64,000 bases of DNA from Gallionella sp. (GTDB taxonomy: Bacteria > Pseudomonadota > Gammaproteobacteria > Burkholderiales > Gallionellaceae): positions 1 through 64,000 of the forward strand of contig JAQTTY010000003.1 of the NCBI GenBank assembly GCA_028710525.1. The letters are read 5' to 3'. The translations under genes were made by a program, and so were the position numbers. The notes beneath the pieces were generated by a model. It saw only the letters and a list, made by a program, of their open reading frames with translations, did no database searches and had not been told where the DNA came from. Below, piece after piece: positions 1 through 64,000 of this stretch; position 1 is the stretch's first letter; each line of letters starts with the position of its first letter.

Positions 1-192
1 TGGTGAATGAGGCGGATTGCCTCAGTTACCAAGTTAGGGAAACAGAACCGCTGTTTCAACACCATCGATCAAACACTGCAAGGAGTTCGGAGCACAACTA
101 CCGCGAAGCGGTTTAGTCCATGGCCGATTACCTGCCTCTCTCTTAATCTACTGCTGCAGTCGATGTGTGGCTATATTTGTTTTGACCACCAC

Positions 193-1467
193 CTACCAAG
201 CTTCAGGCAACTCACTCCATTCAGTCGTGTAGTTAGGCGACTTGCTCTCTCTGCGCATGGCCCAGCGTTTGTTGGTACCAGAAGCTGCAATGGTCAAAGT
301 GCCCTTCCCCATCTTCTGATTGATCCTGTCCATGATCTGCATCAGGTGGTCGGTCTTGACCTGCTCTTCAGGTTCATCGAACAAGGTGGGCTGGACTGAC
401 AACTTTGGTTGCAATGCCATTAACAGCACGCCGGTCTTCTTGTAACGATATCCGGGACGGTACATCTGTCTTAATCCCTGCAAGGATGCTTTGATTAGCT
501 TGTTAGTGTCATCGCTTGGTTGTCCCAAGGGCACGACCCGTGAGTTGTGATATTGCGGTTCGCTCTCACTGAACGGATTGGTCATGACATGTACACACAG
601 ACTCGATGCGACTGAGCCATCCTGACGGAGCTTCTCAGCAGCGAGCGTGGTGAAGTAGGCGACTGACTCCTCAAGTTCATCCAGCGTTGTCACCGGCATC
701 CCAAAAGAACGGGAGACCATGATTTGCTGCCTAGGGGTACCGGCATCTTCAAGCTCGATGCAAGAAATGCCGTTAAGCTCTTTGACGGTCCGCTCTACGA
801 CGATGGAGAACTGCTGTCGTATCCAGTCTGAGTCCGCACAGCGCAGATCTTCGACGGTCTCAATGCCCATAACACCGAGTTTCTCGGTGATGCGCCTCCC
901 TACTCCCCATATATCCCCTACTGGTATACGACTGAACAAAGCACTGAGCTCTGTATCAGTGAGTCGCCCAAAGTCACAGACACCATCTTCGCCTGCGTAT
1001 GACTTCTTGGCACAGTGGTTAGCCAACTTGGCGAGCGTCTTACTCTCTGCGATACCTACACATACTGGTATTCCTACGCCCTGCTTCACCGCCCTTCTGA
1101 TGGTCTGTCCATAGGACAGCAAGGTACTTGGTTCAAAACCAGCCAGATCCAGAAAGCACTCATCAATGGAGTAGACCTCCTGCTTCGGGGAAAAGTTAGA
1201 GAGGATGGACATGACCCTGGCTGAGAGGTCACCATACAAGGTGTAGTTGCTTGAGTAGGCGATGATGCCATGCCGTTTGGCTAGGTCTTTCATCTTGAAC
1301 CAAGGTTCGCCCATCTTGACGCCTAGGGCTTTGACCTCTGCCGAACGGGCAACTGCACACCCATCGTTATTCGACAGTACAACAACTGGTCGGCCTTCGA
1401 GCTTGGGATTAAACACCCGTTCACAAGAGACGTAGAAGTTGTTGCAGTCAACGAGAGCGATGGGCAC
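193..1467 (-). CDS. umuC: DNA polymerase V catalytic subunit UmuC (Y-family)
   Basis: Error-prone Y-family polymerase for SOS translesion synthesis, 424 residues, full length for the family. The palm carboxylates are visible as Asp7 in LVDCNNFY and Asp102-Glu103 in [11 protein letters not shown] beta-clamp-binding motif QPTLFDE lies near residue 365 and the C-terminal UmuC-type tail follows. The start codon lies 3 bp after the umuD stop, so the two form an operon read from the SOS-type promoter at 1941-1969. UmuC acts with two copies of processed UmuD. The gene pair occurs on many plasmids and islands as well as chromosomes, and here it lies in the accessory-looking stretch next to tRNA-His. 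Identification is secure; whether it is ancestral or acquired is inference. Confidence 0.96.
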
Positions 1468-1470
1468 GGC

Positions 1471-1908
1471 TCAGCCCTTATGGAAGGTCTTTACTGTGGA
1501 GGTAACAACACCCCACACCTGCAGCTCCTGCCCTTCTTGAAGCTCTATATCCTTAAAGCGGTGATTCTCTGGTTTGAGGATGATGCGACTCCCCTGCTTG
1601 ATCAGTCGCTTTACGGTCAGATCACCATCCAGCACTGCGATGACGATATCGCCAGAGGATGGCGTGAGAGATTTATCAACGATAAGTAGATCGTTATCGA
1701 ATATCCCAGCCCCGACCATGCTGTTTCCTTTTGCACGAACGAAAAAGGTGGAGTCCTTATGGTGGATCAGGTGCTCGTCTAAGCTCAAACGTCCTTCTAT
1801 GTAGTCATCGGCAGGCGAAGGAAATCCAGCGGCCACCTTGTAGCTGAACAATGGAAGGTGGATGGGTTTAAAACTAAGTGCGGGAAGTTGGATGCGTGGT
1901 TGCTGCAT
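1471..1908 (-). CDS. umuD: UmuD, self-cleaving SOS mutagenesis subunit (S24 peptidase fold)
   Basis: LexA-like S24 serine peptidase of 145 residues that is cleaved in the RecA* response to give UmuD', the partner of UmuC in polymerase V. The cleavage site is the Ala27-Gly28 pair in KVAAGFPSP. The catalytic Ser63 (GNSMVGAG) and Lys100 (LTVKRL) have the spacing expected of the family. The ATG at 1906-1908 follows the promoter/operator by about 35 bp. It precedes umuC by 3 bp, an arrangement typical of umuDC operons. It is a processed accessory subunit and not a DNA-binding LexA, because the N-terminal winged-helix domain is absent. Confidence 0.95.
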   Translation of the reverse strand: MQQPRIQLPALSFKPIHLPLFSYKVAAGFPSPADDYIEGRLSLDEHLIHHKDSTFFVRAKGNSMVGAGIFDNDLLIVDKSLTPSSGDIVIAVLDGDLTVKRLIKQGSRIILKPENHRFKDIELQEGQELQVWGVVTSTVKTFHKG

Positions 1909-1940
1909 GATATTGAACGATCTGAGTGAGCGTTTGAATC

Positions 1941-1969
1941 ATGCTACAGAACGAACGTTCTTTAGTCAA
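1941..1969 (-). promoter_or_regulatory. umuDC promoter with embedded GAAC-N4-GTTC operator
   Basis: On the minus strand a -35 TTGACT (1964-1969) and a -10 TAGCAT (1941-1946) are separated by exactly 17 bp. That spacer holds GAAC-GAAC-GTTC (1949-1960, read on the plus strand), which fits the GAAC-RNRY-GTTC core known for Gram-positive LexA. The usual beta/gammaproteobacterial CTGT-N8-ACAG box is not seen. A repressor bound between -35 and -10 would block RNA polymerase. Promoter and operator geometry are seen directly; the identity of the repressor is inference. Confidence 0.7.
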
Positions 1970-2135
1970 TTCTACTATTAATGAACTTCACTCGGTTTCG
2001 TGGACACCGATCCATATTTGCTCAATTCCCTTTCAATTGACTAATTATATAGCTCATTTTTTAATTTACATATCACATCTGCCAATATACAAAAGTAAAC
2101 CAACGGGCATGGCTGATGGAGAGTCTTACAGGTTC

Positions 2136-2167
2136 TCGGCCTTATGTATCGCTCCACATAAGGCCGA
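2136..2167. repeat. 12-bp perfect hairpin downstream of the initiator-like operon
   Basis: TCGGCCTTATGT (2136-2147) is the exact reverse complement of 2156-2167, with an 8-nt loop. It lies about 40 bp beyond the stop of the initiator-like gene ending at 2209. No U-run follows on either strand, so it is not a textbook intrinsic terminator. It could be a non-canonical terminator, an mRNA-stabilising hairpin, or a DNA element linked to the replication-like genes. The rest of 1970-2208 is AT-rich and shows nothing else. Confidence 0.6.
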
Positions 2168-2208
2168 AAGTGACATTTCTGATGGAGGTTCGCTAGTAAC
2201 AACCTGCT

Positions 2209-3123
2209 TCAGCACGACTGCTTGTTTTTAATGAACATTAAAAACTGAACCAGGACTACCTTTGACTTAATTCCATTTTTCTTGAATGCAGTAAAGACCA
2301 CTGTGTTACTTGTAAATACATGCTCTTCGAATTCACTCAGCAATTCCTTTTGTTTTGACTCACTAAGAGACTCGAAATATTTTAAAACCCGCTCTATGTC
2401 TTCAGTTATTTCTAATGATTTCATTTCCTTAGCCTTCATTTCTGCCTCCAATATCTGCTTTTCAACCTCACGTTCTGATTCAATCTTTATATAGTTGCGC
2501 CAAGCTACTAAAGTGTTGATATCTTCTTGATTAGCACCTGTAGGACAAGAGCCAATTCTTGTCCTAATCGCACGTCTTAATCCCCCCTCACTCTTGATTA
2601 TATTTCCACTTTTTTTATAGGCCCAGATGGCAGCATCAACCAAATCATTAATTTCAGAATCAAGCTGGTTGGTGGTGCTTTTAAATGCAACCCCGTCCCC
2701 TTGGAGAACCTTAGTATCTGAACTTCCGATTTTCGGATTATCCGAAGGTCGAGAATTCCGGCCTTCGGTGGACTCACTAGTAACCTTTCGAGTAGCTAAT
2801 GGTGATGCGACTGCCCATAGCTGAGGTGTAACTAATATCCAGCGTTTGCCAGCCATCCTGCCTTTTGCATTACGAATTGGCTCTGAGCGCATTGCACCCA
2901 CCTTCTCTAGCTCCCTCAGCAACGTCCGGATCGCATCCCTCCCCTTGGGTGACATCAAAGCCAAATGAGCAGAATTTGTCTTCCACCCAGTTGGTAAATC
3001 CCACAAAAATGAAAAAAGTCCCCGGGCACCAAAACTTAACCGCGCATCTCGAAGCAATGCGCGATGCAAGGGCTTCGAATAACAAATTTCACCCTCTCTC
3101 TGTATTTCAATACCGCCAGTCAT
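2209..3123 (-). CDS. Winged-helix replication-initiator-like protein
   Basis: A 304-residue protein whose residues about 10-100 look like the winged-helix domain of phage and plasmid replisome organisers and initiators (a RALL-RDARLSFGARGLFSFL segment, then a helix-turn-helix ending in GKRWILV). The middle part is low complexity, with many Ser, Thr and Asn. The C-terminal part is a charged helical region rich in Glu and Lys (about 215-270). It is the last of three genes with overlapping starts and stops (its ATG overlaps the stop of the gene ending at 3120). The 3' half is clearly more AT-rich than the core genes. Exact family not recognised; a role in replication or regulation of a mobile element is inferred. 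Confidence 0.55.
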   Translation of the reverse strand: MTGGIEIQREGEICYSKPLHRALLRDARLSFGARGLFSFLWDLPTGWKTNSAHLALMSPKGRDAIRTLLRELEKVGAMRSEPIRNAKGRMAGKRWILVTPQLWAVASPLATRKVTSESTEGRNSRPSDNPKIGSSDTKVLQGDGVAFKSTTNQLDSEINDLVDAAIWAYKKSGNIIKSEGGLRRAIRTRIGSCPTGANQEDINTLVAWRNYIKIESEREVEKQILEAEMKAKEMKSLEITEDIERVLKYFESLSESKQKELLSEFEEHVFTSNTVVFTAFKKNGIKSKVVLVQFLMFIKNKQSC

Positions 3124-3458
3124 GACTCACCGCCAACGACGCGAACACTCTTGGCTGAAGGCGATCCTGCCAACAACATGTCAGCAAGTAATGGTATTGG
3201 TGGAGGGTAGCGTACCTGCTTAGTTTCTTTGTACTCTTCACTCAAAGAGTGGCGCGCAAATGCTCTCAAAGTAGATGGTAGCCAATCAAGCACAACCTCA
3301 GTACACCAGATTTTTTTTCCTCCACAAATTTCATGCGGCGGCAAAGATTGAGGTTTGCGACTAATGTCTCGAAGTATTGTTTTCTCTGTTTTATAAGTGA
3401 TAAGAGAAAGCAGTCTGGCCAAAGCTTTGGCATTTAAAGTGTAAGGGAAATTGTTCAT
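3120..3458 (-). CDS. Small helix-turn-helix (AlpA/excisionase-like) protein
   Basis: A 112-residue protein whose first 60 residues resemble MerR/AlpA-type helix-turn-helix DNA-binding modules: a KTILRDI helix, a Pro-rich turn, then GGKKIWCTEVVLDWL, where the GKKIW strand and following helix match the wing seen in excisionases and small island regulators. The C-terminal 40 residues are unrecognised. It overlaps both neighbours by 4 bp (stop/start coupling), so the three genes are one transcript. Such small regulators commonly sit next to integrases in islands; no integrase is in this window. The function as regulator or excisionase is inference from fold and context. Confidence 0.5.
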   Translation of the reverse strand: MNNFPYTLNAKALARLLSLITYKTEKTILRDISRKPQSLPPHEICGGKKIWCTEVVLDWLPSTLRAFARHSLSEEYKETKQVRYPPPIPLLADMLLAGSPSAKSVRVVGGES

Positions 3459-3811
3459 TGATCTCCCCCCTGATTCGCCCCACGCCGCTTACCTGGGCCA
3501 CGTTGGCCCCTCTTTCTTTTCAATTCCAAATCATTCACGCCAACATTTTCAGCTCTAACTGAAGTGCTCAAAGAATTGGAACCTGAAAGGAATGTAGCAA
3601 GATCAGCAAGCCTGACCATGTTTGTGCCCATTATTTTTTCTGTGGGTACAGGAAAGTGATCACGATGAATTGCAGTGCGCACAGCTGCGGAACTCATGCC
3701 CGGTTTTATTTCCTGGGCTGCTGCATCAGCGGGAATTACATAACTTGAAAACTTGATTACCAGCTTGTCAAAAATCGACAAGCGAATTTGTTCATTCTGT
3801 TGTGTTGACAT
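3455..3811 (-). CDS. Small DNA-binding-like protein, possibly PrtN-type
   Basis: A 118-residue protein, first gene of the three-gene minus-strand operon. Residues about 25-80 (VIPADAAAQEI, a helix with AAVRTAIHR, PVPTEKIMGTNMVRLADLATFL) follow the general plan of small phage/pyocin activators of the PrtN type, where a pivotal helix is followed by a ligand or DNA-contacting segment and a final helix. The C-terminus is very basic (KRKRGQRGPGKRRG) and could contact nucleic acid. The similarity is weak and read by eye only; it could equally be an uncharacterised plasmid-type protein. Confidence 0.45.
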   Translation of the reverse strand: MSTQQNEQIRLSIFDKLVIKFSSYVIPADAAAQEIKPGMSSAAVRTAIHRDHFPVPTEKIMGTNMVRLADLATFLSGSNSLSTSVRAENVGVNDLELKRKRGQRGPGKRRGANQGGDQ

Positions 3812-3903
3812 GATTGCCTCTAATGCTCATGTCGCGCGTGACGTGCTGCGACTTGTGCGGCGAGGCTGGGTACTATGTGCCCTTGTGGTGTGGTGGCCTC
3901 GCG

Positions 3904-4266
3904 CTACGCGAGGCGAGTACGAGGAGGTGAAGTAGGAACAGGAAGAAAAGCGGGGTGATGAATCTCTGTAAAACAAGCAACTCTAAAAGAATGCGATGTC
4001 GAAAATTCAGCGGCACTAAAAATTGAAACGATGGCAAATGCAAAACCGTACACACACATGCCAAGGAAAAAAACTGGCAATGCGGACAGCAACCCAATTT
4101 CCAAACCGAACAATAAGTCGCCAGCTAAATTGTGCCCAAAGTGCACAGCCAAAAACATGCCGCCTACCAGACAAAACACGACACCAAAAGTCGATAGCTT
4201 CAAGAAGAAACTTCTCCACTCAAGGACATTGGATCTAAGATTTTTTAGGTAGGAATTAGAATGCAT
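3904..4266 (-). CDS. Hypothetical small membrane protein
   Basis: A 120-residue reading frame from ATG 4264-4266 (an in-frame GTG lies 5 codons upstream). Two hydrophobic segments (about residues 26-43 and 53-82, the second long enough for two passes) suggest an inner-membrane protein. The Pro-rich tail runs into a short palindrome (3896-3914) whose 3-nt loop contains the stop codon. There is no strong ribosome binding site and no recognised family. It lies between the tRNA-His gene and the DNA-binding operon, in the accessory stretch. It may be real, since the hydrophobic pattern is coherent, but a chance frame cannot be excluded. Confidence 0.35.
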   Translation of the reverse strand: MHSNSYLKNLRSNVLEWRSFFLKLSTFGVVFCLVGGMFLAVHFGHNLAGDLLFGLEIGLLSALPVFFLGMCVYGFAFAIVSIFSAAEFSTSHSFRVACFTEIHHPAFLPVPTSPPRTRLA

Positions 4267-4363
4267 GGCGCATTCTGTCACACACCGTAATAAACAGCAA
4301 TGTGCTAGATATTCAGCGTTTGATATTTACTTTATGGAGGAATTGCTTAGATACAGGCTATCA

Positions 4364-4467
4364 TTTGTGTCCCGTTTGTGTCCGTAAAATTGTAATTACG
4401 AGACACAAACAGCAGAAACAAGACACGTTCTGAAACATTAAGAAACTATAACTACGTGTTTCTTAAT
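4364..4467. repeat. Direct and inverted repeats beside tRNA-His (candidate attachment region)
   Basis: TTTGTGTCC occurs twice (4364-4372 and 4375-4383), 11 bp apart, about one helical turn. GACACAAAC, a near inverse copy, is at 4402-4410. A 10-bp inverted repeat, ATTAAGAAAC (4437-4446) with GTTTCTTAAT (4458-4467), lies 9 bp from the tRNA-His 3' end. This pattern resembles recombinase arm and core sites at tRNA integration hot spots, but no second att copy or integrase is visible, so the assignment is inference. Otherwise 4267-4475 shows no gene. Confidence 0.45.
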
Positions 4468-4475
4468 AACTTATT

Positions 4476-4552
4476 TGGGGTGGCTGATGGGGCTCGAACC
4501 CACGACAACAGGAATCACAATCCTGGACTCTACCAACTGAGCTACAGCCACC
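4476..4552 (-). tRNA. tRNA-His (GTG anticodon)
   Basis: Full cloverleaf on the minus strand with the encoded extra G(-1) opposite C73 that marks tRNA-His, anticodon GTG and an encoded CCA end (4476-4478). It is the last of three tRNAs in a minus-strand array. Its 3' end points into the repeat-rich accessory stretch, the usual target side for island integrases. Confidence 0.97.
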
Positions 4553-4575
4553 ATTGAAGCTTTGCTGACAGACAC

Positions 4576-4652
4576 TGGCGTGCCCGACAGGAATCGAACC
4601 TGTAACCCCCAGCTTAGAAGGCTGGTGCTCTATCCGGTTGAGCTACGGGCAC
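4576..4652 (-). tRNA. tRNA-Arg (TCT anticodon)
   Basis: 77-nt cloverleaf on the minus strand with acceptor GTGCCCG/CGGGCAC, anticodon TCT (reads AGA/AGG), a standard GGTTCGATT T-arm and an encoded CCA. It is the middle gene of the Pro-Arg-His array, with about 23 bp to tRNA-His and 52 bp to tRNA-Pro. Confidence 0.97.
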
Positions 4653-4704
4653 AAATTCTTGGTGCCAAATGAATACTACTAGCACTTGGGAAAACTACTA
4701 AACC

Positions 4705-4781
4705 TGGTCGGGGTGGAGAGATTCGAACTCCCGACATCCTGCTCCCAAAGCAGGCGCGCTACCAGGCTACGCTACACCCCG
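4705..4781 (-). tRNA. tRNA-Pro (TGG anticodon)
   Basis: 77-nt cloverleaf on the minus strand with acceptor CGGGGTG, anticodon TGG (reads all CCN codons with wobble) and an encoded CCA. It is the first gene of the tRNA array; the promoter lies just upstream at 4792-4819. Confidence 0.97.
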
Positions 4782-4791
4782 AAGGCTGCGC

Positions 4792-4819
4792 ATTATATAG
4801 ATGTCAGCCGGTAATGCAA
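4792..4819 (-). promoter_or_regulatory. Promoter of the tRNA-Pro/Arg/His operon
   Basis: A perfect -10 TATAAT (4792-4797, minus strand) lies 11 bp before the tRNA-Pro 5' end and is followed by a GC-rich discriminator (GCGCAGCC), typical of stringently controlled stable-RNA promoters. A weak -35 TTGCAT (4814-4819) lies 16 bp upstream. The -10 is convincing; the -35 is tentative. Confidence 0.6.
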
Positions 4820-4843
4820 TTAATTTTTACAGAAACTTCCAGA

Positions 4844-5404
4844 TTATTTTAGCTGCGGCATGGCACGCATCAAATAGTAGCCCATGGACCACAAAGTCAG
4901 CAGAGCAGCAAGGTATAAAAGTAGCTCGCCGACCACCTGACAATCGATGCCGAACAGTGCCTCGTGATAGAGCAGCAACAATAATGCGAGCATCTGAAAT
5001 GTCGTCTTGATCTTACCCAACATCGATACCGCGATGCTCTTGCTCGCACCAACTTTCGCCATCCATTCACGCAAAGCAGAGATGGTGATCTCTCGACCGA
5101 TGATGATGAAGGCGATCAGTGCATCGGCACGCCCCAGCTTGACGAGTATGAGTAAAGCAGCTGCCACCATCAATTTATCTGCAACCGGATCCAAGAAAGC
5201 GCCAAAGGCAGAGGTCTGATTCAAACGGCGGGCAAGATATCCATCCAACCAATCAGTCAGTGCAGCCAACAGGAAAACGCTGGTCGCGAACAGATTCTTA
5301 TTGTGTGCACTGATGGTGTGATCGGACAGATAGAACACAGCAACGAAAACTGGAATCAGGAATATTCTCATCCAGGTGAGCAGATTGGGTATATTGATTT
5401 GCAT
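4844..5404 (-). CDS. pgsA: CDP-diacylglycerol-glycerol-3-phosphate 3-phosphatidyltransferase PgsA
   Basis: Inner-membrane enzyme that makes phosphatidylglycerol phosphate from CDP-diacylglycerol and glycerol-3-phosphate, the committed step to phosphatidylglycerol and cardiolipin. The 186-residue protein shows the CDP-alcohol phosphotransferase signature between residues 54 and 76 (D-G-x2-A-R-x8-G-x3-D-x3-D, in DWLDGYLARR and AFLDPVADK) and several hydrophobic helices. It lies downstream of uvrC with the tRNA array following, the same uvrC-pgsA-tRNA order known from enterics. Full length, no anomalies. Confidence 0.95.
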   Translation of the reverse strand: MQINIPNLLTWMRIFLIPVFVAVFYLSDHTISAHNKNLFATSVFLLAALTDWLDGYLARRLNQTSAFGAFLDPVADKLMVAAALLILVKLGRADALIAFIIIGREITISALREWMAKVGASKSIAVSMLGKIKTTFQMLALLLLLYHEALFGIDCQVVGELLLYLAALLTLWSMGYYLMRAMPQLK

Positions 5405-5507
5405 AAAGTTATCGCATGACTATATCGGTGATATCGACCGACATTCTACTAGTCCTGACCTTGCAGCATGCACCGCAAACTAAAATTCTTTTGCGATTCG
5501 TGCCAAC

Positions 5508-7322
5508 TCAGTGCTGGTGTAGCTGCTGATAGATGGTTTCTGCCAAGGCCTTGCTGATACCTTCGACCTGACAGAGTTGTTCGACGCTGGCCTGCTGTAT
5601 CTCGCGCAAACCACCGAAATGTGTGAGTAGATTGCGGCGGCGTTTATCCCCTACCCCACTGATCTCCGCCAGACTCGACACCGTGCGCGCCTTACCACGC
5701 TTGGCGCGATGACCTGTGATGGCGAAGCGATGGGCTTCATCACGCACTTGCTGAATGAGGTGCAAGGCGGGGTTGTCACTGGATAGGCGTATCGCTTCAC
5801 GGTCAGGGAAGATCAGTTGCTCCATCCCAACCTTGCGCTCTACCCCTTTGGCGACACCCACCAAAGCCAAATCGTTCAGTCCCAGTTCCGCCATCACCTC
5901 CATGGCGATATGTAGCTGCCCTAGGCCTCCGTCTATAAGGACCAGATCAGGGCGCGAGCCCTCGCCTGCGGCGAGCTTCTCGTAGCGCCGGTTTAACGCC
6001 TGACGCATCGCGGCGTAGTCGTCACCTGGCGTGATACCTGTTATGTTGTAACGGCGATATTGCGCAGTACGCATCTCTAGGTTCTCGTACACCACGCACG
6101 AAGCTTGTGTCGCCTCTCCCATGGTATGACTGATATCGAAACACTCTATGCGCTGCATATCGGGAAGCCCCACCAGTTCACGCAAGGTGTCTAGACGCAG
6201 CTGTTGCCCACCCTGCTGCATGGCGCGCTGCTGCAAGGCCAGCGTGGCATTCCTCTCAGCCATCACCAGCCACTGTTTACGCTCACCGGTGACAGGTTGT
6301 GCGATACGGACAACACGACCTGCCTGTTCGCTGAGCAAACCTGACAAAGTCTCATCCGTGTCGCTCACGTTGACTAGCAACACCGGAGGCACACTGCGAT
6401 TTAGATAGTGCTGCGCAATAAAGGCTTCGATGACCTCGTTGACTGACAATTCTTCGGCATGTTCGGGGAAGAAACTCTTATCGCCCAGATGTCTGCCCCC
6501 TCGCATCATCGCTAGATTCACGCACACCATGCCTTCCGACTGGATCACCGCGATGATGTCAGCATCAGTGGTGCTGCCGGTGGACTCGACGAATTGCTTC
6601 TGTTGCACCACATGCAAGTCGCGCAACTGATCTCGCAATACCGCAGCCTGTTCGTAATGTTGCGTTTCGGCCGCGTGCTCCATCGCATCGCGCAACTTAA
6701 GTTCGACTTCTTGATGCCGTCCGTTCAGCAAGAGCACGGCATTGCGAATGTCGGACTGATAGTCTTCCTTACTAATGAGAGCTACGCATGGTGCGGTACA
6801 GCGGTGGATCTGATGCAAGAGACAAGGTCTTGTGCGGTTGCTGAACACGCTATCTTCACAAGTGCGGATACGGAAAATCTTTTGCAACAACTGGCTGCTT
6901 TCCTTGGCTGCCTGCGCATTGGGATATGGCCCAAAATACTGATGCTGCTTGTTGGGCGTGCCACGAAAATAGGTCAAGCGCGGAAACTGATGTCCCGTCA
7001 ACACGATATAAGGATAGGACTTGTCGTCGCGGAACAAGATGTTGTAACGCGGCTTAAGCGACTTGATGAGATTATTCTCTAGCAGCAACGCCTCCGCCTC
7101 GGAGCGCACTACCGTGGTCTCGATACGCGCGATATGTGACACCATCATACGGATGCGCGGCGAGACATTGGTCTTCTGAAAATACGAAGAGACGCGCTTC
7201 TTCAACTCCTTAGCCTTGCCCACATACAACACGTTGCCCTGCACATCAAAATAGCGATATACGCCAGGCAGCAATGGCAAGCTGGCGAGTATAGGCTTGG
7301 GATCGAAAGGTTCTGTGCTCAA
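5508..7322 (-). CDS. uvrC: Excinuclease ABC subunit UvrC
   Basis: Dual-incision nuclease of nucleotide excision repair, 604 residues. The N-terminal GIY-YIG domain makes the 3' cut (GVYRYF at 20-25, [11 protein letters not shown] at 33-43). A UVR segment that contacts UvrB lies near 205-240. The RNase H-like domain makes the 5' cut, with acidic residues in [12 protein letters not shown] and [10 protein letters not shown], and tandem helix-hairpin-helix motifs close the protein. All expected catalytic motifs are present. The upstream region lacks the GAAC-N4-GTTC operator found before umuD, so no SOS control is visible from sequence. Confidence 0.97.
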
Positions 7323-7393
7323 GATAAGCGAGCCTGAGTTTTGAGGAATGCCGAAACGGTAAAGATTGTTGGACTGACTATCGAGCGCAACTC

Positions 7394-7430
7394 TATGCGT
7401 CTCACTTTCCTAGAGGTAGTGAGACGCATA
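7394..7430. repeat. 13-bp perfect hairpin after the EF-hand gene
   Basis: TATGCGTCTCACT (7394-7406) pairs perfectly with 7418-7430 around an 11-nt loop, starting 4 bp beyond the stop of the EF-hand protein gene. No T-run follows on the minus strand, so it is either a non-canonical terminator or an mRNA 3'-end stabiliser. Confidence 0.6.
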
Positions 7431-7434
7431 AAGC

Positions 7435-9570
7435 TTAAGCGTGGCCGAAGAAGCCGTAGTACCACAGCACGCCGACCGCGCATGCACCCAGCGCGATGAT
7501 GAGGTAGAAAGGCCAGAGCGATTTTTCCTCAGCAAACGGGTCTACCAAGGAACGAGAAGCGCCATCGGGCAACCTTGCCATGCCGGTCAGGGATGTACCG
7601 AACGGGATATTGATCTTGGCACGTGCGTTGATCGCCCAACCATTCGCATCCAATATCGGAGCAAGGTTACGGTTCTTCAGTTTGAACCATGCCAGTGCCA
7701 CCGCCGGCAGCGAGATCATCAGCATCACACCCACCAATGCGAATGGTATCTGCCAGAATTTCAAACTCAACAAACCAGACATGACTGATGCCAAGATGCC
7801 GCCTATTGCACCGATAGCCAGTCCGATCGCAGCGAAGATACCTGCAAACTTAGCGACATCGAAGGCAGGTTTTGCTGAGGCTGGGGCGGGCGCCGCAACC
7901 GCTTTACTTTGATCCACCACCGCACTTTGCAAATTGCTATCCACAGCACTGGCTTTGGATGCAGCGAGTTTCTGTATCTGCTCGCTGATCGCCTTAACCA
8001 TTTTCTTGTAGGGTGACCAGAAGGCCTGACGCAGGCTGATAGGGTTATCGATGATGCGCACGACATTAGCATCCCAATCATTGCCCTGACAGTCATAGAA
8101 GATACCGTTGCGACCCACCATCAGGAAATCCGCATCGCCCGCAGTGAAAGCCGCAGCGATGTTCATCTTGCCGCCACCGGTCTTGCGCGTGCATTCGCAA
8201 TACACCAGACACATACCACTCAAGCTGGCGAAACTAGCATGCTTAGCCACATCCTCTACACGCACGCACAACTCGCAACTGCGTCTATCTAAATACAAAG
8301 TACCAACTTGAAAGATACCTTTGTCTTTGCCTCGATAAAAATGACGGAAGGATACGAAATTGTTCACCAGCAGATACAGGTCGCGCTTGTAGCGCAGCAA
8401 TTTCTCCACCGAATGGATGGACTTAACTTCGGACTCAACGGACTTATCCTGTTTGATCAGATCATTGATCGCTGCCTCGTGGCTACTCGACAATATCTCG
8501 GTGATACGCTTCATACCCAAGGGCTCTACTGCGTTAGCTGGTTTGGCTGCCTGCCAAGCAAAGTATGCAGAGAATTTTCCGCACACAGTCTGCCAGTCAG
8601 CGGCGCTCAAACTAGATTTATCGCCTAACAAGGGACGCAACACCTGAACGTTGAGCGCTTCTATACGTGACTGCCAAACTGGATTCAGCGTCCCATCCAG
8701 GGGCAAAGACTTGCCGGCGGCTACTGTTGCCAGCGGGAAATTACCTACCTCAGCGTTCTGTGCGGAAAGATTTTGGGCGGCGAATTGTTGATAGTCCGCA
8801 ACAGCACGACTCAGCGGCTCAGCAGCACGCGCATCATAGGCAGCCAATTGGCATCGGGTGAAATAGTCTTCCACTTTGTCGCGTACTGCCGCGAGCGCGG
8901 CGGCTGCTGCACTGGTGCCTTCACCTAGTGGCAATATCGCAGCATCTTTGGCTGACGCAGCAGACCAGTCTGCATAGCCACGCAATTCGTCGAAGAACGC
9001 TAGCGTCAACGCTTCGTTCACACCAACCTCACCGCTCAGATCAGCGGCTGATCCTTTGCATTTGATGATGTCTTCCAGCGTGGCACTTGCTGCAGCATCT
9101 TCAACTTGCTTGGCCGCGATGACACCGTCACCGTTGTATCTCAACGCCAACAGGAACTTCTCGATATCCTGCATATCCTCCAGCGTAATCTCCAAAGCAT
9201 CAGCCTTGCCTAAACTTTTGAGGATATGGCGCACCGAAGCCAACACATGCTGACCTTCCTGGGTACTGTCATCGATGTCGTGCAGAGCCAAACAGTCTGT
9301 ACCACTCACCAGCACATCTGCATCCTTGAGCAAGCTGCCCGCCCAAGCGATCGCCGCCAATACTTCATTGGCGCGCACTCGACCGTCGCCGTCACTATCT
9401 ATCATGTCTAGTGTCTTGGAGTCGAACTCGATGCCGCGTGTCGGGCAACTCAGCGCTACCCAAAGCTTTTGGTTCAGATCTTTAAGTGCCAGCAGGTCGG
9501 CCCCGCTATCTATTTGCACCTGATCGAATCCGCCTGCGGGGAAAAAATTCCATGTGTGTGCTGCAGTCAT
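7435..9570 (-). CDS. EF-hand membrane protein of unknown function
   Basis: A 711-residue protein counted from ATG 9568-9570, which has an AGGAG six bases upstream; the ATG two codons earlier directly abuts that AGGAG. A canonical EF-hand loop, DSDGDGRVRANEV, lies near residues 58-70, and a degenerate one (NGDGVIAAKQVE) near 146-158. The middle is helical. A Cys-rich block follows at about 432-462 (C-x2-C, then C-x3-C-x-C) with a GGGKMNIAAAFTAGDADFLMVG segment reminiscent of a beta-sandwich or metal site. Three transmembrane helices at about 575-600, 606-630 and 686-708 end the protein. There is no signal peptide, so the large N-terminal part is probably cytoplasmic. No family recognised; calcium or other metal sensing at the membrane is inference. 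Confidence 0.75.
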   Translation of the reverse strand: MTAAHTWNFFPAGGFDQVQIDSGADLLALKDLNQKLWVALSCPTRGIEFDSKTLDMIDSDGDGRVRANEVLAAIAWAGSLLKDADVLVSGTDCLALHDIDDSTQEGQHVLASVRHILKSLGKADALEITLEDMQDIEKFLLALRYNGDGVIAAKQVEDAAASATLEDIIKCKGSAADLSGEVGVNEALTLAFFDELRGYADWSAASAKDAAILPLGEGTSAAAAALAAVRDKVEDYFTRCQLAAYDARAAEPLSRAVADYQQFAAQNLSAQNAEVGNFPLATVAAGKSLPLDGTLNPVWQSRIEALNVQVLRPLLGDKSSLSAADWQTVCGKFSAYFAWQAAKPANAVEPLGMKRITEILSSSHEAAINDLIKQDKSVESEVKSIHSVEKLLRYKRDLYLLVNNFVSFRHFYRGKDKGIFQVGTLYLDRRSCELCVRVEDVAKHASFASLSGMCLVYCECTRKTGGGKMNIAAAFTAGDADFLMVGRNGIFYDCQGNDWDANVVRIIDNPISLRQAFWSPYKKMVKAISEQIQKLAASKASAVDSNLQSAVVDQSKAVAAPAPASAKPAFDVAKFAGIFAAIGLAIGAIGGILASVMSGLLSLKFWQIPFALVGVMLMISLPAVALAWFKLKNRNLAPILDANGWAINARAKINIPFGTSLTGMARLPDGASRSLVDPFAEEKSLWPFYLIIALGACAVGVLWYYGFFGHA

Positions 9571-9644
9571 ACCCATCTCCTAATGTTGTTATGTTAATAA
9601 GAAATTGAAGCGAAAAAGCGGGGTGATTATACCGAATGAAAGAT

Positions 9645-10490
9645 TTAGTTTTCGTGATACTCCAGCGTGTAATGAGCATGCTCATCCTGCGCCAGATGTT
9701 TAGCCAGATAAGGCATGACTTCCTGCAACACCCCGTGTAATACCCAAGGTGGATTGAGGACGAACATGCCGCTGCCATGCATGCCTATGCCCTCCGCGCC
9801 TTCTGCTTTGACAGTGAGCGCGACATGCAGCCAGCTCTTGACTGGCAAGGTCTTCATCTCTTCAGGCAAACGCCGCGCATCATCGCGTTGCAACTGTGGA
9901 TACCACACTGCGTAGATACCGTTGGCGAAACGTTTCAAGCCTTCCTTGAGACTATCGACCACGCGCTGATAATCTTGTTTTTCCTCATAGGGAGGATCGA
10001 TCAGAATCAGCCCGCGTCGCGGAGGGGGTGGCAGCAAAGCCTTCAGTGCACCAAAACCGTTGGCCTGATGGGTCAGGGCTTGCGGGTCATAATCGATAAA
10101 ATTCTCCAGCAAGATATCGCTGTCGGTTGGATGCAATTCATACAGGCGCAACCTGTCGTCCGGGCGCATCATCTTGAGTGCCACTAGCGGCGAGCCGGGA
10201 TATATCTTCATCTCTCCGTCGGGGTTCAGCGCTTTGACCAAGGCCACATAGTCGGCCAGTGCAGCTGGCATATCGGTGCGATCCCACAAGCGTGCGATGC
10301 CGCTCTCATACTCGGCATTCTGGGTAGCGTAACCGCTGTCTAGGGAATAACAACCAGCCCCCGCATGCGTATCTATATACCAATAGGGTTTATCCTTCAG
10401 CCCTAGGTATTGCAGTAATTGGCATTCGACGAAGTGTTTCAGCACATCGGCATGATTGCCGGCATGAAAAGCATGGCGATAACTCAGCAT
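9645..10490 (-). CDS. rlmJ: 23S rRNA (adenine2030-N6)-methyltransferase RlmJ
   Basis: SAM-dependent methyltransferase that modifies A2030 of 23S rRNA, 281 residues, full length. The N-terminal signature MLSYRHAFHAGNHADVLKH, the SAM-binding THAGAG at 41-46 and the N6-adenine catalytic motif DPPY at 165-168 are all visible. It stands alone on the minus strand and starts about 170 bp from the divergent ECF permease gene. Standard housekeeping gene, no anomaly. Confidence 0.95.
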   Translation of the reverse strand: MLSYRHAFHAGNHADVLKHFVECQLLQYLGLKDKPYWYIDTHAGAGCYSLDSGYATQNAEYESGIARLWDRTDMPAALADYVALVKALNPDGEMKIYPGSPLVALKMMRPDDRLRLYELHPTDSDILLENFIDYDPQALTHQANGFGALKALLPPPPRRGLILIDPPYEEKQDYQRVVDSLKEGLKRFANGIYAVWYPQLQRDDARRLPEEMKTLPVKSWLHVALTVKAEGAEGIGMHGSGMFVLNPPWVLHGVLQEVMPYLAKHLAQDEHAHYTLEYHEN

Positions 10491-10657
10491 GGATAGGACG
10501 TTGAAGATTGAGCAGGCGGCGATTGTGCCATGCGTCAGGGCAAAATGCTCGTATTGGAACTTGTAATCATTTCGATAGCTGGCACAATCGGGACTGGATA
10601 CAAAATCAGCCCCGCCTAAACCGGCAAAACCTTCGGGACGAGGAAAACGCTAAAGAC

Positions 10658-11335
10658 ATGGAAATCTACGCACAGATCTTCAGTCATGATTGGCTATTGA
10701 TAAGCAACTATGTGTTCGCCTTCATCTTGTTGCGCGCCATCTGGACCGCACCGTGGAAATCGTTCTGGGCCAATCAAGCTCAGTTCAGTGCGCTGATCGG
10801 TCTGGGCATCTGGCTGGCAGCATTGTGGTTATTTCCCGTAGGCGTACGTGACGGATTGAAACTGCACCCCTTAGGCGCGACCTTGTGCTTTCTCATCTTC
10901 GACTGGCAGATCGCCACCCTGCTATTGAGCGCCATCCTATATATCTCGTTGCGGCATGACGGAACCAACTTGATCGCACTGGGTAACATCGGACTCGTGA
11001 TGATCATCCTGCCTATATTGCTCAGCCACATCAGCCTGAGGTTGTTCTACCGCTACGGTAAACCCAACTATTTCGGCTTCGTGTTGTGGAACGGCTATGC
11101 CGTGGGGGCGCTGACTATGCTGATCGTGGCGCTGGTAAATGGCTATCTGATCATACAGACCGGTAAATACAGCGCCTTCACTATGCGCAATGTGTACTTC
11201 GACTATCTGCCCATCATAATGTCGGCTGAATCGGCACTGACCGGCGCCTTCATCTCAGGCTTTGCGGCCTTCCAACCCAATGCCGTGGCCCATTTCAATC
11301 CCGACATCTATTACGCCAAGAAACCACCCGAGTGA
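10658..11335 (+). CDS. CbiM-like energy-coupling factor (ECF) transporter permease
   Basis: A 225-residue protein with about six hydrophobic helices. The pattern GVRDGLKLHPLGAT and the closing AESALTGAFISGF...FNPDIYY match the COG3235 family, membrane proteins related to the CbiM substrate-binding unit of ECF-type nickel/cobalt importers. The ATG at 10658 is preferred: it is preceded by a purine-rich GAGG about 14 bp upstream, and the 50 residues before it in the open frame are unlike a membrane protein. No CbiQ/CbiO partners and no cobalamin or Ni riboswitch are visible nearby, so the substrate is unknown. It converges with the DUF455 gene, 3 bp apart. Confidence 0.7.
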   Translation: MEIYAQIFSHDWLLISNYVFAFILLRAIWTAPWKSFWANQAQFSALIGLGIWLAALWLFPVGVRDGLKLHPLGATLCFLIFDWQIATLLLSAILYISLRHDGTNLIALGNIGLVMIILPILLSHISLRLFYRYGKPNYFGFVLWNGYAVGALTMLIVALVNGYLIIQTGKYSAFTMRNVYFDYLPIIMSAESALTGAFISGFAAFQPNAVAHFNPDIYYAKKPPE

Positions 11336-11338
11336 CAC

Positions 11339-12145
11339 TTAACCCAGCGCAGCCAACTCCGCTTCGCTGAACCCCGCCGCACGACGCGCTTCCAGATTGA
11401 ACGGGCCTCGCAACATCGGTGCTGCGTATTGTTTGGCGAGTTGCGCATACGTAGCGATAGGTTCCAAGCCGCGCTGCGCACAGAGATAGCCATACCAGCG
11501 ATTACCTACCTGCACATGCCCCACTTCCTCACGCAAGATGATGTCCATGATCGCAGCGGCCTGATGGTCTCCGGCCTGCGCAAGTTTGGCGCGCACCTTA
11601 GGCGTGGCATCCAACCCGCGTGCCTCCATGGTGCGCGGCACTAGGGCGATACGCGCCAGCACATCTCCCGTGGTCTTGTTCGCCATCTCCCACAGACTGT
11701 TATGCCCAGGAAAATCGCCATAGGCATAACCCAGCGACCTCAGATGCTCCTCCAACAGGGTGAAATGTTGTGCCTCCTCCTCTGCAACCCGCAACCAATC
11801 GGTGTAGTACTCAGCTGGCATATCGGCAAAACGCCACAACGCATCGAGCGCCAAATTGATGGCATTGAATTCGATATGAGTCATCGCATGAACCAAAGTG
11901 GCACGACCTTCGGGCGTGATCATAGAGCGATGCTTCAAGTCTTTGGGCAACACCAACTCAGGTCTGGCTGGCCGTCCAGGGATAGTGGCAGGTGCAAGCA
12001 GTTCCGCATGTGTGTCCAAGCTCATCCCACCTGACGCCCATTTACTTGCCATATCTCGCACCCCAGCAGCCTTGCGTGTTGCATCCGATTCCATGAGCCA
12101 AGTCAGGGCAACGGCACGCAACTCAATTACAGGAAGCGCGGTCAT
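11339..12145 (-). CDS. DUF455 ferritin-like domain protein
   Basis: A 268-residue protein of the DUF455 family, which adopts a ferritin-like four-helix fold related to MiaE-type di-iron hydroxylases. Candidate iron ligands are in MTHIEFNAINLALDAL, EEEAQHF and REEVGHVQVG, each giving E or E-x2-H spaced as in di-iron proteins. Its ATG overlaps the rep stop codon (ATGA), so it is translationally coupled to the helicase gene. The reaction is unknown for most members; a hydroxylase or oxidase role is family-level inference. Confidence 0.85.
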   Translation of the reverse strand: MTALPVIELRAVALTWLMESDATRKAAGVRDMASKWASGGMSLDTHAELLAPATIPGRPARPELVLPKDLKHRSMITPEGRATLVHAMTHIEFNAINLALDALWRFADMPAEYYTDWLRVAEEEAQHFTLLEEHLRSLGYAYGDFPGHNSLWEMANKTTGDVLARIALVPRTMEARGLDATPKVRAKLAQAGDHQAAAIMDIILREEVGHVQVGNRWYGYLCAQRGLEPIATYAQLAKQYAAPMLRGPFNLEARRAAGFSEAELAALG

Positions 12146-14142
12146 TGTTCTGCTCCTGTTTTATTTAGCATCGCTTTCAATCTGGCCAATTTATCCATGC
12201 CTTCATTCTTGGTCACGGTGGGTGTGGCATCGGCATGGCCGCCGGCATAGGTCAGCGAACTCTCCGGCATCTCGTCCAGAAAGCGGCTGGGCTCGCAAGC
12301 GAACCACTCTTTGCCACGGCGTCTACGGTTGCAATAGCTGATCTGCAAACTGCGCTGCGCGCGCGTGATGCCCACATACATGAGGCGGCGCTCTTCCTCT
12401 ATACCCTTCTCGTCGCTGTCGCGGAACGGCAAGATGTCTTCCTCCACGCCGATGATAAATACATGCGGGAATTCCAATCCTTTTGCGGCATGCAAGGTAG
12501 ATAGCGATACCGCGTCTAGCTCTTTGTCCTTGCCTTCCAGCATATTGATGAGCGCGATAGTCTGCACCATGTCCAGCAGAGACTTCTCATCCGCCTCGGC
12601 CTTGCGCTTCATCCAGCCGATGAAATCCTGCACGTTCTTCCAGCGCGTCTCGGCCTGACGTGACTCAAAGGAGTCATACAGCCAAGCTTCGTAATTGATG
12701 GCGCGTAACAACTCATCCAATAACTCCGCGCAAGAGTCTTTATCGGCGCGCGCCTCCAGACGATTGATGAAGTTGCAGAAGGTCATCAGGTCTTCGTGCT
12801 GATGAGCCGACAACAATTCAGCCATCTGCGTCTCGAAGGCCGCCTCGAACAGGCTGACCTGACGTCGGCCCGCATAGTTACCGAGCTTCTCCAATGTGGC
12901 ATTGCCGATGCCGCGTTTAGGGGTGGTGATGGCGCGGATGAACGCAGGATCGTCATCGGTATTCGCCAACAAGCGCAGATAGGACACGATGTCCTTGATC
13001 TCGGCCTTGTCGAAGAACGAGGTACCACCGCTGACCGTATAGGGCACACGTTGCGCGCGCAACTGCTCCTCGAAGGCGCGCGACAGATAGTTGCTGCGGT
13101 ACAAGATGGCGTAATCCGAGTACTTGGTATGGTGTTCGAACTTATGCGCCATCAGCTTCATCACCACACTCTCCGCCTCATGCTCATCGTCGCGTGCCAC
13201 ATAGATACGCACCGTGTCACCTATGCCGTGTTCGCTCCACAGCGTCTTCTCGAACACCTTGGTGTTGTGATTGATGAGATGGTTGGCCACGGTCAGGATG
13301 CGCTGCGAGGAGCGATAGTTCTGCTCCAGTTTGATCACATTGAGATTGCTGAAATCGGTACGTAAATTATGTAGATTTTCAATACTCGCACCGCGCCAAG
13401 CATAGATGGCTTGATCGTCATCGCCCACCGCAGTGAATGCAGCGCGTGGACCCGCCAGCAACTTGGTCAACTGATATTGGCAGTCGTTGGTGTCCTGATA
13501 TTCATCGATGAGCAGATAGCGCAATCTGTGCTGCCAGCGCTCCAAAGCTTCAGGATGTTCTTTGAATAAGACGACCGGCAGATGGATTAGATCATCGAAG
13601 TCGACAGCTTGATAGGCACGCAAGGTCTCTTGATAACGACCATAGACCCGCGCCTGCACTTTCTCTTCTTCGCTGGTGCCGTTTTGTAATGCCATCTCCG
13701 GCGAGACGAAAGCTGATTTCCAGTTTGACACTTGCGTTTGCAGATCACGTATCTCTTGCTTGTCGCCGGAATTGGTCAGCTCACTGAATATCTTCCACGC
13801 ATCGCTGGAATCTAATATCGAAAACTGCGGCTTATAGCCCAGCAACTTGCCTTCGTTACGCATGATGTGCATGCCTAGGGAATGGAAGGTGCTGACTACC
13901 AAACCCTGCGCCTGCGAGCCTTGCAACAAACCGCCGACACGCTCACGCATCTCGTTGGCAGCCTTGTTGGTAAAGGTGATAGCAGCAACGTTGCGCGCCG
14001 CATAACCGCACTCCTGCACCAGATAGGCAATCTTGTGCGTGATGACACGAGTCTTGCCGCTGCCCGCACCGGCCAGCACTAACAAGGGCCCGCCCAGATA
14101 AGTGGCCGCCTCGCGCTGCACCTCATTGAGCTTGCTTAGCAT
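12142..14142 (-). CDS. rep: ATP-dependent 3'-5' DNA helicase Rep
   Basis: Superfamily 1 helicase of 666 residues that helps replication forks past protein blocks. Walker A is AGAGSGKT at residues 24-31, followed by ITFTNKAANEMRERVG, the DEYQDTN Walker B, the GDDDQAIYAWRGA motif III and a late VSLSTLHAAKGLEFPHVF motif V region. The Rep-type sequence around motifs Ia-III fits better than UvrD. The start chosen is ATG 14140-14142, matching the family N-terminus (MLSKLNEVQREAA); an open frame extends 19 codons upstream into the previous gene. It lies 10 bp after the secretin-like gene and is coupled to DUF455. Confidence 0.93.
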   Translation of the reverse strand: MLSKLNEVQREAATYLGGPLLVLAGAGSGKTRVITHKIAYLVQECGYAARNVAAITFTNKAANEMRERVGGLLQGSQAQGLVVSTFHSLGMHIMRNEGKLLGYKPQFSILDSSDAWKIFSELTNSGDKQEIRDLQTQVSNWKSAFVSPEMALQNGTSEEEKVQARVYGRYQETLRAYQAVDFDDLIHLPVVLFKEHPEALERWQHRLRYLLIDEYQDTNDCQYQLTKLLAGPRAAFTAVGDDDQAIYAWRGASIENLHNLRTDFSNLNVIKLEQNYRSSQRILTVANHLINHNTKVFEKTLWSEHGIGDTVRIYVARDDEHEAESVVMKLMAHKFEHHTKYSDYAILYRSNYLSRAFEEQLRAQRVPYTVSGGTSFFDKAEIKDIVSYLRLLANTDDDPAFIRAITTPKRGIGNATLEKLGNYAGRRQVSLFEAAFETQMAELLSAHQHEDLMTFCNFINRLEARADKDSCAELLDELLRAINYEAWLYDSFESRQAETRWKNVQDFIGWMKRKAEADEKSLLDMVQTIALINMLEGKDKELDAVSLSTLHAAKGLEFPHVFIIGVEEDILPFRDSDEKGIEEERRLMYVGITRAQRSLQISYCNRRRRGKEWFACEPSRFLDEMPESSLTYAGGHADATPTVTKNEGMDKLARLKAMLNKTGAEQ

Positions 14143-14152
14143 CGTGCTGAAC

Positions 14153-15019
14153 TCACTGTGCGATCTCTTCCACTTTGATATAGACGTTGCGATTGTCATC
14201 CGTCGAACTGCTACTGCGGCTATTCAGGCTGTCGTTACGACTCTCCTGATGTTGTGACACGCCGCCCATCTCCATCCATTCGCCTAAACGCCCAGACACG
14301 GAGGTGGCCGAACGTTGTACATTCTGTACGGGATAATTGCCCTGCATATTACCTAGGCTGTCGTTCTGCGTGCTGATGTCCAAGGTCACGTTGTCACCAC
14401 GGATACGCGGACGGACATAAAATCCGCTGCTGACATCCTGATACTGCGTCTGCTCCACCACTTCTGTACCCCAAGGATGCTGGATGATCTGGCGCTGCGG
14501 CACTGGTACCGTTTGTCCGACACGGATAAAGGCACGACCGCCTTCCAACACGGATACCTGTTGGGTCTTGTGATCTTTGCTCTGGCTGTCACGATCTTCG
14601 ATACGCGCGTTCAGCGTGTCGCCGCCTCTTTGTAACTGAACATTCAAACCGTTTTGATTGCCACTACGGGGTACATCGAGTCGCGCGGAATTCCCCAAAC
14701 GCAAACTACCCGACACTTCGCGCATACGGGCCAACGTGGCCTGATCCACATCCTGCATCACACTGATGCGCAAACGACGCGGGGCACTATCGATACTGGC
14801 TAATATTTGTTTGATTTGCACCAACTTTTCGGGTGAGGTGCTCAATATCAGCTGATAACCCATACCGTTGGCAACTTCTCCATCGGTCAACAAGGGACGT
14901 ATCAATGGCAAGACTTCATCCACACTGCGATGTTGTAGTTGCACGACCTCCAGTTCATGCGCCATCAGCGGACCAAAGGTCGACAACATCAGTACGATAC
15001 TTAGTAATAGCACTTTCAT
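14153..15019 (-). CDS. Orphan secretin-domain-like periplasmic protein
   Basis: A 288-residue secreted protein with a signal peptide at 1-20. Residues 21-95 (VVQLQHRSVDEVLPLIRPLL, then LILSTSPEKLVQIKQILASID) are an N-domain like those of type II/III/IV pilus secretins. The C-terminal half (RVGQTVPVP, SGFYVRPRI, GDNVTLDIS) resembles the beginning of a secretin beta domain but is too short to build a gate. The last 60 residues are Ser/Asn-rich. It lies 10 bp upstream of rep and 50 bp from a divergent NlpC/P60 gene; no other secretion gene is nearby. The role, perhaps a peptidoglycan- or secretin-associated factor, is unknown. Confidence 0.7.
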   Translation of the reverse strand: MKVLLLSIVLMLSTFGPLMAHELEVVQLQHRSVDEVLPLIRPLLTDGEVANGMGYQLILSTSPEKLVQIKQILASIDSAPRRLRISVMQDVDQATLARMREVSGSLRLGNSARLDVPRSGNQNGLNVQLQRGGDTLNARIEDRDSQSKDHKTQQVSVLEGGRAFIRVGQTVPVPQRQIIQHPWGTEVVEQTQYQDVSSGFYVRPRIRGDNVTLDISTQNDSLGNMQGNYPVQNVQRSATSVSGRLGEWMEMGGVSQHQESRNDSLNSRSSSSTDDNRNVYIKVEEIAQ

Positions 15020-15069
15020 GATGAATACCTCAATTTACAAAAACAAACGGCATACATTATAGTCGGGCA

Positions 15070-15549
15070 ATGCGACCACTCCTCTTACTCATCATCGTCC
15101 TACTCACTGCCTGCTCAGCGCCCATGCCTCGCGAGAGTGGAAGTGTAAATATATCGACTTATAGAGCCCAATCCGACAATGTAGAGTTGATATCGTACGC
15201 ACGCAGTCTGCTGGGTGTACCGTATCACTATGGTGGCAATAACCCAGACCAAGGTTTCGACTGTAGTGGCTATGTCAGCCATGTATACAATCATGTCGCA
15301 GGCATCAAACTCCCACACAACAGTGCACAGATCAGTCGATATGGTCGTTTCGTGTATCGCACCGATCTACGCGACGGCGATTTGGTGTTCTTCAACACCT
15401 CGCGGCAGAAATATTCACATGTAGGTATCTATATCGGTAACGATATTTTCATACACGCACCCAGCAGCGGTGGCAGTATTCGTATCGATGAGTTGAGCAA
15501 TCCTTATTGGCAGCGAAATTACAACGGCGGGCGACGCATCATCGAGTGA
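15070..15549 (+). CDS. NlpC/P60 family cell-wall endopeptidase lipoprotein
   Basis: A 159-residue lipoprotein with lipobox LTAC (Cys15) and an NlpC/P60 cysteine-peptidase domain. The catalytic triad is visible as Cys65 in DCSGYV, His117 in SHVGIYIG and His129 in FIHAPSS. These enzymes cut peptide stems of peptidoglycan, usually gamma-D-Glu-meso-DAP bonds. The gene is divergent from the secretin-like gene (50 bp) and its last 11 bp overlap the convergent mltB gene, another wall hydrolase. The acidic residue after the lipid Cys, which would decide inner- versus outer-membrane retention, is absent, so outer-membrane sorting is expected. Confidence 0.9.
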   Translation: MRPLLLLIIVLLTACSAPMPRESGSVNISTYRAQSDNVELISYARSLLGVPYHYGGNNPDQGFDCSGYVSHVYNHVAGIKLPHNSAQISRYGRFVYRTDLRDGDLVFFNTSRQKYSHVGIYIGNDIFIHAPSSGGSIRIDELSNPYWQRNYNGGRRIIE

Positions 15550-16513
15550 CTTTTCTGCTGTGAGCAACTTTGATCGCCTCAGCTAGTTGGAGTACCGACA
15601 TGGCGTAGAAGTCACTATTGTTGTACTTGGTGATGACATCGAAGTTGTTATAGGCCAGCCAGAACTCCTTGCCCTCTTCCACCGTGAAATCCATCAAGCG
15701 CGCTGGCTTGTCGTAGATGACCTTGCGCAGTGGCGTGAATCCGTCATTAGCCCAATCCTGCAGAGTACGTGGAGTTTTGATATCACTAGTACAGATTGCA
15801 AGGTCGAGGCGTGTCAGGCTAGCAACAGGCTCATCCGTTATCCAACCATACGCTTTCATATAGTTTGCCACACTGCCTATCGCATCGCGGTCTTCATGTA
15901 GTAGATCTATCTTGTGGTTGCCATTGAAATCGACCGCATAGTTGCGGTAGCTGCTGGGCATGAACTGAGGGATACCCAAGGCACCGGCATAAGAACTGCG
16001 CACGGCCAACAGATCAAATTCCTGATCGCGCGCCAACAGCAGATAGTTCTCTAATTCGCTACGAAAGAACGGCGCACGACGAGGATAGTCGAATGCCAGA
16101 GTAGTCAACGCATCTATAGTGCGAAAGCTCCCCGCATTCCTGCCATAGATAGTCTCCACCCCGATGATGGCAACGATGATCTCAGTTGGCACACCATATT
16201 GTCGGGTGGCGCGTTGCAAAGTCAGATGATATTTATCCCAAAACTCTACCCCCAACTTGACACGCTTGGTATTGACGAAGGCGGCACGATATTCCGGCCA
16301 TGGTTTGATGGTGGCTGGTCGCGTAATGGCTTCAATGATTTCGGGGCGATGTTGTGCACGCTCGAATAGATCATCCAGTTCGTTCCTTTTGAAATGATGT
16401 TTGGCGACCATTTCGTCGATGAATTCAGGAATGCCGGGCAACGTAGCAGCTTGTGCAGAGGTCGCTAAAAGCAAGAAGGTTATTGCGCACGCGCAGCTCA
16501 GGAGTGATTTCAT
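15539..16513 (-). CDS. mltB: Membrane-bound-type lytic murein transglycosylase B
   Basis: Family 103-type lytic transglycosylase, 324 residues, which cleaves the glycan strand of peptidoglycan to give 1,6-anhydro-muropeptides. The catalytic Glu120 lies in IIGVETIYGRNAGS. ALGIPQFMPSSYRNYAVDFNGN and the DAIGSVANYMKAYGW block are family hallmarks. The N-terminus is an ordinary cleavable signal peptide ending QAA, with no lipobox, so this copy is probably soluble in the periplasm. Its 3' end overlaps that of the NlpC/P60 gene on the other strand by 11 bp. Confidence 0.94.
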   Translation of the reverse strand: MKSLLSCACAITFLLLATSAQAATLPGIPEFIDEMVAKHHFKRNELDDLFERAQHRPEIIEAITRPATIKPWPEYRAAFVNTKRVKLGVEFWDKYHLTLQRATRQYGVPTEIIVAIIGVETIYGRNAGSFRTIDALTTLAFDYPRRAPFFRSELENYLLLARDQEFDLLAVRSSYAGALGIPQFMPSSYRNYAVDFNGNHKIDLLHEDRDAIGSVANYMKAYGWITDEPVASLTRLDLAICTSDIKTPRTLQDWANDGFTPLRKVIYDKPARLMDFTVEEGKEFWLAYNNFDVITKYNNSDFYAMSVLQLAEAIKVAHSRKVTR

Positions 16514-16614
16514 AGTGCGCGGATTCTACCTTATGCGACAAGGAATGAGCTCCATGCATATGGGATAAACTCGACATAGTGCCGCGACTACTGGTAAATT
16601 CTGCCCTTATTTGA

Positions 16615-17595
<981 letters not shown>

Positions 17596-17618
17596 ACGTC
17601 GTAATCCTGCACATAAAT

Positions 17619-17664
17619 AGCCACCGACACAGGCAAGATGATTTGCCCGTTTCGGTGGCTTTTG
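17619..17664 (+). terminator. Intrinsic terminator of trxB
   Basis: AGCCACCGA (17619-17627) pairs perfectly with TCGGTGGCT (17652-17660), followed by a short T-run. An inner GGCAA/TTGCC stem lengthens the hairpin. It lies about 25 bp beyond the trxB stop. Confidence 0.75.
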
Positions 17665-17697
17665 CATACTCGCGAGACGACATATGAGCACCACAGA

Positions 17698-18228
17698 ATG
17701 GCAAAACCAAATAAACCCAGTGAATTAGACGATGCATCTCTATTTCGTAACACGGTAGGCGAAGTCACGCCTTTACCCGAGCAAGACCGTATCTTGAACC
17801 TCACCCCACCACGTTATGCATACCTTCCTGACAACAAGGAAGGGGCAATCATCCCCGACATCCTGTCAGACACTTTTCTAGAGAACCCGCCTGACCAATA
17901 CTGCGGCAATGGCATCTCGCGCCAGTCCTTGCGCAGATTGGCACGCGGTTATTGGCCCGTACAGGACAGCCTAGATCTGCACGGACTAAACAGCGATGCA
18001 GCGCGCCTCGCGCTACAGACTTTTCTACACCAAGCACTGGAGCAGCATAATCGATGCGTTTTGGTGATACACGGCAAGGGATTGAATAGCAAAAGTGGAG
18101 AAGCGGTCTTGAAACTGCGCACACGACATTGGTTGGTACAACATCCCAGCGTTTTGGCTTATTGTGATGCCCCTGCCCAACTTGGCGGCAGTGGTGCCGC
18201 CATCATACTGCTCAGGCTCAACCCTTAG
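17698..18228 (+). CDS. Smr-domain protein
   Basis: A 176-residue protein starting at ATG 17698 (MAKPNKPSE); the 20 codons of open frame upstream overlap the trxB terminator and are unlikely to be translated. The C-terminal Smr (MutS2-like) domain shows SLDLHGLNSDAARLAL, the LVIHGKGLNS loop and GGSGAAIILLR. Smr domains bind branched DNA or RNA and often nick it; stand-alone proteins of this YdaL/SmrA-like kind have a poorly defined role, and SmrB is linked to collided ribosomes. It converges with the unrecognised gene at 18218-18877, sharing 11 bp at the 3' ends. Confidence 0.88.
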   Translation: MAKPNKPSELDDASLFRNTVGEVTPLPEQDRILNLTPPRYAYLPDNKEGAIIPDILSDTFLENPPDQYCGNGISRQSLRRLARGYWPVQDSLDLHGLNSDAARLALQTFLHQALEQHNRCVLVIHGKGLNSKSGEAVLKLRTRHWLVQHPSVLAYCDAPAQLGGSGAAIILLRLNP

Positions 18229-18877
18229 ATTTCTTGCTCATCACATACATCATGTATTCAAAGAACACCTGGCACCAGTCTTGGTCGTTGTCCTTCAGCG
18301 AATTGAGTAGATTCTTGACTTCGTTAGCCGGCCAGTTTGGGTTGTAAGAGACCAGCAACTCTTCAGAGTACATTTCTATACTCTCTTTCAAGCGTTCCGC
18401 CATGCGGCTGATGCCTTCGAACATGATGGCCAAATCCTTGTCGGAGTCTATCTCGGCAGTGAGATCTCCATAGACCTTGGGATTTTTCTTGGTGAATTCG
18501 ATGAACTTGGTGAGCACATAGAAAAACTCGCCCTTATTGTCCTTGTTGACAGAGTCACCCAACATAAAGGGCAAAACTGACAACTCCAACCAGTAATAGC
18601 CTAATTTTGGATTGCGGTGTTTGGATACGCCCACATGGCCATTTCTAGCCTTGGCGCGCTGTATAAAATCTTCTAATAGGAGTTTTTCCGACGGACGTGT
18701 GGCGATGTCCTTACCTTCCAGTACTGCCGGTCTAACCATGAAAAAATCTGGAAAATCACTGTACAACTTGCCGGAATGATTGTGGTCACGGTAGTAACTG
18801 TTGAATACCTTGAGTGCATACTCGTCGTTCTTTTCTGTATCAAAGAACTTTTCATGGGATGCTTTTTTATGTGCCAT
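18218..18877 (-). CDS. Unrecognised cytoplasmic protein
   Basis: A 219-residue protein rich in Lys, Glu, Asp and aromatic residues, with no signal peptide or transmembrane helix. Its composition (KNPKVYGDLTAEIDSDKD, a long SRMAERLKESIEMYSEELL helix, WCQVFFEYMMYVM near the end) suggests a soluble helical protein. No known family was recognised. It is convergent with the Smr gene (11-bp overlap) and is followed on its 5' side by a 224-bp AT-rich gap that shows no clear signal. It is preserved as a long frame with family-like helical periodicity, so it is likely real. Confidence 0.7.
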   Translation of the reverse strand: MAHKKASHEKFFDTEKNDEYALKVFNSYYRDHNHSGKLYSDFPDFFMVRPAVLEGKDIATRPSEKLLLEDFIQRAKARNGHVGVSKHRNPKLGYYWLELSVLPFMLGDSVNKDNKGEFFYVLTKFIEFTKKNPKVYGDLTAEIDSDKDLAIMFEGISRMAERLKESIEMYSEELLVSYNPNWPANEVKNLLNSLKDNDQDWCQVFFEYMMYVMSKKSKG

Positions 18878-19101
18878 AGCTTAATCTTTGCCTTGTTCTA
18901 TTTAGTTTTTATTATTTGGCTGGACTTGTAGCTATTATTATTAGAGCCGTGCTGCTTTTTTTATTTTTGGCTTGATGTTGCTATTGTTATTAGCCGTACT
19001 TGCTTCTGCTAATATAATGATAACCTGTAAAGCGTGAACTTGTCTTAGACTTTGGCCGATTCATGCAAGAAAACCACCTACTATTCTCGGAGAGATAAGT
19101 A

Positions 19102-19584
19102 ATGAGCAAATACCTAGTCATATTTCTTTTGATGTTCGGTTCCACTGCGTATGCCGCAGCCAATAAATGGATAGATGCAAGTGGACAAGTGCATTATTCG
19201 GACAAGATGCCCCCCCAGCAGGCCGTGGGAGTCAAAACAATCGGGCCCAACACGCCTGATGCGCCCATATTCACTGCCGCTTCTGGCGTACCTGCTGCCT
19301 CAGGTGTAGCGGCAAGTAACACAAAAGCAGCAGCCGAGAAAGATCCAGCAAAAGAAGCGGCGGCTAAAAAAGCCGCTGCAGCCAAGGCTGAGCAAGAAGC
19401 TGCAATCAAAGCTCAGAATCAAGCCAATTGCGCGGGTGCTAAACAGAATATGGCCAACCTAAAGGACGGCATGCGTATCGCGACAGTAGATCCAACCACG
19501 GGCGAACGTTCATTCATGGATGATGCTCAACGCGCCAAGAGCATGGAAGACGCGCAACAGCAAGTCAGTAAGTTCTGCCAGTAA
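19102..19584 (+). CDS. DUF4124 domain periplasmic protein
   Basis: A 160-residue exported protein with a signal peptide (MSKYLVIFLLMFGSTAYA) and a DUF4124 domain right after it (KWIDASGQVHYSDKMPP), a small beta domain common in beta- and gammaproteobacterial envelope proteins. An Ala/Lys-rich coiled region follows (about 75-110), then a short Cys-containing tail. A GAGA-type ribosome binding site precedes the ATG. It converges with smc, 24 bp between stops. Function is unknown for the family. Confidence 0.85.
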   Translation: MSKYLVIFLLMFGSTAYAAANKWIDASGQVHYSDKMPPQQAVGVKTIGPNTPDAPIFTAASGVPAASGVAASNTKAAAEKDPAKEAAAKKAAAAKAEQEAAIKAQNQANCAGAKQNMANLKDGMRIATVDPTTGERSFMDDAQRAKSMEDAQQQVSKFCQ

Positions 19585-19607
19585 GTCAATGGCTTAGCAA
19601 ACATGTG

Positions 19608-22600
19608 CTATGCGACGATCTGTTCGTCGCGCATGCGCAGGGCTTCTTGGATGTCGACCGTAACGACCTTGGACACGCCCTTCTCCTGCATGGTCACCCC
19701 TATGAGTTGTTCCGCCATCTCCATCGCAATCTTGTTGTGACTGATGAACACGAACTGAGTTTGCTCGGACATTTTCTTCACCAGTTTGCAGAGACGCTCG
19801 GTGTTGCTGTCATCCAGTGGTGCATCTACCTCGTCTAACAAACAGAATGGCGCTGGATTAAGCTGGAACAGCGAGAACACCAGTGAGATCGCAGTCAATG
19901 CCTTCTCACCACCTGACATCAGATGGATGGAGCTGTTCTTCTTGCCGGGAGGTTGGGCCATTACCTGCACGCCACTGTCGAGTATCTCTTCACCAGTCAA
20001 TACTAGCTTAGCTTCTCCCCCACCGAACAAGATGGGGAACATCTCAGCCAGATGTTCATTGACCTTGTTATAAGTATCCATCAGCAACTCGCGCGACTCC
20101 TTATCGATGCGGCGTATCGCATCTTCTAAGGTCGCCATCGCTTCATTCAGATCCTGCGCCTGAGCGTCAAGGTAAGTCTTGCGTTCACTCGCCGTTTGCA
20201 ACTCTTCCAGCGCCGCCAAGTTCACTGCCCCCAAAGCCTCTATCTCAGTCTGCAAGCGGTTTAGCTCATTCTGTAGCGACTGTACTTTATAAACTCCTGA
20301 CTCCAACAAAGGCAGCAATTCAGCTTCATTTACATCCTGCAACTGTTCGGACCATTGTTCAAAATGCAGACGCGCCTCCTGCTCTTTGAGCGTCAGATCG
20401 TTCATGCGTACCCGCATAGGCTCCAGACCTTGCTCGCCCGACATTCGCGCCTGTTCTAAGCTCTGCAAAGTGACTGTTGCGTGCTCCAAAGCGTTACGCG
20501 CCTCAGCCAACGCTGCCTCGGTAAGCTGCCTGGCTTGCAAAGCTTGCTGTAGTTGCGTCTGTACATCCACATCCGCACTCGAGTTCAGTTCCTCATCCAA
20601 ACCGATCAGGTTGAATTCCAATTGTGACAGTGTCGCCGCAGCCTGTTCTATACCACGCTGCAGATCGGCTATCTTGTCCTTGCAGGTCTGGTCAAAATAA
20701 CGTGCCTCTTGAAGTGCATGCTGGGCATGCTGCACGCGGCTGCGTTGTTCGCGCAAAGCCATATCCAGGGTATTCGCGTGACGCTGCGCTTCATCAATCT
20801 GGGAGAAAAATTCACTATTGCGTTCGCGCAATTCCGCCATCTGCTCATCGACTACCTGCATTTGCATCTGTTCGTTCATCAGCAGTTCAGCCATTTCTTG
20901 CATTTCTTGCTCGATCTGTTCCAAACGCTCCGCACTGCGCTCTGCTGCTTGAGTCAGTTTGAGGATATTCATTTGCAAGCCGTGCAGACGCTGTTGCATC
21001 TCATCGCCTGATTTCCGCAGCGGCATAATCTGCACATCGATCTGTTGATGCTGTTGCTCAGCGAGTGCCACTTGCTCACGTGCCAAAGCCACGTGCTGCT
21101 GCTGTTCATCCGCTTGCACTGCCAATTGCTCGATCTCGCGTTGGCGCGCCAACACTCCATGCAATTGACTATCAGGTGCATGGAACAACACGCTGTGCGC
21201 ACTGACCAGATGACCTTGATGGGTAACCAACCAAGCGCCCACCGGCAGCTGTGCACGCATCGCTAGCGCCTGTTCCAGATCAGCAATGGCGTAGACCTGA
21301 TGTAGCCAATCGCGCAAGGCGGGCATGACTGTGCTGTCTTGGCATTCAACATGAGACAAAAAAGGCGTGTAAGCATACTCGGCTGCTATTGCAGCGGCCT
21401 CTGAAGTGAACAGCAAAGCCAACTTAGCCGGCGGAATATCGTTTGTCGCGGGAGCATCAGCCTGAGTCAGCGAAATGGCATTGATACGTTCACGCAATAC
21501 CGCTTCCAGAGCATCTTCCCAACCCGCTGCAATCTTTATCGACTGCCAGAGCCGCGGTTTATTTTCTAGCTGGTGACGCTGCAACCATGCTGTCAGATCC
21601 TTATCGTTGTCCAAACGCGACTGCAGTTGTTGCAAGGCATGCAGACGTGCTTCGGTCTGGGCCAGCACACGCTCCAGTTGCTGCAGATCGGCACGGGTTT
21701 TATGACGCTGTTCATCGGCTAAGGGCAACTGATGTTGCAGACTGCTTAGCTGCTCGGCAGCAATACCGCGTTCTATTTCCAACTCTGCCAGTTCTTGCTT
21801 GGCCTGCTGCAATGCCGCACCATCGCTACGTGGCAGGTTGTCCTTTTCCAGCAACAGTCTGGAACGTCGCGACTCCACTTGCTGCACATTGCGTTGCATA
21901 TTGGCGCGTTGTGTATCGGCAAGTTGCAGTTGCTGCTGCAGATGTAACTGTTCGCGTTGTACTTCGTGGTAGCGCTGCTGTGCCTGACTTGAAGACTCCT
22001 CTGCAGCGGGCAGACTTTCTGCCTCACATTCCGCGTTCTGCTCCGCCTCTGCCAACTTCACCACCGCACTCTCTTGCTGACGTTGCCAATGTTCCAACAA
22101 GGAAAGGGTGCCGCTGCGCTGACTGTTTTGTTGCTCTATCTGTTTTTTGGCCTGTGAAATCTGCAAAGCAAGGCGCTGGCGTTGGGTGGCAACATGAGCA
22201 ATTTGTTGCTCCAGTCTTGCAATCTCAGCATTGGCACTATAGAACTCGCCCTGCTTCACATGCAGCGCATCAGACAGTTGGTAATGTCCACTACGTGCGG
22301 ATTCCAGTTGACTCTCGATGTCGCGCAGCTGTGCGGTCTGAGCTTCCAACTCAGTACGCGTCTTTTCCAAGGCTTGCTGATGACGCACACGTTGTGCTTG
22401 CGCTTCTTGTTTCTTTACCAACCAGAATATCTTTTGCGAAGTATCGCGCTGCGACTCCAAGGCCCGATATTGCTTAGCGACTTCGGCTTGTGCGCCCAGA
22501 TGCAGCAACTGCTTGTCCAACTCTTGCAGGATGTCGCCGACACGCAGCAGATTGTCGCGGGTATCTGCGATGCGCAATTCTGTCTCGCGCCTACGGTCGC

Positions 22601-23120
22601 GGTACTTCGAGACACCTGCAGCTTCCTCTAGGAATATGCGTAGTTCCTCGGGCTTAGCTTCGATGATGCGCGAGATCATGCCCTGCTCGATGATGGCGTA
22701 GGCGCGTGAACCCAGCCCTGTACCAAGAAAGATGTCGGTCACATCCTTGCGTCGCACTTGCTGGCTGTTGATGTAATAGGATGAATCGCCATCGCGCTTC
22801 AATACGCGTTTGATGGCAATCTCGGCATAGCTGGACCATTGCCCCACAGCCTTACCCAAAGCGTTATCGAACACCAGCTCGACACTGGCACGTGACACCG
22901 GCTTGCGTTTGCTAGAACCGTTGAAAATCACGTCCTGCATAGTAGAGCCGCGCAATGCCGAGGCCTTGGATTCACCAAGCACCCAGCGCAACGCATCGAT
23001 CACGTTGGATTTGCCACAACCGTTGGGACCTACCACACCCACTATCTGGCCTGGCAGGGCGATGTGCGTAGGATCGACGAAGGATTTGAAACCGGCTAGC
23101 TTGATGTGAGAGAGACGCAA
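19608..23120 (-). CDS. smc: Chromosome segregation ATPase SMC
   Basis: Structural maintenance of chromosomes ATPase, 1170 residues, which forms loops of DNA with ScpA/ScpB. Walker A GPNGCGKSN is at 31-39. Two very long Gln/Glu/Leu-rich coiled coils flank a hinge near 500-640. The signature LMSGGEKAL and the Walker B CLLDEVDAPLDD close the C-terminal head. The start is a TTG (23118-23120) with AGGT upstream; no ATG is available that keeps the conserved MRLSHIKLAGFKSF N-terminus. Glutamine content of the coils is strikingly high but the architecture is normal. Confidence 0.96.
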   Translation of the reverse strand: MRLSHIKLAGFKSFVDPTHIALPGQIVGVVGPNGCGKSNVIDALRWVLGESKASALRGSTMQDVIFNGSSKRKPVSRASVELVFDNALGKAVGQWSSYAEIAIKRVLKRDGDSSYYINSQQVRRKDVTDIFLGTGLGSRAYAIIEQGMISRIIEAKPEELRIFLEEAAGVSKYRDRRRETELRIADTRDNLLRVGDILQELDKQLLHLGAQAEVAKQYRALESQRDTSQKIFWLVKKQEAQAQRVRHQQALEKTRTELEAQTAQLRDIESQLESARSGHYQLSDALHVKQGEFYSANAEIARLEQQIAHVATQRQRLALQISQAKKQIEQQNSQRSGTLSLLEHWQRQQESAVVKLAEAEQNAECEAESLPAAEESSSQAQQRYHEVQREQLHLQQQLQLADTQRANMQRNVQQVESRRSRLLLEKDNLPRSDGAALQQAKQELAELEIERGIAAEQLSSLQHQLPLADEQRHKTRADLQQLERVLAQTEARLHALQQLQSRLDNDKDLTAWLQRHQLENKPRLWQSIKIAAGWEDALEAVLRERINAISLTQADAPATNDIPPAKLALLFTSEAAAIAAEYAYTPFLSHVECQDSTVMPALRDWLHQVYAIADLEQALAMRAQLPVGAWLVTHQGHLVSAHSVLFHAPDSQLHGVLARQREIEQLAVQADEQQQHVALAREQVALAEQQHQQIDVQIMPLRKSGDEMQQRLHGLQMNILKLTQAAERSAERLEQIEQEMQEMAELLMNEQMQMQVVDEQMAELRERNSEFFSQIDEAQRHANTLDMALREQRSRVQHAQHALQEARYFDQTCKDKIADLQRGIEQAAATLSQLEFNLIGLDEELNSSADVDVQTQLQQALQARQLTEAALAEARNALEHATVTLQSLEQARMSGEQGLEPMRVRMNDLTLKEQEARLHFEQWSEQLQDVNEAELLPLLESGVYKVQSLQNELNRLQTEIEALGAVNLAALEELQTASERKTYLDAQAQDLNEAMATLEDAIRRIDKESRELLMDTYNKVNEHLAEMFPILFGGGEAKLVLTGEEILDSGVQVMAQPPGKKNSSIHLMSGGEKALTAISLVFSLFQLNPAPFCLLDEVDAPLDDSNTERLCKLVKKMSEQTQFVFISHNKIAMEMAEQLIGVTMQEKGVSKVVTVDIQEALRMRDEQIVA

Positions 23121-23303
23121 TTAAGTGACCTTTTATAGATTTTTGCTGCGGGCCTGTTCGACGCTCACTCGTAATAGTAAGGATATATTCTTCCGATAGG
23201 TCCCGCCGAGACGGGCCGACTTCAGTTCAGAATTCACCATGTATCCGAGCATCACACGTTTTATAATGCGCGCCATTCTAACTGAAGCGAGACACCTAAC
23301 CAA

Positions 23304-23723
23304 ATGACCACCAAGCCCAACAAAACACTTGAGACTTTCCCCAATCCCAACACTAAGCGCGATTACCACATCCACATGGAGATACCCGAATTCACCTGCT
23401 TGTGTCCCAAGACCGGCCAGCCTGATTTCGCTACCCTGATATTGGATTACATTGCCGACCAACAGTGCGTGGAACTCAAAAGTCTCAAGTTGTATATGTG
23501 GTCGTTCCGCGAGGAGGGTCACTTCCACGAAGATATGACCAACTTGATTCTAGATGATCTAGTTGCTGCGACCCAGCCACGCTTCATGCGCCTCACTGCC
23601 AAATTCTATGTGCGCGGCGGCATCTTCACTAACGTCATTGCAGAACATCGTAAACAAGGCTGGCAACCCGCTCCGTTCGTCGAACTAAGCCAGTTCGGCA
23701 CTCAATCCAATACGCGCGGCTAA
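23304..23723 (+). CDS. queF: NADPH-dependent 7-cyano-7-deazaguanine reductase QueF
   Basis: Unimodular QueF of 139 residues that reduces preQ0 to preQ1 in queuosine biosynthesis. The catalytic Cys34 and Asp41 lie in [12 protein letters not shown], and the substrate/NADPH motif is in [19 protein letters not shown]. Full length. No preQ1 riboswitch could be seen in 23121-23303. The stop codon is immediately followed by the ATG of the sugar-kinase gene, with no gap, so the two are read together although their functions appear unrelated. Confidence 0.96.
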
Positions 23724-24977
23724 ATGTATCTGGGCATAGATTTTGGCACTACGGGCGCACGCGCCTGTGTGATCGACGCCCAAAAAAAAATATATTGGGA
23801 ACAGCGTATCGCCTATCCCGATGCGACCGCTCAGTCAGCGCAAGATTGGCAAAGCGCCCTGTATGCCTTGTTGGACAAGTTGCCCACCCCTATCGCTGCC
23901 TCATTGCGCGGCATCGCAATCGACGGTACCTCCGGCACGGTGTTGCAATGTGACTCGGCACTGCAACCCATAGGCCCCGCCTTGCTGTATAACGAAGCTC
24001 GTGCCGAGGCACAGGCCAAGCAGCTATCCACACTCGCCCCCTCTGGCAGCAATGTCTGCACGCCCTCTTCCGGCCTATCTAAAGCACTTTGGCTCGCCCA
24101 ATATCATCCAGGGGCGCACTATCTGATGCATCAGGCTGACTGGTTGACCGCCCTGCTCTCTGGCCGACCTGGCATCAGTGATTATCACAATGCCCTGAAG
24201 AGTGGCTACGATGTGCAGAGACTGTGCTGGCCGGACTGGATACAGGCTCTGCCCATTGCACCCTTGCTGCCTAGCGTCGTCGCACCAGGCAGCGTCATAG
24301 GCAAGGTCAGCTCCAGCATCACCGCCCGCTACGGCATCGCATCTGATTGCACTATTCATGCCGGCACCACAGATAGCATCGCAGCCTTTATGGCCAGCGA
24401 GGTCAACGATTCCAGCACTGGCGTGACTTCACTAGGTACCACCTTAGTGCTCAAACAACTCAGCCCCACTCGCATAGAGTCCCCCAAAAATGGCATCTAC
24501 AGCCATCGCTACGGTGATCTATGGTTAGTAGGTGGAGCATCGAATGCCGGCGCGGGCGTGTTGCGCAGCTATTTCAATGATGCACAGTTGAGTGAGCTGA
24601 GCGCGCAGATCGATGCACATCAAGAAAGCCCACTGGATTACTACCCACTACATAAGCGCGGAGAACGTTTTCCAGCCTACGATCCCGCATTGGAGCCGCG
24701 ACTGTCGCCACGTCCTAAGGATGATGCCGATTTTCTACACGGCATCTTGCAGGGCTTGGCCCGCATCGAAGCGGCCGGTTATGCCTGTCTCGCGGAACTT
24801 GGTGCCCCACCTATCAGACAAGTGATAAGCAATGGTGGAGGGGCGCATAATCAAACATGGAGCACGATACGTAGCCGAGTGCTCCATCATCCGGTATGTA
24901 CTAGTGCCCATATAGAAGCCGCCTATGGTTCTGCTTTACTGGCACGCAAACACGATGTGCTAGCCACTAAAAGCTAA
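23724..24977 (+). CDS. FGGY-family carbohydrate kinase (D-ribulose/xylulose kinase-like)
   Basis: A 417-residue sugar kinase with the ASKHA fold. The phosphate-1 motif GIDFGTTGARA is near 4-13, the catalytic-region Asp is in GTTDSIAAFM, and the adenosine motif is in ISNGGGAHNQTW. The compact form and the DFGTTGARACVID start resemble the cyanobacterial/plant D-ribulose or xylulose kinase group more than classical XylB. It begins on the base after the queF stop. It may phosphorylate a pentulose, but the substrate cannot be fixed from sequence. It ends 81 bp before dksA. Confidence 0.85.
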   Translation: MYLGIDFGTTGARACVIDAQKKIYWEQRIAYPDATAQSAQDWQSALYALLDKLPTPIAASLRGIAIDGTSGTVLQCDSALQPIGPALLYNEARAEAQAKQLSTLAPSGSNVCTPSSGLSKALWLAQYHPGAHYLMHQADWLTALLSGRPGISDYHNALKSGYDVQRLCWPDWIQALPIAPLLPSVVAPGSVIGKVSSSITARYGIASDCTIHAGTTDSIAAFMASEVNDSSTGVTSLGTTLVLKQLSPTRIESPKNGIYSHRYGDLWLVGGASNAGAGVLRSYFNDAQLSELSAQIDAHQESPLDYYPLHKRGERFPAYDPALEPRLSPRPKDDADFLHGILQGLARIEAAGYACLAELGAPPIRQVISNGGGAHNQTWSTIRSRVLHHPVCTSAHIEAAYGSALLARKHDVLATKS

Positions 24978-25058
24978 GAAAACGTTATAATCATTTGCTA
25001 GCAAGTTCGCTTTCTGGTATTAAAGCAAACCTATTTTTTATCGAGTTGGAGAAGTGCA

Positions 25059-25478
25059 ATGCCGGTATCACCAAAAGCTGCTACCCCCTACAAAGCTAAA
25101 AAAGGCGAGGAGTACATGAATCCCAAGCAATTGGATCATTTCCGCGCCGTGATGAACGAGATCAAGGCGGGCTTGGGTGCGGACATCGATCGTACCGTGC
25201 ATACCATGCAGGACGAAGCGACCGTATTCGCCGACCCCAATGATCGCGCTACTCAAGAGTCCGACATGAGCCTAGAACTGCGTAACCGTGACCGTGAACG
25301 CAAGCTAATAAAAAAGATAGATGAGATGCTCGCTAAGATCGATTCTGGCGAGTACGGCTATTGCGATAACTGTGGTATCGAAATCGGTCTGAACCGCCTA
25401 GAAGCACGCCCTACCGCGACGCTCTGTATAGACTGTAAAACACTGGACGAGATCAGAGAGCGACAAGTCGCAAAATGA
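25059..25478 (+). CDS. dksA: RNA polymerase-binding transcription factor DksA
   Basis: A 139-residue DksA that binds the secondary channel of RNA polymerase and, with ppGpp, mediates the stringent response. The coiled coil carries the conserved DPNDRATQESD tip region (near 65-75). The C-terminal zinc finger is Cys102-x2-Cys105 and Cys123-x2-Cys126. The start with GGAGAAGTGCA upstream is preferred over the internal Met at codon 20. A possible promoter (TTGCTA-17-TATTAA) lies in the short gap before it. A strong terminator follows at 25523-25552. Confidence 0.96.
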   Translation: MPVSPKAATPYKAKKGEEYMNPKQLDHFRAVMNEIKAGLGADIDRTVHTMQDEATVFADPNDRATQESDMSLELRNRDRERKLIKKIDEMLAKIDSGEYGYCDNCGIEIGLNRLEARPTATLCIDCKTLDEIRERQVAK

Positions 25479-25522
25479 TAGTAAAGTTTCCGTGTATCTA
25501 AATAGATGCGGGTGATATCAAA

Positions 25523-25552
25523 ACAGGGCGACTAAGGTCGCCCTGTTCTTTT
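25523..25552 (+). terminator. Intrinsic terminator of dksA
   Basis: ACAGGGCGAC pairs perfectly with GTCGCCCTGT around a TAAG loop, followed by TCTTTT. It lies 45 bp after the dksA stop and faces the pnp terminator just downstream. Confidence 0.88.
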
Positions 25553-25570
25553 ATATCCACAGAAAGCAAA

Positions 25571-25599
25571 ACGCCCCACCAGTATCGCTGGCGGGGCGT
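25571..25599 (-). terminator. Intrinsic terminator of pnp
   Basis: ACGCCCC-ACCAG (25571-25582) pairs with CTGGCGGGGCGT (25588-25599), one wobble position; on the minus strand it is followed by TTTTGCTTT. It starts 14 bp beyond the pnp stop. Confidence 0.82.
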
Positions 25600-25613
25600 T
25601 TATCTTTGCAGAC

Positions 25614-27734
25614 TTAGTGTGTTTCTGGTGCTACGGCAGCTGCTGCTGAGGGTGCAGGGATCAAAGCCTTCATACTCAGCTTCATCCTGCCTTTGTCATC
25701 CAACTCCAGCAGCTTGACCTTAACGATCTGACCTTCTTTCAGATGATCAGTCACGGCCGCAACGCGCTCGTGTGCGATCTGTGAGATATGCAACAAACCG
25801 TCCTTACCAGGCAGAATGTTGATCAATGCACCAAAGTCCAACAGCTTGACGACTGGGCCTTCGTATACCTTACCCACTTCGACATCAGCAACGATATCAG
25901 CGATACGCTGTTGCGCCAATGCACCACCTTCGCTGCTGACGCAGGAGATGGTGATATTGCCAGCCTCATCGATGTCGATGGTGGTACCGGTCTCTTCAGT
26001 TAGTGCACGAATTACCGCACCGCCCTTGCCGATCACATCACGAATCTTTTCAGGATTGATCTTCATCTTGATCATGCGTGGTGCGAACTCTGACACTTCA
26101 GTACGCGCGCCAGGCATAGCCGCTTTCATCAGACCCAAGATGTGCATACGACCTTCACGTGCCTGCGACAAAGCGGCCTGCATGATCTCGCGAGTGATAC
26201 CGTTGATCTTGATATCCATCTGCAGCGCAGTCACACCAGTTTCGGAACCTGCCACCTTAAAGTCCATATCGCCCAGATGATCTTCGTCACCCAAGATATC
26301 GGTCAACACAGCAAAACGATTACCGTCTTTGATCAGGCCCATGGCGATACCAGCCACATGTGCCTTCAGTGGAACACCCGCATCCAACAGAGATAGGCAA
26401 CCGCCACAGACCGAAGCCATAGAGCTGGAACCATTCGACTCAGTGATCTCGGACACGACGCGTACGGCGTAGCCAAAATCTTCTTCACTAGGCAGCACCG
26501 CAACCAAAGCACGCTTAGCCAAGCGGCCATGGCCGATCTCACGACGCTTAGGCGTACCTACACGTCCAGTCTCACCTGTTGAGTACGGAGGGAAGTTGTA
26601 ATGCAGCATAAAGCGATCACTGCGTTCACCCTGCAGGTCATCCAACTTCTGCGCATCACGCAAACTGCCCAGTGTCGCAACCACGATGGCCTGAGTCTCA
26701 CCGCGAGTGAACAAAGACGAACCATGAGTGCGTGGCAGTACGCCGTTACGGATGGTGATAGGACGCACAGTGCGTGTATCACGGCCGTCGATACGTGGCT
26801 CACCACTAAGTATCTGGCCACGTACGATCTTGGCTTCCAGCGCGCTGAACAGATCGTTCACTTGGTTCTTTTCCGCGTCAGGGAAGTCGATTGCAACTGC
26901 GGCCATCACCTTGCTGTGTATGGCTGAAAGCGCCATGGTACGTTCCTGCTTGGAGCGAATCGCATAAGCTTGTTGCAACTCAGCGTCTGCTAATGCAGAG
27001 ATGCGAGCAATCAAAGGCTCATTCTTAGAAGGTGGGACCCAGTCCCATTCATCCTTACCCACTGCATCTGCCATCTCGTTAATCGCTTGGATCACGACTT
27101 GCATCTGCTCATGACCGAACATCACCGCACCCAGCATGATCTCTTCGGAAAGCTGTTGCGCTTCAGATTCGACCATCTGTACCGCATTATCAGTACCTGC
27201 CACAACCAGATCCAATAGTGAAGTCTTCAATTCTGTCGCAGTCGGGTTGAGCAGATACTTTCCATCCGCATAACCCACACGTGCTGCGCCGATAGGGCCG
27301 TCGAAAGGGATACCAGAGATCGCCAAAGCTGCGGATGCACCAATCATCGCAGGGATATCGGAATCGATCTCGCTGTCGGAGGACATCACTGTAGCGACGA
27401 TCTGCACTTCGTTATAGAAACTCTCGGGGAACAATGGGCGCAGAGGACGATCGATCAGACGTGAAGTCAGGATCTCTTTCTCACTAGGACGCCCTTCACG
27501 CTTGAAGAAGCCACTTGGGATCTTACCTGCAGCATAAGTTTTTTCCATGTAGTCCACAGTCAATGGAAAGAAGTCTTGATCAGGTTTGACATCTTGCTTG
27601 CCCACCACGGAGACCAGCACCGTGGTATCACCCATACTGACCATCACTGCACCAGTAGCTTGGCGAGCAATCTCGCCGGTTTCGATGGTTAGTTGCTGAT
27701 TGCCGTAGGCGAACGTTTTTTTATAGTGACTCAA
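25614..27734 (-). CDS. pnp: Polyribonucleotide nucleotidyltransferase (PNPase)
   Basis: Phosphorolytic 3'-5' exoribonuclease, 706 residues, component of the RNA degradosome. It has two RNase PH-like domains (about 1-210 and 310-540), a KH domain ([18 protein letters not shown]) and a C-terminal S1 domain ([16 protein letters not shown]). The conserved N-terminus MSHYKKTF is read from a TTG codon (27732-27734) with GGGG five bases upstream. It follows rpsO by 100 bp, the conserved rpsO-pnp pair, with a modest terminator between them. Confidence 0.97.
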
Positions 27735-27801
27735 GATAACCCCTTAGACGTGACATGGCGCAACACTGCACCAGATAGATATAGGACCAGCCAAAACAAC
27801 A

Positions 27802-27821
27802 CGGGCCGCTATCGCGACCCG
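27802..27821 (-). terminator. Hairpin between rpsO and pnp
   Basis: CGGGTCGC and GCGGCCCG (minus strand) form an 8-bp stem with a GATA loop and one G-U pair, followed by TGTTGTTTT. It is a weak intrinsic terminator that would let part of the transcription continue into pnp; it could also be an RNase III processing site as in enteric rpsO-pnp. Confidence 0.5.
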
Positions 27822-27834
27822 GCTTGCTACTTTA

Positions 27835-28104
27835 TTACTTACGAATCGCGAGGCGTTCGATCAATGTGCGATAGCTCGCATCGTTTTCGCGCTTGAGGTA
27901 ATCAAGCAGCTTACGACGACGGCTTACCAGACGCAGCAGGCCGCGACGGGAATGATGATCTTTGGCATTGTCTTTGAAATGCTCAGTCAAATAAGTGATA
28001 CGTGCGGTAATCAAAGCCACTTGAACTTCGGGGGAACCGGTATCGCTCTTTGCGCGTTGAAAGTCAGTAACGATTTGCGCTTTTTGCGCGGCTGTAATTG
28101 CCAT
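27835..28104 (-). CDS. rpsO: Small ribosomal subunit protein uS15
   Basis: Complete 89-residue S15, which binds 16S rRNA helices 20-22 and helps organise the platform of the small subunit. The conserved [12 protein letters not shown]-like start ([16 protein letters not shown]), [16 protein letters not shown] and the [13 protein letters not shown] end are all present. An AGGAG ribosome binding site precedes the ATG. A promoter candidate lies at 28134-28163, needed because truB is not directly upstream here. Confidence 0.97.
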
Positions 28105-28133
28105 TGGTTTTACACTCCTAAAAAAAGTTGCGC

Positions 28134-28163
28134 ATTCTAACCCTGAATGCTATGAATACTCAA
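28134..28163 (-). promoter_or_regulatory. Candidate rpsO promoter
   Basis: On the minus strand TTGAGT (28158-28163) and TAGAAT (28134-28139) are 18 bp apart, about 30 bp before the rpsO start codon. It fits a separate promoter for rpsO-pnp now that the yjb cassette sits between truB and rpsO. Confidence 0.5.
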
Positions 28164-28265
28164 CTAAAAATTACTCTTTTGCTTAATAAATGCCCTATTA
28201 CGCCACAATGAAAACCGAGCAGGCTTTTCATTAAAGATTTATTAAAATCAGATGGTTGGTTTTAT

Positions 28266-28619
28266 TTATGAAAATTTATTCCAAACCATCAACAAAAACA
28301 CCAGTACCGAAGCGATACTCAACAAGAGCACCGCAGCAGCAGCACAATCTTTGGCAATCCTGACAAATTCCGCCTCATCAGGATGCAGTCCATCCAATGC
28401 ATGCTCTAGCGAAGTATTGAATAGCTCTGCTGCAAGTACTAATGTAACCATTATCACAAGCAGCGCTATCCAAACACCTTCGGGCCGCATCCACAAGGCA
28501 ACTCCCAGCACACATAGACCAAAGGCCAACTCAGTCCTAAAACTGGACTCCGTGCTGAAAGCGCAGGAGATTCCATTGCAGGCGTTCGCAAAGCGCTTTG
28601 CAAAAGCCTGATTTTTCAT
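28266..28619 (-). CDS. dgkA: Diacylglycerol kinase DgkA
   Basis: Small integral-membrane kinase of 117 residues from ATG 28617-28619, which phosphorylates diacylglycerol (or undecaprenol in some relatives) to phosphatidate. The family core AAELFNTSLEHALDGL and the following RIAKDCAAAAVLL helix are clear; three transmembrane helices are expected. The chosen ATG overlaps the stop of the fused YjbGH-PAP2 gene (ATGA), so translation is coupled; an ATG four codons upstream is possible. Its position next to a lipid phosphatase suggests a joint role in recycling lipid carriers or diacylglycerol released during polymer export. Confidence 0.93.
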   Translation of the reverse strand: MKNQAFAKRFANACNGISCAFSTESSFRTELAFGLCVLGVALWMRPEGVWIALLVIMVTLVLAAELFNTSLEHALDGLHPDEAEFVRIAKDCAAAAVLLLSIASVLVFLLMVWNKFS

Positions 28620-31600
28620 TGTAGATCCCATGAGGCGCTCATACCTGAAGGCGTAACCGAAATATGAGGAGCGTTGCTATACTTTTGTGAAGTTTTCCAG
28701 AATAAATCACCTATCCCGTAACCCAACAAACTACCAGCCACGGTATCTGATACCCAATGATTCCGACCACCAACGCGCGAAATATTGGTAATCGCTGCCA
28801 AGCCATACAACCAAGGTGCATCGTACTCCTCAGCAAATGGCGTCAGTACAGACCAAGCGACTATGGTGTGTCCAGATGGGAAACTATCCGTATTCTTCTT
28901 AGCTGAACCACCAAACGCATTGAAATTCCGATTGCCCACATTTGCTGCTGGGCGCGACCGACCGATCGCGTACTTCAACCCCATTACAGTTGCAAAAGAA
29001 GCCATTGCTGCCTCCGATGCCGCATAACCTGTTCTTGATAATCTAGGATCATCGCTACCCACCGCAATAAAAGCAGCTCCGGCTGCTTCTAACCATGGCA
29101 AGGCATTCCCTACGCTATTGAAATTTTTCAGCAAGCTACTATTTGCATGGTTCGTCGCAACTCTTTCCGCCTTCTTATCAAGTAGTCCGCTCGTAAATAT
29201 CAGCCCAGCCCCAACACTGGCACTTTCCAGCCAATCGGCCTTCCATGCAATTTTTCCAGCCTTGAGATAATCACGCTGTACTCTGGCAACGGGCCCCGTT
29301 TCCGGCAGTACCACATCCATGAGACTGTCAGTTTGCATCGGAGTTAAATCATTGAACTGAGCCAACGGATGGTTAGTTTCGGCAGCAGGGTTGATAACTC
29401 CAATAGCTGTATAACGACGAAATTCTGCTTCACTCAACTTACCGTCTATATATTCTTTGAGTACATCTAAATTCGGAAAGTCGTAAACAATCGCTGGCTC
29501 AGCATGCAATAGGTAAACAACCCTGATTTTCTGAGTGTTGGGCGGTGCCAGATTCAACATAGTCCGAGCCGCCACCCCCACTGCTTTACTAATTGGATGT
29601 ATGCGTTCATTGGAGAGATTCGCAGCTAAGGTTGTACCGTCAAAACTTAGCTTGATGTTACGAAAATCCAGCCCATACAGACTGGTATGTAGCTTCAAAG
29701 CATAATCTGTCTGCTCAGCAGTAGCCTCACTCGATGTCTGCTGCAATGCAGCGCGACTTGGAATATTAATGATTTGCGACTTGATCCCATTCGGTAGATT
29801 TTCAGGGATTGTATATGCCTCCTCTGGTGGGGCCGGCGCGTAACGCAATGCTCGCTCATCGCGCGCATTTGTTAAATCATACAACTGCACCGAACGCAAA
29901 AGCTTGGCACCTCCATCTCGGAGCAAGGGTTGCCACAATATATTAGCTACACCACCCACAGATTTAGTCAGCATCGCATCAAAGGGAATTTGAAAATAAA
30001 TACCCTTATCAAAACTACCCTCACCAAATTGCTTGGCAGAAACATTAGTCTTGGTGAAATATCCGCCCATTTTCACGCCGTTATCAAATACACGTGACAA
30101 GTCGATTGTTACCCCCTTGTCGCCAGCAAGATATTGCCCAGCACTCAGTTTGGCCAGAACGTTATTCCATCCCGTATATACATACCAAGTTGCATGACCA
30201 GTCAGTACCTGATATTTCTGCAAGGCCAACTTTTGCGAGAAATCACGCTGCTTCACTTCATTTATATCGACTCCTAGAGCATATTTCCCCTCTAATGGTC
30301 TATACATCCATTCTGCCCCGACGCCAGCAAACATAGACTCAATATATCCCCCATACATACTGACATAATGGTTGTCATTCAACTTATCCATATGTGTCAA
30401 TTGGAGGTTGGGCATCGTTAACTTTGAGGTGGTCACATATTTACGTACATTCGTTCTCACTCTAGGTAAGTTGCTGAATCCATTATAGGTAAACTTATTA
30501 TAGTTATCCAAAATGCCTAATTGGGCGCCACCTTGAAGCCAAGTGTTTTCGCTTAGACTGTACTTTGCATGTGCGGCTGGTGCTAGCTGAAAAAGCATGA
30601 AGCCATTTGGCCCCCCTAGGCTGTAGCTAAAATTCATACCCACGTCGGACTCAAATTGGGGCTTTGGATTACGGAACAGTGCTTGATTTGTAGCGGGAAT
30701 CTGCGGTGGCATAGCAAGCACCTCAGCAGTGAATTGACTAGGCGCAAGAAATTGCGTTCGTGCATTGACCCATGTGCTGCGGTCTACCACATGTTGAGCT
30801 ACAGAAATGCCGTGTTGTTTATAGATGAATCTGAACTGATTGATAAAAGAAGGTGCATCTCGATGCAGTACCGCAACGGCCCTATCCAGATAATCTTTCC
30901 AATAGACGACATCCGCATCATCGATAGTGACAAATAACTTATCTCCCTTCTGAACGATACTGTTCACATGCCAGTTAGTCTGACTCTCAAGGGTAAGGCC
31001 TGTCACTTGCCAATTAGGTGCAAGCGTGGGCCGTTCGGCAACAACTCGAATTCGCGGAACGTCATCTAATTTTGGTACCGACAAGTTGCTTAACGAAGAA
31101 TGCATGGTCATACCCACCATTGCAGTATTACCACGCTCTATTCCCGCCGAGATATCGAATGAGTTGGAAGCACGATAAACAAGCCCAAAATTCCAAGGAG
31201 ATTTAAGCGGAAAATTGTTAGCATCTGGCTCATGCTTATAATTATTGCCATTAAACTCAAGCTTCAGGGTCAAGGGGTCCCAGGCTGTCTGGTATTGCAA
31301 GCCACCAAACCAAGCAGCCCGACCTCTGAAATAATTGCTCATAGCGAAATTCCCCCCCTGCCCCACAGCCACCTGAGGTCGGGTATTGAACCTAGGCAAT
31401 AGGTAGCCAAATGGATTATTTACATTCGCCCTAGATCCTAGGTATCCCCAACCTAAACCTAGATCCCAGTCAAAATCCCCAGTTCGTTTATTTGCAACAA
31501 AATATTCCCCAGAAAATAGTCCTGTTCCAGCCAAATCACGAATGCCCATAGCGAGTTCAGGTTTATACGCAGACTCGTCCATTAAGTTAAATTTGATGTC

Positions 31601-32614
31601 TATACTTTTATCCTTGTTAGCCTGACCACCAAAGACGCCATTGCCATAAAGTCGATTACTCACACTGGTATATCTAAATTCTGCCTCCATCCATGCAAAA
31701 GGTTGAAATCCAATATTGTAATAAGTATAGGGGTAGGAGCGAGACAAATTGAAAGCAAAGTCACCTTCCTTGCGCATGCGGGCTGTAGGCGTTTGCAACA
31801 AACCGACCTCCCCCCAGTCATTGGCACTTACGAATGAATCCCTAGGAGCAGGTAGCGGATAATTTGGGGCCGGATTTATAGTGTCCACACTGAAGTCTGG
31901 AATTTTAGATAACGCCGGCGCTCCCAATTCAACAATGCTGCTAGCACCGTAGTTATCAGGTGCAGGACCTTGTGTAGCCAGAAAAGTAATTAGTTGCTTG
32001 GATAATGTATCCGGCCAGTCTCGCGAAGACGACAATATCCAAGCACCGGGAGCTGGCTCTGATTGATGTTCGCCGTTCCAATATGAAACGCCATAGCGAG
32101 CAGTCTTACCATCTGCTTGAGCAACATAAGCATAATCAACGTGTCCTGAAGCTTGACATTGGGCGATGTAATCGCGAGAAAATAGCCCAGCGGAATGAGT
32201 AACCTGACAAATTTTCCCCTCTGCAGTTACAACAGTGACGCTTTTAGGGCGCGCCGGCAAAATAACTTTGTCTTTGGCAGAGAGAATTGGATCGCTTTCT
32301 GGATGTGCGATTAACCAATCCTGATCTGCGGACGGCACTGGCACTCGCCCAGTAATAGGCAAGCCTTCTAACCAGTCGCTCAATCTAAGAGTAGCAGCAC
32401 GATCGGCCTCACTTAATGAATTTAGGTTTTCTAGTAGATGTCTACGCAGCTCGCGCTGCATGTTTTTTTCCGACTCTACCTCCCACATCAAACCCAATGG
32501 ATAAGAGCTTTCTACAACCTCTTGGTTAAATAGCCAATCGCTTAGACGCTCAGCTTGAGCTGATGCCGCTGATAGTAGGCAGACCATCAAAATTAGTATC
32601 TTTATTTGCATCAC
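28616..32614 (-). CDS. GfcC (YjbG)-YjbH-PAP2 fusion, exopolysaccharide outer-membrane protein
   Basis: A 1332-residue exported protein (signal peptide 1-21) that joins three units usually encoded separately or absent. Residues about 22-215 match GfcC/YjbG periplasmic capsule proteins (LPITGRVPV at 85-93, a beta-grasp-like block ending PAPGAWI near 187-193). Residues about 240-1100 are the YjbH/GfcD outer-membrane domain, rich in alternating aromatic beta strands. Residues about 1150-1310 form a complete PAP2 phosphatase: K-x6-RP (Lys1214, Arg1221), PSGH (1246-1249) and SR-x5-H-x3-D (Ser1279, His1286, Asp1290). The ATG overlaps the yjbF stop, and the stop overlaps dgkA. The phosphatase probably acts in the periplasm on a lipid phosphate; the substrate is unknown. 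Confidence 0.88.
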   Translation of the reverse strand: MMQIKILILMVCLLSAASAQAERLSDWLFNQEVVESSYPLGLMWEVESEKNMQRELRRHLLENLNSLSEADRAATLRLSDWLEGLPITGRVPVPSADQDWLIAHPESDPILSAKDKVILPARPKSVTVVTAEGKICQVTHSAGLFSRDYIAQCQASGHVDYAYVAQADGKTARYGVSYWNGEHQSEPAPGAWILSSSRDWPDTLSKQLITFLATQGPAPDNYGASSIVELGAPALSKIPDFSVDTINPAPNYPLPAPRDSFVSANDWGEVGLLQTPTARMRKEGDFAFNLSRSYPYTYYNIGFQPFAWMEAEFRYTSVSNRLYGNGVFGGQANKDKSIDIKFNLMDESAYKPELAMGIRDLAGTGLFSGEYFVANKRTGDFDWDLGLGWGYLGSRANVNNPFGYLLPRFNTRPQVAVGQGGNFAMSNYFRGRAAWFGGLQYQTAWDPLTLKLEFNGNNYKHEPDANNFPLKSPWNFGLVYRASNSFDISAGIERGNTAMVGMTMHSSLSNLSVPKLDDVPRIRVVAERPTLAPNWQVTGLTLESQTNWHVNSIVQKGDKLFVTIDDADVVYWKDYLDRAVAVLHRDAPSFINQFRFIYKQHGISVAQHVVDRSTWVNARTQFLAPSQFTAEVLAMPPQIPATNQALFRNPKPQFESDVGMNFSYSLGGPNGFMLFQLAPAAHAKYSLSENTWLQGGAQLGILDNYNKFTYNGFSNLPRVRTNVRKYVTTSKLTMPNLQLTHMDKLNDNHYVSMYGGYIESMFAGVGAEWMYRPLEGKYALGVDINEVKQRDFSQKLALQKYQVLTGHATWYVYTGWNNVLAKLSAGQYLAGDKGVTIDLSRVFDNGVKMGGYFTKTNVSAKQFGEGSFDKGIYFQIPFDAMLTKSVGGVANILWQPLLRDGGAKLLRSVQLYDLTNARDERALRYAPAPPEEAYTIPENLPNGIKSQIINIPSRAALQQTSSEATAEQTDYALKLHTSLYGLDFRNIKLSFDGTTLAANLSNERIHPISKAVGVAARTMLNLAPPNTQKIRVVYLLHAEPAIVYDFPNLDVLKEYIDGKLSEAEFRRYTAIGVINPAAETNHPLAQFNDLTPMQTDSLMDVVLPETGPVARVQRDYLKAGKIAWKADWLESASVGAGLIFTSGLLDKKAERVATNHANSSLLKNFNSVGNALPWLEAAGAAFIAVGSDDPRLSRTGYAASEAAMASFATVMGLKYAIGRSRPAANVGNRNFNAFGGSAKKNTDSFPSGHTIVAWSVLTPFAEEYDAPWLYGLAAITNISRVGGRNHWVSDTVAGSLLGYGIGDLFWKTSQKYSNAPHISVTPSGMSASWDLQ

Positions 32615-33255
32615 TGTAGATTTTCAGACCATCTTTGCCAGCTGAAACAAAATGTCGAAGAAAGGCATGTTTCCCCATAAACGACAGTTTGACTGCTTGT
32701 GTCATAAGCATATTTAGCAATCGGGAGTTGATTTGTTTTAGAAAGGTCACTCTCTTCAAACCAGATTAGTTTTTCAGGGGAAAGTCCGGCCAGATGGCTG
32801 TCAATTGGGGTTGAAATTCTACTTAATGCCAATTCGTCCTGTATGCCATAGTGATAACCTGGCTTCAAATCACGCTTACGCTTCCATCGGTACGTCGCGT
32901 TTCCTTTAACGAGAGCAGACCATGAGGGAGATTCTGGTATGACTACATTGCGCCACTCAGTTAACAAACCAATAGCACCCCCAAGACGTCCATCCTTAAA
33001 ACGCAAAGTTTCTCCGCTTGAGCCATACCAAACCTCGATACCATTCACTTTATATGCTTTAAGTAAATAGAACACTCTACCTTCACTGTTAATCCGCAGA
33101 TACTCGAATCTAGGATCAAAGTGATGGGCAGGTTGCTGTTGATTTAATTCAAATGCGCGCCCCATCATCTTGATAGATACTTTCTGAGAATCTGAGCAGG
33201 CAGAAAGTAATAGAATTGCCAAGACAATCCAAGTATTAATAAGATTCGTACGCAT
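32611..33255 (-). CDS. yjbF: YjbF/GfcB-family lipoprotein
   Basis: A 214-residue lipoprotein with lipobox LLSAC near residues 17-21, of the YjbF/GfcB group found in yjbEFGH exopolysaccharide and group 4 capsule operons. Typical features are GRAFELNQ after the lipidation site, the long beta-strand rich body (VNGIEVWYGSSGETLRFKDG) and WRNVVIP. The start is ATG 33253-33255; the codon before it is TTG. The stop overlaps the fusion gene start (ATGA). A terminator lies 27 bp upstream of the start, so its expression depends on read-through from yjbE or on another promoter. Confidence 0.85.
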   Translation of the reverse strand: MRTNLINTWIVLAILLLSACSDSQKVSIKMMGRAFELNQQQPAHHFDPRFEYLRINSEGRVFYLLKAYKVNGIEVWYGSSGETLRFKDGRLGGAIGLLTEWRNVVIPESPSWSALVKGNATYRWKRKRDLKPGYHYGIQDELALSRISTPIDSHLAGLSPEKLIWFEESDLSKTNQLPIAKYAYDTSSQTVVYGETCLSSTFCFSWQRWSENLQ

Positions 33256-33281
33256 CAACTAAGGTAGTTTGAAATGACATG

Positions 33282-33316
33282 AAAAAACCCAGTGGGGTTA
33301 TTGCCACACTGGGTTT
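33282..33316 (-). terminator. Terminator/attenuator between yjbE and yjbF
   Basis: AAACCCAGTG and CACTGGGTTT form a 10-bp perfect stem (33285-33294 with 33307-33316), followed on the minus strand by a T6 run. It starts 28 bp after the yjbE stop and ends 27 bp before the yjbF start, so most transcripts should stop after yjbE. Confidence 0.82.
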
Positions 33317-33343
33317 ATTTTAGATAAATAGCAAGAAATATGA

Positions 33344-33589
33344 CTATATAGTTCCAACCGTTCCAACAGTAACAGTGCTACCAGAACCATTACCTTGAGT
33401 AATAGTAATCACACCGGCAACCACAGCGACTCCGTAGGCAACGCCTCCGACTGTAAATCCAGTTACATTAGCATTTGCTTTTACTGCTTTTTGAGCCTCA
33501 GCTTTTACTTCCGCTGTAGTAGGCTCTGCAGCGCAAGCTACAGATGAAACAAACAACATAGAACACGCCAACAATGCTAACTTCTTCAT
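33344..33589 (-). CDS. yjbE: YjbE-like small secreted protein
   Basis: An 81-residue exported protein with a signal peptide (cleavage after SSVACA, near residue 20) and a mature part made of Ala/Lys helices followed by a Val/Gly/Thr-rich tail (TVGGVAYGVAVVAG, then GNGSGSTVTVGTVGT). Length and composition match the YjbE protein that opens yjbEFGH operons, though such low-complexity sequences diverge fast and the call rests on position as much as on sequence. It is read from a strong promoter at 33647-33675 and cut off by a terminator, suggesting much higher expression than the rest of the operon. Confidence 0.7.
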   Translation of the reverse strand: MKKLALLACSMLFVSSVACAAEPTTAEVKAEAQKAVKANANVTGFTVGGVAYGVAVVAGVITITQGNGSGSTVTVGTVGTI

Positions 33590-33646
33590 ACACTACCCCT
33601 TAATTAAGAAAAATAAATATCAAACAGCCCAATTTATAACGCCCGA

Positions 33647-33675
33647 ACAATAAACAATAAAGGAATTCATGTCAA
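33647..33675 (-). promoter_or_regulatory. Promoter of the yjb operon
   Basis: A consensus -35 TTGACA (33670-33675) and a -10 TATTGT (33647-33652) are separated by 17 bp on the minus strand, about 55 bp before the yjbE start. It is one of the best vegetative promoter matches in the window and lies between truB and yjbE. Confidence 0.68.
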
Positions 33676-33776
33676 TTATTTATCTTGCCATTCTAGCATT
33701 ACAGGATTTTGATATATCAATGTGATTACAAATTATATGGGCAAGAACATCCATTATTCACGTAATATCCACGCAT

Positions 33777-34727
33777 TCAGTCAAGTAGCACGCTTGAAAC
33801 AGAAACTAACTCAGCTTTTTGGGTCGCTGCTTGTTTTGCAATACCAGATAACAAGCGATCAGGTGCGAGACGGCGGCCTTGTAGCAGCCCCACCCCGACA
33901 AAACCTTGTGGCCCATACAGGCTCACCTTTCCATCCGGCAAGCCGGTATCCAAACCCAGACGTTGCCCCTGTGCCATACGTTTGACTTGAACTTCATCCA
34001 GTTGCAACTTAGGCATATCCGGCATTAGGCTGTCAATCGGCATCAGGCAAGCCATAAGCTCATCCTCGCTCATAGCCGCAAGCTGTTCCAAGGTATAGCC
34101 GCATTGCAAATCAAGATGGGCAATAGCAGTACGACGTAAGGCGGTGAGATGCCCACCGCAACCCAGTGCCGCACCGATATCTTCACCCAGCGTGCGGATA
34201 TAAGTTCCTTTGCTACACCTCACGCTAAGGTCTAACTTATTATCGGAATAACGATGCAACACCAGCTCATGGATGATGATGTCGCGTAATTCACGCTCTA
34301 TAGTGACACCGTCACGGATGTACTCATAAAGAGGTTTGCCCTCATGTTTGAGCGCGCTGTACATGGGTGGCAGTTGCTGTGACGCTCCGCGAAATCTTTC
34401 CAGTACAGCTTCTACCTGTTCCAACGTAGCTGTCACATCATGCGAGGACAGCACCTCGCCCTCCGCATCACCGGTAGCGGTGGTTTGCCCAAGTCGCACC
34501 GTGGTGCGATAGGTCTTATCCGCATCTAACAAAGTATTAGAAAATTTGGTCGCTTCACCAAAGCAGATGGGCAACAAGCCGGTAGCCAGAGGATCCAAAG
34601 TGCCGGTATGCCCGGCCTTTTCGGCCTGAAACAAACGCCGCACTTTTTGCAATGCAGTGTTTGAACTCAATTCCAGTGGTTTATCAAACAATAAAACGCC
34701 GTCTAAAGGACGGAAGGTACGCGCCAT
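33777..34727 (-). CDS. truB: tRNA pseudouridine(55) synthase TruB
   Basis: Makes pseudouridine 55 in the T-loop of tRNAs. The 316-residue protein has the catalytic Asp45 in GTLDPLATGLLP, the FDKP motif near 14-17, and the C-terminal PUA-like tail. It starts 5 bp after rbfA and ends the rimP-nusA-infB-rbfA-truB block. Usually rpsO follows; here the yjb cassette intervenes. No intrinsic terminator is visible after it. Confidence 0.97.
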   Translation of the reverse strand: MARTFRPLDGVLLFDKPLELSSNTALQKVRRLFQAEKAGHTGTLDPLATGLLPICFGEATKFSNTLLDADKTYRTTVRLGQTTATGDAEGEVLSSHDVTATLEQVEAVLERFRGASQQLPPMYSALKHEGKPLYEYIRDGVTIERELRDIIIHELVLHRYSDNKLDLSVRCSKGTYIRTLGEDIGAALGCGGHLTALRRTAIAHLDLQCGYTLEQLAAMSEDELMACLMPIDSLMPDMPKLQLDEVQVKRMAQGQRLGLDTGLPDGKVSLYGPQGFVGVGLLQGRRLAPDRLLSGIAKQAATQKAELVSVSSVLLD

Positions 34728-34732
34728 ATGGA

Positions 34733-35101
34733 CTACTCAGCGCTATCAGGCAGGTTCTTGTCGCTGGCAACGGCTTGATCGATAAGTTGCGACAACGTGC
34801 TGCCGCGCTCCACCGATGCGTCATAGACAAAATGTAGTTGCGGCATGATGCGTAACTTCAAGCTACGGGATAACTGCTTGCGCAAGAAACCGCTGGCTCT
34901 ATCCAAGCCTTCCTGAGCCTCGGCGTGTTTACCATCAAGTCGCGTGAAAAATATCTTGGCATGGGAGTAATCCCCAGCCACTTCCACTCCAGTGATGGTG
35001 ACCAAACGAACGCGCGGATCGTTGATCTCAAGGCGGATCAACTCTGCAACTTCACGTTGCATCTGCTGCCCCACCCTATCGGTACGTGCGTAATTAGCCA
35101 T
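34733..35101 (-). CDS. rbfA: 30S ribosome-binding factor RbfA
   Basis: A 122-residue KH-like factor needed for late 16S rRNA 5' end maturation and cold adaptation. The type II KH-fold signature (RVQQ-like [17 protein letters not shown], then [25 protein letters not shown]) is clear. Its ATG overlaps the last base of the infB stop (TAATG), indicating coupled translation. Normal length. Confidence 0.96.
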
Positions 35102-37815
35102 TACAGTGCGCGTGCGACCTCAATGATTTCGTAAGCTTCAAGCTTGTCGCCCACTTCCAAGTCGTTATAACCCTTCAAGGACAGACCACATTCGAAGTTA
35201 TTTTTGACTTCCTTGACGTCGTCTTTGAAACGCTTCAGTGAGTCCAACTCGCCATCGTGTATAACCACGTTGTTACGCAGTACACGCACTTGAGCGCCAC
35301 GTTTGACGACACCTTCCAGCACCATACAACCCGCGATGGTACCTATCTTGGAGACGGTGAAGACCTGACGCACCTCTACCATACCCATCACGCTCTCACG
35401 CTTCTCTGGTGCCAACATGCCTGACAAGGCAGCCTTGATCTCGTCGACCATGGCATAGATGATGTTGTAGTAACGGATGTCCACACCGGTGGACTCTGCC
35501 AACTTACGAGCAGCTGCATCGGCACGTGTGTTGAAGCCGATTACGATAGCCTTAGAAGCCAACGCCAAGTTGATATCAGATTCAGAAATTGCACCTACGC
35601 CACCGTGGATCAGGTTCACCTTGACCTCAGCAGTAGACAGCTTCTGCAAGGATTGTGCGATCGCTTCAGCGGAACCCTGCACGTCTGATTTGACGATCAA
35701 GGACAAGGTACTTACCTCACCTTCGGACATCTGTTCGAACATGTTCTCCAGCTTCGCAGCCTGCTGTTGCGCCAATTTCACACCACGATACTTACCTTGG
35801 CGGAACTGGGCGATTTCGCGTGCACGCTTTTCGTCCGTCATCACCATCAATTCTTCACCAGCGACAGGCACTTCAGACAGACCTTGTATCTCGACAGGTA
35901 TGGAAGGACCAGCCTCGGAGATAGTCTTGCCATTCTCATCCAACATCGCACGGACACGGCCGAAAACCGAACCTACCAGCACAGCATCACCGCGCTTCAT
36001 GGTACCGGACTGGATCAGCACGGTTGCGACTGGGCCCTTGCCCTTATCCAAACGCGCTTCGATAACCAGACCTTTGGCGTTACTTGTACGTGGAGCTTTA
36101 AGCTCTAGCACTTCAGCTTGCAACAGCACGCCTTCCAACAATTGGTCTATACCCTGACCCGATTTAGATGAGACTTCGACGAACATCGCATCGCCACCCC
36201 AATCTTCGGGAACCACACCCTCGGCGACCAGCTCTTGCTTAACGCGTTCTACGTTGGAGTCAGCTTTATCGACCTTGGTCAAAGCCACCACCAATGGCAC
36301 GTTACCTGCACGCGCATGGGCGATCGCCTCTTTGGTCTGCGGCATCACGCCGTCGTCTGCAGCAACCACCAGAATAACGATGTCGGTAGCTTTTGCGCCA
36401 CGGGCACGCATAGCAGTAAACGCCTCGTGACCGGGTGTATCCAAGAAAGTGATCATGCCGCGCGGCGTGTCTACGTGATAAGCACCAATGTGCTGAGTGA
36501 TACCACCCGCCTCACCGGAAGCCACACGGCTACGACGAATGTAATCTAGCAAGGAGGTCTTACCGTGATCGACGTGACCCATTACGGTGACCACTGGAGC
36601 GCGAGACTCCAACACCGCATCTTCATGCACCTCATCATCCAGCAGATAGGCATCCGGATCATCGAGTTTGGCTGGCTTAGCAATATGGCCCATTTCTTCG
36701 ACTACGATCATCGCAGTCTCCTGATCCAATACCTGATTGATGGTAACCATAGAGCCCATCTTCATCAGCGCTTTAATAATCTCAATGGCTTTCACCGACA
36801 TCTTTTGTGCCAGCTCGGATACCGAGATAGTCTCTGGGACAGCGACCTCATGCACGATTGCTTCAGTAGGCATCACGAAAGATTCACCTGCAGCCGCTGT
36901 AGCTGGCTTGCTATGCTTATCGTGGCGACGTCCTCTTACTGGACTGTTCCAAGCGCCCGTACGTGCGCCCGGACCATTGTCTGACTTACCCACCGGACGC
37001 TTGTGTGCGCCAGGCTCATCACGCTTAGGTGCTTGTTTATCACCCGGCTTGGCTGTTTTGGCAAATCGTTCAATTTTGTCACCTGGTTTAGGTGCAGGTT
37101 TATGCAATGTACCTTCCTTGACAGCTGCGGCTGCAGGAGCCGGTGTTGCTGCAACCACAGGTGTAACGGGCTTAGGAGGTCTAGCCACTCGACGCAATAC
37201 AGGTGCACCTATCATAGGTGAATCGACTGGTGCGCTCGGCGCTTCAAAAGCAGCCGCTTCAGGAACAGCTACCACATCAATGGCGACTGCCTCCACCACC
37301 GGTGCAACATTTTCAACTACTGGCTGGGGCTCCGCGACAACCTCAATCTCTTCAGCGACCTTGGCCTTGGAGCGAGCCAACTTGGCTTGCAACTCGGCGG
37401 CTTGACGCTCAGCAAGTTCAGTTTGCAAACGAGCCTCTTGTTCACGTAAGGCGCGTTGCTGCTCATCCAGGACAGCGACTGGCGCTTCAACAGCAGTGGA
37501 TACTGGTGCCGCTGCTACAGGAGCGGCAGGCGGCGCAACAACGCGACGCTTGCGCACTTCGACCTGAATGGTGCGAGCTCGTCCGGTGTTATCGGCCTTG
37601 GTGATTTCACTGGTCTCACGACGTGCCAGCGTGATTTTCTTGGCACCACCACCGTGTGCCTGACGCAGATGCGCCAGCAACTGGGCCTTGTCGGCCTCGG
37701 AGACAGAGTCCGATTCTTGCTGTTTCTGTATACCAGCAGACTGAAGCTGCTCGAGCAGCAATGCAACTGGCAGATTCAATTCAGTTGCAAATTGCGCTAC
37801 GTTTAATTTTCCCAT
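35101..37815 (-). CDS. infB: Translation initiation factor IF-2
   Basis: GTPase of 904 residues that brings fMet-tRNA to the 30S subunit. The N-terminal IF2N region is at 1-55. A long Ala/Val/Pro/Glu-rich linker (about 60-300) follows, then a second IF2N module near 325-380. The G domain starts with GHVDHGKTS near residue 410 and contains [12 protein letters not shown] and the NKXD-like TKVD. The C-terminal beta barrels bind the tRNA. It overlaps rbfA by one base. The unusually long low-complexity linker is common in betaproteobacteria. Confidence 0.97.
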
Positions 37816-37845
37816 TTCAATCCTTATAGACTACGTATTCCGATA

Positions 37846-39318
37846 TTACTCAAACCAAGGTGCGCGAGCCGTCATGATCAATGCATTAGCACGATCGGCA
37901 TCCATCTCTGTCAGTTCCACCAACTCATCCACATCCAGATCCGCCAATTGATCTTGGGTGACGATACCCTTGGCTGCCAGGGTGCGGGCAGTCTCTTCAT
38001 CCATGCCATCCAACTTATTCAGATCTTCGATGCCGTGCTCAACCTTTTCTTCATTCACGATAGCCGCGGTGAGCAACACGTTACGTGCGCGACTGCGCAA
38101 CTCTTCTACCGTAGCTTCGTCGAAACCTTCGATAGACAACATCTCTTCCAGAGGCACGTAAGCCACTTCCTCCAGATTATTGAAGCCTTCTTCTACCAGA
38201 ATATTGGCCACTTCTTCGTCAACATCCAGCTTCTCGATGAACAGGCTGCGTATCTTGGAGAACTCCTCCGCATGTTTCTCGCTGGATTGCTCCACTGTCA
38301 TGATATTCAGTGTCCATCCAGTCAGTTCCGATGCCAGACGCACATTCTGACCACCACGACCTATGGCTTGGGCGAGATTATCTTCTTCCACAACTACATC
38401 CATGCTGTGCTTATCTTCATCGACCACAATGCTGCTCACCTCAGCTGGCGCCAAGGCATTGATAACGAAAGTCGCCGGATCTTCTGCCCACAGGATGATG
38501 TCCACACGCTCACCAGCTAATTCGTTGGTGACACCCTGTACGCGCGAACCGCGCATACCAACACAAGTACCAATAGGATCGATACGCTGATCGTGCGAAC
38601 GCACTGCGATCTTGGCACGCGAGCCGGGATCACGCGCGGCACTGACGATCTCTAGGATCTTCTCCTCGATCTCGGGTACTTCCAACTCGAACAGTTTGCT
38701 CAATAACTCATTGGAGGTGCGAGACAAGATAACTTGCGGACCGCGTGCGGTGCGATCAACACGCAGCAGATGCGCCTTGACGCGATCACCGACACGAAGA
38801 TTCTCTTTAGGCACCATCTGATCGCGCGGCAGCAGCGCTTCGATCTTGCCGAATTCGATGATGGCATTGCCGCGTTCCACGCGTTTTACAGTACCTGACA
38901 CCAGATGCTCTTTACGATCCATAAAGTCAGCTAGGATCTGTTCGCGTTCCGCATCACGAATGCGTTGGAAAATCACTTGCTTGGCGGCCTGTGCGCCGAT
39001 ACGGCCAAAGTCGATGGATTCCAGTGGCTCTTCGATGAAACCACCTAGCTCGATGCTCGCATCATGCTTGCGCGCCTCTTCCAACTTGATATGCAGATCG
39101 GGAGTCTCAAATGTCTCGTCATCCATCACTTCCCAGCAACGGAAGGACGAATACTCGCCAGTATTGCGGTCGATGGCGACGCGCACGTCCGCCTCGTCGT
39201 CAAAACGTTTTTTAGTCGCGGAGGCCAAAGCGGATTCGAGCGCGCCGAACACCACTTCCTTATCGACGTTCTTCTCGCGAGACAACGCATCCACCAACAA
39301 CAACACTTCTCTACTCAT
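37846..39318 (-). CDS. nusA: Transcription termination/antitermination factor NusA
   Basis: A 490-residue elongation factor that binds RNA polymerase and nascent RNA. The N-terminal polymerase-binding domain is at 1-125, S1 near 135-200, two KH domains near 200-345 ([16 protein letters not shown] and [15 protein letters not shown]). Two C-terminal acidic repeats (about 365-430 and 440-490) are of the kind that contact alpha-CTD and N protein in gammaproteobacteria. It lies 30 bp before infB and 71 bp after rimP. Confidence 0.97.
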
Positions 39319-39389
39319 TCCATTCTCCAGCTAGTGACTTGTCCATTCATCCGGCGCCATTTCCTGCGACCCAGACTCCAGAATCCTGA

Positions 39390-39815
39390 TTAAAAAGTCG
39401 GCACTAAACGCGCCTTATCCATATTCGACAACTCGATATCCACGGTCGTACCGTCCACATCCAGCTGCAACACACCTGCATTCAACGCACCAATGACACC
39501 GATGAAGTTCTTGCGGCCCGCAAGCGGCATGCGCAATTTTATCTGCGCTTTCTCACCTGCGAACCTGACAAAATCAGCTTCTTTTTTGAGCGCTCTATCT
39601 AGACCGGGAGAAGATATCTCCAGCCTGTCATAGTCGATATTCTCGACCATGAACAAACGGGTCAGTTGATTGCTGACCAGCTGACAGTCTTCCACCATAA
39701 TGCCTTCCGGCTTATCGATGAACACGCGCAATAGGCCGCGCCCAGAGCGCTCCACATCCACCAATTCGTAACCCAATCCCGTCACGGTGGCCTCGATTAT
39801 CTTCACTGCATCCAT
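39390..39815 (-). CDS. rimP: Ribosome maturation factor RimP
   Basis: A 141-residue two-domain protein required for 30S assembly, first gene of the rimP-nusA-infB operon. The [20 protein letters not shown] strand-helix unit and the [11 protein letters not shown] motif are diagnostic. Its start is 18 bp after an upstream terminator (39834-39853), so the operon promoter must lie within 39816-39900 or be read through from nadE. Confidence 0.95.
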
Positions 39816-39833
39816 AAAACACGACCCACAAAT

Positions 39834-39853
39834 AAAAAACGGGCTCGAAGCCC
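39834..39853 (-). terminator. Terminator between nadE and rimP
   Basis: On the minus strand GGGCT-TCG-AGCCC is followed by GTTTTTT (A-run at 39834-39839 on the plus strand). The stem is short (5 bp) but the U-run is strong. A second imperfect hairpin (about 39921-39944) lies closer to the nadE stop. Confidence 0.65.
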
Positions 39854-39949
39854 ATCACAAAACGCGGCGCATTGTATCAAACCTCGGCACTAAATGGAAA
39901 TCTGTTCTTCGTCAAGGAGTCCACCCCGCTTAACAGCGGGTGACAGGGA

Positions 39950-41554
39950 TCAATATCCATCCTGATAGCGTACCGTGATGGGGTAACGCCAGTCCTTTCC
40001 ATAGCCACGTTCGGTCACGCGTATGCCAACAGCGGACTGGCGACGCTTGTATTCGCTCAAGCGGATTAACCGCACCACGCGCCTGACATCCGCCTCTGGA
40101 TAACCACGGGCGATAATCTCGGGTATAGACATATCCTGCTCCATATAGCAGCTTACGATCCCATCCAAAATATCATATGGCGGCAAACTATCCTGATCGG
40201 TCTGGTCGGGACGCAGTTCAGCACTGGGCGGGCGCGTGATGATGCGTTCTGGTATCACATAGCTCAATGTGTTGCGATAACGCGATAGATCATAGACTAA
40301 GGTCTTACAAATATCCTTGAGTACCGCAAATCCACCCGCCATATCACCATATAGGGTGGCATAACCCACGCTCATTTCAGATTTATTCCCCGTGGTCAGT
40401 ACCAACGAGCCAAATTTGTTCGACATTGCCATCAACAAGGTCCCGCGTATGCGGGCTTGCAGATTCTCTTCAGTGGTATCCGCTGCGCGCCCTGCAAAAG
40501 ATGGCCTCAGTACAGCCTGAAAGTCATTGAACATTGGTGCGATATCTAGCTCATCGTAACGAACACCAAGGATTTCTACCATCTCGCGCGAGTCATCCAA
40601 ACTAATCTGCGCCGTATAGGGTGAAGGCATCATCACCGCGTGCACCTTGTCTGCGCCCAACGCGTCGACTGCGACCGCCAGCGTCAATGCAGAATCGATT
40701 CCGCCCGACAGACCCAACAACACTCCGGGGAAGCGATTCTTACCAATGTAGTCTTTGACGCCCAAACATAGGGCCTGATAGACACTCGCCTCGATAGTTG
40801 GCAAGTCCGCCAAGCTCCCTTGCACTCCGCCGCGCGCATCAACCTCCAGCATCGCGAGACATTCCACGAATTGTTCACTTTGATGTGTCAACTTACCTGA
40901 TGCATCCATCGCAAACGAGCCGCCATCGAAGATCAACTCATCCTGCCCACCCACCAAGTTCGCATAGACCACTGCCATACCGGTCTCAGCGATACGGTCT
41001 TGCACCGTGTTGTACCTACGTTCCTGTTTGGCAATGGCAAAAGGTGACGCATTCATCACCAACAAGACCTGAGCACCTGTCTTGCGGGCGCGCCGTGCTG
41101 CTTCAGATTCCCATACATCGGCACAGATGTTCAGCGCAAACTTCACGCCGGCAACCTCGAACATACAAGGCTCACTGCCTCTGTCGAAGTATCGCTCCTC
41201 ATCGAACACGGCATAGTTGGGTAAATCATGCTTGCAATAAGTCATCACGATCTCACCGTCACGCAATAAGGACGCAGCGTTGTAGTGCTTGCCCTCGCGC
41301 TCATAAGGGTGCCCCACCAGCACCGCAATACCTTGCACCCTTATTGCTAGTGACTGCAGCGCGATTGCACACTCGCGATAAAAACCGGGTCTCAGCAACA
41401 AGTCCTCAGGCGGGTAAGCACACAGACTCAACTCAGGCGTGAGTAACAAAGAGGCTCCCTGTGCCTTCGCTTGCTCAGCAAACTGCAATATCTTTGCCGA
41501 GTTAACTTCTAGGTCCCCTAGGAGGCAGTTAATTTGACCGATAGCGAGTTTCAT
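39950..41554 (-). CDS. nadE: Glutamine-dependent NAD+ synthetase
   Basis: A 534-residue two-domain enzyme making NAD+ from deamido-NAD+ with glutamine nitrogen. The N-terminal nitrilase-type glutaminase has Glu41 (LTPELSL), Lys108 (CKHDLPNY) and Cys144 (NICADVWE). The C-terminal synthetase has the pyrophosphate loop LSGGIDSAL near 290, and a TGNKSEMSVGY stretch. Full length. It lies upstream of the rimP operon with a terminator between, so it is probably a separate unit. Confidence 0.97.
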   Translation of the reverse strand: MKLAIGQINCLLGDLEVNSAKILQFAEQAKAQGASLLLTPELSLCAYPPEDLLLRPGFYRECAIALQSLAIRVQGIAVLVGHPYEREGKHYNAASLLRDGEIVMTYCKHDLPNYAVFDEERYFDRGSEPCMFEVAGVKFALNICADVWESEAARRARKTGAQVLLVMNASPFAIAKQERRYNTVQDRIAETGMAVVYANLVGGQDELIFDGGSFAMDASGKLTHQSEQFVECLAMLEVDARGGVQGSLADLPTIEASVYQALCLGVKDYIGKNRFPGVLLGLSGGIDSALTLAVAVDALGADKVHAVMMPSPYTAQISLDDSREMVEILGVRYDELDIAPMFNDFQAVLRPSFAGRAADTTEENLQARIRGTLLMAMSNKFGSLVLTTGNKSEMSVGYATLYGDMAGGFAVLKDICKTLVYDLSRYRNTLSYVIPERIITRPPSAELRPDQTDQDSLPPYDILDGIVSCYMEQDMSIPEIIARGYPEADVRRVVRLIRLSEYKRRQSAVGIRVTERGYGKDWRYPITVRYQDGY

Positions 41555-41648
41555 ATATCAAAATTGTAAATTCTAAAGGTCGTCATATTAGCATCGCTAA
41601 ACAACTTCCATGACTCTCACCATATTCGATAAGCATAAATTCAAGACG

Positions 41649-41674
41649 AAAAAAAACGGGCCGTTACCGGCCCG
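41649..41674 (-). terminator. Terminator of the OmpA-family gene
   Basis: CGGGCCG-TTAC-CGGCCCG (41657-41674) with a run of eight A on the plus strand gives a strong U-tract on the minus strand, 24 bp beyond the stop of the OmpA-family gene. The T-run at 41675-41680 makes it partly bidirectional for nadE-side reads. Confidence 0.87.
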
Positions 41675-41697
41675 CTTTTTATCCGACTTAAAGCAAA

Positions 41698-42738
41698 TTA
41701 CTTAGCCACACGGATCACAGAGTTGATTTCTACGCGGCGATTCATTGCACGACCAGCTGCAGTCTTGTTATCACCGATAGGTTTGGCAGAACCATTACCC
41801 GAAGTGATGATGCGATTTGCAGCAACGCCTTTCTTGACCAAATATGCCTTGACCGACTCGGCGCGCTTGACAGACAACACCTTGTTGGATTCTGCTTTAC
41901 CACGGCTGTCGGTATAACCATCTACAGACAGATTAGCGTCTTGGTACTTAGCAGCAAAATCAACCACTTCATCCAGCTGTTTGTTAGCAGTAGGCTTCAG
42001 TTTTGCTGAACCAGTAGCAAAGCTTGCGCCTTCGATGGTGATAGGCTTGTCGGTGAAGATAGTCTTAGGTGCAGGAGCAACAACCACCGGAGCTGGTGCA
42101 ACAACTGGAGCTGGAGCAACAACTGGAGCCGGAGCAACAACTGGAGCTGGCGCAACTACAGCGGCTACAGGAACTGCAGCAACAGCAGGTGCGTCAAAGT
42201 AATAATTAAAACCTACCGTCAAATTTTGATTAACTAATTTATTGCCTGGATTGTTCTTTGCGTTTGTTGCCATGTATTCAACAGCTGCACTCAGATGAGA
42301 GGCAAATTTGTACTCAACACCAAAACCAGCGTTAAAACTGTGATAGCTGTTACTGAAGTTAGCCAATCTACCGTTGGCAGTTGTCTTGACATAACCCAAC
42401 TTACCAAAAGGCAACCATTTACCGATAGGCATACCCAGCTTAGCATCAACACCATAGGACTTGCTGCCATAGCTGAATGTATTGTTATTGTGACCAGTGG
42501 AAGCATTGTTGTCCGCAGACAATAAAGCGCCCAGCGTATAGGGGCCTAGATTCCAGTTGTAGCCACCTTCGATACCGTATGTATTAGCGTTTTGCGTGTC
42601 AACTCCATTGGCATGAGTATTATTAATACCAACTTTTGCCCCCAGCCAAGCACCATTAAATTCACTAGCTTGAGCGGCAACATTAGCCCCCAATGCCGCC
42701 ATCATAGCGATAGTGATAGTAGTAATTTTCATCATCAA
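41698..42738 (-). CDS. OmpA-family outer-membrane protein
   Basis: A 346-residue protein with a signal peptide (about 1-23, ending VAAQA) and an N-terminal 8-stranded OmpA-like barrel (EFNAGWLGAKVGINN through FNYYFDAP). A Pro-Ala-Val linker of repeated VVAPAP units follows (about 188-220), then a C-terminal OmpA peptidoglycan-binding domain (LSVDGYTDSRGKAESNKVLS, NRRVEI). It tethers the outer membrane to the wall. The linker is encoded by 18-bp tandem repeats (42077-42155). A GGAG ribosome binding site precedes the ATG, and the leader is extremely A/T-rich. Confidence 0.93.
   Translation of the reverse strand: MMMKITTITIAMMAALGANVAAQASEFNGAWLGAKVGINNTHANGVDTQNANTYGIEGGYNWNLGPYTLGALLSADNNASTGHNNNTFSYGSKSYGVDAKLGMPIGKWLPFGKLGYVKTTANGRLANFSNSYHSFNAGFGVEYKFASHLSAAVEYMATNAKNNPGNKLVNQNLTVGFNYYFDAPAVAAVPVAAVVAPAPVVAPAPVVAPAPVVAPAPVVVAPAPKTIFTDKPITIEGASFATGSAKLKPTANKQLDEVVDFAAKYQDANLSVDGYTDSRGKAESNKVLSVKRAESVKAYLVKKGVAANRIITSGNGSAKPIGDNKTAAGRAMNRRVEINSVIRVAK
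42077..42155. repeat. 18-bp tandem repeats in the OmpA linker
   Basis: About four copies of an 18-bp unit built on GCAACAACTGGAGCTGGA, with a few silent changes, encode the VVAPAP units on the minus strand. Copy number can vary by slippage without a frameshift, because 18 is a multiple of three. Confidence 0.8.
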
Positions 42739-42865
42739 ATCTCCGAAACAAAAAATATAAAAAAAATGTAAAACTATAAAACGTGAAAAACCAATTTTTA
42801 GAATAGCCGCTGGATTTTACCTATTAATTTACTATTTGCAACATGTCGTAGTGGTTTATTTACAA

Positions 42866-43603
42866 CTACATCGCACGTTGCCTGCGTGCTTCGAATAGAC
42901 AGATACCTGCACTCACCGAAACGTTTAGACTCTCGACACTGCCCAACATCGGGATACGCACCAACTCATCGCAGGTTTCACGTGTCAAACGGCGTAGACC
43001 TTCGCCCTCTGCACCCAACACCCAAGCTAATCCGCCCTTGTGCTTAAAGTCATGCAGATCAGTAGTAGCCTCACCTGCCGCACCGACCACCCAGATATCG
43101 TTCTCCTGCAATTCGCGCAAAGTACGCGCGAGATTGGTCACAGTGATATAGGGCACAGTCTCGGCAGCTCCGCACGCCACCTTCTCGACAGTGGCAGTAA
43201 TACCCACCGCACGATCTTTGGGTGCGATGACCGCATGCACGCCGAAAGCATCCGCACTACGCAAACAAGCACCTAAATTATGCGGATCCTGCACACCATC
43301 CAACACTAGTATCAATGGAGGTTCAGTGAGCGTATCCAGCACATCCGAAAGATGTTGTACGCGCTGTGCCGCATCCACGCGCGCGGCCACGCCCTGATGA
43401 CGCTTGCTACCCGCCATGCCATCAAGGCGCGCAGCCTCGATGGGGATAATGCGGACGCCTTGAGCCTCAGCCAATTTAATGAGTTCACGCATACGCGGGT
43501 CTTGGCGTTGCGCTTGCAGATAGATCTCCTGCACACCGTCAGGGTTCTGACGGATGCGCGCAGTGACTGCATGAAAGCCGTATATCAAACGCAGATCAGC
43601 CAT
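42866..43603 (-). CDS. rlmB: 23S rRNA (guanosine2251-2'-O)-methyltransferase RlmB
   Basis: SPOUT-family methyltransferase, 245 residues from ATG 43601-43603 ([13 protein letters not shown]), which 2'-O-methylates G2251 of 23S rRNA. The three SPOUT motifs are [30 protein letters not shown] and [19 protein letters not shown]. The longer frame upstream overlaps rnr and is not needed. It overlaps the rnr stop by 8 bp, the conserved rnr-rlmB pair. Confidence 0.96.
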
Positions 43604-45833
43604 GACGCTTCTTTCCTTTACCTGATTTCTTGGCCGGTACATCTTCACCTTCTGTTGCTGCAGCCTCATTTTCATCATGCAGGACGAAATCGACCTTGGT
43701 ACTTTCCATATCAACCTTTACCACGCGTACCTGCACGCGATCACCCAGACGATATTGCTGACCAGTGCGCTCGCCCAGCAACATGTGTTTACCCGCATCA
43801 AAATGGAAGTAATCTTTGCCCAACTCGGAGATATGCACCAAGCCTTCGACATACAGATCATCCAGCGAAACGAACATACCAAAACTGGTGACAGATGAGA
43901 CCGTACCGGTAAACACGCTGCCCAGATGGTCACGCATATAGAAACACTTCAACCATGCGTCCACGTCGCGCGTCGCATCATCGGCACGTCGTTCTGTCAT
44001 CGAGCAATGCGCGCCCAACTCTTCCCACTTCATACTGGGTTTGTATTGCTTGCCTTGCAGTACCGCCTTGATGGCTCTATGCACCAACAGGTCCGGATAA
44101 CGGCGTATAGGTGAAGTGAAATGCGCATAGGCTTCGTAGCCCAAACCGAAGTGGCCGATATTCTCAGGCTCATATTTAGCCTGACGCAGCGAGCGCAGCA
44201 TCACGGTCTGCAGCAAGGCCGCATCTGGCCTACCCTTGATGCGTTTGAGCAGCTTGGAGTAATCGACTGCCTGAGGCTCATCGTCACCACCCAGTTGCAA
44301 ACCAAACTCCTTAAGGAACTCACGTAACCCTTCCAATTTTTCAGGTGTCGGCCCTTGATGGATACGATACAAGACGGTGTGCTCGTTCTCGTGCAGATAA
44401 TTGGCCGCACACACGTTGGCTGCCAGCATGCACTCCTCGATCAACTTGTGAGCGTCGTTACGTACCACAGGAACGATACGCTCGATCTTGCCCTGATCGT
44501 TAAAGATCATCTGCGTTTCTACCGTTTCGAAATCAATAGCGCCACGCTTGTTGCGTGCATGTAGCAATTTCTGGAACAAACCGTAAAGATTCTGCAAATG
44601 CGGCAAAACTTGGCTATAGCTCTTAGCCAACTGACCATCTGGCTCTGCCAACATTTCAGCGACTTGGGTGTAAGTCAGGCGTGCATTCGAATACATCACC
44701 GAGGGATAGAAACGATATTTGCCAATCTCGCCATGACTATCTACATGCATATCACACACCATACACAACCTATCCACTTGCGGATTAAGCGAGCACAGGC
44801 CGTTAGATAGTTCTTCAGGCAACATCGGAATGACACGGCGCGGGAAGTAAACAGAGTTGCCGCGCAAGATCGCCTCGCGATCCAATGCGTCGTTGCTACG
44901 TACATAGTGACTGACGTCGGCAATCGCTACCACCAGCCGATATCCGTCACGCTCGGGCGCGCAATACACCGCATCGTCGAAGTCTCGCGCTGTCTCGCCA
45001 TCTATGGTCACCAATGGCAAGTTGCGGATGTCTTCACGCCCTTCCCAGTCTTCTGCCGCCACAGTAGGTGAGATTGCCTTGGCTTGACGCTCGACATCAT
45101 TGGGGAACTCATGCGGCAGATCATGCTTGCGCAATGCAATCTCGATTTCCATACCGGGATCGGCGTAGTTACCCAACACCTCGACGATACGACCGATAGG
45201 TTGTGCGTGCTTATTAGGATGCTGCACGATCTCCAGTATCACTACCTGGCCAGCCTTGGCCGCACCATGCTCACCGGGTGCGACTAAGATGTCTTGAGTG
45301 ATGCGACGGTTCTCGGCAACCACAAACTGGATGCCGTGATCTTCGAACAGACGACCGACCACACGGTTGTTGGCGCGTTCCAATACTTCGATGATCTTGG
45401 CTTCAGGACGACCGCGTCTGTCCACACCACTCTGTCTCACCATCACCACGTCACCGTGCAGAACCTGATGCATCTCTTTCTCACTCAGGAACATGTCGGC
45501 ACTACCGTCTTCCGGTATCAGGAAACCAAATCCGTCCGGATGTCCCTGTACCTTACCCTTGATCAGATCCAACTTGTCCATCACACAGATGGCACGTTTA
45601 CGGTTACGCATGATCTGACCATCGCGTTCCATAGCACGCAGACGACGTGAGAAGAGGTCTTCTTCTTCATTTGTGATAAGCAACAGATCGAGCAATTCAT
45701 CTTCATGCATGGGCGCGCCCTGCTCGGTCAGTATCTGCAGTATGAACTCGCGACTCGGTAGTGGATTCTCGTATTGCTCGCGCTCTCTAGCGAGGAATGG
45801 ATCTTGTTCGCGTAAATTATTTTTCTTTTTCAT
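43596..45833 (-). CDS. rnr: Ribonuclease R
   Basis: RNase II-superfamily exoribonuclease of 745 residues that degrades structured RNA and helps trans-translation. It has an N-terminal helix-turn-helix, two cold-shock domains, the RNB catalytic domain ([41 protein letters not shown]) and a C-terminal S1 domain followed by a Lys/Gly-rich tail. The start is ATG 45831-45833 with AAGGAAG 8 bases upstream; the earlier in-frame Met would place that ribosome binding site inside the gene. The start codon overlaps the -35 of the divergent tRNA-Leu promoter. Confidence 0.96.
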
Positions 45834-45861
45834 TGACTTTACTTCCTTTAACAATTAAATT
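45833..45861 (+). promoter_or_regulatory. tRNA-Leu promoter
   Basis: TTGACT (45833-45838) and TAAATT (45856-45861) are 17 bp apart, followed by a GC-rich discriminator (GCGCGCC), the usual look of stable-RNA promoters. The -35 begins inside the rnr start codon on the other strand. Confidence 0.65.
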
Positions 45862-45880
45862 GCGCGCCGTTGCAAATGCA

Positions 45881-45965
45881 GCCCAGATGGCGGAATTGGT
45901 AGACGCGCACGGTTCAGGTCCGTGTGCCGTAAGGTGTGGAGGTTCGAGTCCTCTTCTGGGCACCA
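45881..45965 (+). tRNA. tRNA-Leu (CAG anticodon)
   Basis: 85-nt type II tRNA with a long variable arm, acceptor GCCCAGA, anticodon CAG (reads CUG) and an encoded CCA. A terminator with a GCAA tetraloop begins 6 bp later. The last 15 nt of the tRNA and the spacer are repeated at 46100-46122. Confidence 0.97.
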
Positions 45966-45970
45966 AATAT

Positions 45971-46005
45971 GAGATAGATCGCGCAAGCGACCTATCTCTT
46001 TTTTT
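45971..46005 (+). terminator. Terminator of tRNA-Leu, GNRA loop
   Basis: GAGATAG/CTATCTC and TCGC/GCGA stack around a GCAA tetraloop, followed by T7. A stem of 11 pairs with one internal mismatch (A/C). Confidence 0.85.
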
Positions 46006-46018
46006 GTACCCAGAACAA

Positions 46019-46375
46019 GTACAGCACCTGCGTGCTGTACGCCAGGACTCGAAAGGCATCCGGTACTACGGATGCCGGGGTCGCGCCTGCGTGACCGAGC
46101 CTCTTCTGGGCACCAAATATGAAGTAGATCGCGTAAGCGACCTACTTCTTTTTTTGCGTCTAGAAAAGTCATCCATACGAACTGGCCCACAAACAGGGAG
46201 TCGTGACTCCCCGTTGCGACGTCGTAAGTGGTCGAACTGCCTACACCTGTGCTTACACGATGGGTAGGACGCGCTTGCGCCTTACCGACAACGTACCTGA
46301 CACATAGTGATGCAAATAGGCTTATCGCCTGCTTGCCTAGTTTCAGCGCGCATAGCACGACCGATTTAACGGTCG
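46019..46375. repeat. Run of short perfect hairpins, no gene
   Basis: Between the tRNA-Leu terminator and the purA terminator no convincing coding frame exists. The region holds hairpins GTACAGCAC/GTGCTGTAC (46019-46040), GGCATCCG/CGGATGCC (46055-46076), GGTCGCG/CGTGACC with one G-U (46079-46096), GGGAGTC/GACTCCC (46196-46211), GTAGGACGC/CGCCTTAC imperfect (46264-46285) and CGACCG/CGGTCG (46358-46375), plus the repeated tRNA tail at 46100-46155. Function is unknown; they could be leader or stabiliser structures or decayed repeats. Confidence 0.6.
46100..46155 (+). repeat. Second copy of the tRNA-Leu 3' tail plus terminator
   Basis: 23 bases (46100-46122) are identical to 45950-45972: 12 nt of the T-arm/acceptor, the CCA and the spacer. 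A terminator follows with stem GAAGTAG/CTACTTC and GTAA loop. Relative to the first copy two stem positions changed with their partners and the loop kept GNRA form, so structure was maintained after duplication. The copies are 150 bp apart. It looks like the remains of a tandem tRNA duplication or an attachment site. Confidence 0.75.
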
Positions 46376-46430
46376 CCGGGGACGCGCTGGCATTACTACC
46401 CCTATTTCTGATACTGGTCGTCATTAATGA

Positions 46431-46463
46431 AAAAACGCAGCACGACAGTCGTGCTGCGTTTTT
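46431..46463 (-). terminator. Bidirectional terminator downstream of purA
   Basis: AAAAACGCAGCAC and GTGCTGCGTTTTT form a 13-bp stem with a short loop, with A- and T-runs on the two sides, so it works on both strands. It lies 17 bp beyond the purA stop and seals the hairpin region from purA. Confidence 0.82.
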
Positions 46464-46479
46464 GAACGACTGTAAGCTG

Positions 46480-47823
<1,344 letters not shown>

Positions 47824-47826
47824 CTA

Positions 47827-48984
47827 TCACATTGCCACGACTAGCCAAACGCCGTCACGCAAAATCAGCTCACGATCACACTGCAGTTCAGCGCGGTTCG
47901 CCTTATCTGCTGCAAAATCTACCACCACGGTCTCACCCGCATTACGCAACTGCGATATCTTAGCCTGCAGGGCGCTATCCGCCAGATGCGGCGCACAGAT
48001 ACCCGCTTGCACGGTCTGGGGCTGCATCAGACTGCATAACTGACGAAGATCCATACTGAAACCGGTCGCCGCTCGGGCACGGCCGAAACTCTTGCCCAGA
48101 TCATCGTAACGACCGCCTAGTGCTATCGCATCATGACTACCCGCATGATAGGCCGCGAACACCATACCGCTGTGATAGTGGTAACCGCGCAGATCGGCCA
48201 GATCGATGCCCACACTGGCGACCAGAGGTTTCAGATGTCTTGCAGCGGCAGCCAGTTCATCTAGGGCAAGCTGTATCTCTTGAAAATCCGGAAGTGCTTT
48301 GCGCGCACGTGCCACTACGTCGGCACTGTCACCATACAGAGTAGGCATAGCCAGCAAAGCTTTACGTAGCGGAGCATCCAAAGGCGCGACCAACAATTCC
48401 AGCGCAGCGGTATCTTTACGCTGCAAGGCACCAAATAGCGCGCGCTCCAGCTCTTCGTCCAATGCTGCGTGACTTACCAATGCACGGAACACTGCAACAT
48501 GACCCAAATCCAGATGTACCGGCTCTATGTTCAGCATACGCAGGGCAGCCAGCATGAGGCTCTGCACTTCCAGATCGCTATCCAGACCGCTGTGACCATA
48601 CAATTCCGCGCCGATCTGCATCAGTTCACGAGTGCGTGTCAGTCCAACAGGCTGGGTATGCAACACACTGCCTGCATAGCACAAGCGCGTCACGCCTTGA
48701 CGATTGAGCAGATGCGCATCTATACGTGCAACTTGCGGTGTGATGTCTGCTCGCACGGCTAGAGTACGGCCGCTTAACTGATCGACTAGCTTGAAACTGC
48801 GCAGATCCATGTCTTCACTGCCATCAATAAGCAGCGATTCGGCGTATTCCAGCAATGGTGGAGCGACTAATTGATAGCCCGATTTGCGCAACAAGGACAA
48901 TACATCTGCACGTATTTGCTCTACGCGCCATGCCTCATCAGGCAACATGTCATTAATATATTCGGGGAGCAACCAGTTTTGCAT
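47827..48984 (-). CDS. hisZ: ATP phosphoribosyltransferase regulatory subunit HisZ
   Basis: A 385-residue HisRS-like paralogue that lacks aminoacylation and instead activates short-form HisG, the first step of histidine synthesis. The class II synthetase motifs are recognisable (LPEYINDMLPDEAWRVEQIR, motif 2 region LCYAGSVLHTQP, RYDDLGKSFGRARAATGFS), while the anticodon-binding domain is absent. Its insertion before purA is typical of betaproteobacteria. HisG is not in the window. Confidence 0.95.
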   Translation of the reverse strand: MQNWLLPEYINDMLPDEAWRVEQIRADVLSLLRKSGYQLVAPPLLEYAESLLIDGSEDMDLRSFKLVDQLSGRTLAVRADITPQVARIDAHLLNRQGVTRLCYAGSVLHTQPVGLTRTRELMQIGAELYGHSGLDSDLEVQSLMLAALRMLNIEPVHLDLGHVAVFRALVSHAALDEELERALFGALQRKDTAALELLVAPLDAPLRKALLAMPTLYGDSADVVARARKALPDFQEIQLALDELAAAARHLKPLVASVGIDLADLRGYHYHSGMVFAAYHAGSHDAIALGGRYDDLGKSFGRARAATGFSMDLRQLCSLMQPQTVQAGICAPHLADSALQAKISQLRNAGETVVVDFAADKANRAELQCDRELILRDGVWLVVAM

Positions 48985-49021
48985 TACACGTTCTCGTTAT
49001 CTTTAATATTCAGGACCAATC

Positions 49022-49210
49022 TCAATTGATCCAATACAACAATGCTAGCCCAGCCACTATCGCCATCAGTCCCACGGTACGGAGCTGACCATCATTCAGT
49101 GCGACCAACCTCACGAAGGTCTCGCGCCAGTATGCCGGCATCACCAAGGGCAACAGGCCTTCGATGATTAGCATCATCGCCATACCCAATAACCAGTAAT
49201 CAGACGCCAT
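49022..49210 (-). CDS. DUF2065 (YjeT-like) membrane protein
   Basis: A 62-residue protein with two transmembrane helices (about 5-25 and 44-60), of the DUF2065 family that almost always follows hflC. It lies 6 bp downstream of hflC and 37 bp before hisZ. Its function is unknown; the constant position next to the HflKC protease modulators hints at a link with them. Confidence 0.9.
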   Translation of the reverse strand: MASDYWLLGMAMMLIIEGLLPLVMPAYWRETFVRLVALNDGQLRTVGLMAIVAGLALLYWIN

Positions 49211-49216
49211 CTATCT

Positions 49217-50086
49217 TTACTTAGAAGGACCTTTTAGGTATTTGAAATAAGACGAACTAGGATCCAATACCATCACGTCGCTCTTACTCTTGAAGCTTTG
49301 TTTATATGCCTCAAGACTACGGTAGAAAGCATAGAACTCAGCGTTACGACCAAATGCTGCTGCATAGATCGCGGAAGCCTTTGCATCACCCTCACCTTTG
49401 GTCTTCTGCGCATCACGATAAGCTTCAGCCAGTGTCACTTCGCGCTGCTTATCCGCATCCGCTCTGATCTTCTCACCTTCCGCAGCACCGGATGCACGCA
49501 ACTCGTTCGCGACACGTTTACGTTCCGCATCCATGCGGCGATAGACAGAGTCACTGATCTCGGCTGGGAAATCCACGCGCTTCAGACGCACATCCAATAC
49601 CTGCACACCGATCTTGCGCGCATCTGCATCGGTCTTTTCACGCAACACGTTCATGATCTGCTCACGCTCGCCTGATACGACCTCATGTATGGTGCGCTTA
49701 CCAAACTCTTCGCGCATGCTCGAGTTCACGGTCTGCAACAAGCGGGTGCGTGCGCGTATTTCGTCGCCGCCCACGCTAATGTAGTACTGCTTCACATCGA
49801 CGATGCGCCATTTGACGAATGAATCTACCAGCACGTTCTTCTTCTCGGCAGTGATGAAACGTTCCGGCTCACCCGCATCTAAAGTCAAAATACGTGAATC
49901 GAAGAAGCGTACGTTCTGCATCAGCGGTATCTTCCACTTCAGGCCAGGATCAGTCTCTACACGCACCATTTCACCCAATTGCAGGACGATAGCAGCTTGG
50001 CGCTGATCGACTATGAATAAGCTGAGACTCAGCGTAATCAATACCACTACGGCACCGATCAAGATATTGGCTAAATTGGTTCTCAT
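49217..50086 (-). CDS. hflC: HflC, FtsH protease modulator (SPFH)
   Basis: A 289-residue SPFH/band-7 protein with one N-terminal transmembrane helix (about 8-27) and a long periplasmic part ending in a Glu/Ala-rich helix. With HflK it forms the cage around the FtsH protease that tempers its action on membrane proteins. Its ATG overlaps the hflK stop (ATGA). Confidence 0.96.
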   Translation of the reverse strand: MRTNLANILIGAVVVLITLSLSLFIVDQRQAAIVLQLGEMVRVETDPGLKWKIPLMQNVRFFDSRILTLDAGEPERFITAEKKNVLVDSFVKWRIVDVKQYYISVGGDEIRARTRLLQTVNSSMREEFGKRTIHEVVSGEREQIMNVLREKTDADARKIGVQVLDVRLKRVDFPAEISDSVYRRMDAERKRVANELRASGAAEGEKIRADADKQREVTLAEAYRDAQKTKGEGDAKASAIYAAAFGRNAEFYAFYRSLEAYKQSFKSKSDVMVLDPSSSYFKYLKGPSK

Positions 50087-51255
50087 CTTGTCTCCCTGTC
50101 ACGGCTGAGCAAAGAGTTTCTTGCACGCTGGGTAGAGTCAGTATCACTACTCTGCGTACTTGCCGCAGCAGCAGGTGCGACACTAGGGGCATCTGTACTG
50201 CTACGGCTAGCCTCGATCAATTTATCCAGCGGTAGATACAACATACTGTTACTGCCTTTCTGATCAACCATTACCTTGCTTATATTGCCCATGACTTGCT
50301 GCATCATGTCTATATACATACGCTCACGGGTCACTGCCGGTGCCTTTTCATATTCGACCAGTACCTGCTTGAAGCGACTCGCATCACCCTCTGCATTGGC
50401 AATTACACTTTGTTTGTAACCTTCGGCTTCCTGAATTAAACGGGCAGCGGTACCACGTGCACGAGGAACTACGTCATTCGCGTAGGACTGACCTTCGTTC
50501 TTTTGACGTTCTTTGTCCTGGCCTGCTTTCACAGCATCATCGAAAGCTGCTTGTACCTGCTCGGGTGGTTGTGCATTCTGCATAGTCAGCTTACTGACCA
50601 CGATACCGGACTTATAACGATCCAAAATCTCTTGAATCAACTTAGTTGCAGCTGCAGCGACCTGTTCGCGACCTTCGTACAAAACAAAGTCCATCTTATT
50701 CTTGCCGACCACTTCTCGTATCGCGGTTTCAGCTGCCTGACGTACGTTCTCGTCCGGATTCCGGTTATTGAACAGATAGTCACCCGGATCACTGAGAAAA
50801 TATTGCACGGCAAATTGGATGTCGATGATATTCTCATCCTCGGTCAGCATTAAAGACTCTTGCAACATCTTGTTCTTGACGTTGTCGCGATAACCCACTT
50901 CCACAGTACGAACCTGACTTAGGTTTACCACCTCGACCGCTTCGATAGGATAAGGGAAATGCCAACGAGGGCCTGGCTCTGTCGTCTCGACCTGCTTACC
51001 AAAGCGCAACACCACGCCACGCTGACTGGCATCAACAATATAGAAGCCACTGGCCAGCCAAATCAACAATAGGATCACTGCGATCAACCCAGCGCCGCCA
51101 CCCAAATTCGCAGGCGCACCATTCGAACCACTTCCAGATGGCTTCCTACCGCCCAGCATGGCGGAAAACTTCGCGTTTAGCTTGCGCAACAGTTCTTCCA
51201 GATCTGGCGGGCCACCATTGTTTTTACTACCCCATTGCGGATCATTCAATCCCAT
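50083..51255 (-). CDS. hflK: HflK, FtsH protease modulator (SPFH)
   Basis: A 390-residue SPFH protein. The N-terminus is Gly-rich and cytoplasmic, with a transmembrane helix near 55-75 (LIAVILLLIWLASGFYIVD), then the band-7 domain and a C-terminal Ala/Ser-rich tail. It pairs with HflC around FtsH. Its start overlaps the end of hflX by 10 bp, and its stop overlaps hflC. Confidence 0.95.
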   Translation of the reverse strand: MGLNDPQWGSKNNGGPPDLEELLRKLNAKFSAMLGGRKPSGSGSNGAPANLGGGAGLIAVILLLIWLASGFYIVDASQRGVVLRFGKQVETTEPGPRWHFPYPIEAVEVVNLSQVRTVEVGYRDNVKNKMLQESLMLTEDENIIDIQFAVQYFLSDPGDYLFNNRNPDENVRQAAETAIREVVGKNKMDFVLYEGREQVAAAATKLIQEILDRYKSGIVVSKLTMQNAQPPEQVQAAFDDAVKAGQDKERQKNEGQSYANDVVPRARGTAARLIQEAEGYKQSVIANAEGDASRFKQVLVEYEKAPAVTRERMYIDMMQQVMGNISKVMVDQKGSNSMLYLPLDKLIEASRSSTDAPSVAPAAAASTQSSDTDSTQRARNSLLSRDRETR

Positions 51256-52394
51256 GACTCTCTCGCTTGTTTAAGTTGTTTTTCAATGATGCTCGCTGCT
51301 TGCCTAGATGCTCTGATCTCGATCAGGGCCTGACGCAGCTCTTCCATACCTGCACCGGTTTTGGCACTCAAAAAAACGCGTGAGATTCTATCATGTTCGT
51401 CGCGCTTTATACCCGCTTCGACATCCTCAACCGCATCTATCTTATTGAATACCAGTATCTGAGGGATATCTCCTGCCTCGATCTCAGCTAAGACCTTGTT
51501 CACTTCGGTAATCTGATCATCACGACTCGGGTTGCTCAGATCGACCACATGTAGCAATACATCAGCTTGTATCGTCTCTTCCAGCGTACTGCGGAAAGCA
51601 GCGACCAGACCATGCGGCAGATGACGTATGAATCCCACCGTATCGGAAACCACGATCTCGCCCTCGCCCTCGGCATACATCTTGCGCGATGTCGTATCTA
51701 GCGTTGCAAACAATTGGTTTGCCACATAGACATTGGCCTTGGTCAGTCGATTGAACAGGGTCGACTTTCCGGCATTGGTATAACCAACGATAGAGACTGA
51801 CAGAAGATCCGAACGATTGCGCGAACGACGCATCAAGTCACGCTGACTCTTGAGTTTGACCAGACGTTCTTTGAGCAAATGCACGCGCTTATCTAGCTTA
51901 CGTCTATCCAGTTCCAACTGCGTCTCACCAGGACCGCGTGCGCCTACCGCGAACTTCTGCTGCCCCATGTCAGCATTCTGACCAACCAACCGCGTTGACA
52001 AATATTTGAGCTGTGCCAGTTCGACCTGCACCTTACCTTCATGGCTTTGTGCACGTTGCGCAAAGATATCCAAGATCAGCATGGTTCTGTCTATGACGCG
52101 CGTGCCTAACTTTAGTGTGAGGTTGCGCATCTGCGCGGGTGAGAGCTCATGATTGAAAATAACCAGTGGAATTTCCATGCGCTCGACCAATTCCGCAATC
52201 TGCATCACCTTACCGCTGCCGGCAAACAATGCAGCATCAGGCCTGATGCGCTTAGCTTCCACCGTAGCGACGGTATGAACACCCGCCGTTTCAGCTAATA
52301 GTTTTAGCTCGGCCAAGCTCTCCTGATAATCCGTATCACCCAAATCGATACTGACTAGAATGGCGGACTCGGAACCCGGGGATGTTTGCTGCAT
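51246..52394 (-). CDS. hflX: Ribosome-associated GTPase HflX
   Basis: A 382-residue GTPase that splits stalled ribosomes under stress and binds the 50S subunit. An N-terminal ribosome-binding domain (VEAKRIRPDAALFAGSGK) and a helical linker (ERLVKLKSQRDLMRRSR) precede the G domain (GYTNAGKSTLFN, DTVGFIRHLPH, NKID). The ATG overlaps the last base of the hfq stop, so they are coupled. Confidence 0.97.
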   Translation of the reverse strand: MQQTSPGSESAILVSIDLGDTDYQESLAELKLLAETAGVHTVATVEAKRIRPDAALFAGSGKVMQIAELVERMEIPLVIFNHELSPAQMRNLTLKLGTRVIDRTMLILDIFAQRAQSHEGKVQVELAQLKYLSTRLVGQNADMGQQKFAVGARGPGETQLELDRRKLDKRVHLLKERLVKLKSQRDLMRRSRNRSDLLSVSIVGYTNAGKSTLFNRLTKANVYVANQLFATLDTTSRKMYAEGEGEIVVSDTVGFIRHLPHGLVAAFRSTLEETIQADVLLHVVDLSNPSRDDQITEVNKVLAEIEAGDIPQILVFNKIDAVEDVEAGIKRDEHDRISRVFLSAKTGAGMEELRQALIEIRASRQAASIIEKQLKQARESWD

Positions 52395-52630
52395 TACTCT
52401 GCGGAGTCGTCTACTGGTATGGATACCGCACGAGCTGGGACGATAGTCGAGATGGCGTGCTTGTAGACCATTTGTGTGACGGTGTTCTTGAGTAGTACGA
52501 CATATTGATCGAACGACTCGATCTGCCCCTGCAGCTTGATACCATTGACGAGGTAGATGCCCACTTGTACATGCTCTTTGCGCAGTGTATTCAGAAATGG
52601 ATCTTGTAGTTGCTGTCCTTTTACGCTCAT
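52394..52630 (-). CDS. hfq: RNA chaperone Hfq
   Basis: A 78-residue Sm-like protein that brings small RNAs to mRNAs. Sm1 ([19 protein letters not shown]) and Sm2 ([14 protein letters not shown]) are both standard, so the hexamer and its proximal and distal RNA faces should be intact; the C-terminal tail is short, as is common in betaproteobacteria. It heads the hfq-hflX-hflK-hflC operon. The promoter should lie in 52631-52770. Confidence 0.97.
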
Positions 52631-52770
52631 TTTTTTGCTCTTATAGTGGGAAACGGGTTATCACTTTACTGGATTCACGCTGGACTGTGAACCTATATTT
52701 ATCAAGCAATGACTAGGTTTACTCGGCATAGCCCTAGGCACTCACTCAAATCCGAGTATCGGACTCAGTT

Positions 52771-52799
52771 GCGGCATCCCGAGTCACTCGGGATGCCGC
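52771..52799. repeat. 13-bp perfect hairpin between ccmI and hfq
   Basis: GCGGCATCCCGAG (52771-52783) pairs fully with 52787-52799 around a TCA loop, 19 bp beyond the ccmI stop. No U-run follows. The GGCATCC/GGATGCC half recurs in the hairpin at 46055-46076. It may end the ccm transcript without a canonical U-tract. Confidence 0.6.
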
Positions 52800-52817
52800 A
52801 TCCAGATACTTTAAAAT

Positions 52818-54080
52818 TTATGGCACGACGCTATCGATAACGATATTCAGCCCTTTGCTTCCAGGCTTGATCGTCGCGGAAGTACCCTGCACATCGCCTG
52901 ACTGCGCCATAGGTGTACCGGACTTAGAGACACGCGCTACAACGATCACCTGATCGAAACCAGATAACTTCAGTTGCGGCTGCATCGCCATCGTGTCATC
53001 CAGACTGAATTCCATAGGCAGATCCTTAACCTGCTTACGCAGTACCGCCAAAGGCATCTTAGGGCCCTCAGCGGCTCGTGCCAAGATGAAAACGATGTCG
53101 TCAGGGCTGACCTTGCTACGCAGTGCGGGGCTCAAGCTAACTTTACCGGTGATTGCCTGCGCACTATCAACCACTGCAGCATCGCTGGTCGGTTGCTGCT
53201 TATCCAGTTGTGCCAACTTCGCCTTGCCGCCCTTTTGCATCGCCAGGAACTCGCGTGCTTGTTTGACACCATCCTTGATCAATTGGAGTTCGGGGTATTC
53301 GGGAGGCAGCAAAGCAATCAGCTTCTGCCAATGCGCAATAGCGGACACGTAATCGCCACGCTCCATATCAGCAGAACCTGACAAAGCCAAAGCTGTCGTG
53401 TTGTTAGCGTCCAGTGCCAAGGCTTTGTTCAGGAATTTGGTCGGCTCGCCCATCAAAGTCTGACCATTATTCATCGCATAGGCGTCAGCGTAATCTGTCC
53501 ACAATTGCGCTTCATTGGGAACCAACTCGACCAGCTTGGCATACGCACGAGCCGCATCGCCATAACGTTTCATCTCGCTGTAGGAGCGGCCAAGTTGCAG
53601 CCAGCCATCTGGGTTCTCTGGGAATTTGGTCAAACGCTGCTCTAATTCATCCAGCGCTACTTCAGAACGGATAATGCCAAAACCATCCGCCACGCCTACT
53701 TCCTCCTGCTGTGGCGAAAGCGCCCTGCTGCTACCCAATTTAGAATACAAAGCCACACTTGCTAGTGGAATCAGCACCATCAACACCAAGGCAAGTATTT
53801 TAGAGGGAGTGGTCGGTATAGCGATGGCTGGCTGGGTGGATTTGACTTCTTCCAACAGACGTACTTGTAACTCGCGTTGCCCCTGCTCATAGGATTCCTG
53901 ATTGAGCAAACCATGCGCTAGATCAGCCTTCATTTCTACAGACTGGTCACGCAATATCTCAAGGTTGGCAGCATCACGTAATACTTCGTTGCTGACCACA
54001 GTCTTGCGCCACAACGGCAGCATGACCACTATCACGGCCACTAGCAACATGACCGCAGCTATCATCCAAAATAAAGTCAT
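52818..54080 (-). CDS. ccmI: c-type cytochrome biogenesis protein CcmI
   Basis: A 420-residue protein that presents apocytochrome c to the haem lyase. Two N-terminal transmembrane helices (about 4-22 and 93-113) flank a cytoplasmic leucine-rich loop. A TPR region follows (about 140-270, with NPDGWLQLGRSYSEMKRYGDAARAYAK), then a C-terminal beta domain. It closes the ccm operon and overlaps ccmH by 4 bp. Confidence 0.93.
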   Translation of the reverse strand: MTLFWMIAAVMLLVAVIVVMLPLWRKTVVSNEVLRDAANLEILRDQSVEMKADLAHGLLNQESYEQGQRELQVRLLEEVKSTQPAIAIPTTPSKILALVLMVLIPLASVALYSKLGSSRALSPQQEEVGVADGFGIIRSEVALDELEQRLTKFPENPDGWLQLGRSYSEMKRYGDAARAYAKLVELVPNEAQLWTDYADAYAMNNGQTLMGEPTKFLNKALALDANNTTALALSGSADMERGDYVSAIAHWQKLIALLPPEYPELQLIKDGVKQAREFLAMQKGGKAKLAQLDKQQPTSDAAVVDSAQAITGKVSLSPALRSKVSPDDIVFILARAAEGPKMPLAVLRKQVKDLPMEFSLDDTMAMQPQLKLSGFDQVIVVARVSKSGTPMAQSGDVQGTSATIKPGSKGLNIVIDSVVP

Positions 54081-54544
54081 ACTTGATTGTCTTTCGTGGA
54101 ATTCAGAAGTTCTGCCGCACGTTCACTGTCCTCGACAGACAGATTGGCCTCAGTGACCAAGGACTTGCGTTTACGCAACTGGTACAACAACCCAAGCGCT
54201 CCTAAAGTAAGGAGAATGTAGGGAGCTAACCAAAGCGGCATGGTCTCTTTATCGACAGGGGGATCAAACAGAACAGATTTACCGAAGCGTTCTACCAGAA
54301 TATCCATGATCTCTTGATCACTGGCGCCAGCCTTCATCTTGTCACGCATGATGCCACGGACATCGTTGGCCCAATCAGAGTGTGAAGTAGAGACTGGTTC
54401 ACTTTGGCAAACTAGACAGCGCACCTTCTCCGCCAACTGGATCATGCGTCTTTCTAATTTAGGGTCGTCAGCGATATCCTTGGCAATTCCGGCGTGGGAC
54501 AGAGTCGGCATCAGACACAATAGTGTGATGAATAGATATCTCAT
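54077..54544 (-). CDS. ccmH: CcmH/CcmL thiol-disulfide protein of cytochrome c maturation
   Basis: A 155-residue protein with a signal peptide (about 1-18) and the Cys43-x2-Cys46 pair (VRCLVCQ) that reduces apocytochrome cysteines. The residues after the pair (SEPVSTSHSDWAND) differ from the usual NQSIADS-type sequence. A C-terminal membrane anchor lies near 105-120. It overlaps ccmG upstream and ccmI downstream by 4 bp each. Confidence 0.92.
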   Translation of the reverse strand: MRYLFITLLCLMPTLSHAGIAKDIADDPKLERRMIQLAEKVRCLVCQSEPVSTSHSDWANDVRGIMRDKMKAGASDQEIMDILVERFGKSVLFDPPVDKETMPLWLAPYILLTLGALGLLYQLRKRKSLVTEANLSVEDSERAAELLNSTKDNQV

Positions 54545-55068
54545 TTAGCTTGTAACTCCGCGATCTTGGGCAAAATAATCTCACTCAGATTCTGTGAGTT
54601 CAATGCACCAATAAGTTTGTAAGCGATCATGCCCTGCTTGTCGATGACATAGGTCTCAGGCACGCCGTATACACCGTAATCAAAACCGACTTTGCCGTCT
54701 GCATCAGAAATAATAAGTGAGTAAGGATCGCCCGCTTTGCGCAAGGTTGCTTGGCCGTCCTCACGCTTATCTTTGTAATCCATACCAACGATAGGAAACA
54801 GATTCTGCCTAGACAATTCCATCAGAAGCGGATGCTCGTCTTTGCAGGCCCCACACCAAGATGCCCAAACATTCAACAACCAAACCTTGCCCTGCATATC
54901 TTTAGGCGAAAATTGTTTATTCACATCGTACAGAGTCGGCAACGTAAAAGCGGGGGCCGCTTTGCCTACCAGGGGTGAAGGAATCTCGCTAGTATTGCGC
55001 CCCAAACCCTTGTACAGAAAGCCTGCCAAGACTAAGAACACAACCAAAGGCAGAGTAAAACGCATCAT
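54541..55068 (-). CDS. ccmG: Thiol:disulfide interchange protein CcmG/DsbE
   Basis: A 175-residue membrane-anchored thioredoxin-fold protein (anchor about 5-22) that keeps apocytochrome c reduced in the periplasm. The active site is Cys72-Gly-Ala-Cys75 in WASWCGACKDEHP, and cis-Pro is in GVPETYVID. Its start overlaps the ccmF stop by 4 bp. Confidence 0.95.
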   Translation of the reverse strand: MMRFTLPLVVFLVLAGFLYKGLGRNTSEIPSPLVGKAAPAFTLPTLYDVNKQFSPKDMQGKVWLLNVWASWCGACKDEHPLLMELSRQNLFPIVGMDYKDKREDGQATLRKAGDPYSLIISDADGKVGFDYGVYGVPETYVIDKQGMIAYKLIGALNSQNLSEIILPKIAELQAK

Positions 55069-57071
55069 ATTGCTTGTCCTTCTGGTTGAGTAACTGCAGT
55101 TGAATCTGGCGGTGTCGCAGTCGCCAATGCGGCTTTTTTGCTATGAATACGATAGCGTCTATCTGAGATAGCCAATATCCCACCCATCGCCATCAACAGA
55201 CATCCGAACCAGATCCAATCTACGAATGGTTTGATATAGATGCGTACCGCCCATGCGCCATCAGACTCAGGAATAGGTTCACCCAAGGACACATAAAGAT
55301 CGCGGAAGAAGCCAATATCAATCGCTGCTTCGGTCAAAGGCATGCCAGTTACGTTGTATTGACGCTTCTCAGGTTCTAATTCAGCAACGAGCTTGCCATC
55401 TTTACGTACCGCTACATGTCCTACTCCTGCAACATAGTTAGGCCCCTCCGTCTCGGTCACACCGTTGAAGCGGAACTCGTAACCGCCAGCATTGACGATA
55501 TCGCCCACATTCATGCGGACATCACGTTCAGTCTCATAACCCTTTACCAAAGTGACACCAATGATAAATATCGCTACCCCAAGGTGGGCCAGTTGCATAC
55601 CGTAATAGCTGGTACTTTGACCGCGCACACGCTGCATGAAACTACCCGAGCCGGACCAACGCTGGCGCAGGCTGATGACCAATGAAGCGATAACCCAAAA
55701 CGCCATCATTAATCCTAATGCAATCATTGGAGTCCAGTTACCCAGCACCAGCGGTAACAACAACGCAATCACAACAGCAGAACCAAAACCCCAACGTACA
55801 CGCTTGGCAAGTTCCGGAGCAGCCATCTTCTTCCAGCGCGCCAAAGGTCCCAGACCCATCATCAGTATCATGGGCACCATCAAAGGTACGAACACTGCCT
55901 GGAAATATGGAGGACCAACCGACAATTTTCCGTAACCCAAAGCATCCATAAATAAGGGATACAAAGTACCGATAAACACCGAGGCCGATGCGACGGATAA
56001 CAGCACGTTATTGGAAAGCAATAAGGACTCGCGCGACAAAATATCAAATTTGCCACCCAGACCTATCTTGGGCGCACGCCATGCGAACAATATCAAAGAT
56101 GCACCGATGACCAGCACGAGAAAACTCAAAATAAAGATACCGCGCTTAGGATCGGACGCAAAGGAATGCACGGACGTCAACACGCCAGAACGAACCAAGA
56201 AAGTACCCAACAAACTCAGCGAGAAAGCAGCAATTGCCAGCAGAACTGTCCAGCTTTTGAAAGCACCTCGTTTTTCGGTCACTGCCAAAGAATGTATCAA
56301 TGCTGTACCAACTAACCATGGCATAAAGGAAGCATTCTCGACCGGATCCCAGAACCACCAACCGCCCCAACCGAGTTCGTAATAAGCCCATCCACTACCC
56401 AAGGCGATACCGATGGTCATAAACACCCAAGCTACCGTCGTCCAGGGACGCGACCAGCGCGCCCAAGTCGCATCGAGCTTGCCACCAATCAGGGCGGCGA
56501 TTGCGAAAGCAAATGCCACCGAGAACCCCACGTAACCCATATACAACATGGGTGGATGGATGACCAGACCGGGGTCTTGCAGCAAAGGATTCAGATCGCG
56601 TCCGTCTACCGCTGCCGGCAACAAGCGCTCAAAAGGACTGGAGGTGAACAACATGAACAACAGGAAACCTACCGACACCAGCCCCATCACGCCAAGAACA
56701 CGCGCCACCATTTCTTCAGGGAGATGTTTGCTAAAAGTTGCCACTGCGGCTGTCCATACGGAGAGAATCAACGCCCACAGCAACAAGGAACCTTCGTGCC
56801 CACCCCAGATTGCAGCAAATCGGTACTCAGCCGGCAACTGGGAATTGGAGTGTTGCGCAACGTACAAGACTGAAAAATCATTTCCTAGAAAAGCATTAGC
56901 CAAAGTAGCAAATGCCAAACCGATGAACACAAATTGTCCGTAAGCCAAAGGCCGAGCCGCCCCCATTAAGACTGGGTTGTTGCGCGCAGCGCCCAAGATA
57001 GGAAGTACACCCAGCGTCAGCGCAAGACATAGCGCGATGATGAGAGAAAAATGACCTAGTTCTGGAATCAT
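55065..57071 (-). CDS. ccmF: Haem lyase subunit CcmF
   Basis: A 668-residue polytopic protein with about 15 transmembrane helices, the core of the system I haem lyase. The WWD tryptophan-rich domain is visible as GWGGWWFWDPVENASFMPW, with a conserved His in the neighbouring loops. It lies 18 bp after ccmE. Confidence 0.97.
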   Translation of the reverse strand: MIPELGHFSLIIALCLALTLGVLPILGAARNNPVLMGAARPLAYGQFVFIGLAFATLANAFLGNDFSVLYVAQHSNSQLPAEYRFAAIWGGHEGSLLLWALILSVWTAAVATFSKHLPEEMVARVLGVMGLVSVGFLLFMLFTSSPFERLLPAAVDGRDLNPLLQDPGLVIHPPMLYMGYVGFSVAFAFAIAALIGGKLDATWARWSRPWTTVAWVFMTIGIALGSGWAYYELGWGGWWFWDPVENASFMPWLVGTALIHSLAVTEKRGAFKSWTVLLAIAAFSLSLLGTFLVRSGVLTSVHSFASDPKRGIFILSFLVLVIGASLILFAWRAPKIGLGGKFDILSRESLLLSNNVLLSVASASVFIGTLYPLFMDALGYGKLSVGPPYFQAVFVPLMVPMILMMGLGPLARWKKMAAPELAKRVRWGFGSAVVIALLLPLVLGNWTPMIALGLMMAFWVIASLVISLRQRWSGSGSFMQRVRGQSTSYYGMQLAHLGVAIFIIGVTLVKGYETERDVRMNVGDIVNAGGYEFRFNGVTETEGPNYVAGVGHVAVRKDGKLVAELEPEKRQYNVTGMPLTEAAIDIGFFRDLYVSLGEPIPESDGAWAVRIYIKPFVDWIWFGCLLMAMGGILAISDRRYRIHSKKAALATATPPDSTAVTQPEGQAI

Positions 57072-57089
57072 ATAGTGGCTTCCTTGAGA

Positions 57090-57563
57090 TTATTTGGCTG
57101 CGGTACTAACAACATTTGCTTCAGTAACACCTGAAGCTGCCGCTTGGGCGCGCTTTAAGGCATCCGCTGCTTCTGGCGGCATATAATTTTCGTCGTGCTT
57201 GGCCAACACTTCTTCCGCGTGCATCTTGCCATCAGCTTCCATCTTGCCTTGTGCAACTACCCCCTTACCTTCCTTGAAAAGATCCGGAAGAATGCCTTTG
57301 TAAATCACCGGCAAGTGTTTGGCCATATCGGTGATGACAAAGTTAACGGTCAAACCATCTTTTTCACGCTGCACACTACCTTCTTGCACCAATCCACCGA
57401 TACGGAAACTACGACCATGCGGCGCCTCGTTATTCATTACTTGCGTGGGCGTAAAGTAAAGGCTGACGTTGCTTTTGAGCGCATTAAGCACCAACAACAC
57501 CGCTAGGCCTACGCCTGTGACTCCAGCCACAATGAACATCGCTCTTTTCTGCCTTGGTTTCAT
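57090..57563 (-). CDS. ccmE: Haem chaperone CcmE
   Basis: A 157-residue periplasmic haem carrier anchored by one N-terminal helix (about 8-28), with an OB-fold. Haem is bound covalently by His123 in the conserved HDENY motif (Tyr127 also conserved). It overlaps ccmD by 4 bp. Confidence 0.97.
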
Positions 57564-57727
57564 GCTTCCTCTCCTGCTTCACGCATCAGGCGAACCTGCT
57601 GCAAAGTAATCTTGCGTTTGTGCCTAACCATCAAAATCTCAATCACAAATGCCAACAAAGTGACCCCGTAAGAGCCCCATACATAGAAGGCGTAACCACC
57701 CATATTAAAGAATTCAACAACACTCAC
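57560..57727 (-). CDS. ccmD: Haem exporter protein CcmD
   Basis: A 55-residue one-helix membrane protein that helps CcmC and CcmE release haemochaperone. It is read from GTG 57725-57727, which overlaps the ccmC stop (GTGA) and removes a 10-residue extension lying inside ccmC. The helix is [20 protein letters not shown], followed by a basic tail (RHKRK). Confidence 0.88.
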
Positions 57728-58461
57728 GAGTTGACCTCCTTCAATTCTGACACCCAAAGGTTATTGCGCTCACGCTCCAAAATAATGCTGCGCACGCGTA
57801 TCAGGGCCATTGCGACTGCATAAAACCAACACGCCAATAAAGTGATGAACATCGCTTCCTGCATCGCGACATGCATAGAAGTGCCAGTAAACTTGATGGT
57901 CGAACCTTGGTGTAATGTGTTCCACCACTTAACTGAAAAATAGATGATGGGAACATTCACAGAACCAACTATGGCCAAAAGTGCTGCAGCCCTATCAGCA
58001 CGTCTAGGATCGTCTATGGAAGCATGCAAGGCGATAAATCCGAAATAAAGGAACAACAAGATCAACTCCGATGTAAGCCGCGCATCCCATACCCACCATG
58101 CCCCCCACATAGGCTTACCCCATAAGGCACCGGTCCACAGCGAGATGAAAGCGAACATCGCGCCTGTAGGCGCTAGGGCGGTGGCCATCATCGAGGACAA
58201 TCGGGTGTTAAAAATCAAGCCCAGTGCCGCATAGCCTGCCATCACCAAGTACAGAAACATAGACAATATAGATGCGGGCACATGAATAAAGATGATGCGG
58301 TATGCCTCGCCCTGCACTGCATCTACAGGCGCAACAAAGAAGCCAATATACAAACCGACAGCAAATAACACGACAGATGGAATCGCGAACCACGGAATCA
58401 TCTTGCCAGCCAATCCATAGAAGGTACTCGGCGCAGAATATTTAAACCAATTGATAGCCAC
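57724..58461 (-). CDS. ccmC: Haem-binding/exporter subunit CcmC
   Basis: A six-helix membrane protein, 245 residues, that attaches haem to CcmE. The WWD domain is WGAWWVWDARLTSELILL, with flanking conserved His residues. The start is GTG 58459-58461 (VAINWFKYSAP) with GGAG five bases upstream; the longer frame runs into ccmB. Confidence 0.95.
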   Translation of the reverse strand: MAINWFKYSAPSTFYGLAGKMIPWFAIPSVVLFAVGLYIGFFVAPVDAVQGEAYRIIFIHVPASILSMFLYLVMAGYAALGLIFNTRLSSMMATALAPTGAMFAFISLWTGALWGKPMWGAWWVWDARLTSELILLFLYFGFIALHASIDDPRRADRAAALLAIVGSVNVPIIYFSVKWWNTLHQGSTIKFTGTSMHVAMQEAMFITLLACWFYAVAMALIRVRSIILERERNNLWVSELKEVNS

Positions 58462-58463
58462 AA

Positions 58464-59147
58464 TTACTCCATAGAAATGCGCAATGCTTGCGCAGTCACC
58501 CAAGGGGTGAAGACCAGACACAATACAAACAACGCCCCGATGAGCGACAAATTTGATACCACACTCAAACCACTAGTGACGGCTTCCACCGCGCCTGAAC
58601 CAAAGATCAGTACCGGTATGCACAAGGGTAGTACCAGCAGTGACAACAACACCCCGCCCCCACGCAACCCAAGCGTTAAGGCAGCACCAATCGCGCCCAA
58701 CATACTCAAGATAGGTGTACCTAACAGCAGGCTCAACATCAGCACTAACAAAGCTGGAACAGACATATCGAACTGCAATCCCAGCACCGGCGCCATCAAT
58801 ACCAAAGGCAATCCCGATACGAACCAATGCGCAATCATCTTACCCAACACCAGTACAGACAAAGACTGCGGCGCAAGCATCATCTGCTCCAACGTCCCAT
58901 CTAGATAGTCCGCCGAAAATAATCGACCCAGCGACAACATGGATGCCAGCAAGGCCGCTACCCACAACACTCCAGCCGCCATCTTGCGCAACATGTCCAT
59001 TTCCGGACCAACTCCCAGCGGAAACAGACTCACCACTAGAACGAAGAAAACTAATATGGTCAGCACATCTGCCCGTCTACGCATCGCAAGCAGCAAATCG
59101 CGGCGTATCACCAAATTCAACAACTTAAAGATCGAAAGCTGATTCAT
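58464..59147 (-). CDS. ccmB: Haem exporter ABC permease CcmB
   Basis: A 227-residue permease with six transmembrane helices that pairs with CcmA to drive the ATP-dependent release of haem-loaded CcmE. The RRDLLLAMRRRADVLTILVFF start is typical. It overlaps ccmA by 4 bp (ATGA). Confidence 0.95.
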   Translation of the reverse strand: MNQLSIFKLLNLVIRRDLLLAMRRRADVLTILVFFVLVVSLFPLGVGPEMDMLRKMAAGVLWVAALLASMLSLGRLFSADYLDGTLEQMMLAPQSLSVLVLGKMIAHWFVSGLPLVLMAPVLGLQFDMSVPALLVLMLSLLLGTPILSMLGAIGAALTLGLRGGGVLLSLLVLPLCIPVLIFGSGAVEAVTSGLSVVSNLSLIGALFVLCLVFTPWVTAQALRISME

Positions 59148-59758
59148 GACAAGGACAGGCGGCGCATTTCTACACCCTCTATGACCAGCGGTTGATGGGT
59201 GGTGTAGATCACCATACCCTGTTTGGCCAAGTGCTCTGCCATCAACTCCCGTATCAAAGCCACAGCTCCGACATCAAGTGCAGTCAATGGTTCATCTAAA
59301 ACCCATAATTTCGCATCTCCAACCAGCAGCCTCGCCAATGCTACGCGGCGACGCTGCCCTTGAGATAGAACCTTGGTAGGTAAACGCTCCCGCCCTTTCA
59401 GACCCATACGACGTAATGCCGATACTGCGGATTTCTCATCCAGCGTGATTCCGGACAAACCAGACGATATCTGTAGATTCTCTAGGGCACTCAGTTCATC
59501 TTTGATTGCATTGTGATGGCCCAAATAGAGCAAGTTGGCAAAATAGTTCTCGCGCAACTCTCGCACATCCTCACCGCACCATGTGATTTTTCCTTCGTCA
59601 GGCAAAAGGAAGCCGCACAGCGTCCTCAGCAAACTAGTCTTACCTTTGCCGTTCTCACCCTGCACCTGCATGATTTGTCCGGGTAGCAATGCCAAGTTCA
59701 AACCGGAAAACAACCGATGATCACCACGACTGCACGCGAGATTGCTGACTTCCAGCAT
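59144..59758 (-). CDS. ccmA: Cytochrome c biogenesis ATP-binding protein CcmA
   Basis: A 204-residue ABC ATPase from ATG 59756-59758 (a TTG-started frame is five codons longer). Walker A appears as ENGKGKTS (Lys in place of the usual Ser/Ala residue, GENGKGKT), the signature is LSQGQRRRVALARLL, and Walker B is LWVLDEP. It is the first gene of the ccmABCDEFGHI operon. Confidence 0.94.
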   Translation of the reverse strand: MLEVSNLACSRGDHRLFSGLNLALLPGQIMQVQGENGKGKTSLLRTLCGFLLPDEGKITWCGEDVRELRENYFANLLYLGHHNAIKDELSALENLQISSGLSGITLDEKSAVSALRRMGLKGRERLPTKVLSQGQRRRVALARLLVGDAKLWVLDEPLTALDVGAVALIRELMAEHLAKQGMVIYTTHQPLVIEGVEMRRLSLS

Positions 59759-59887
59759 TAATGAGCCAACCAAAAATTAATAGCCGTAGATTATATACGA
59801 TAGACCGAAGTGCATGCGCCGCAATCGTTTAACGCCATGGCTGGTAAGGTTTTTACATCAGGAAATAAAATGGCCATTCATATCAAG

Positions 59888-59914
59888 AAAAAGCCACCCA
59901 ACGGTGGCTTTTTC
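59888..59914 (-). terminator. Intrinsic terminator of ppiD
   Basis: AAAAAGCCACC pairs with GGTGGCTTTTT around a CAAC-type loop, with a T-run on the minus strand; it begins 18 bp beyond the ppiD stop and separates it from the ccm operon. Confidence 0.82.
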
Positions 59915-59931
59915 GCTCTTTTACACAATAC

Positions 59932-61827
59932 CTACTCTGATTTATTAGGCTGTGTAGCTGGTAAGTTCACTTTGATCGTGGCGTGAGATTTTGCATCGGC
60001 AATATAAGCTTGGAACAATTCATCACCAGACATCTGACGTAACTGCTGCACATAGCGCATCTGCTTAGATTCATCTGGAGCCGCAGCCTCTTTGACGGCA
60101 TCTACCCTTGCGATCGTGTATCCACCTTGCCCAACCTCAGCACCTACATATTGCGGTAACTTGCTTGCATCAGCTTGGAATACTTCTCTCGCCAAACCAA
60201 CATCCAAACCTGCATGTTGGCCGCGAGTGATTGTTTTAGGTGCAGCCCAAGTCAAAGCTGACTTGCCGGTTTTTTGCAGTGCATCCAGCATTTCCTTACC
60301 CTGCTTGACTGCCAACAGCGCCGCTTGTTCACGCGTCAATTTCTGTTGTATGCCCGCTTGCACTTCCGCCAATGATTTGACGCTGGCGGGCTTGAACTCA
60401 AGAATGCGGGCAGCAAGCAAAACTGCAGGAGAAACTTCAATGGCGGCGGTATTACGCTTATTCTTTACGACATCATCGCTAAACACTGCTTGCAAGACCT
60501 TGGCATTCCAAGGTTCAGCAGCTGGAGCAGCTTTCACCAGCCATGCACTTTGTTGAATCTTTGTACCTGCCAATTCAGCAGCAGGCTTCAAAGTATCGCT
60601 TTGCTCATAAACGACATTGCTGAACTTCTCTGCTAACTCTGCAAAACGCTCGCTTGCTTTTTGTTGGCGCATCTTATTCAAGATAGACTCGCGCATTTCG
60701 TCAAAAGCAGGCACGCGTGTGGCTTTAATCGCAACCACTTTGATTATGTGATATCCAAAGTCGGACTTCACCAAATCACTGATCTCACCTTGTTTAAGCG
60801 AAAAGGCGGAGTCTTCAAACGGCTTTACCATCATGCCGCGACCAAAAAAGCCCAAATCACCACCGCGGCTTGCGGAACCCGGATCCTGAGAATATTGCTT
60901 AGCGAGCTCGGCAAAGCGAGCTGGCGATTTTTTGACCAGCTCCAATATCCCTTCGGCCTTGGTTTTGGCTGCATCTTGCTCGGCTTGAGGGGATTTCACA
61001 GATGCATTGATTAGGATATGCGAAACTTGACGTTGCTCTGGAGTACCAAATTCAGCCTTGTGAGTCTCATAGTAATCCTTCAGCTCTCCGCTTGAGACCT
61101 CAACCTTAGCCATCAGGTCTTCTGTCGTAAGCGTCACATACTCAACCTTAGCTTGCTCAGGAACAGCGAATTCTTTGGGATTTTCTTCGTAGTACTTCTT
61201 GATGTCAGCCTGATTGATCTTTACTTGGGCCATCAAGGGATCCACTGCAACCGTAGCGATACTCACTACACGTTGTTGCTCGTTCAAACGTATCAATTTA
61301 TTAGCCAACGCATAAGATGCAAAACCGTTCTGCGCATAAACCTCATTCAGTTGCTGACGAACCAAATCATCCCTGACGTTAGCCTCATACATCAAAGGTG
61401 AGAGATTGTTGTTAGCCAATACGCTCTCGTAACGTTTTTTGTTGAATTTTCCATCATCCTGGAAAGCTTCGATGCTGCCAATCAACTGAGCGATTTGGTC
61501 ATTGGTGACAGTCAGACCTGCTGACTTTGCCTGCTCCAACAACAAACGCCGGGCGATCAAATTATCTAGGACCGCTTTCTTCATCTCAGGAGTGTCGAAC
61601 AGTGCCGGATCAAAGTTTGGCCCCATACGCTGACGTAGCTGCTCCTGTTGCTGGCGCAGACTGTTATCTAATTCTTGTGCAGAAATCTTCGCGCCATTAA
61701 CACTAGCAGGAGACTCAGCATTTCCGGAATGACGATAGGAATCGAGCCCAAAGAAAGCAAATGGCAAAATCATCATCGCCAATATTATGTATACGAAACG
61801 TTTTTTCTCTTGAACGAAATCAAACAT
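59932..61827 (-). CDS. ppiD: Periplasmic folding chaperone PpiD (SurA/parvulin type)
   Basis: A 631-residue inner-membrane-anchored chaperone for outer-membrane proteins. It has one N-terminal transmembrane helix (about 12-30), a SurA-N-like chaperone domain, a parvulin domain (about 265-365, with [11 protein letters not shown] and FGYHIIKV) and a C-terminal domain. It lies downstream of hup and the two tRNAs in the lon-hup-ppiD order known from enterics. Confidence 0.93.
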
Positions 61828-61865
61828 GGCCTAGCACCTTGAGATATTTAACAACTACAGATATG

Positions 61866-61890
61866 AAAAAAGGCGAACTTTCGTTCGCCT
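61866..61890 (-). terminator. Terminator after the hup-tRNA-Val-tRNA-Asp unit
   Basis: AGGCGAAC/GTTCGCCT around a GAAA tetraloop (minus strand), followed by T6. It ends the tRNA transcript 39 bp before ppiD. Confidence 0.85.
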
Positions 61891-61895
61891 TAAAT

Positions 61896-61972
61896 TGGCG
61901 GAGTGGACGGGACTCGAACCCGCGACCCCCGGCGTGACAGGCCGGTATTCTAACCAACTGAACTACCACTCC
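61896..61972 (-). tRNA. tRNA-Asp (GTC anticodon)
   Basis: 77-nt cloverleaf on the minus strand with acceptor GGAGTGG, anticodon GTC and an encoded CCA. It follows tRNA-Val by 13 bp and is capped by the terminator at 61866-61890. Confidence 0.97.
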
Positions 61973-61985
61973 AAATTTGTTAGTC

Positions 61986-62061
61986 TGGTGGGTGCTGACG
62001 GGATCGAACCGCCGACAATCGCCTTGTAAGGGCGGTGCTCTACCAGCTGAGCTAAGCACCC
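61986..62061 (-). tRNA. tRNA-Val (TAC anticodon)
   Basis: 76-nt cloverleaf on the minus strand with acceptor GGGTGCT, anticodon TAC and an encoded CCA. It starts only 11 bp after the hup stop, so it is probably cut from a common hup-tRNA transcript. Confidence 0.97.
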
Positions 62062-62072
62062 GACTAAGTCCG

Positions 62073-62345
62073 CTAGTTTACAGCATCCTTTAAGCCTTTG
62101 CCAGCTGTAAATTTGGGAACTTTTGCAGCTTTTATCTTGATAGTTGCACCAGTTTGAGGGTTGCGACCATTGCGTGCTGCGCGCTTGCCAACTTTGAATG
62201 TGCCAAAACCTACGAGACTGACAGTATCGCCCTGCTTGAGCGCTTTTTTGATGGTTTCTATCGTCGCATCCAAAGAACGTCCGGCCGCAGCCTTCGAAAT
62301 ATCGGCAGATTTCGCAATTGCATCTATCAGATCAGATTTATTCAT
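62073..62345 (-). CDS. hup: DNA-binding protein HU
   Basis: A 90-residue histone-like protein that bends and compacts DNA, starting at ATG 62343-62345 with GAGGGG nearby. The [21 protein letters not shown] start and [19 protein letters not shown] beta arm are textbook. It lies downstream of lon, as in hupB loci. The open frame extends 22 codons upstream without HU-like sequence. Confidence 0.96.
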
Positions 62346-62453
62346 ACTCAGTCCCCTCTCACGGATTATGCGCAGAAAAACTCTGCACAGCTTTATAACA
62401 AAGCTATTCAAACTTGGTCAAGTATGCACAAGAACAAGCTCAAACAGCACCAA

Positions 62454-64000
62454 TCAATGTTTAATGGCAGGTGATTCAGAAGTAACTTGAACTTCTGCTG
62501 CAATCACTGCAGGCGTTGCAACAACCTCCGGTAGAGGCTCAGGCTTACGCTCCAAAGCCAAGTCGAGTACTTCTTCTATCCACTTGACTGGATGGATGTC
62601 CAATTTATTCTTGATATTGTCTGGTATCTCGGCAAGGTCTTTGACGTTCTCTTGAGGAATCAGCACCGTCTTGATACCACCCCGCTGAGCAGCGAGTAGC
62701 TTTTCCTTCAACCCACCAATAGGCAGCACCTCACCACGCAAAGTGATCTCACCCGTCATCGCCACATCGGCACGGACTGGAATGCCGGTCAAAGCAGAAA
62801 CCATAGCCGTACACATCCCTACACCCGCACTTGGACCATCTTTCGGCGTCGCGCCTTCAGGTAAGTGGATATGCAGATCGGTCTTCTGATAGAACTCTGG
62901 ATCTATGCCCAATCGTTTCGCTCGACTGCGCACGACGCTCAAAGCAGCCTGTATCGACTCCTGCATGACGTCGCCCAGCTTACCTGTGGTCGTGGTCTTG
63001 CCTTTACCCGGCAACACTGCAGTCTCTATAGTCAACAACTCACCACCAACCTCAGTCCAAGCCAAGCCAGTGACTTGGCCGATTTGATTGTTCTTTTCAG
63101 CAACACCGTAGGAATAACGTCGTACACCTAGATATTTATCTAAATTGCGTGCAGTGATAGTGACTTTAGTCTCACGGTCCTTCAACAACAATGCCTTGAC
63201 CACCTTGCGGCATATCTTTGAAACCTCACGCTCCAACCCGCGCACACCTGCCTCGCGTACATAGTATCTAACGATGTCACGGAGTGCACTTTCAGTGATA
63301 TTGATCTCTTCCGACTTTAGTCCATTGTTTTTGATAGCTTTTGGCACTAAATAACGAGTAGCGATGTTAATCTTTTCGTCTTCCATATAACTGGAAACGA
63401 AAATAATCTCCATACGATCCAGCAAGGCATCTGGAATATTCAGCGTATTTGCAGTAGCTACGAACATAACATCCGACAAGTCATATTCGACTTCGACGTA
63501 ATGGTCGACAAAAGTACTGTTTTGCTCAGGGTCCAAAACCTCGAGCAAAGCTGAGGCCGGGTCACCGCGCATATCCATCCCCATCTTGTCGACTTCATCG
63601 AGCAAGAATAAAGGGTTCTTAACCGCTACCTTGCTCATATTCTGCAAGATTTTACCTGGCATAGAACCTATATAAGTGCGGCGATGACCTCGTATTTCGG
63701 ACTCATCACGTACGCCACCCAGACTCATACGAACGAACTTACGATTAGTCGCTCGGGCAATAGACTGACCCAACGAGGTCTTACCCACACCAGGAGGTCC
63801 TACCAAGCACAAGATAGGCGCTTTCAATTTATCGACGCGCTGCTGTACCGCTAAATACTCGACGATACGTTCTTTGACTTTATCGAGACCGTAGTGATCC
63901 TCTGCCAATACAGCTTCAGCCTTTTTCAAGTCCGAACTGATTTTGGTCCTTTTCTTCCATGGCAGACCTACCAACACGTCGATAAAGTTCCGTACTACAG
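62454..64000 (-). CDS. lon: Lon protease, 3' part (cut by the window edge)
   Basis: ATP-dependent protease for misfolded and regulatory proteins. About 515 C-terminal codons are inside the window; the frame is open to 64000, and the N-terminal substrate-binding part (about 300 residues) lies beyond. The AAA+ Walker [10 protein letters not shown], Walker [11 protein letters not shown], catalytic Ser in [11 protein letters not shown] and Lys in [10 protein letters not shown] are present. The protein ends in a Val/Pro/Glu-rich tail of about 25 residues not found in enteric Lon. Here hup and two tRNAs follow, then ppiD. Confidence 0.95.

Follow-up and report, generated by a model that had tools for sequence, protein, structure and literature searches.

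The window analyzed here is a stretch of 64,000 nucleotides from a contig of Gallionella sp. On its reverse strand, between pnp (25614-27734) and truB (33777-34727), both flanking genes being assigned by inspection, it holds what appears from gene order and profile matches to be a gfc-like operon. The operon consists of a gfcA-like ORF recognized by position only, a yjbF gene, a gene for a GfcC-YjbH-PAP2 fusion, and an overlapping dgkA gene. The GfcA/YjbE-like ORF (33344..33589, reverse strand) encodes 81 aa with a signal-peptide-like start and a composition rich in Val, Gly, and Thr. Among the gfcA-like ORFs of the window and five relatives, only one of six, at locus L134, matched the YjbE profile (PF11106), with 20.0 bits, under the cut-off of 27.9. 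The following gene encodes a YjbF/GfcB-like lipoprotein (32611..33258, reverse strand), for which PF11102 gave 26.6 bits against a cut-off of 25.9 and the lipobox LLSAC was recognized by inspection; its 3′ end overlaps the start of the fusion gene. In terms of the gfcABCD/yjbEFGH order, B (yjbF) and a fused C-D are present by profile, and A, with no profile match, is placed by position and composition. The last gene encodes a DgkA-type lipid kinase (28266..28619, reverse strand), matched by PF01219 with E = 1.6e-26 (in the frame taken from 28631) and by the PDB entry of a diacylglycerol kinase, 3ze3, with E = 3.3e-11. Read from an ATG at 28619, dgkA starts within the stop codon of the fusion gene, ATG and TGA being merged in ATGA. 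A sigma-70-like promoter match, TTGACA-17-TATTGT, lies upstream of the operon (33647..33675, reverse strand), but it is no better than chance, since the region has 10 such sites and shuffled sequences would give 12.0.

The genes that mark a group 4 capsule locus (gfcE/OPX, etp, and etk beside gfcABCD) were not found at the window locus. The only OPX match of the genome was located elsewhere, on contig C23, where a Wzz gene adjoins it and MurJ-family and EpsG-family genes lie nearby. In total, the genome contains three PAP2 matches and two DgkA-family matches.

The fusion gene (28616..32614, reverse strand) encodes 1332 aa in a single frame, open throughout its 1332 codons without an internal stop; both GTG at 32614 and ATG at 32611 are candidate starts. 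The protein begins with a putative signal peptide (residues 1 to ~21; 32552..32614), read by eye from the translation, and continues with a GfcC-like domain (residues ~22-255; 31850..32551) assigned by Pfam and a family profile. The YjbH/GfcD domain (residues 263-916; 29867..31828) is predicted by Pfam and an AlphaFold model to comprise barrel 1, a periplasmic middle domain, and barrel 2. It is followed by a second middle-like domain (residues ~965-1075; 29390..29722), assigned by a second Pfam YjbH match, a middle-domain profile, and the model, and by a PAP2 domain with a short C-terminal hairpin (residues 1122-1332; 28619..29251), assigned by Pfam and a separate PAP2 model. All of these parts lie on the reverse strand. 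No NCBIfam model matched the protein above a cut-off. The first-pass annotation had proposed a single polypeptide combining GfcC, YjbH, and PAP2, and this is borne out by separate matches for each domain (Pfam, with a family profile for GfcC).

The YjbH part matched nearly the complete PF06082 profile (positions 1-657 of 658) with 753.6 bits and E = 3.3e-226, above the curated cut-off. The Pfam match of the GfcC part was marginal: GfcC_C (PF06251) gave 20.2 bits at residues 147-201 against a cut-off of 20, and GfcC_N (PF20616) gave 14.6 bits, under its cut-off of 22.1. For this reason, a GfcC family profile was built from 23 members (the window and 22 named loci). Its sole PDB match up to E = 1 was 3p42 (E = 4.5e-13, profile positions 41-196), which is GfcC according to an excerpt of PMC9603273. 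The first-pass annotation had left room for the GfcC or YjbH part to lack a significant profile match, and at the E-values given here for 3p42 and YjbH both parts have one. In the whole-chain AlphaFold model (pLDDT 77.7, pTM 0.64), the order of strands and helices fits two barrels around an alpha/beta middle domain. A whole-chain fold search was set aside, having returned mostly unrelated barrels with poor superposition; 5jki appeared in it for the PAP2 part.

Between the barrel and PAP2, residues ~965-1075 form a further predicted domain resembling the YjbH middle domain. Pfam YjbH matches here again (profile positions 253-346, E = 5.2e-4), a middle-domain profile of GfcC-less YjbH proteins gives 76 bits, with a match by blastp as well, and the helix/strand order in the AlphaFold model is similar to that of the YjbH middle domain. 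Because BLASTP of the two middle domains of the fusion against each other gave no match and hhalign of their small profiles gave a probability of 10%, the likeness rests on Pfam YjbH, the GfcC-less profile, and the order in the model. Since comparison with the fusion's own middle domain gave nothing, acquisition from the GfcC-less YjbH subfamily seems more likely than copying in place. The second middle-like domain is absent from the domain list of the first-pass annotation.

The PAP2 profile (PF01569) matched residues 1204-1311 with E = 2.9e-14, its score of 53.4 bits lying well above the cut-off of 27.2. Three motifs were located on the reverse strand using aligned PAP2 domains: motif 1, K1214-x6-R1221-P1222 (28949..28975); motif 2, PSGH 1246-1249 (28868..28879); and motif 3, SR-x5-H1286-x3-D1290 with S1279-R1280 (28745..28780). 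The motif positions reported earlier are exact (K1214, R1221, P1222, P1246-S-G-H1249, S1279-R1280, H1286, and D1290). All eight catalytic positions checked are kept in 58 of 60 aligned PAP2 domains, one being that of the window and the other 59 coming from the set of 80 named loci, with arginine allowed for the motif-1 lysine (2 rows). The two exceptions are L085, without the motif-2 histidine, and L093, with E in place of the motif-1 lysine. The rows left out of this count, mostly distant stand-alone proteins, were L101, L104, L110, L113-L116, and L123-L125, removed by hand, and 11 PAP2 matches shorter than 150 residues.

For the model of the PAP2 domain (pLDDT 90.4, pTM 0.85), the first Foldseek match was 5jki, a membrane phosphatidylglycerolphosphate (PGP) phosphatase, followed by soluble class A acid phosphatases of the PhoN/PhoC type with a probability of 1.00. 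LpxE of Aquifex ranked 16th and had the highest target-normalised TM-score, 0.62, among the 50 matches listed. The Aur1 complex was a weak fold match (E = 0.089), and phmmer gave weak matches to acid phosphatases (E 0.27-0.5). By its residues and predicted fold, the assignment of the C-terminal domain as a PAP2 enzyme is well founded. The modelled fold is about as close to soluble acid phosphatases as to membrane lipid phosphatases and does not by itself point to one substrate.

Hydropathy of the PAP2 domains is mixed evidence. By the Kyte-Doolittle scale, 19-residue segments of at least 1.6 were found in none of the 25 GfcC-YjbH-PAP2 rows, compared with two in an inner-membrane PAP2 from the window genome, with means of 0.33 segments in YjbH-PAP2 rows and 0.38 in stand-alone rows. 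By the GES scale (segments of at least 1.0), the mean was 2.56 for GfcC-YjbH-PAP2 and 3.33 for YjbH-PAP2. The GES means of the fusion groups, 2.56 to 4.00, are no different from the inner-membrane PAP2 used as a yardstick (3 segments), and the window domain has 1; by this scale, a lower hydrophobicity of the fusions relative to that one inner-membrane PAP2 is not evident. Most stand-alone PAP2 relatives have signal-peptide-like starts as read by eye, and a crude signal-peptide rule was positive in 32 of 38. The rule was rejected as a discriminator because it was positive also in 23 of 36 neighbors from the NDP-sugar-enzyme cluster (and in 0 of 9 from two other clusters), and the stand-alone signal peptides are therefore given as a reading by eye. 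Several stand-alone relatives have a terminal F, which is a motif of outer-membrane strands.

Some match to the fusion protein was found in 23 of 61 genomes, its own included. Among the relatives, GfcC-YjbH-PAP2 was found in three (G021, G009, and G004), YjbH-PAP2 without GfcC in three (G047, G023, and G057), GfcC-YjbH without PAP2 in one (G039), and YjbH alone in three (G007, G013, and G006). A first contig scan with the single protein as the query found no relative; the PAP2 alignment as the query succeeded. Named genomes were scanned with this alignment, and the best 80 of 272 loci were sorted by architecture using local profiles. The classes found among these best 80 were the window type, GfcC-YjbH-middle-PAP2; GfcC-YjbH-PAP2 without the extra domain, for example in Thauera aminoaromatica S2; YjbH-PAP2 without GfcC, in Janthinobacterium, Massilia, Duganella, Vogesella, Chitinimonas, and Crenobacter; PAP2 alone; and Wzi-PAP2, in L089, L092, and L098. 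PAP2-less GfcC-YjbH fusions were met five times (L036, L145, L146, L147, and L148). These five, together with OtnG as described in an excerpt of PMC8592465, contradict the earlier statement that GfcC-like and YjbH-like proteins are separate in characterized loci.

In 399 genomes of the same order, YjbH was found in at least 45 and the PAP2 subfamily in at least 39 (both at E ≤ 1e-20). PAP2 lies in the YjbH frame in 32 of the 45 YjbH genomes, a figure obtained by joining the YjbH and PAP2 results by hand on contig and open-frame length. The other 13 have no in-frame PAP2 (G039, G456, G477, G500, G507, G554, G637, G661, G669, G747, G748, G751, and G784); the YjbH match in G477 and in G669 is fragmentary and lies close to the end of a contig. 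The class-wide sample of 369 genomes gave the fusion in the window's own genome only (a lower bound), and in five other genomes the frame matched at E ≤ 1e-20 is 287-421 aa long. The order and class counts are lower bounds because few candidates were scored per genome, namely up to seven in the class-wide scan and the order PAP2 scan and up to two in the order YjbH scan. A plasmid search gave no record with 80% query coverage; the best plasmid matches, from Paraburkholderia, covered residues 12-941, i.e., the protein without PAP2.

The domain order first described for the window thus recurs in the order-wide survey and in named isolates, and judged from these genomes the fusion is real, conserved, and recurrent. 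An assembly or frameshift artefact joining separate genes, which the first-pass annotation had considered, is virtually excluded because the architecture recurs in independent assemblies, being present in 32 of the 399 same-order genomes, including two single-contig ones found again in the YjbH tree set (G618 and G648), and in isolates of Janthinobacterium, Massilia, Duganella, Vogesella, Chitinimonas, and Thauera, and because no evidence for such an artefact was found. Since 13 of the 45 YjbH genomes lack an in-frame PAP2, YjbH proteins in general do not, on the genomic evidence, depend on this domain to function.

A tree of 57 PAP2 domains was built from 25 GfcC-YjbH-PAP2, 22 YjbH-PAP2, 3 Wzi-PAP2, and 7 stand-alone proteins. 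A single clade was rejected for Wzi-PAP2 (p-AU 0.0004) and for GfcC-YjbH-PAP2 (p-AU 0.0001) and was not rejected for YjbH-PAP2 (p-AU 0.057); some branches in these clade tests are long, and the test shares the weakness of the model there. The tree of 66 YjbH proteins, 51 with PAP2 and 15 without, gave 10 gains or losses of PAP2, at least 7 of them on well-supported branches. A first PAP2 tree of 81 rows showed the same mixing, but contained two doubtful labels. This tree was built without L048, L054, L058, L076, L085, L101, and L104, which are fragmentary or repeat genes of the window genome; L067 and L081, on contigs shared with L035 and L038, and PAP2 matches shorter than 140 residues were left out as well. 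L055, cut by a contig end, and L069, with YjbH not in one frame, had been labelled YjbH-PAP2 in it on doubtful grounds and were therefore dropped from the 57-domain tree, in which 7 of 29 stand-alone proteins were kept. By these phylogenies, PAP2 seems to be a module that joined, left, or was exchanged among capsule-related outer-membrane proteins several times, and the Wzi-PAP2 architecture of three loci apparently had two origins.

Neighboring genes were surveyed at 52 fusion or fusion-like loci, many of them on short contigs, with each cluster named after a single member scanned with Pfam or after the gene in the window. Within the flanking stretch covered, YjbF was found at 15 loci, OPX-cluster genes at 16, Wzz-cluster genes at 16, a MORN-repeat protein at 8, and DgkA at 5. 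The proposed linkage of the fusion to polysaccharide-export genes is supported by yjbF and by the OPX- and Wzz-cluster genes near its relatives. DgkA was rejected as a general partner: its linkage is sporadic (5 of 52 loci), and besides the window it lies downstream on the same strand only in L077 and L055. The locus L077, from a Sideroxydans MAG, has PAP2, DgkA, and Wzi in this order, with OPX- and Wzz-cluster genes further on. In G006, a PAP2 tail at the contig start is followed by a separate Wzi gene. PAP2 and dgkA genes are also described as neighbors of mcr genes, and compensation of phospholipid metabolism has been proposed for that setting (PMC7559476, in excerpt); this pair is an analogy only to the coupled dgkA of the window.

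According to excerpts of the published work, GfcB, GfcC, and GfcD bind one another and GfcB has a LolA-like fold (PMC8592465), and GfcD and YjbH are of double-barrel nature (PMC9603273). In a computational model of GfcD, a 12-strand barrel is joined by a 13-strand one with a lateral gate, and in simulations the tails of lipid A leave by this gate (PMC11494523, in excerpt). The fusion is best explained as a GfcD/YjbH-type outer-membrane polysaccharide exporter with GfcC built in N-terminally and PAP2 C-terminally, in which PAP2 would dephosphorylate the lipid carrier or anchor of the polysaccharide at the YjbH barrel, on the periplasmic side. Taken as a whole, including the inferred chemistry, this explanation falls a little short of an even chance. 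PAP2 follows the second barrel and is also found on Wzi, which suggests processing of the carrier's or anchor's lipid phosphate at this point. The PAP2 domain would be next to barrel 2, on the periplasmic face of the outer membrane. The polymer would arrive with a terminal lipid phosphate or pyrophosphate, passed on by YjbF and the GfcC domain; PAP2 would strip phosphate from the polymer's lipid, whether carrier or anchor, or from the lipid left after polymer release; and the polysaccharide would pass the YjbH barrel with its presumed lateral gate. The alcohol produced in this way, either diacylglycerol or undecaprenol, may be re-phosphorylated at the inner membrane by the dgkA product. Because PAP2 enzymes act on phosphomonoesters or pyrophosphates, a polymer-linked diester would need prior cutting. 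The architecture hints that some sugar coats may exit the cell still tied to lipid. It is rather unlikely that one polypeptide is a self-contained machine for export and anchoring, in which PAP2 processes or switches the lipid end of a capsule polymer at the outer membrane and which takes the lipid-linked polymer, converts the lipid phosphate, and inserts the polymer sideways into the outer leaflet, with the same PAP2 module placed independently on YjbH and Wzi.

PAP2 enzymes form a phospho-histidine intermediate, and some of them, such as LpxT and Aur1, act by transfer rather than hydrolysis. PAP2 might hence act as a phosphotransferase. It would take the polymer, or the phosphate at its end, from undecaprenyl pyrophosphate and pass it to a lipid of the outer membrane, the polymer leaving lipid-anchored via the lateral gate. 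The weak fold match to the Aur1 complex, the fusion of PAP2 to both YjbH and Wzi as outer-membrane capsule proteins, and the adjoining DgkA, which fits a cycle making or using diacylglycerol, are consistent with such a switch of anchor. However, no sequence feature tells transferase from hydrolase and no acceptor is known, and we consider this reading unlikely. Quite unlikely, too, is a dephosphorylation of lipid A or phosphatidate around the exporter that would alter charge or curvature of the outer membrane. LpxE of Aquifex, with its top target-normalised TM-score, agrees with this, but the active site is expected to be periplasmic and lipid A is located in the outer leaflet of the outer membrane. 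Bulk lipid modification would also be oddly tied to one exporter, although lipid-head-group enzymes fused to outer-membrane barrels (lipocones) have been proposed (PMC12419801, in excerpt). Finally, the PhoN/PhoC-type Foldseek matches and the weak phmmer matches would suit a soluble-type acid phosphatase that is carried on the exporter and dephosphorylates polymer sugars or small molecules; with a membrane phosphatidylglycerolphosphate phosphatase as the top Foldseek match, this is decidedly improbable.

For the preferred reading, i.e., dephosphorylation of the lipid carrier or anchor at the barrel, the wider meaning lies in the PAP2 superfamily itself, which includes many lipid phosphatases: its repeated attachment to YjbH exporters and Wzi points to lipid phosphate at that step. 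If true, this would provide an example of lipid-phosphate chemistry taking place at the outer membrane. The fusion also supplies a natural in-cis enzyme for the study of GfcD/YjbH export. The joining of GfcC to YjbH has a published precedent in OtnG; neither a YjbH-PAP2 nor a Wzi-PAP2 fusion was found among the matches listed in the open-licence PMC literature.

Among known systems, GfcD/YjbH (PF06082) of Escherichia coli is like the fusion in the full-length profile, probably in the two barrels with a periplasmic middle domain of the published models, and in the operon partners GfcA/B/C, for which the gfcA-like ORF of the window is a candidate counterpart of GfcA. It ends in a short plug (PMC11494523, in excerpt), whereas the fusion has GfcC in front and a second middle-like domain and PAP2 behind. 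OtnG of Burkholderia thailandensis (995 aa), likened to a GfcC-GfcD fusion, has GfcC and then GfcD in the same order as the fusion; PAP2 is not reported for it in the excerpt of PMC8592465, and 995 aa would leave hardly any room for this domain. Wzi (PF14052), a capsule assembly protein of a Pfam family distinct from YjbH and absent from the window protein, has the same PAP2 subfamily attached in L089, L092, and L098. The outer-membrane lipocones (YfiM families) likewise have a predicted lipid-head-group enzyme on an outer-membrane barrel, but differ in the enzyme superfamily and in the barrels (PMC12419801, in excerpt). PgpB, LpxE, PhoN, and PhoC have their fold and catalytic residues in common with the fusion's PAP2, which, unlike them, is borne by an export protein of the outer membrane whose start resembles a signal peptide.

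The PAP2 subfamily of the window fusion was also found fused to the capsule protein Wzi. Such Wzi-PAP2 fusions are encoded at three loci (L089, L092, and L098) among the best 80 of the 272 loci, and their rows occupy two separate positions in the PAP2 tree.

The genome G661 encodes GfcC-YjbH without PAP2 (locus L148) together with a stand-alone PAP2 protein of the same subfamily as the PAP2 domain of the window fusion, located on a different contig (L153). The gene for this stand-alone protein adjoins a gene for a MORN protein. MORN-repeat proteins were found adjoining or near YjbH-PAP2 or PAP2 genes at the loci L057, L058, L061, L066, L076, L081, L100, and L134, as well as at L153 and L155.

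A stand-alone PAP2 protein with a signal-peptide-like N-terminus is also encoded in the window's own genome, G000 (L044, contig C1, positions 4954-5739). By inspection, its gene neighbors resemble those of the same-genus loci L045-L047. An N-terminus of this type was also found in the stand-alone PAP2 of a Sideroxydans MAG (L077), where the genes for PAP2, the lipid kinase DgkA, and Wzi follow one another in this order on the same strand (positions 6071-9481).

At another locus of the window's genome (L139, positions 6296-7737), genes for an APS kinase and an inositol-monophosphatase-family protein adjoin the Wzz and OPX genes. These genes perhaps point to a sulfated polysaccharide.

Five stand-alone PAP2 proteins (L106, L108, L109, L111, and L122), originating from Acidobacteriota, Calditrichota, and one unclassified bacterium, have a C-terminal F, like outer-membrane strands.
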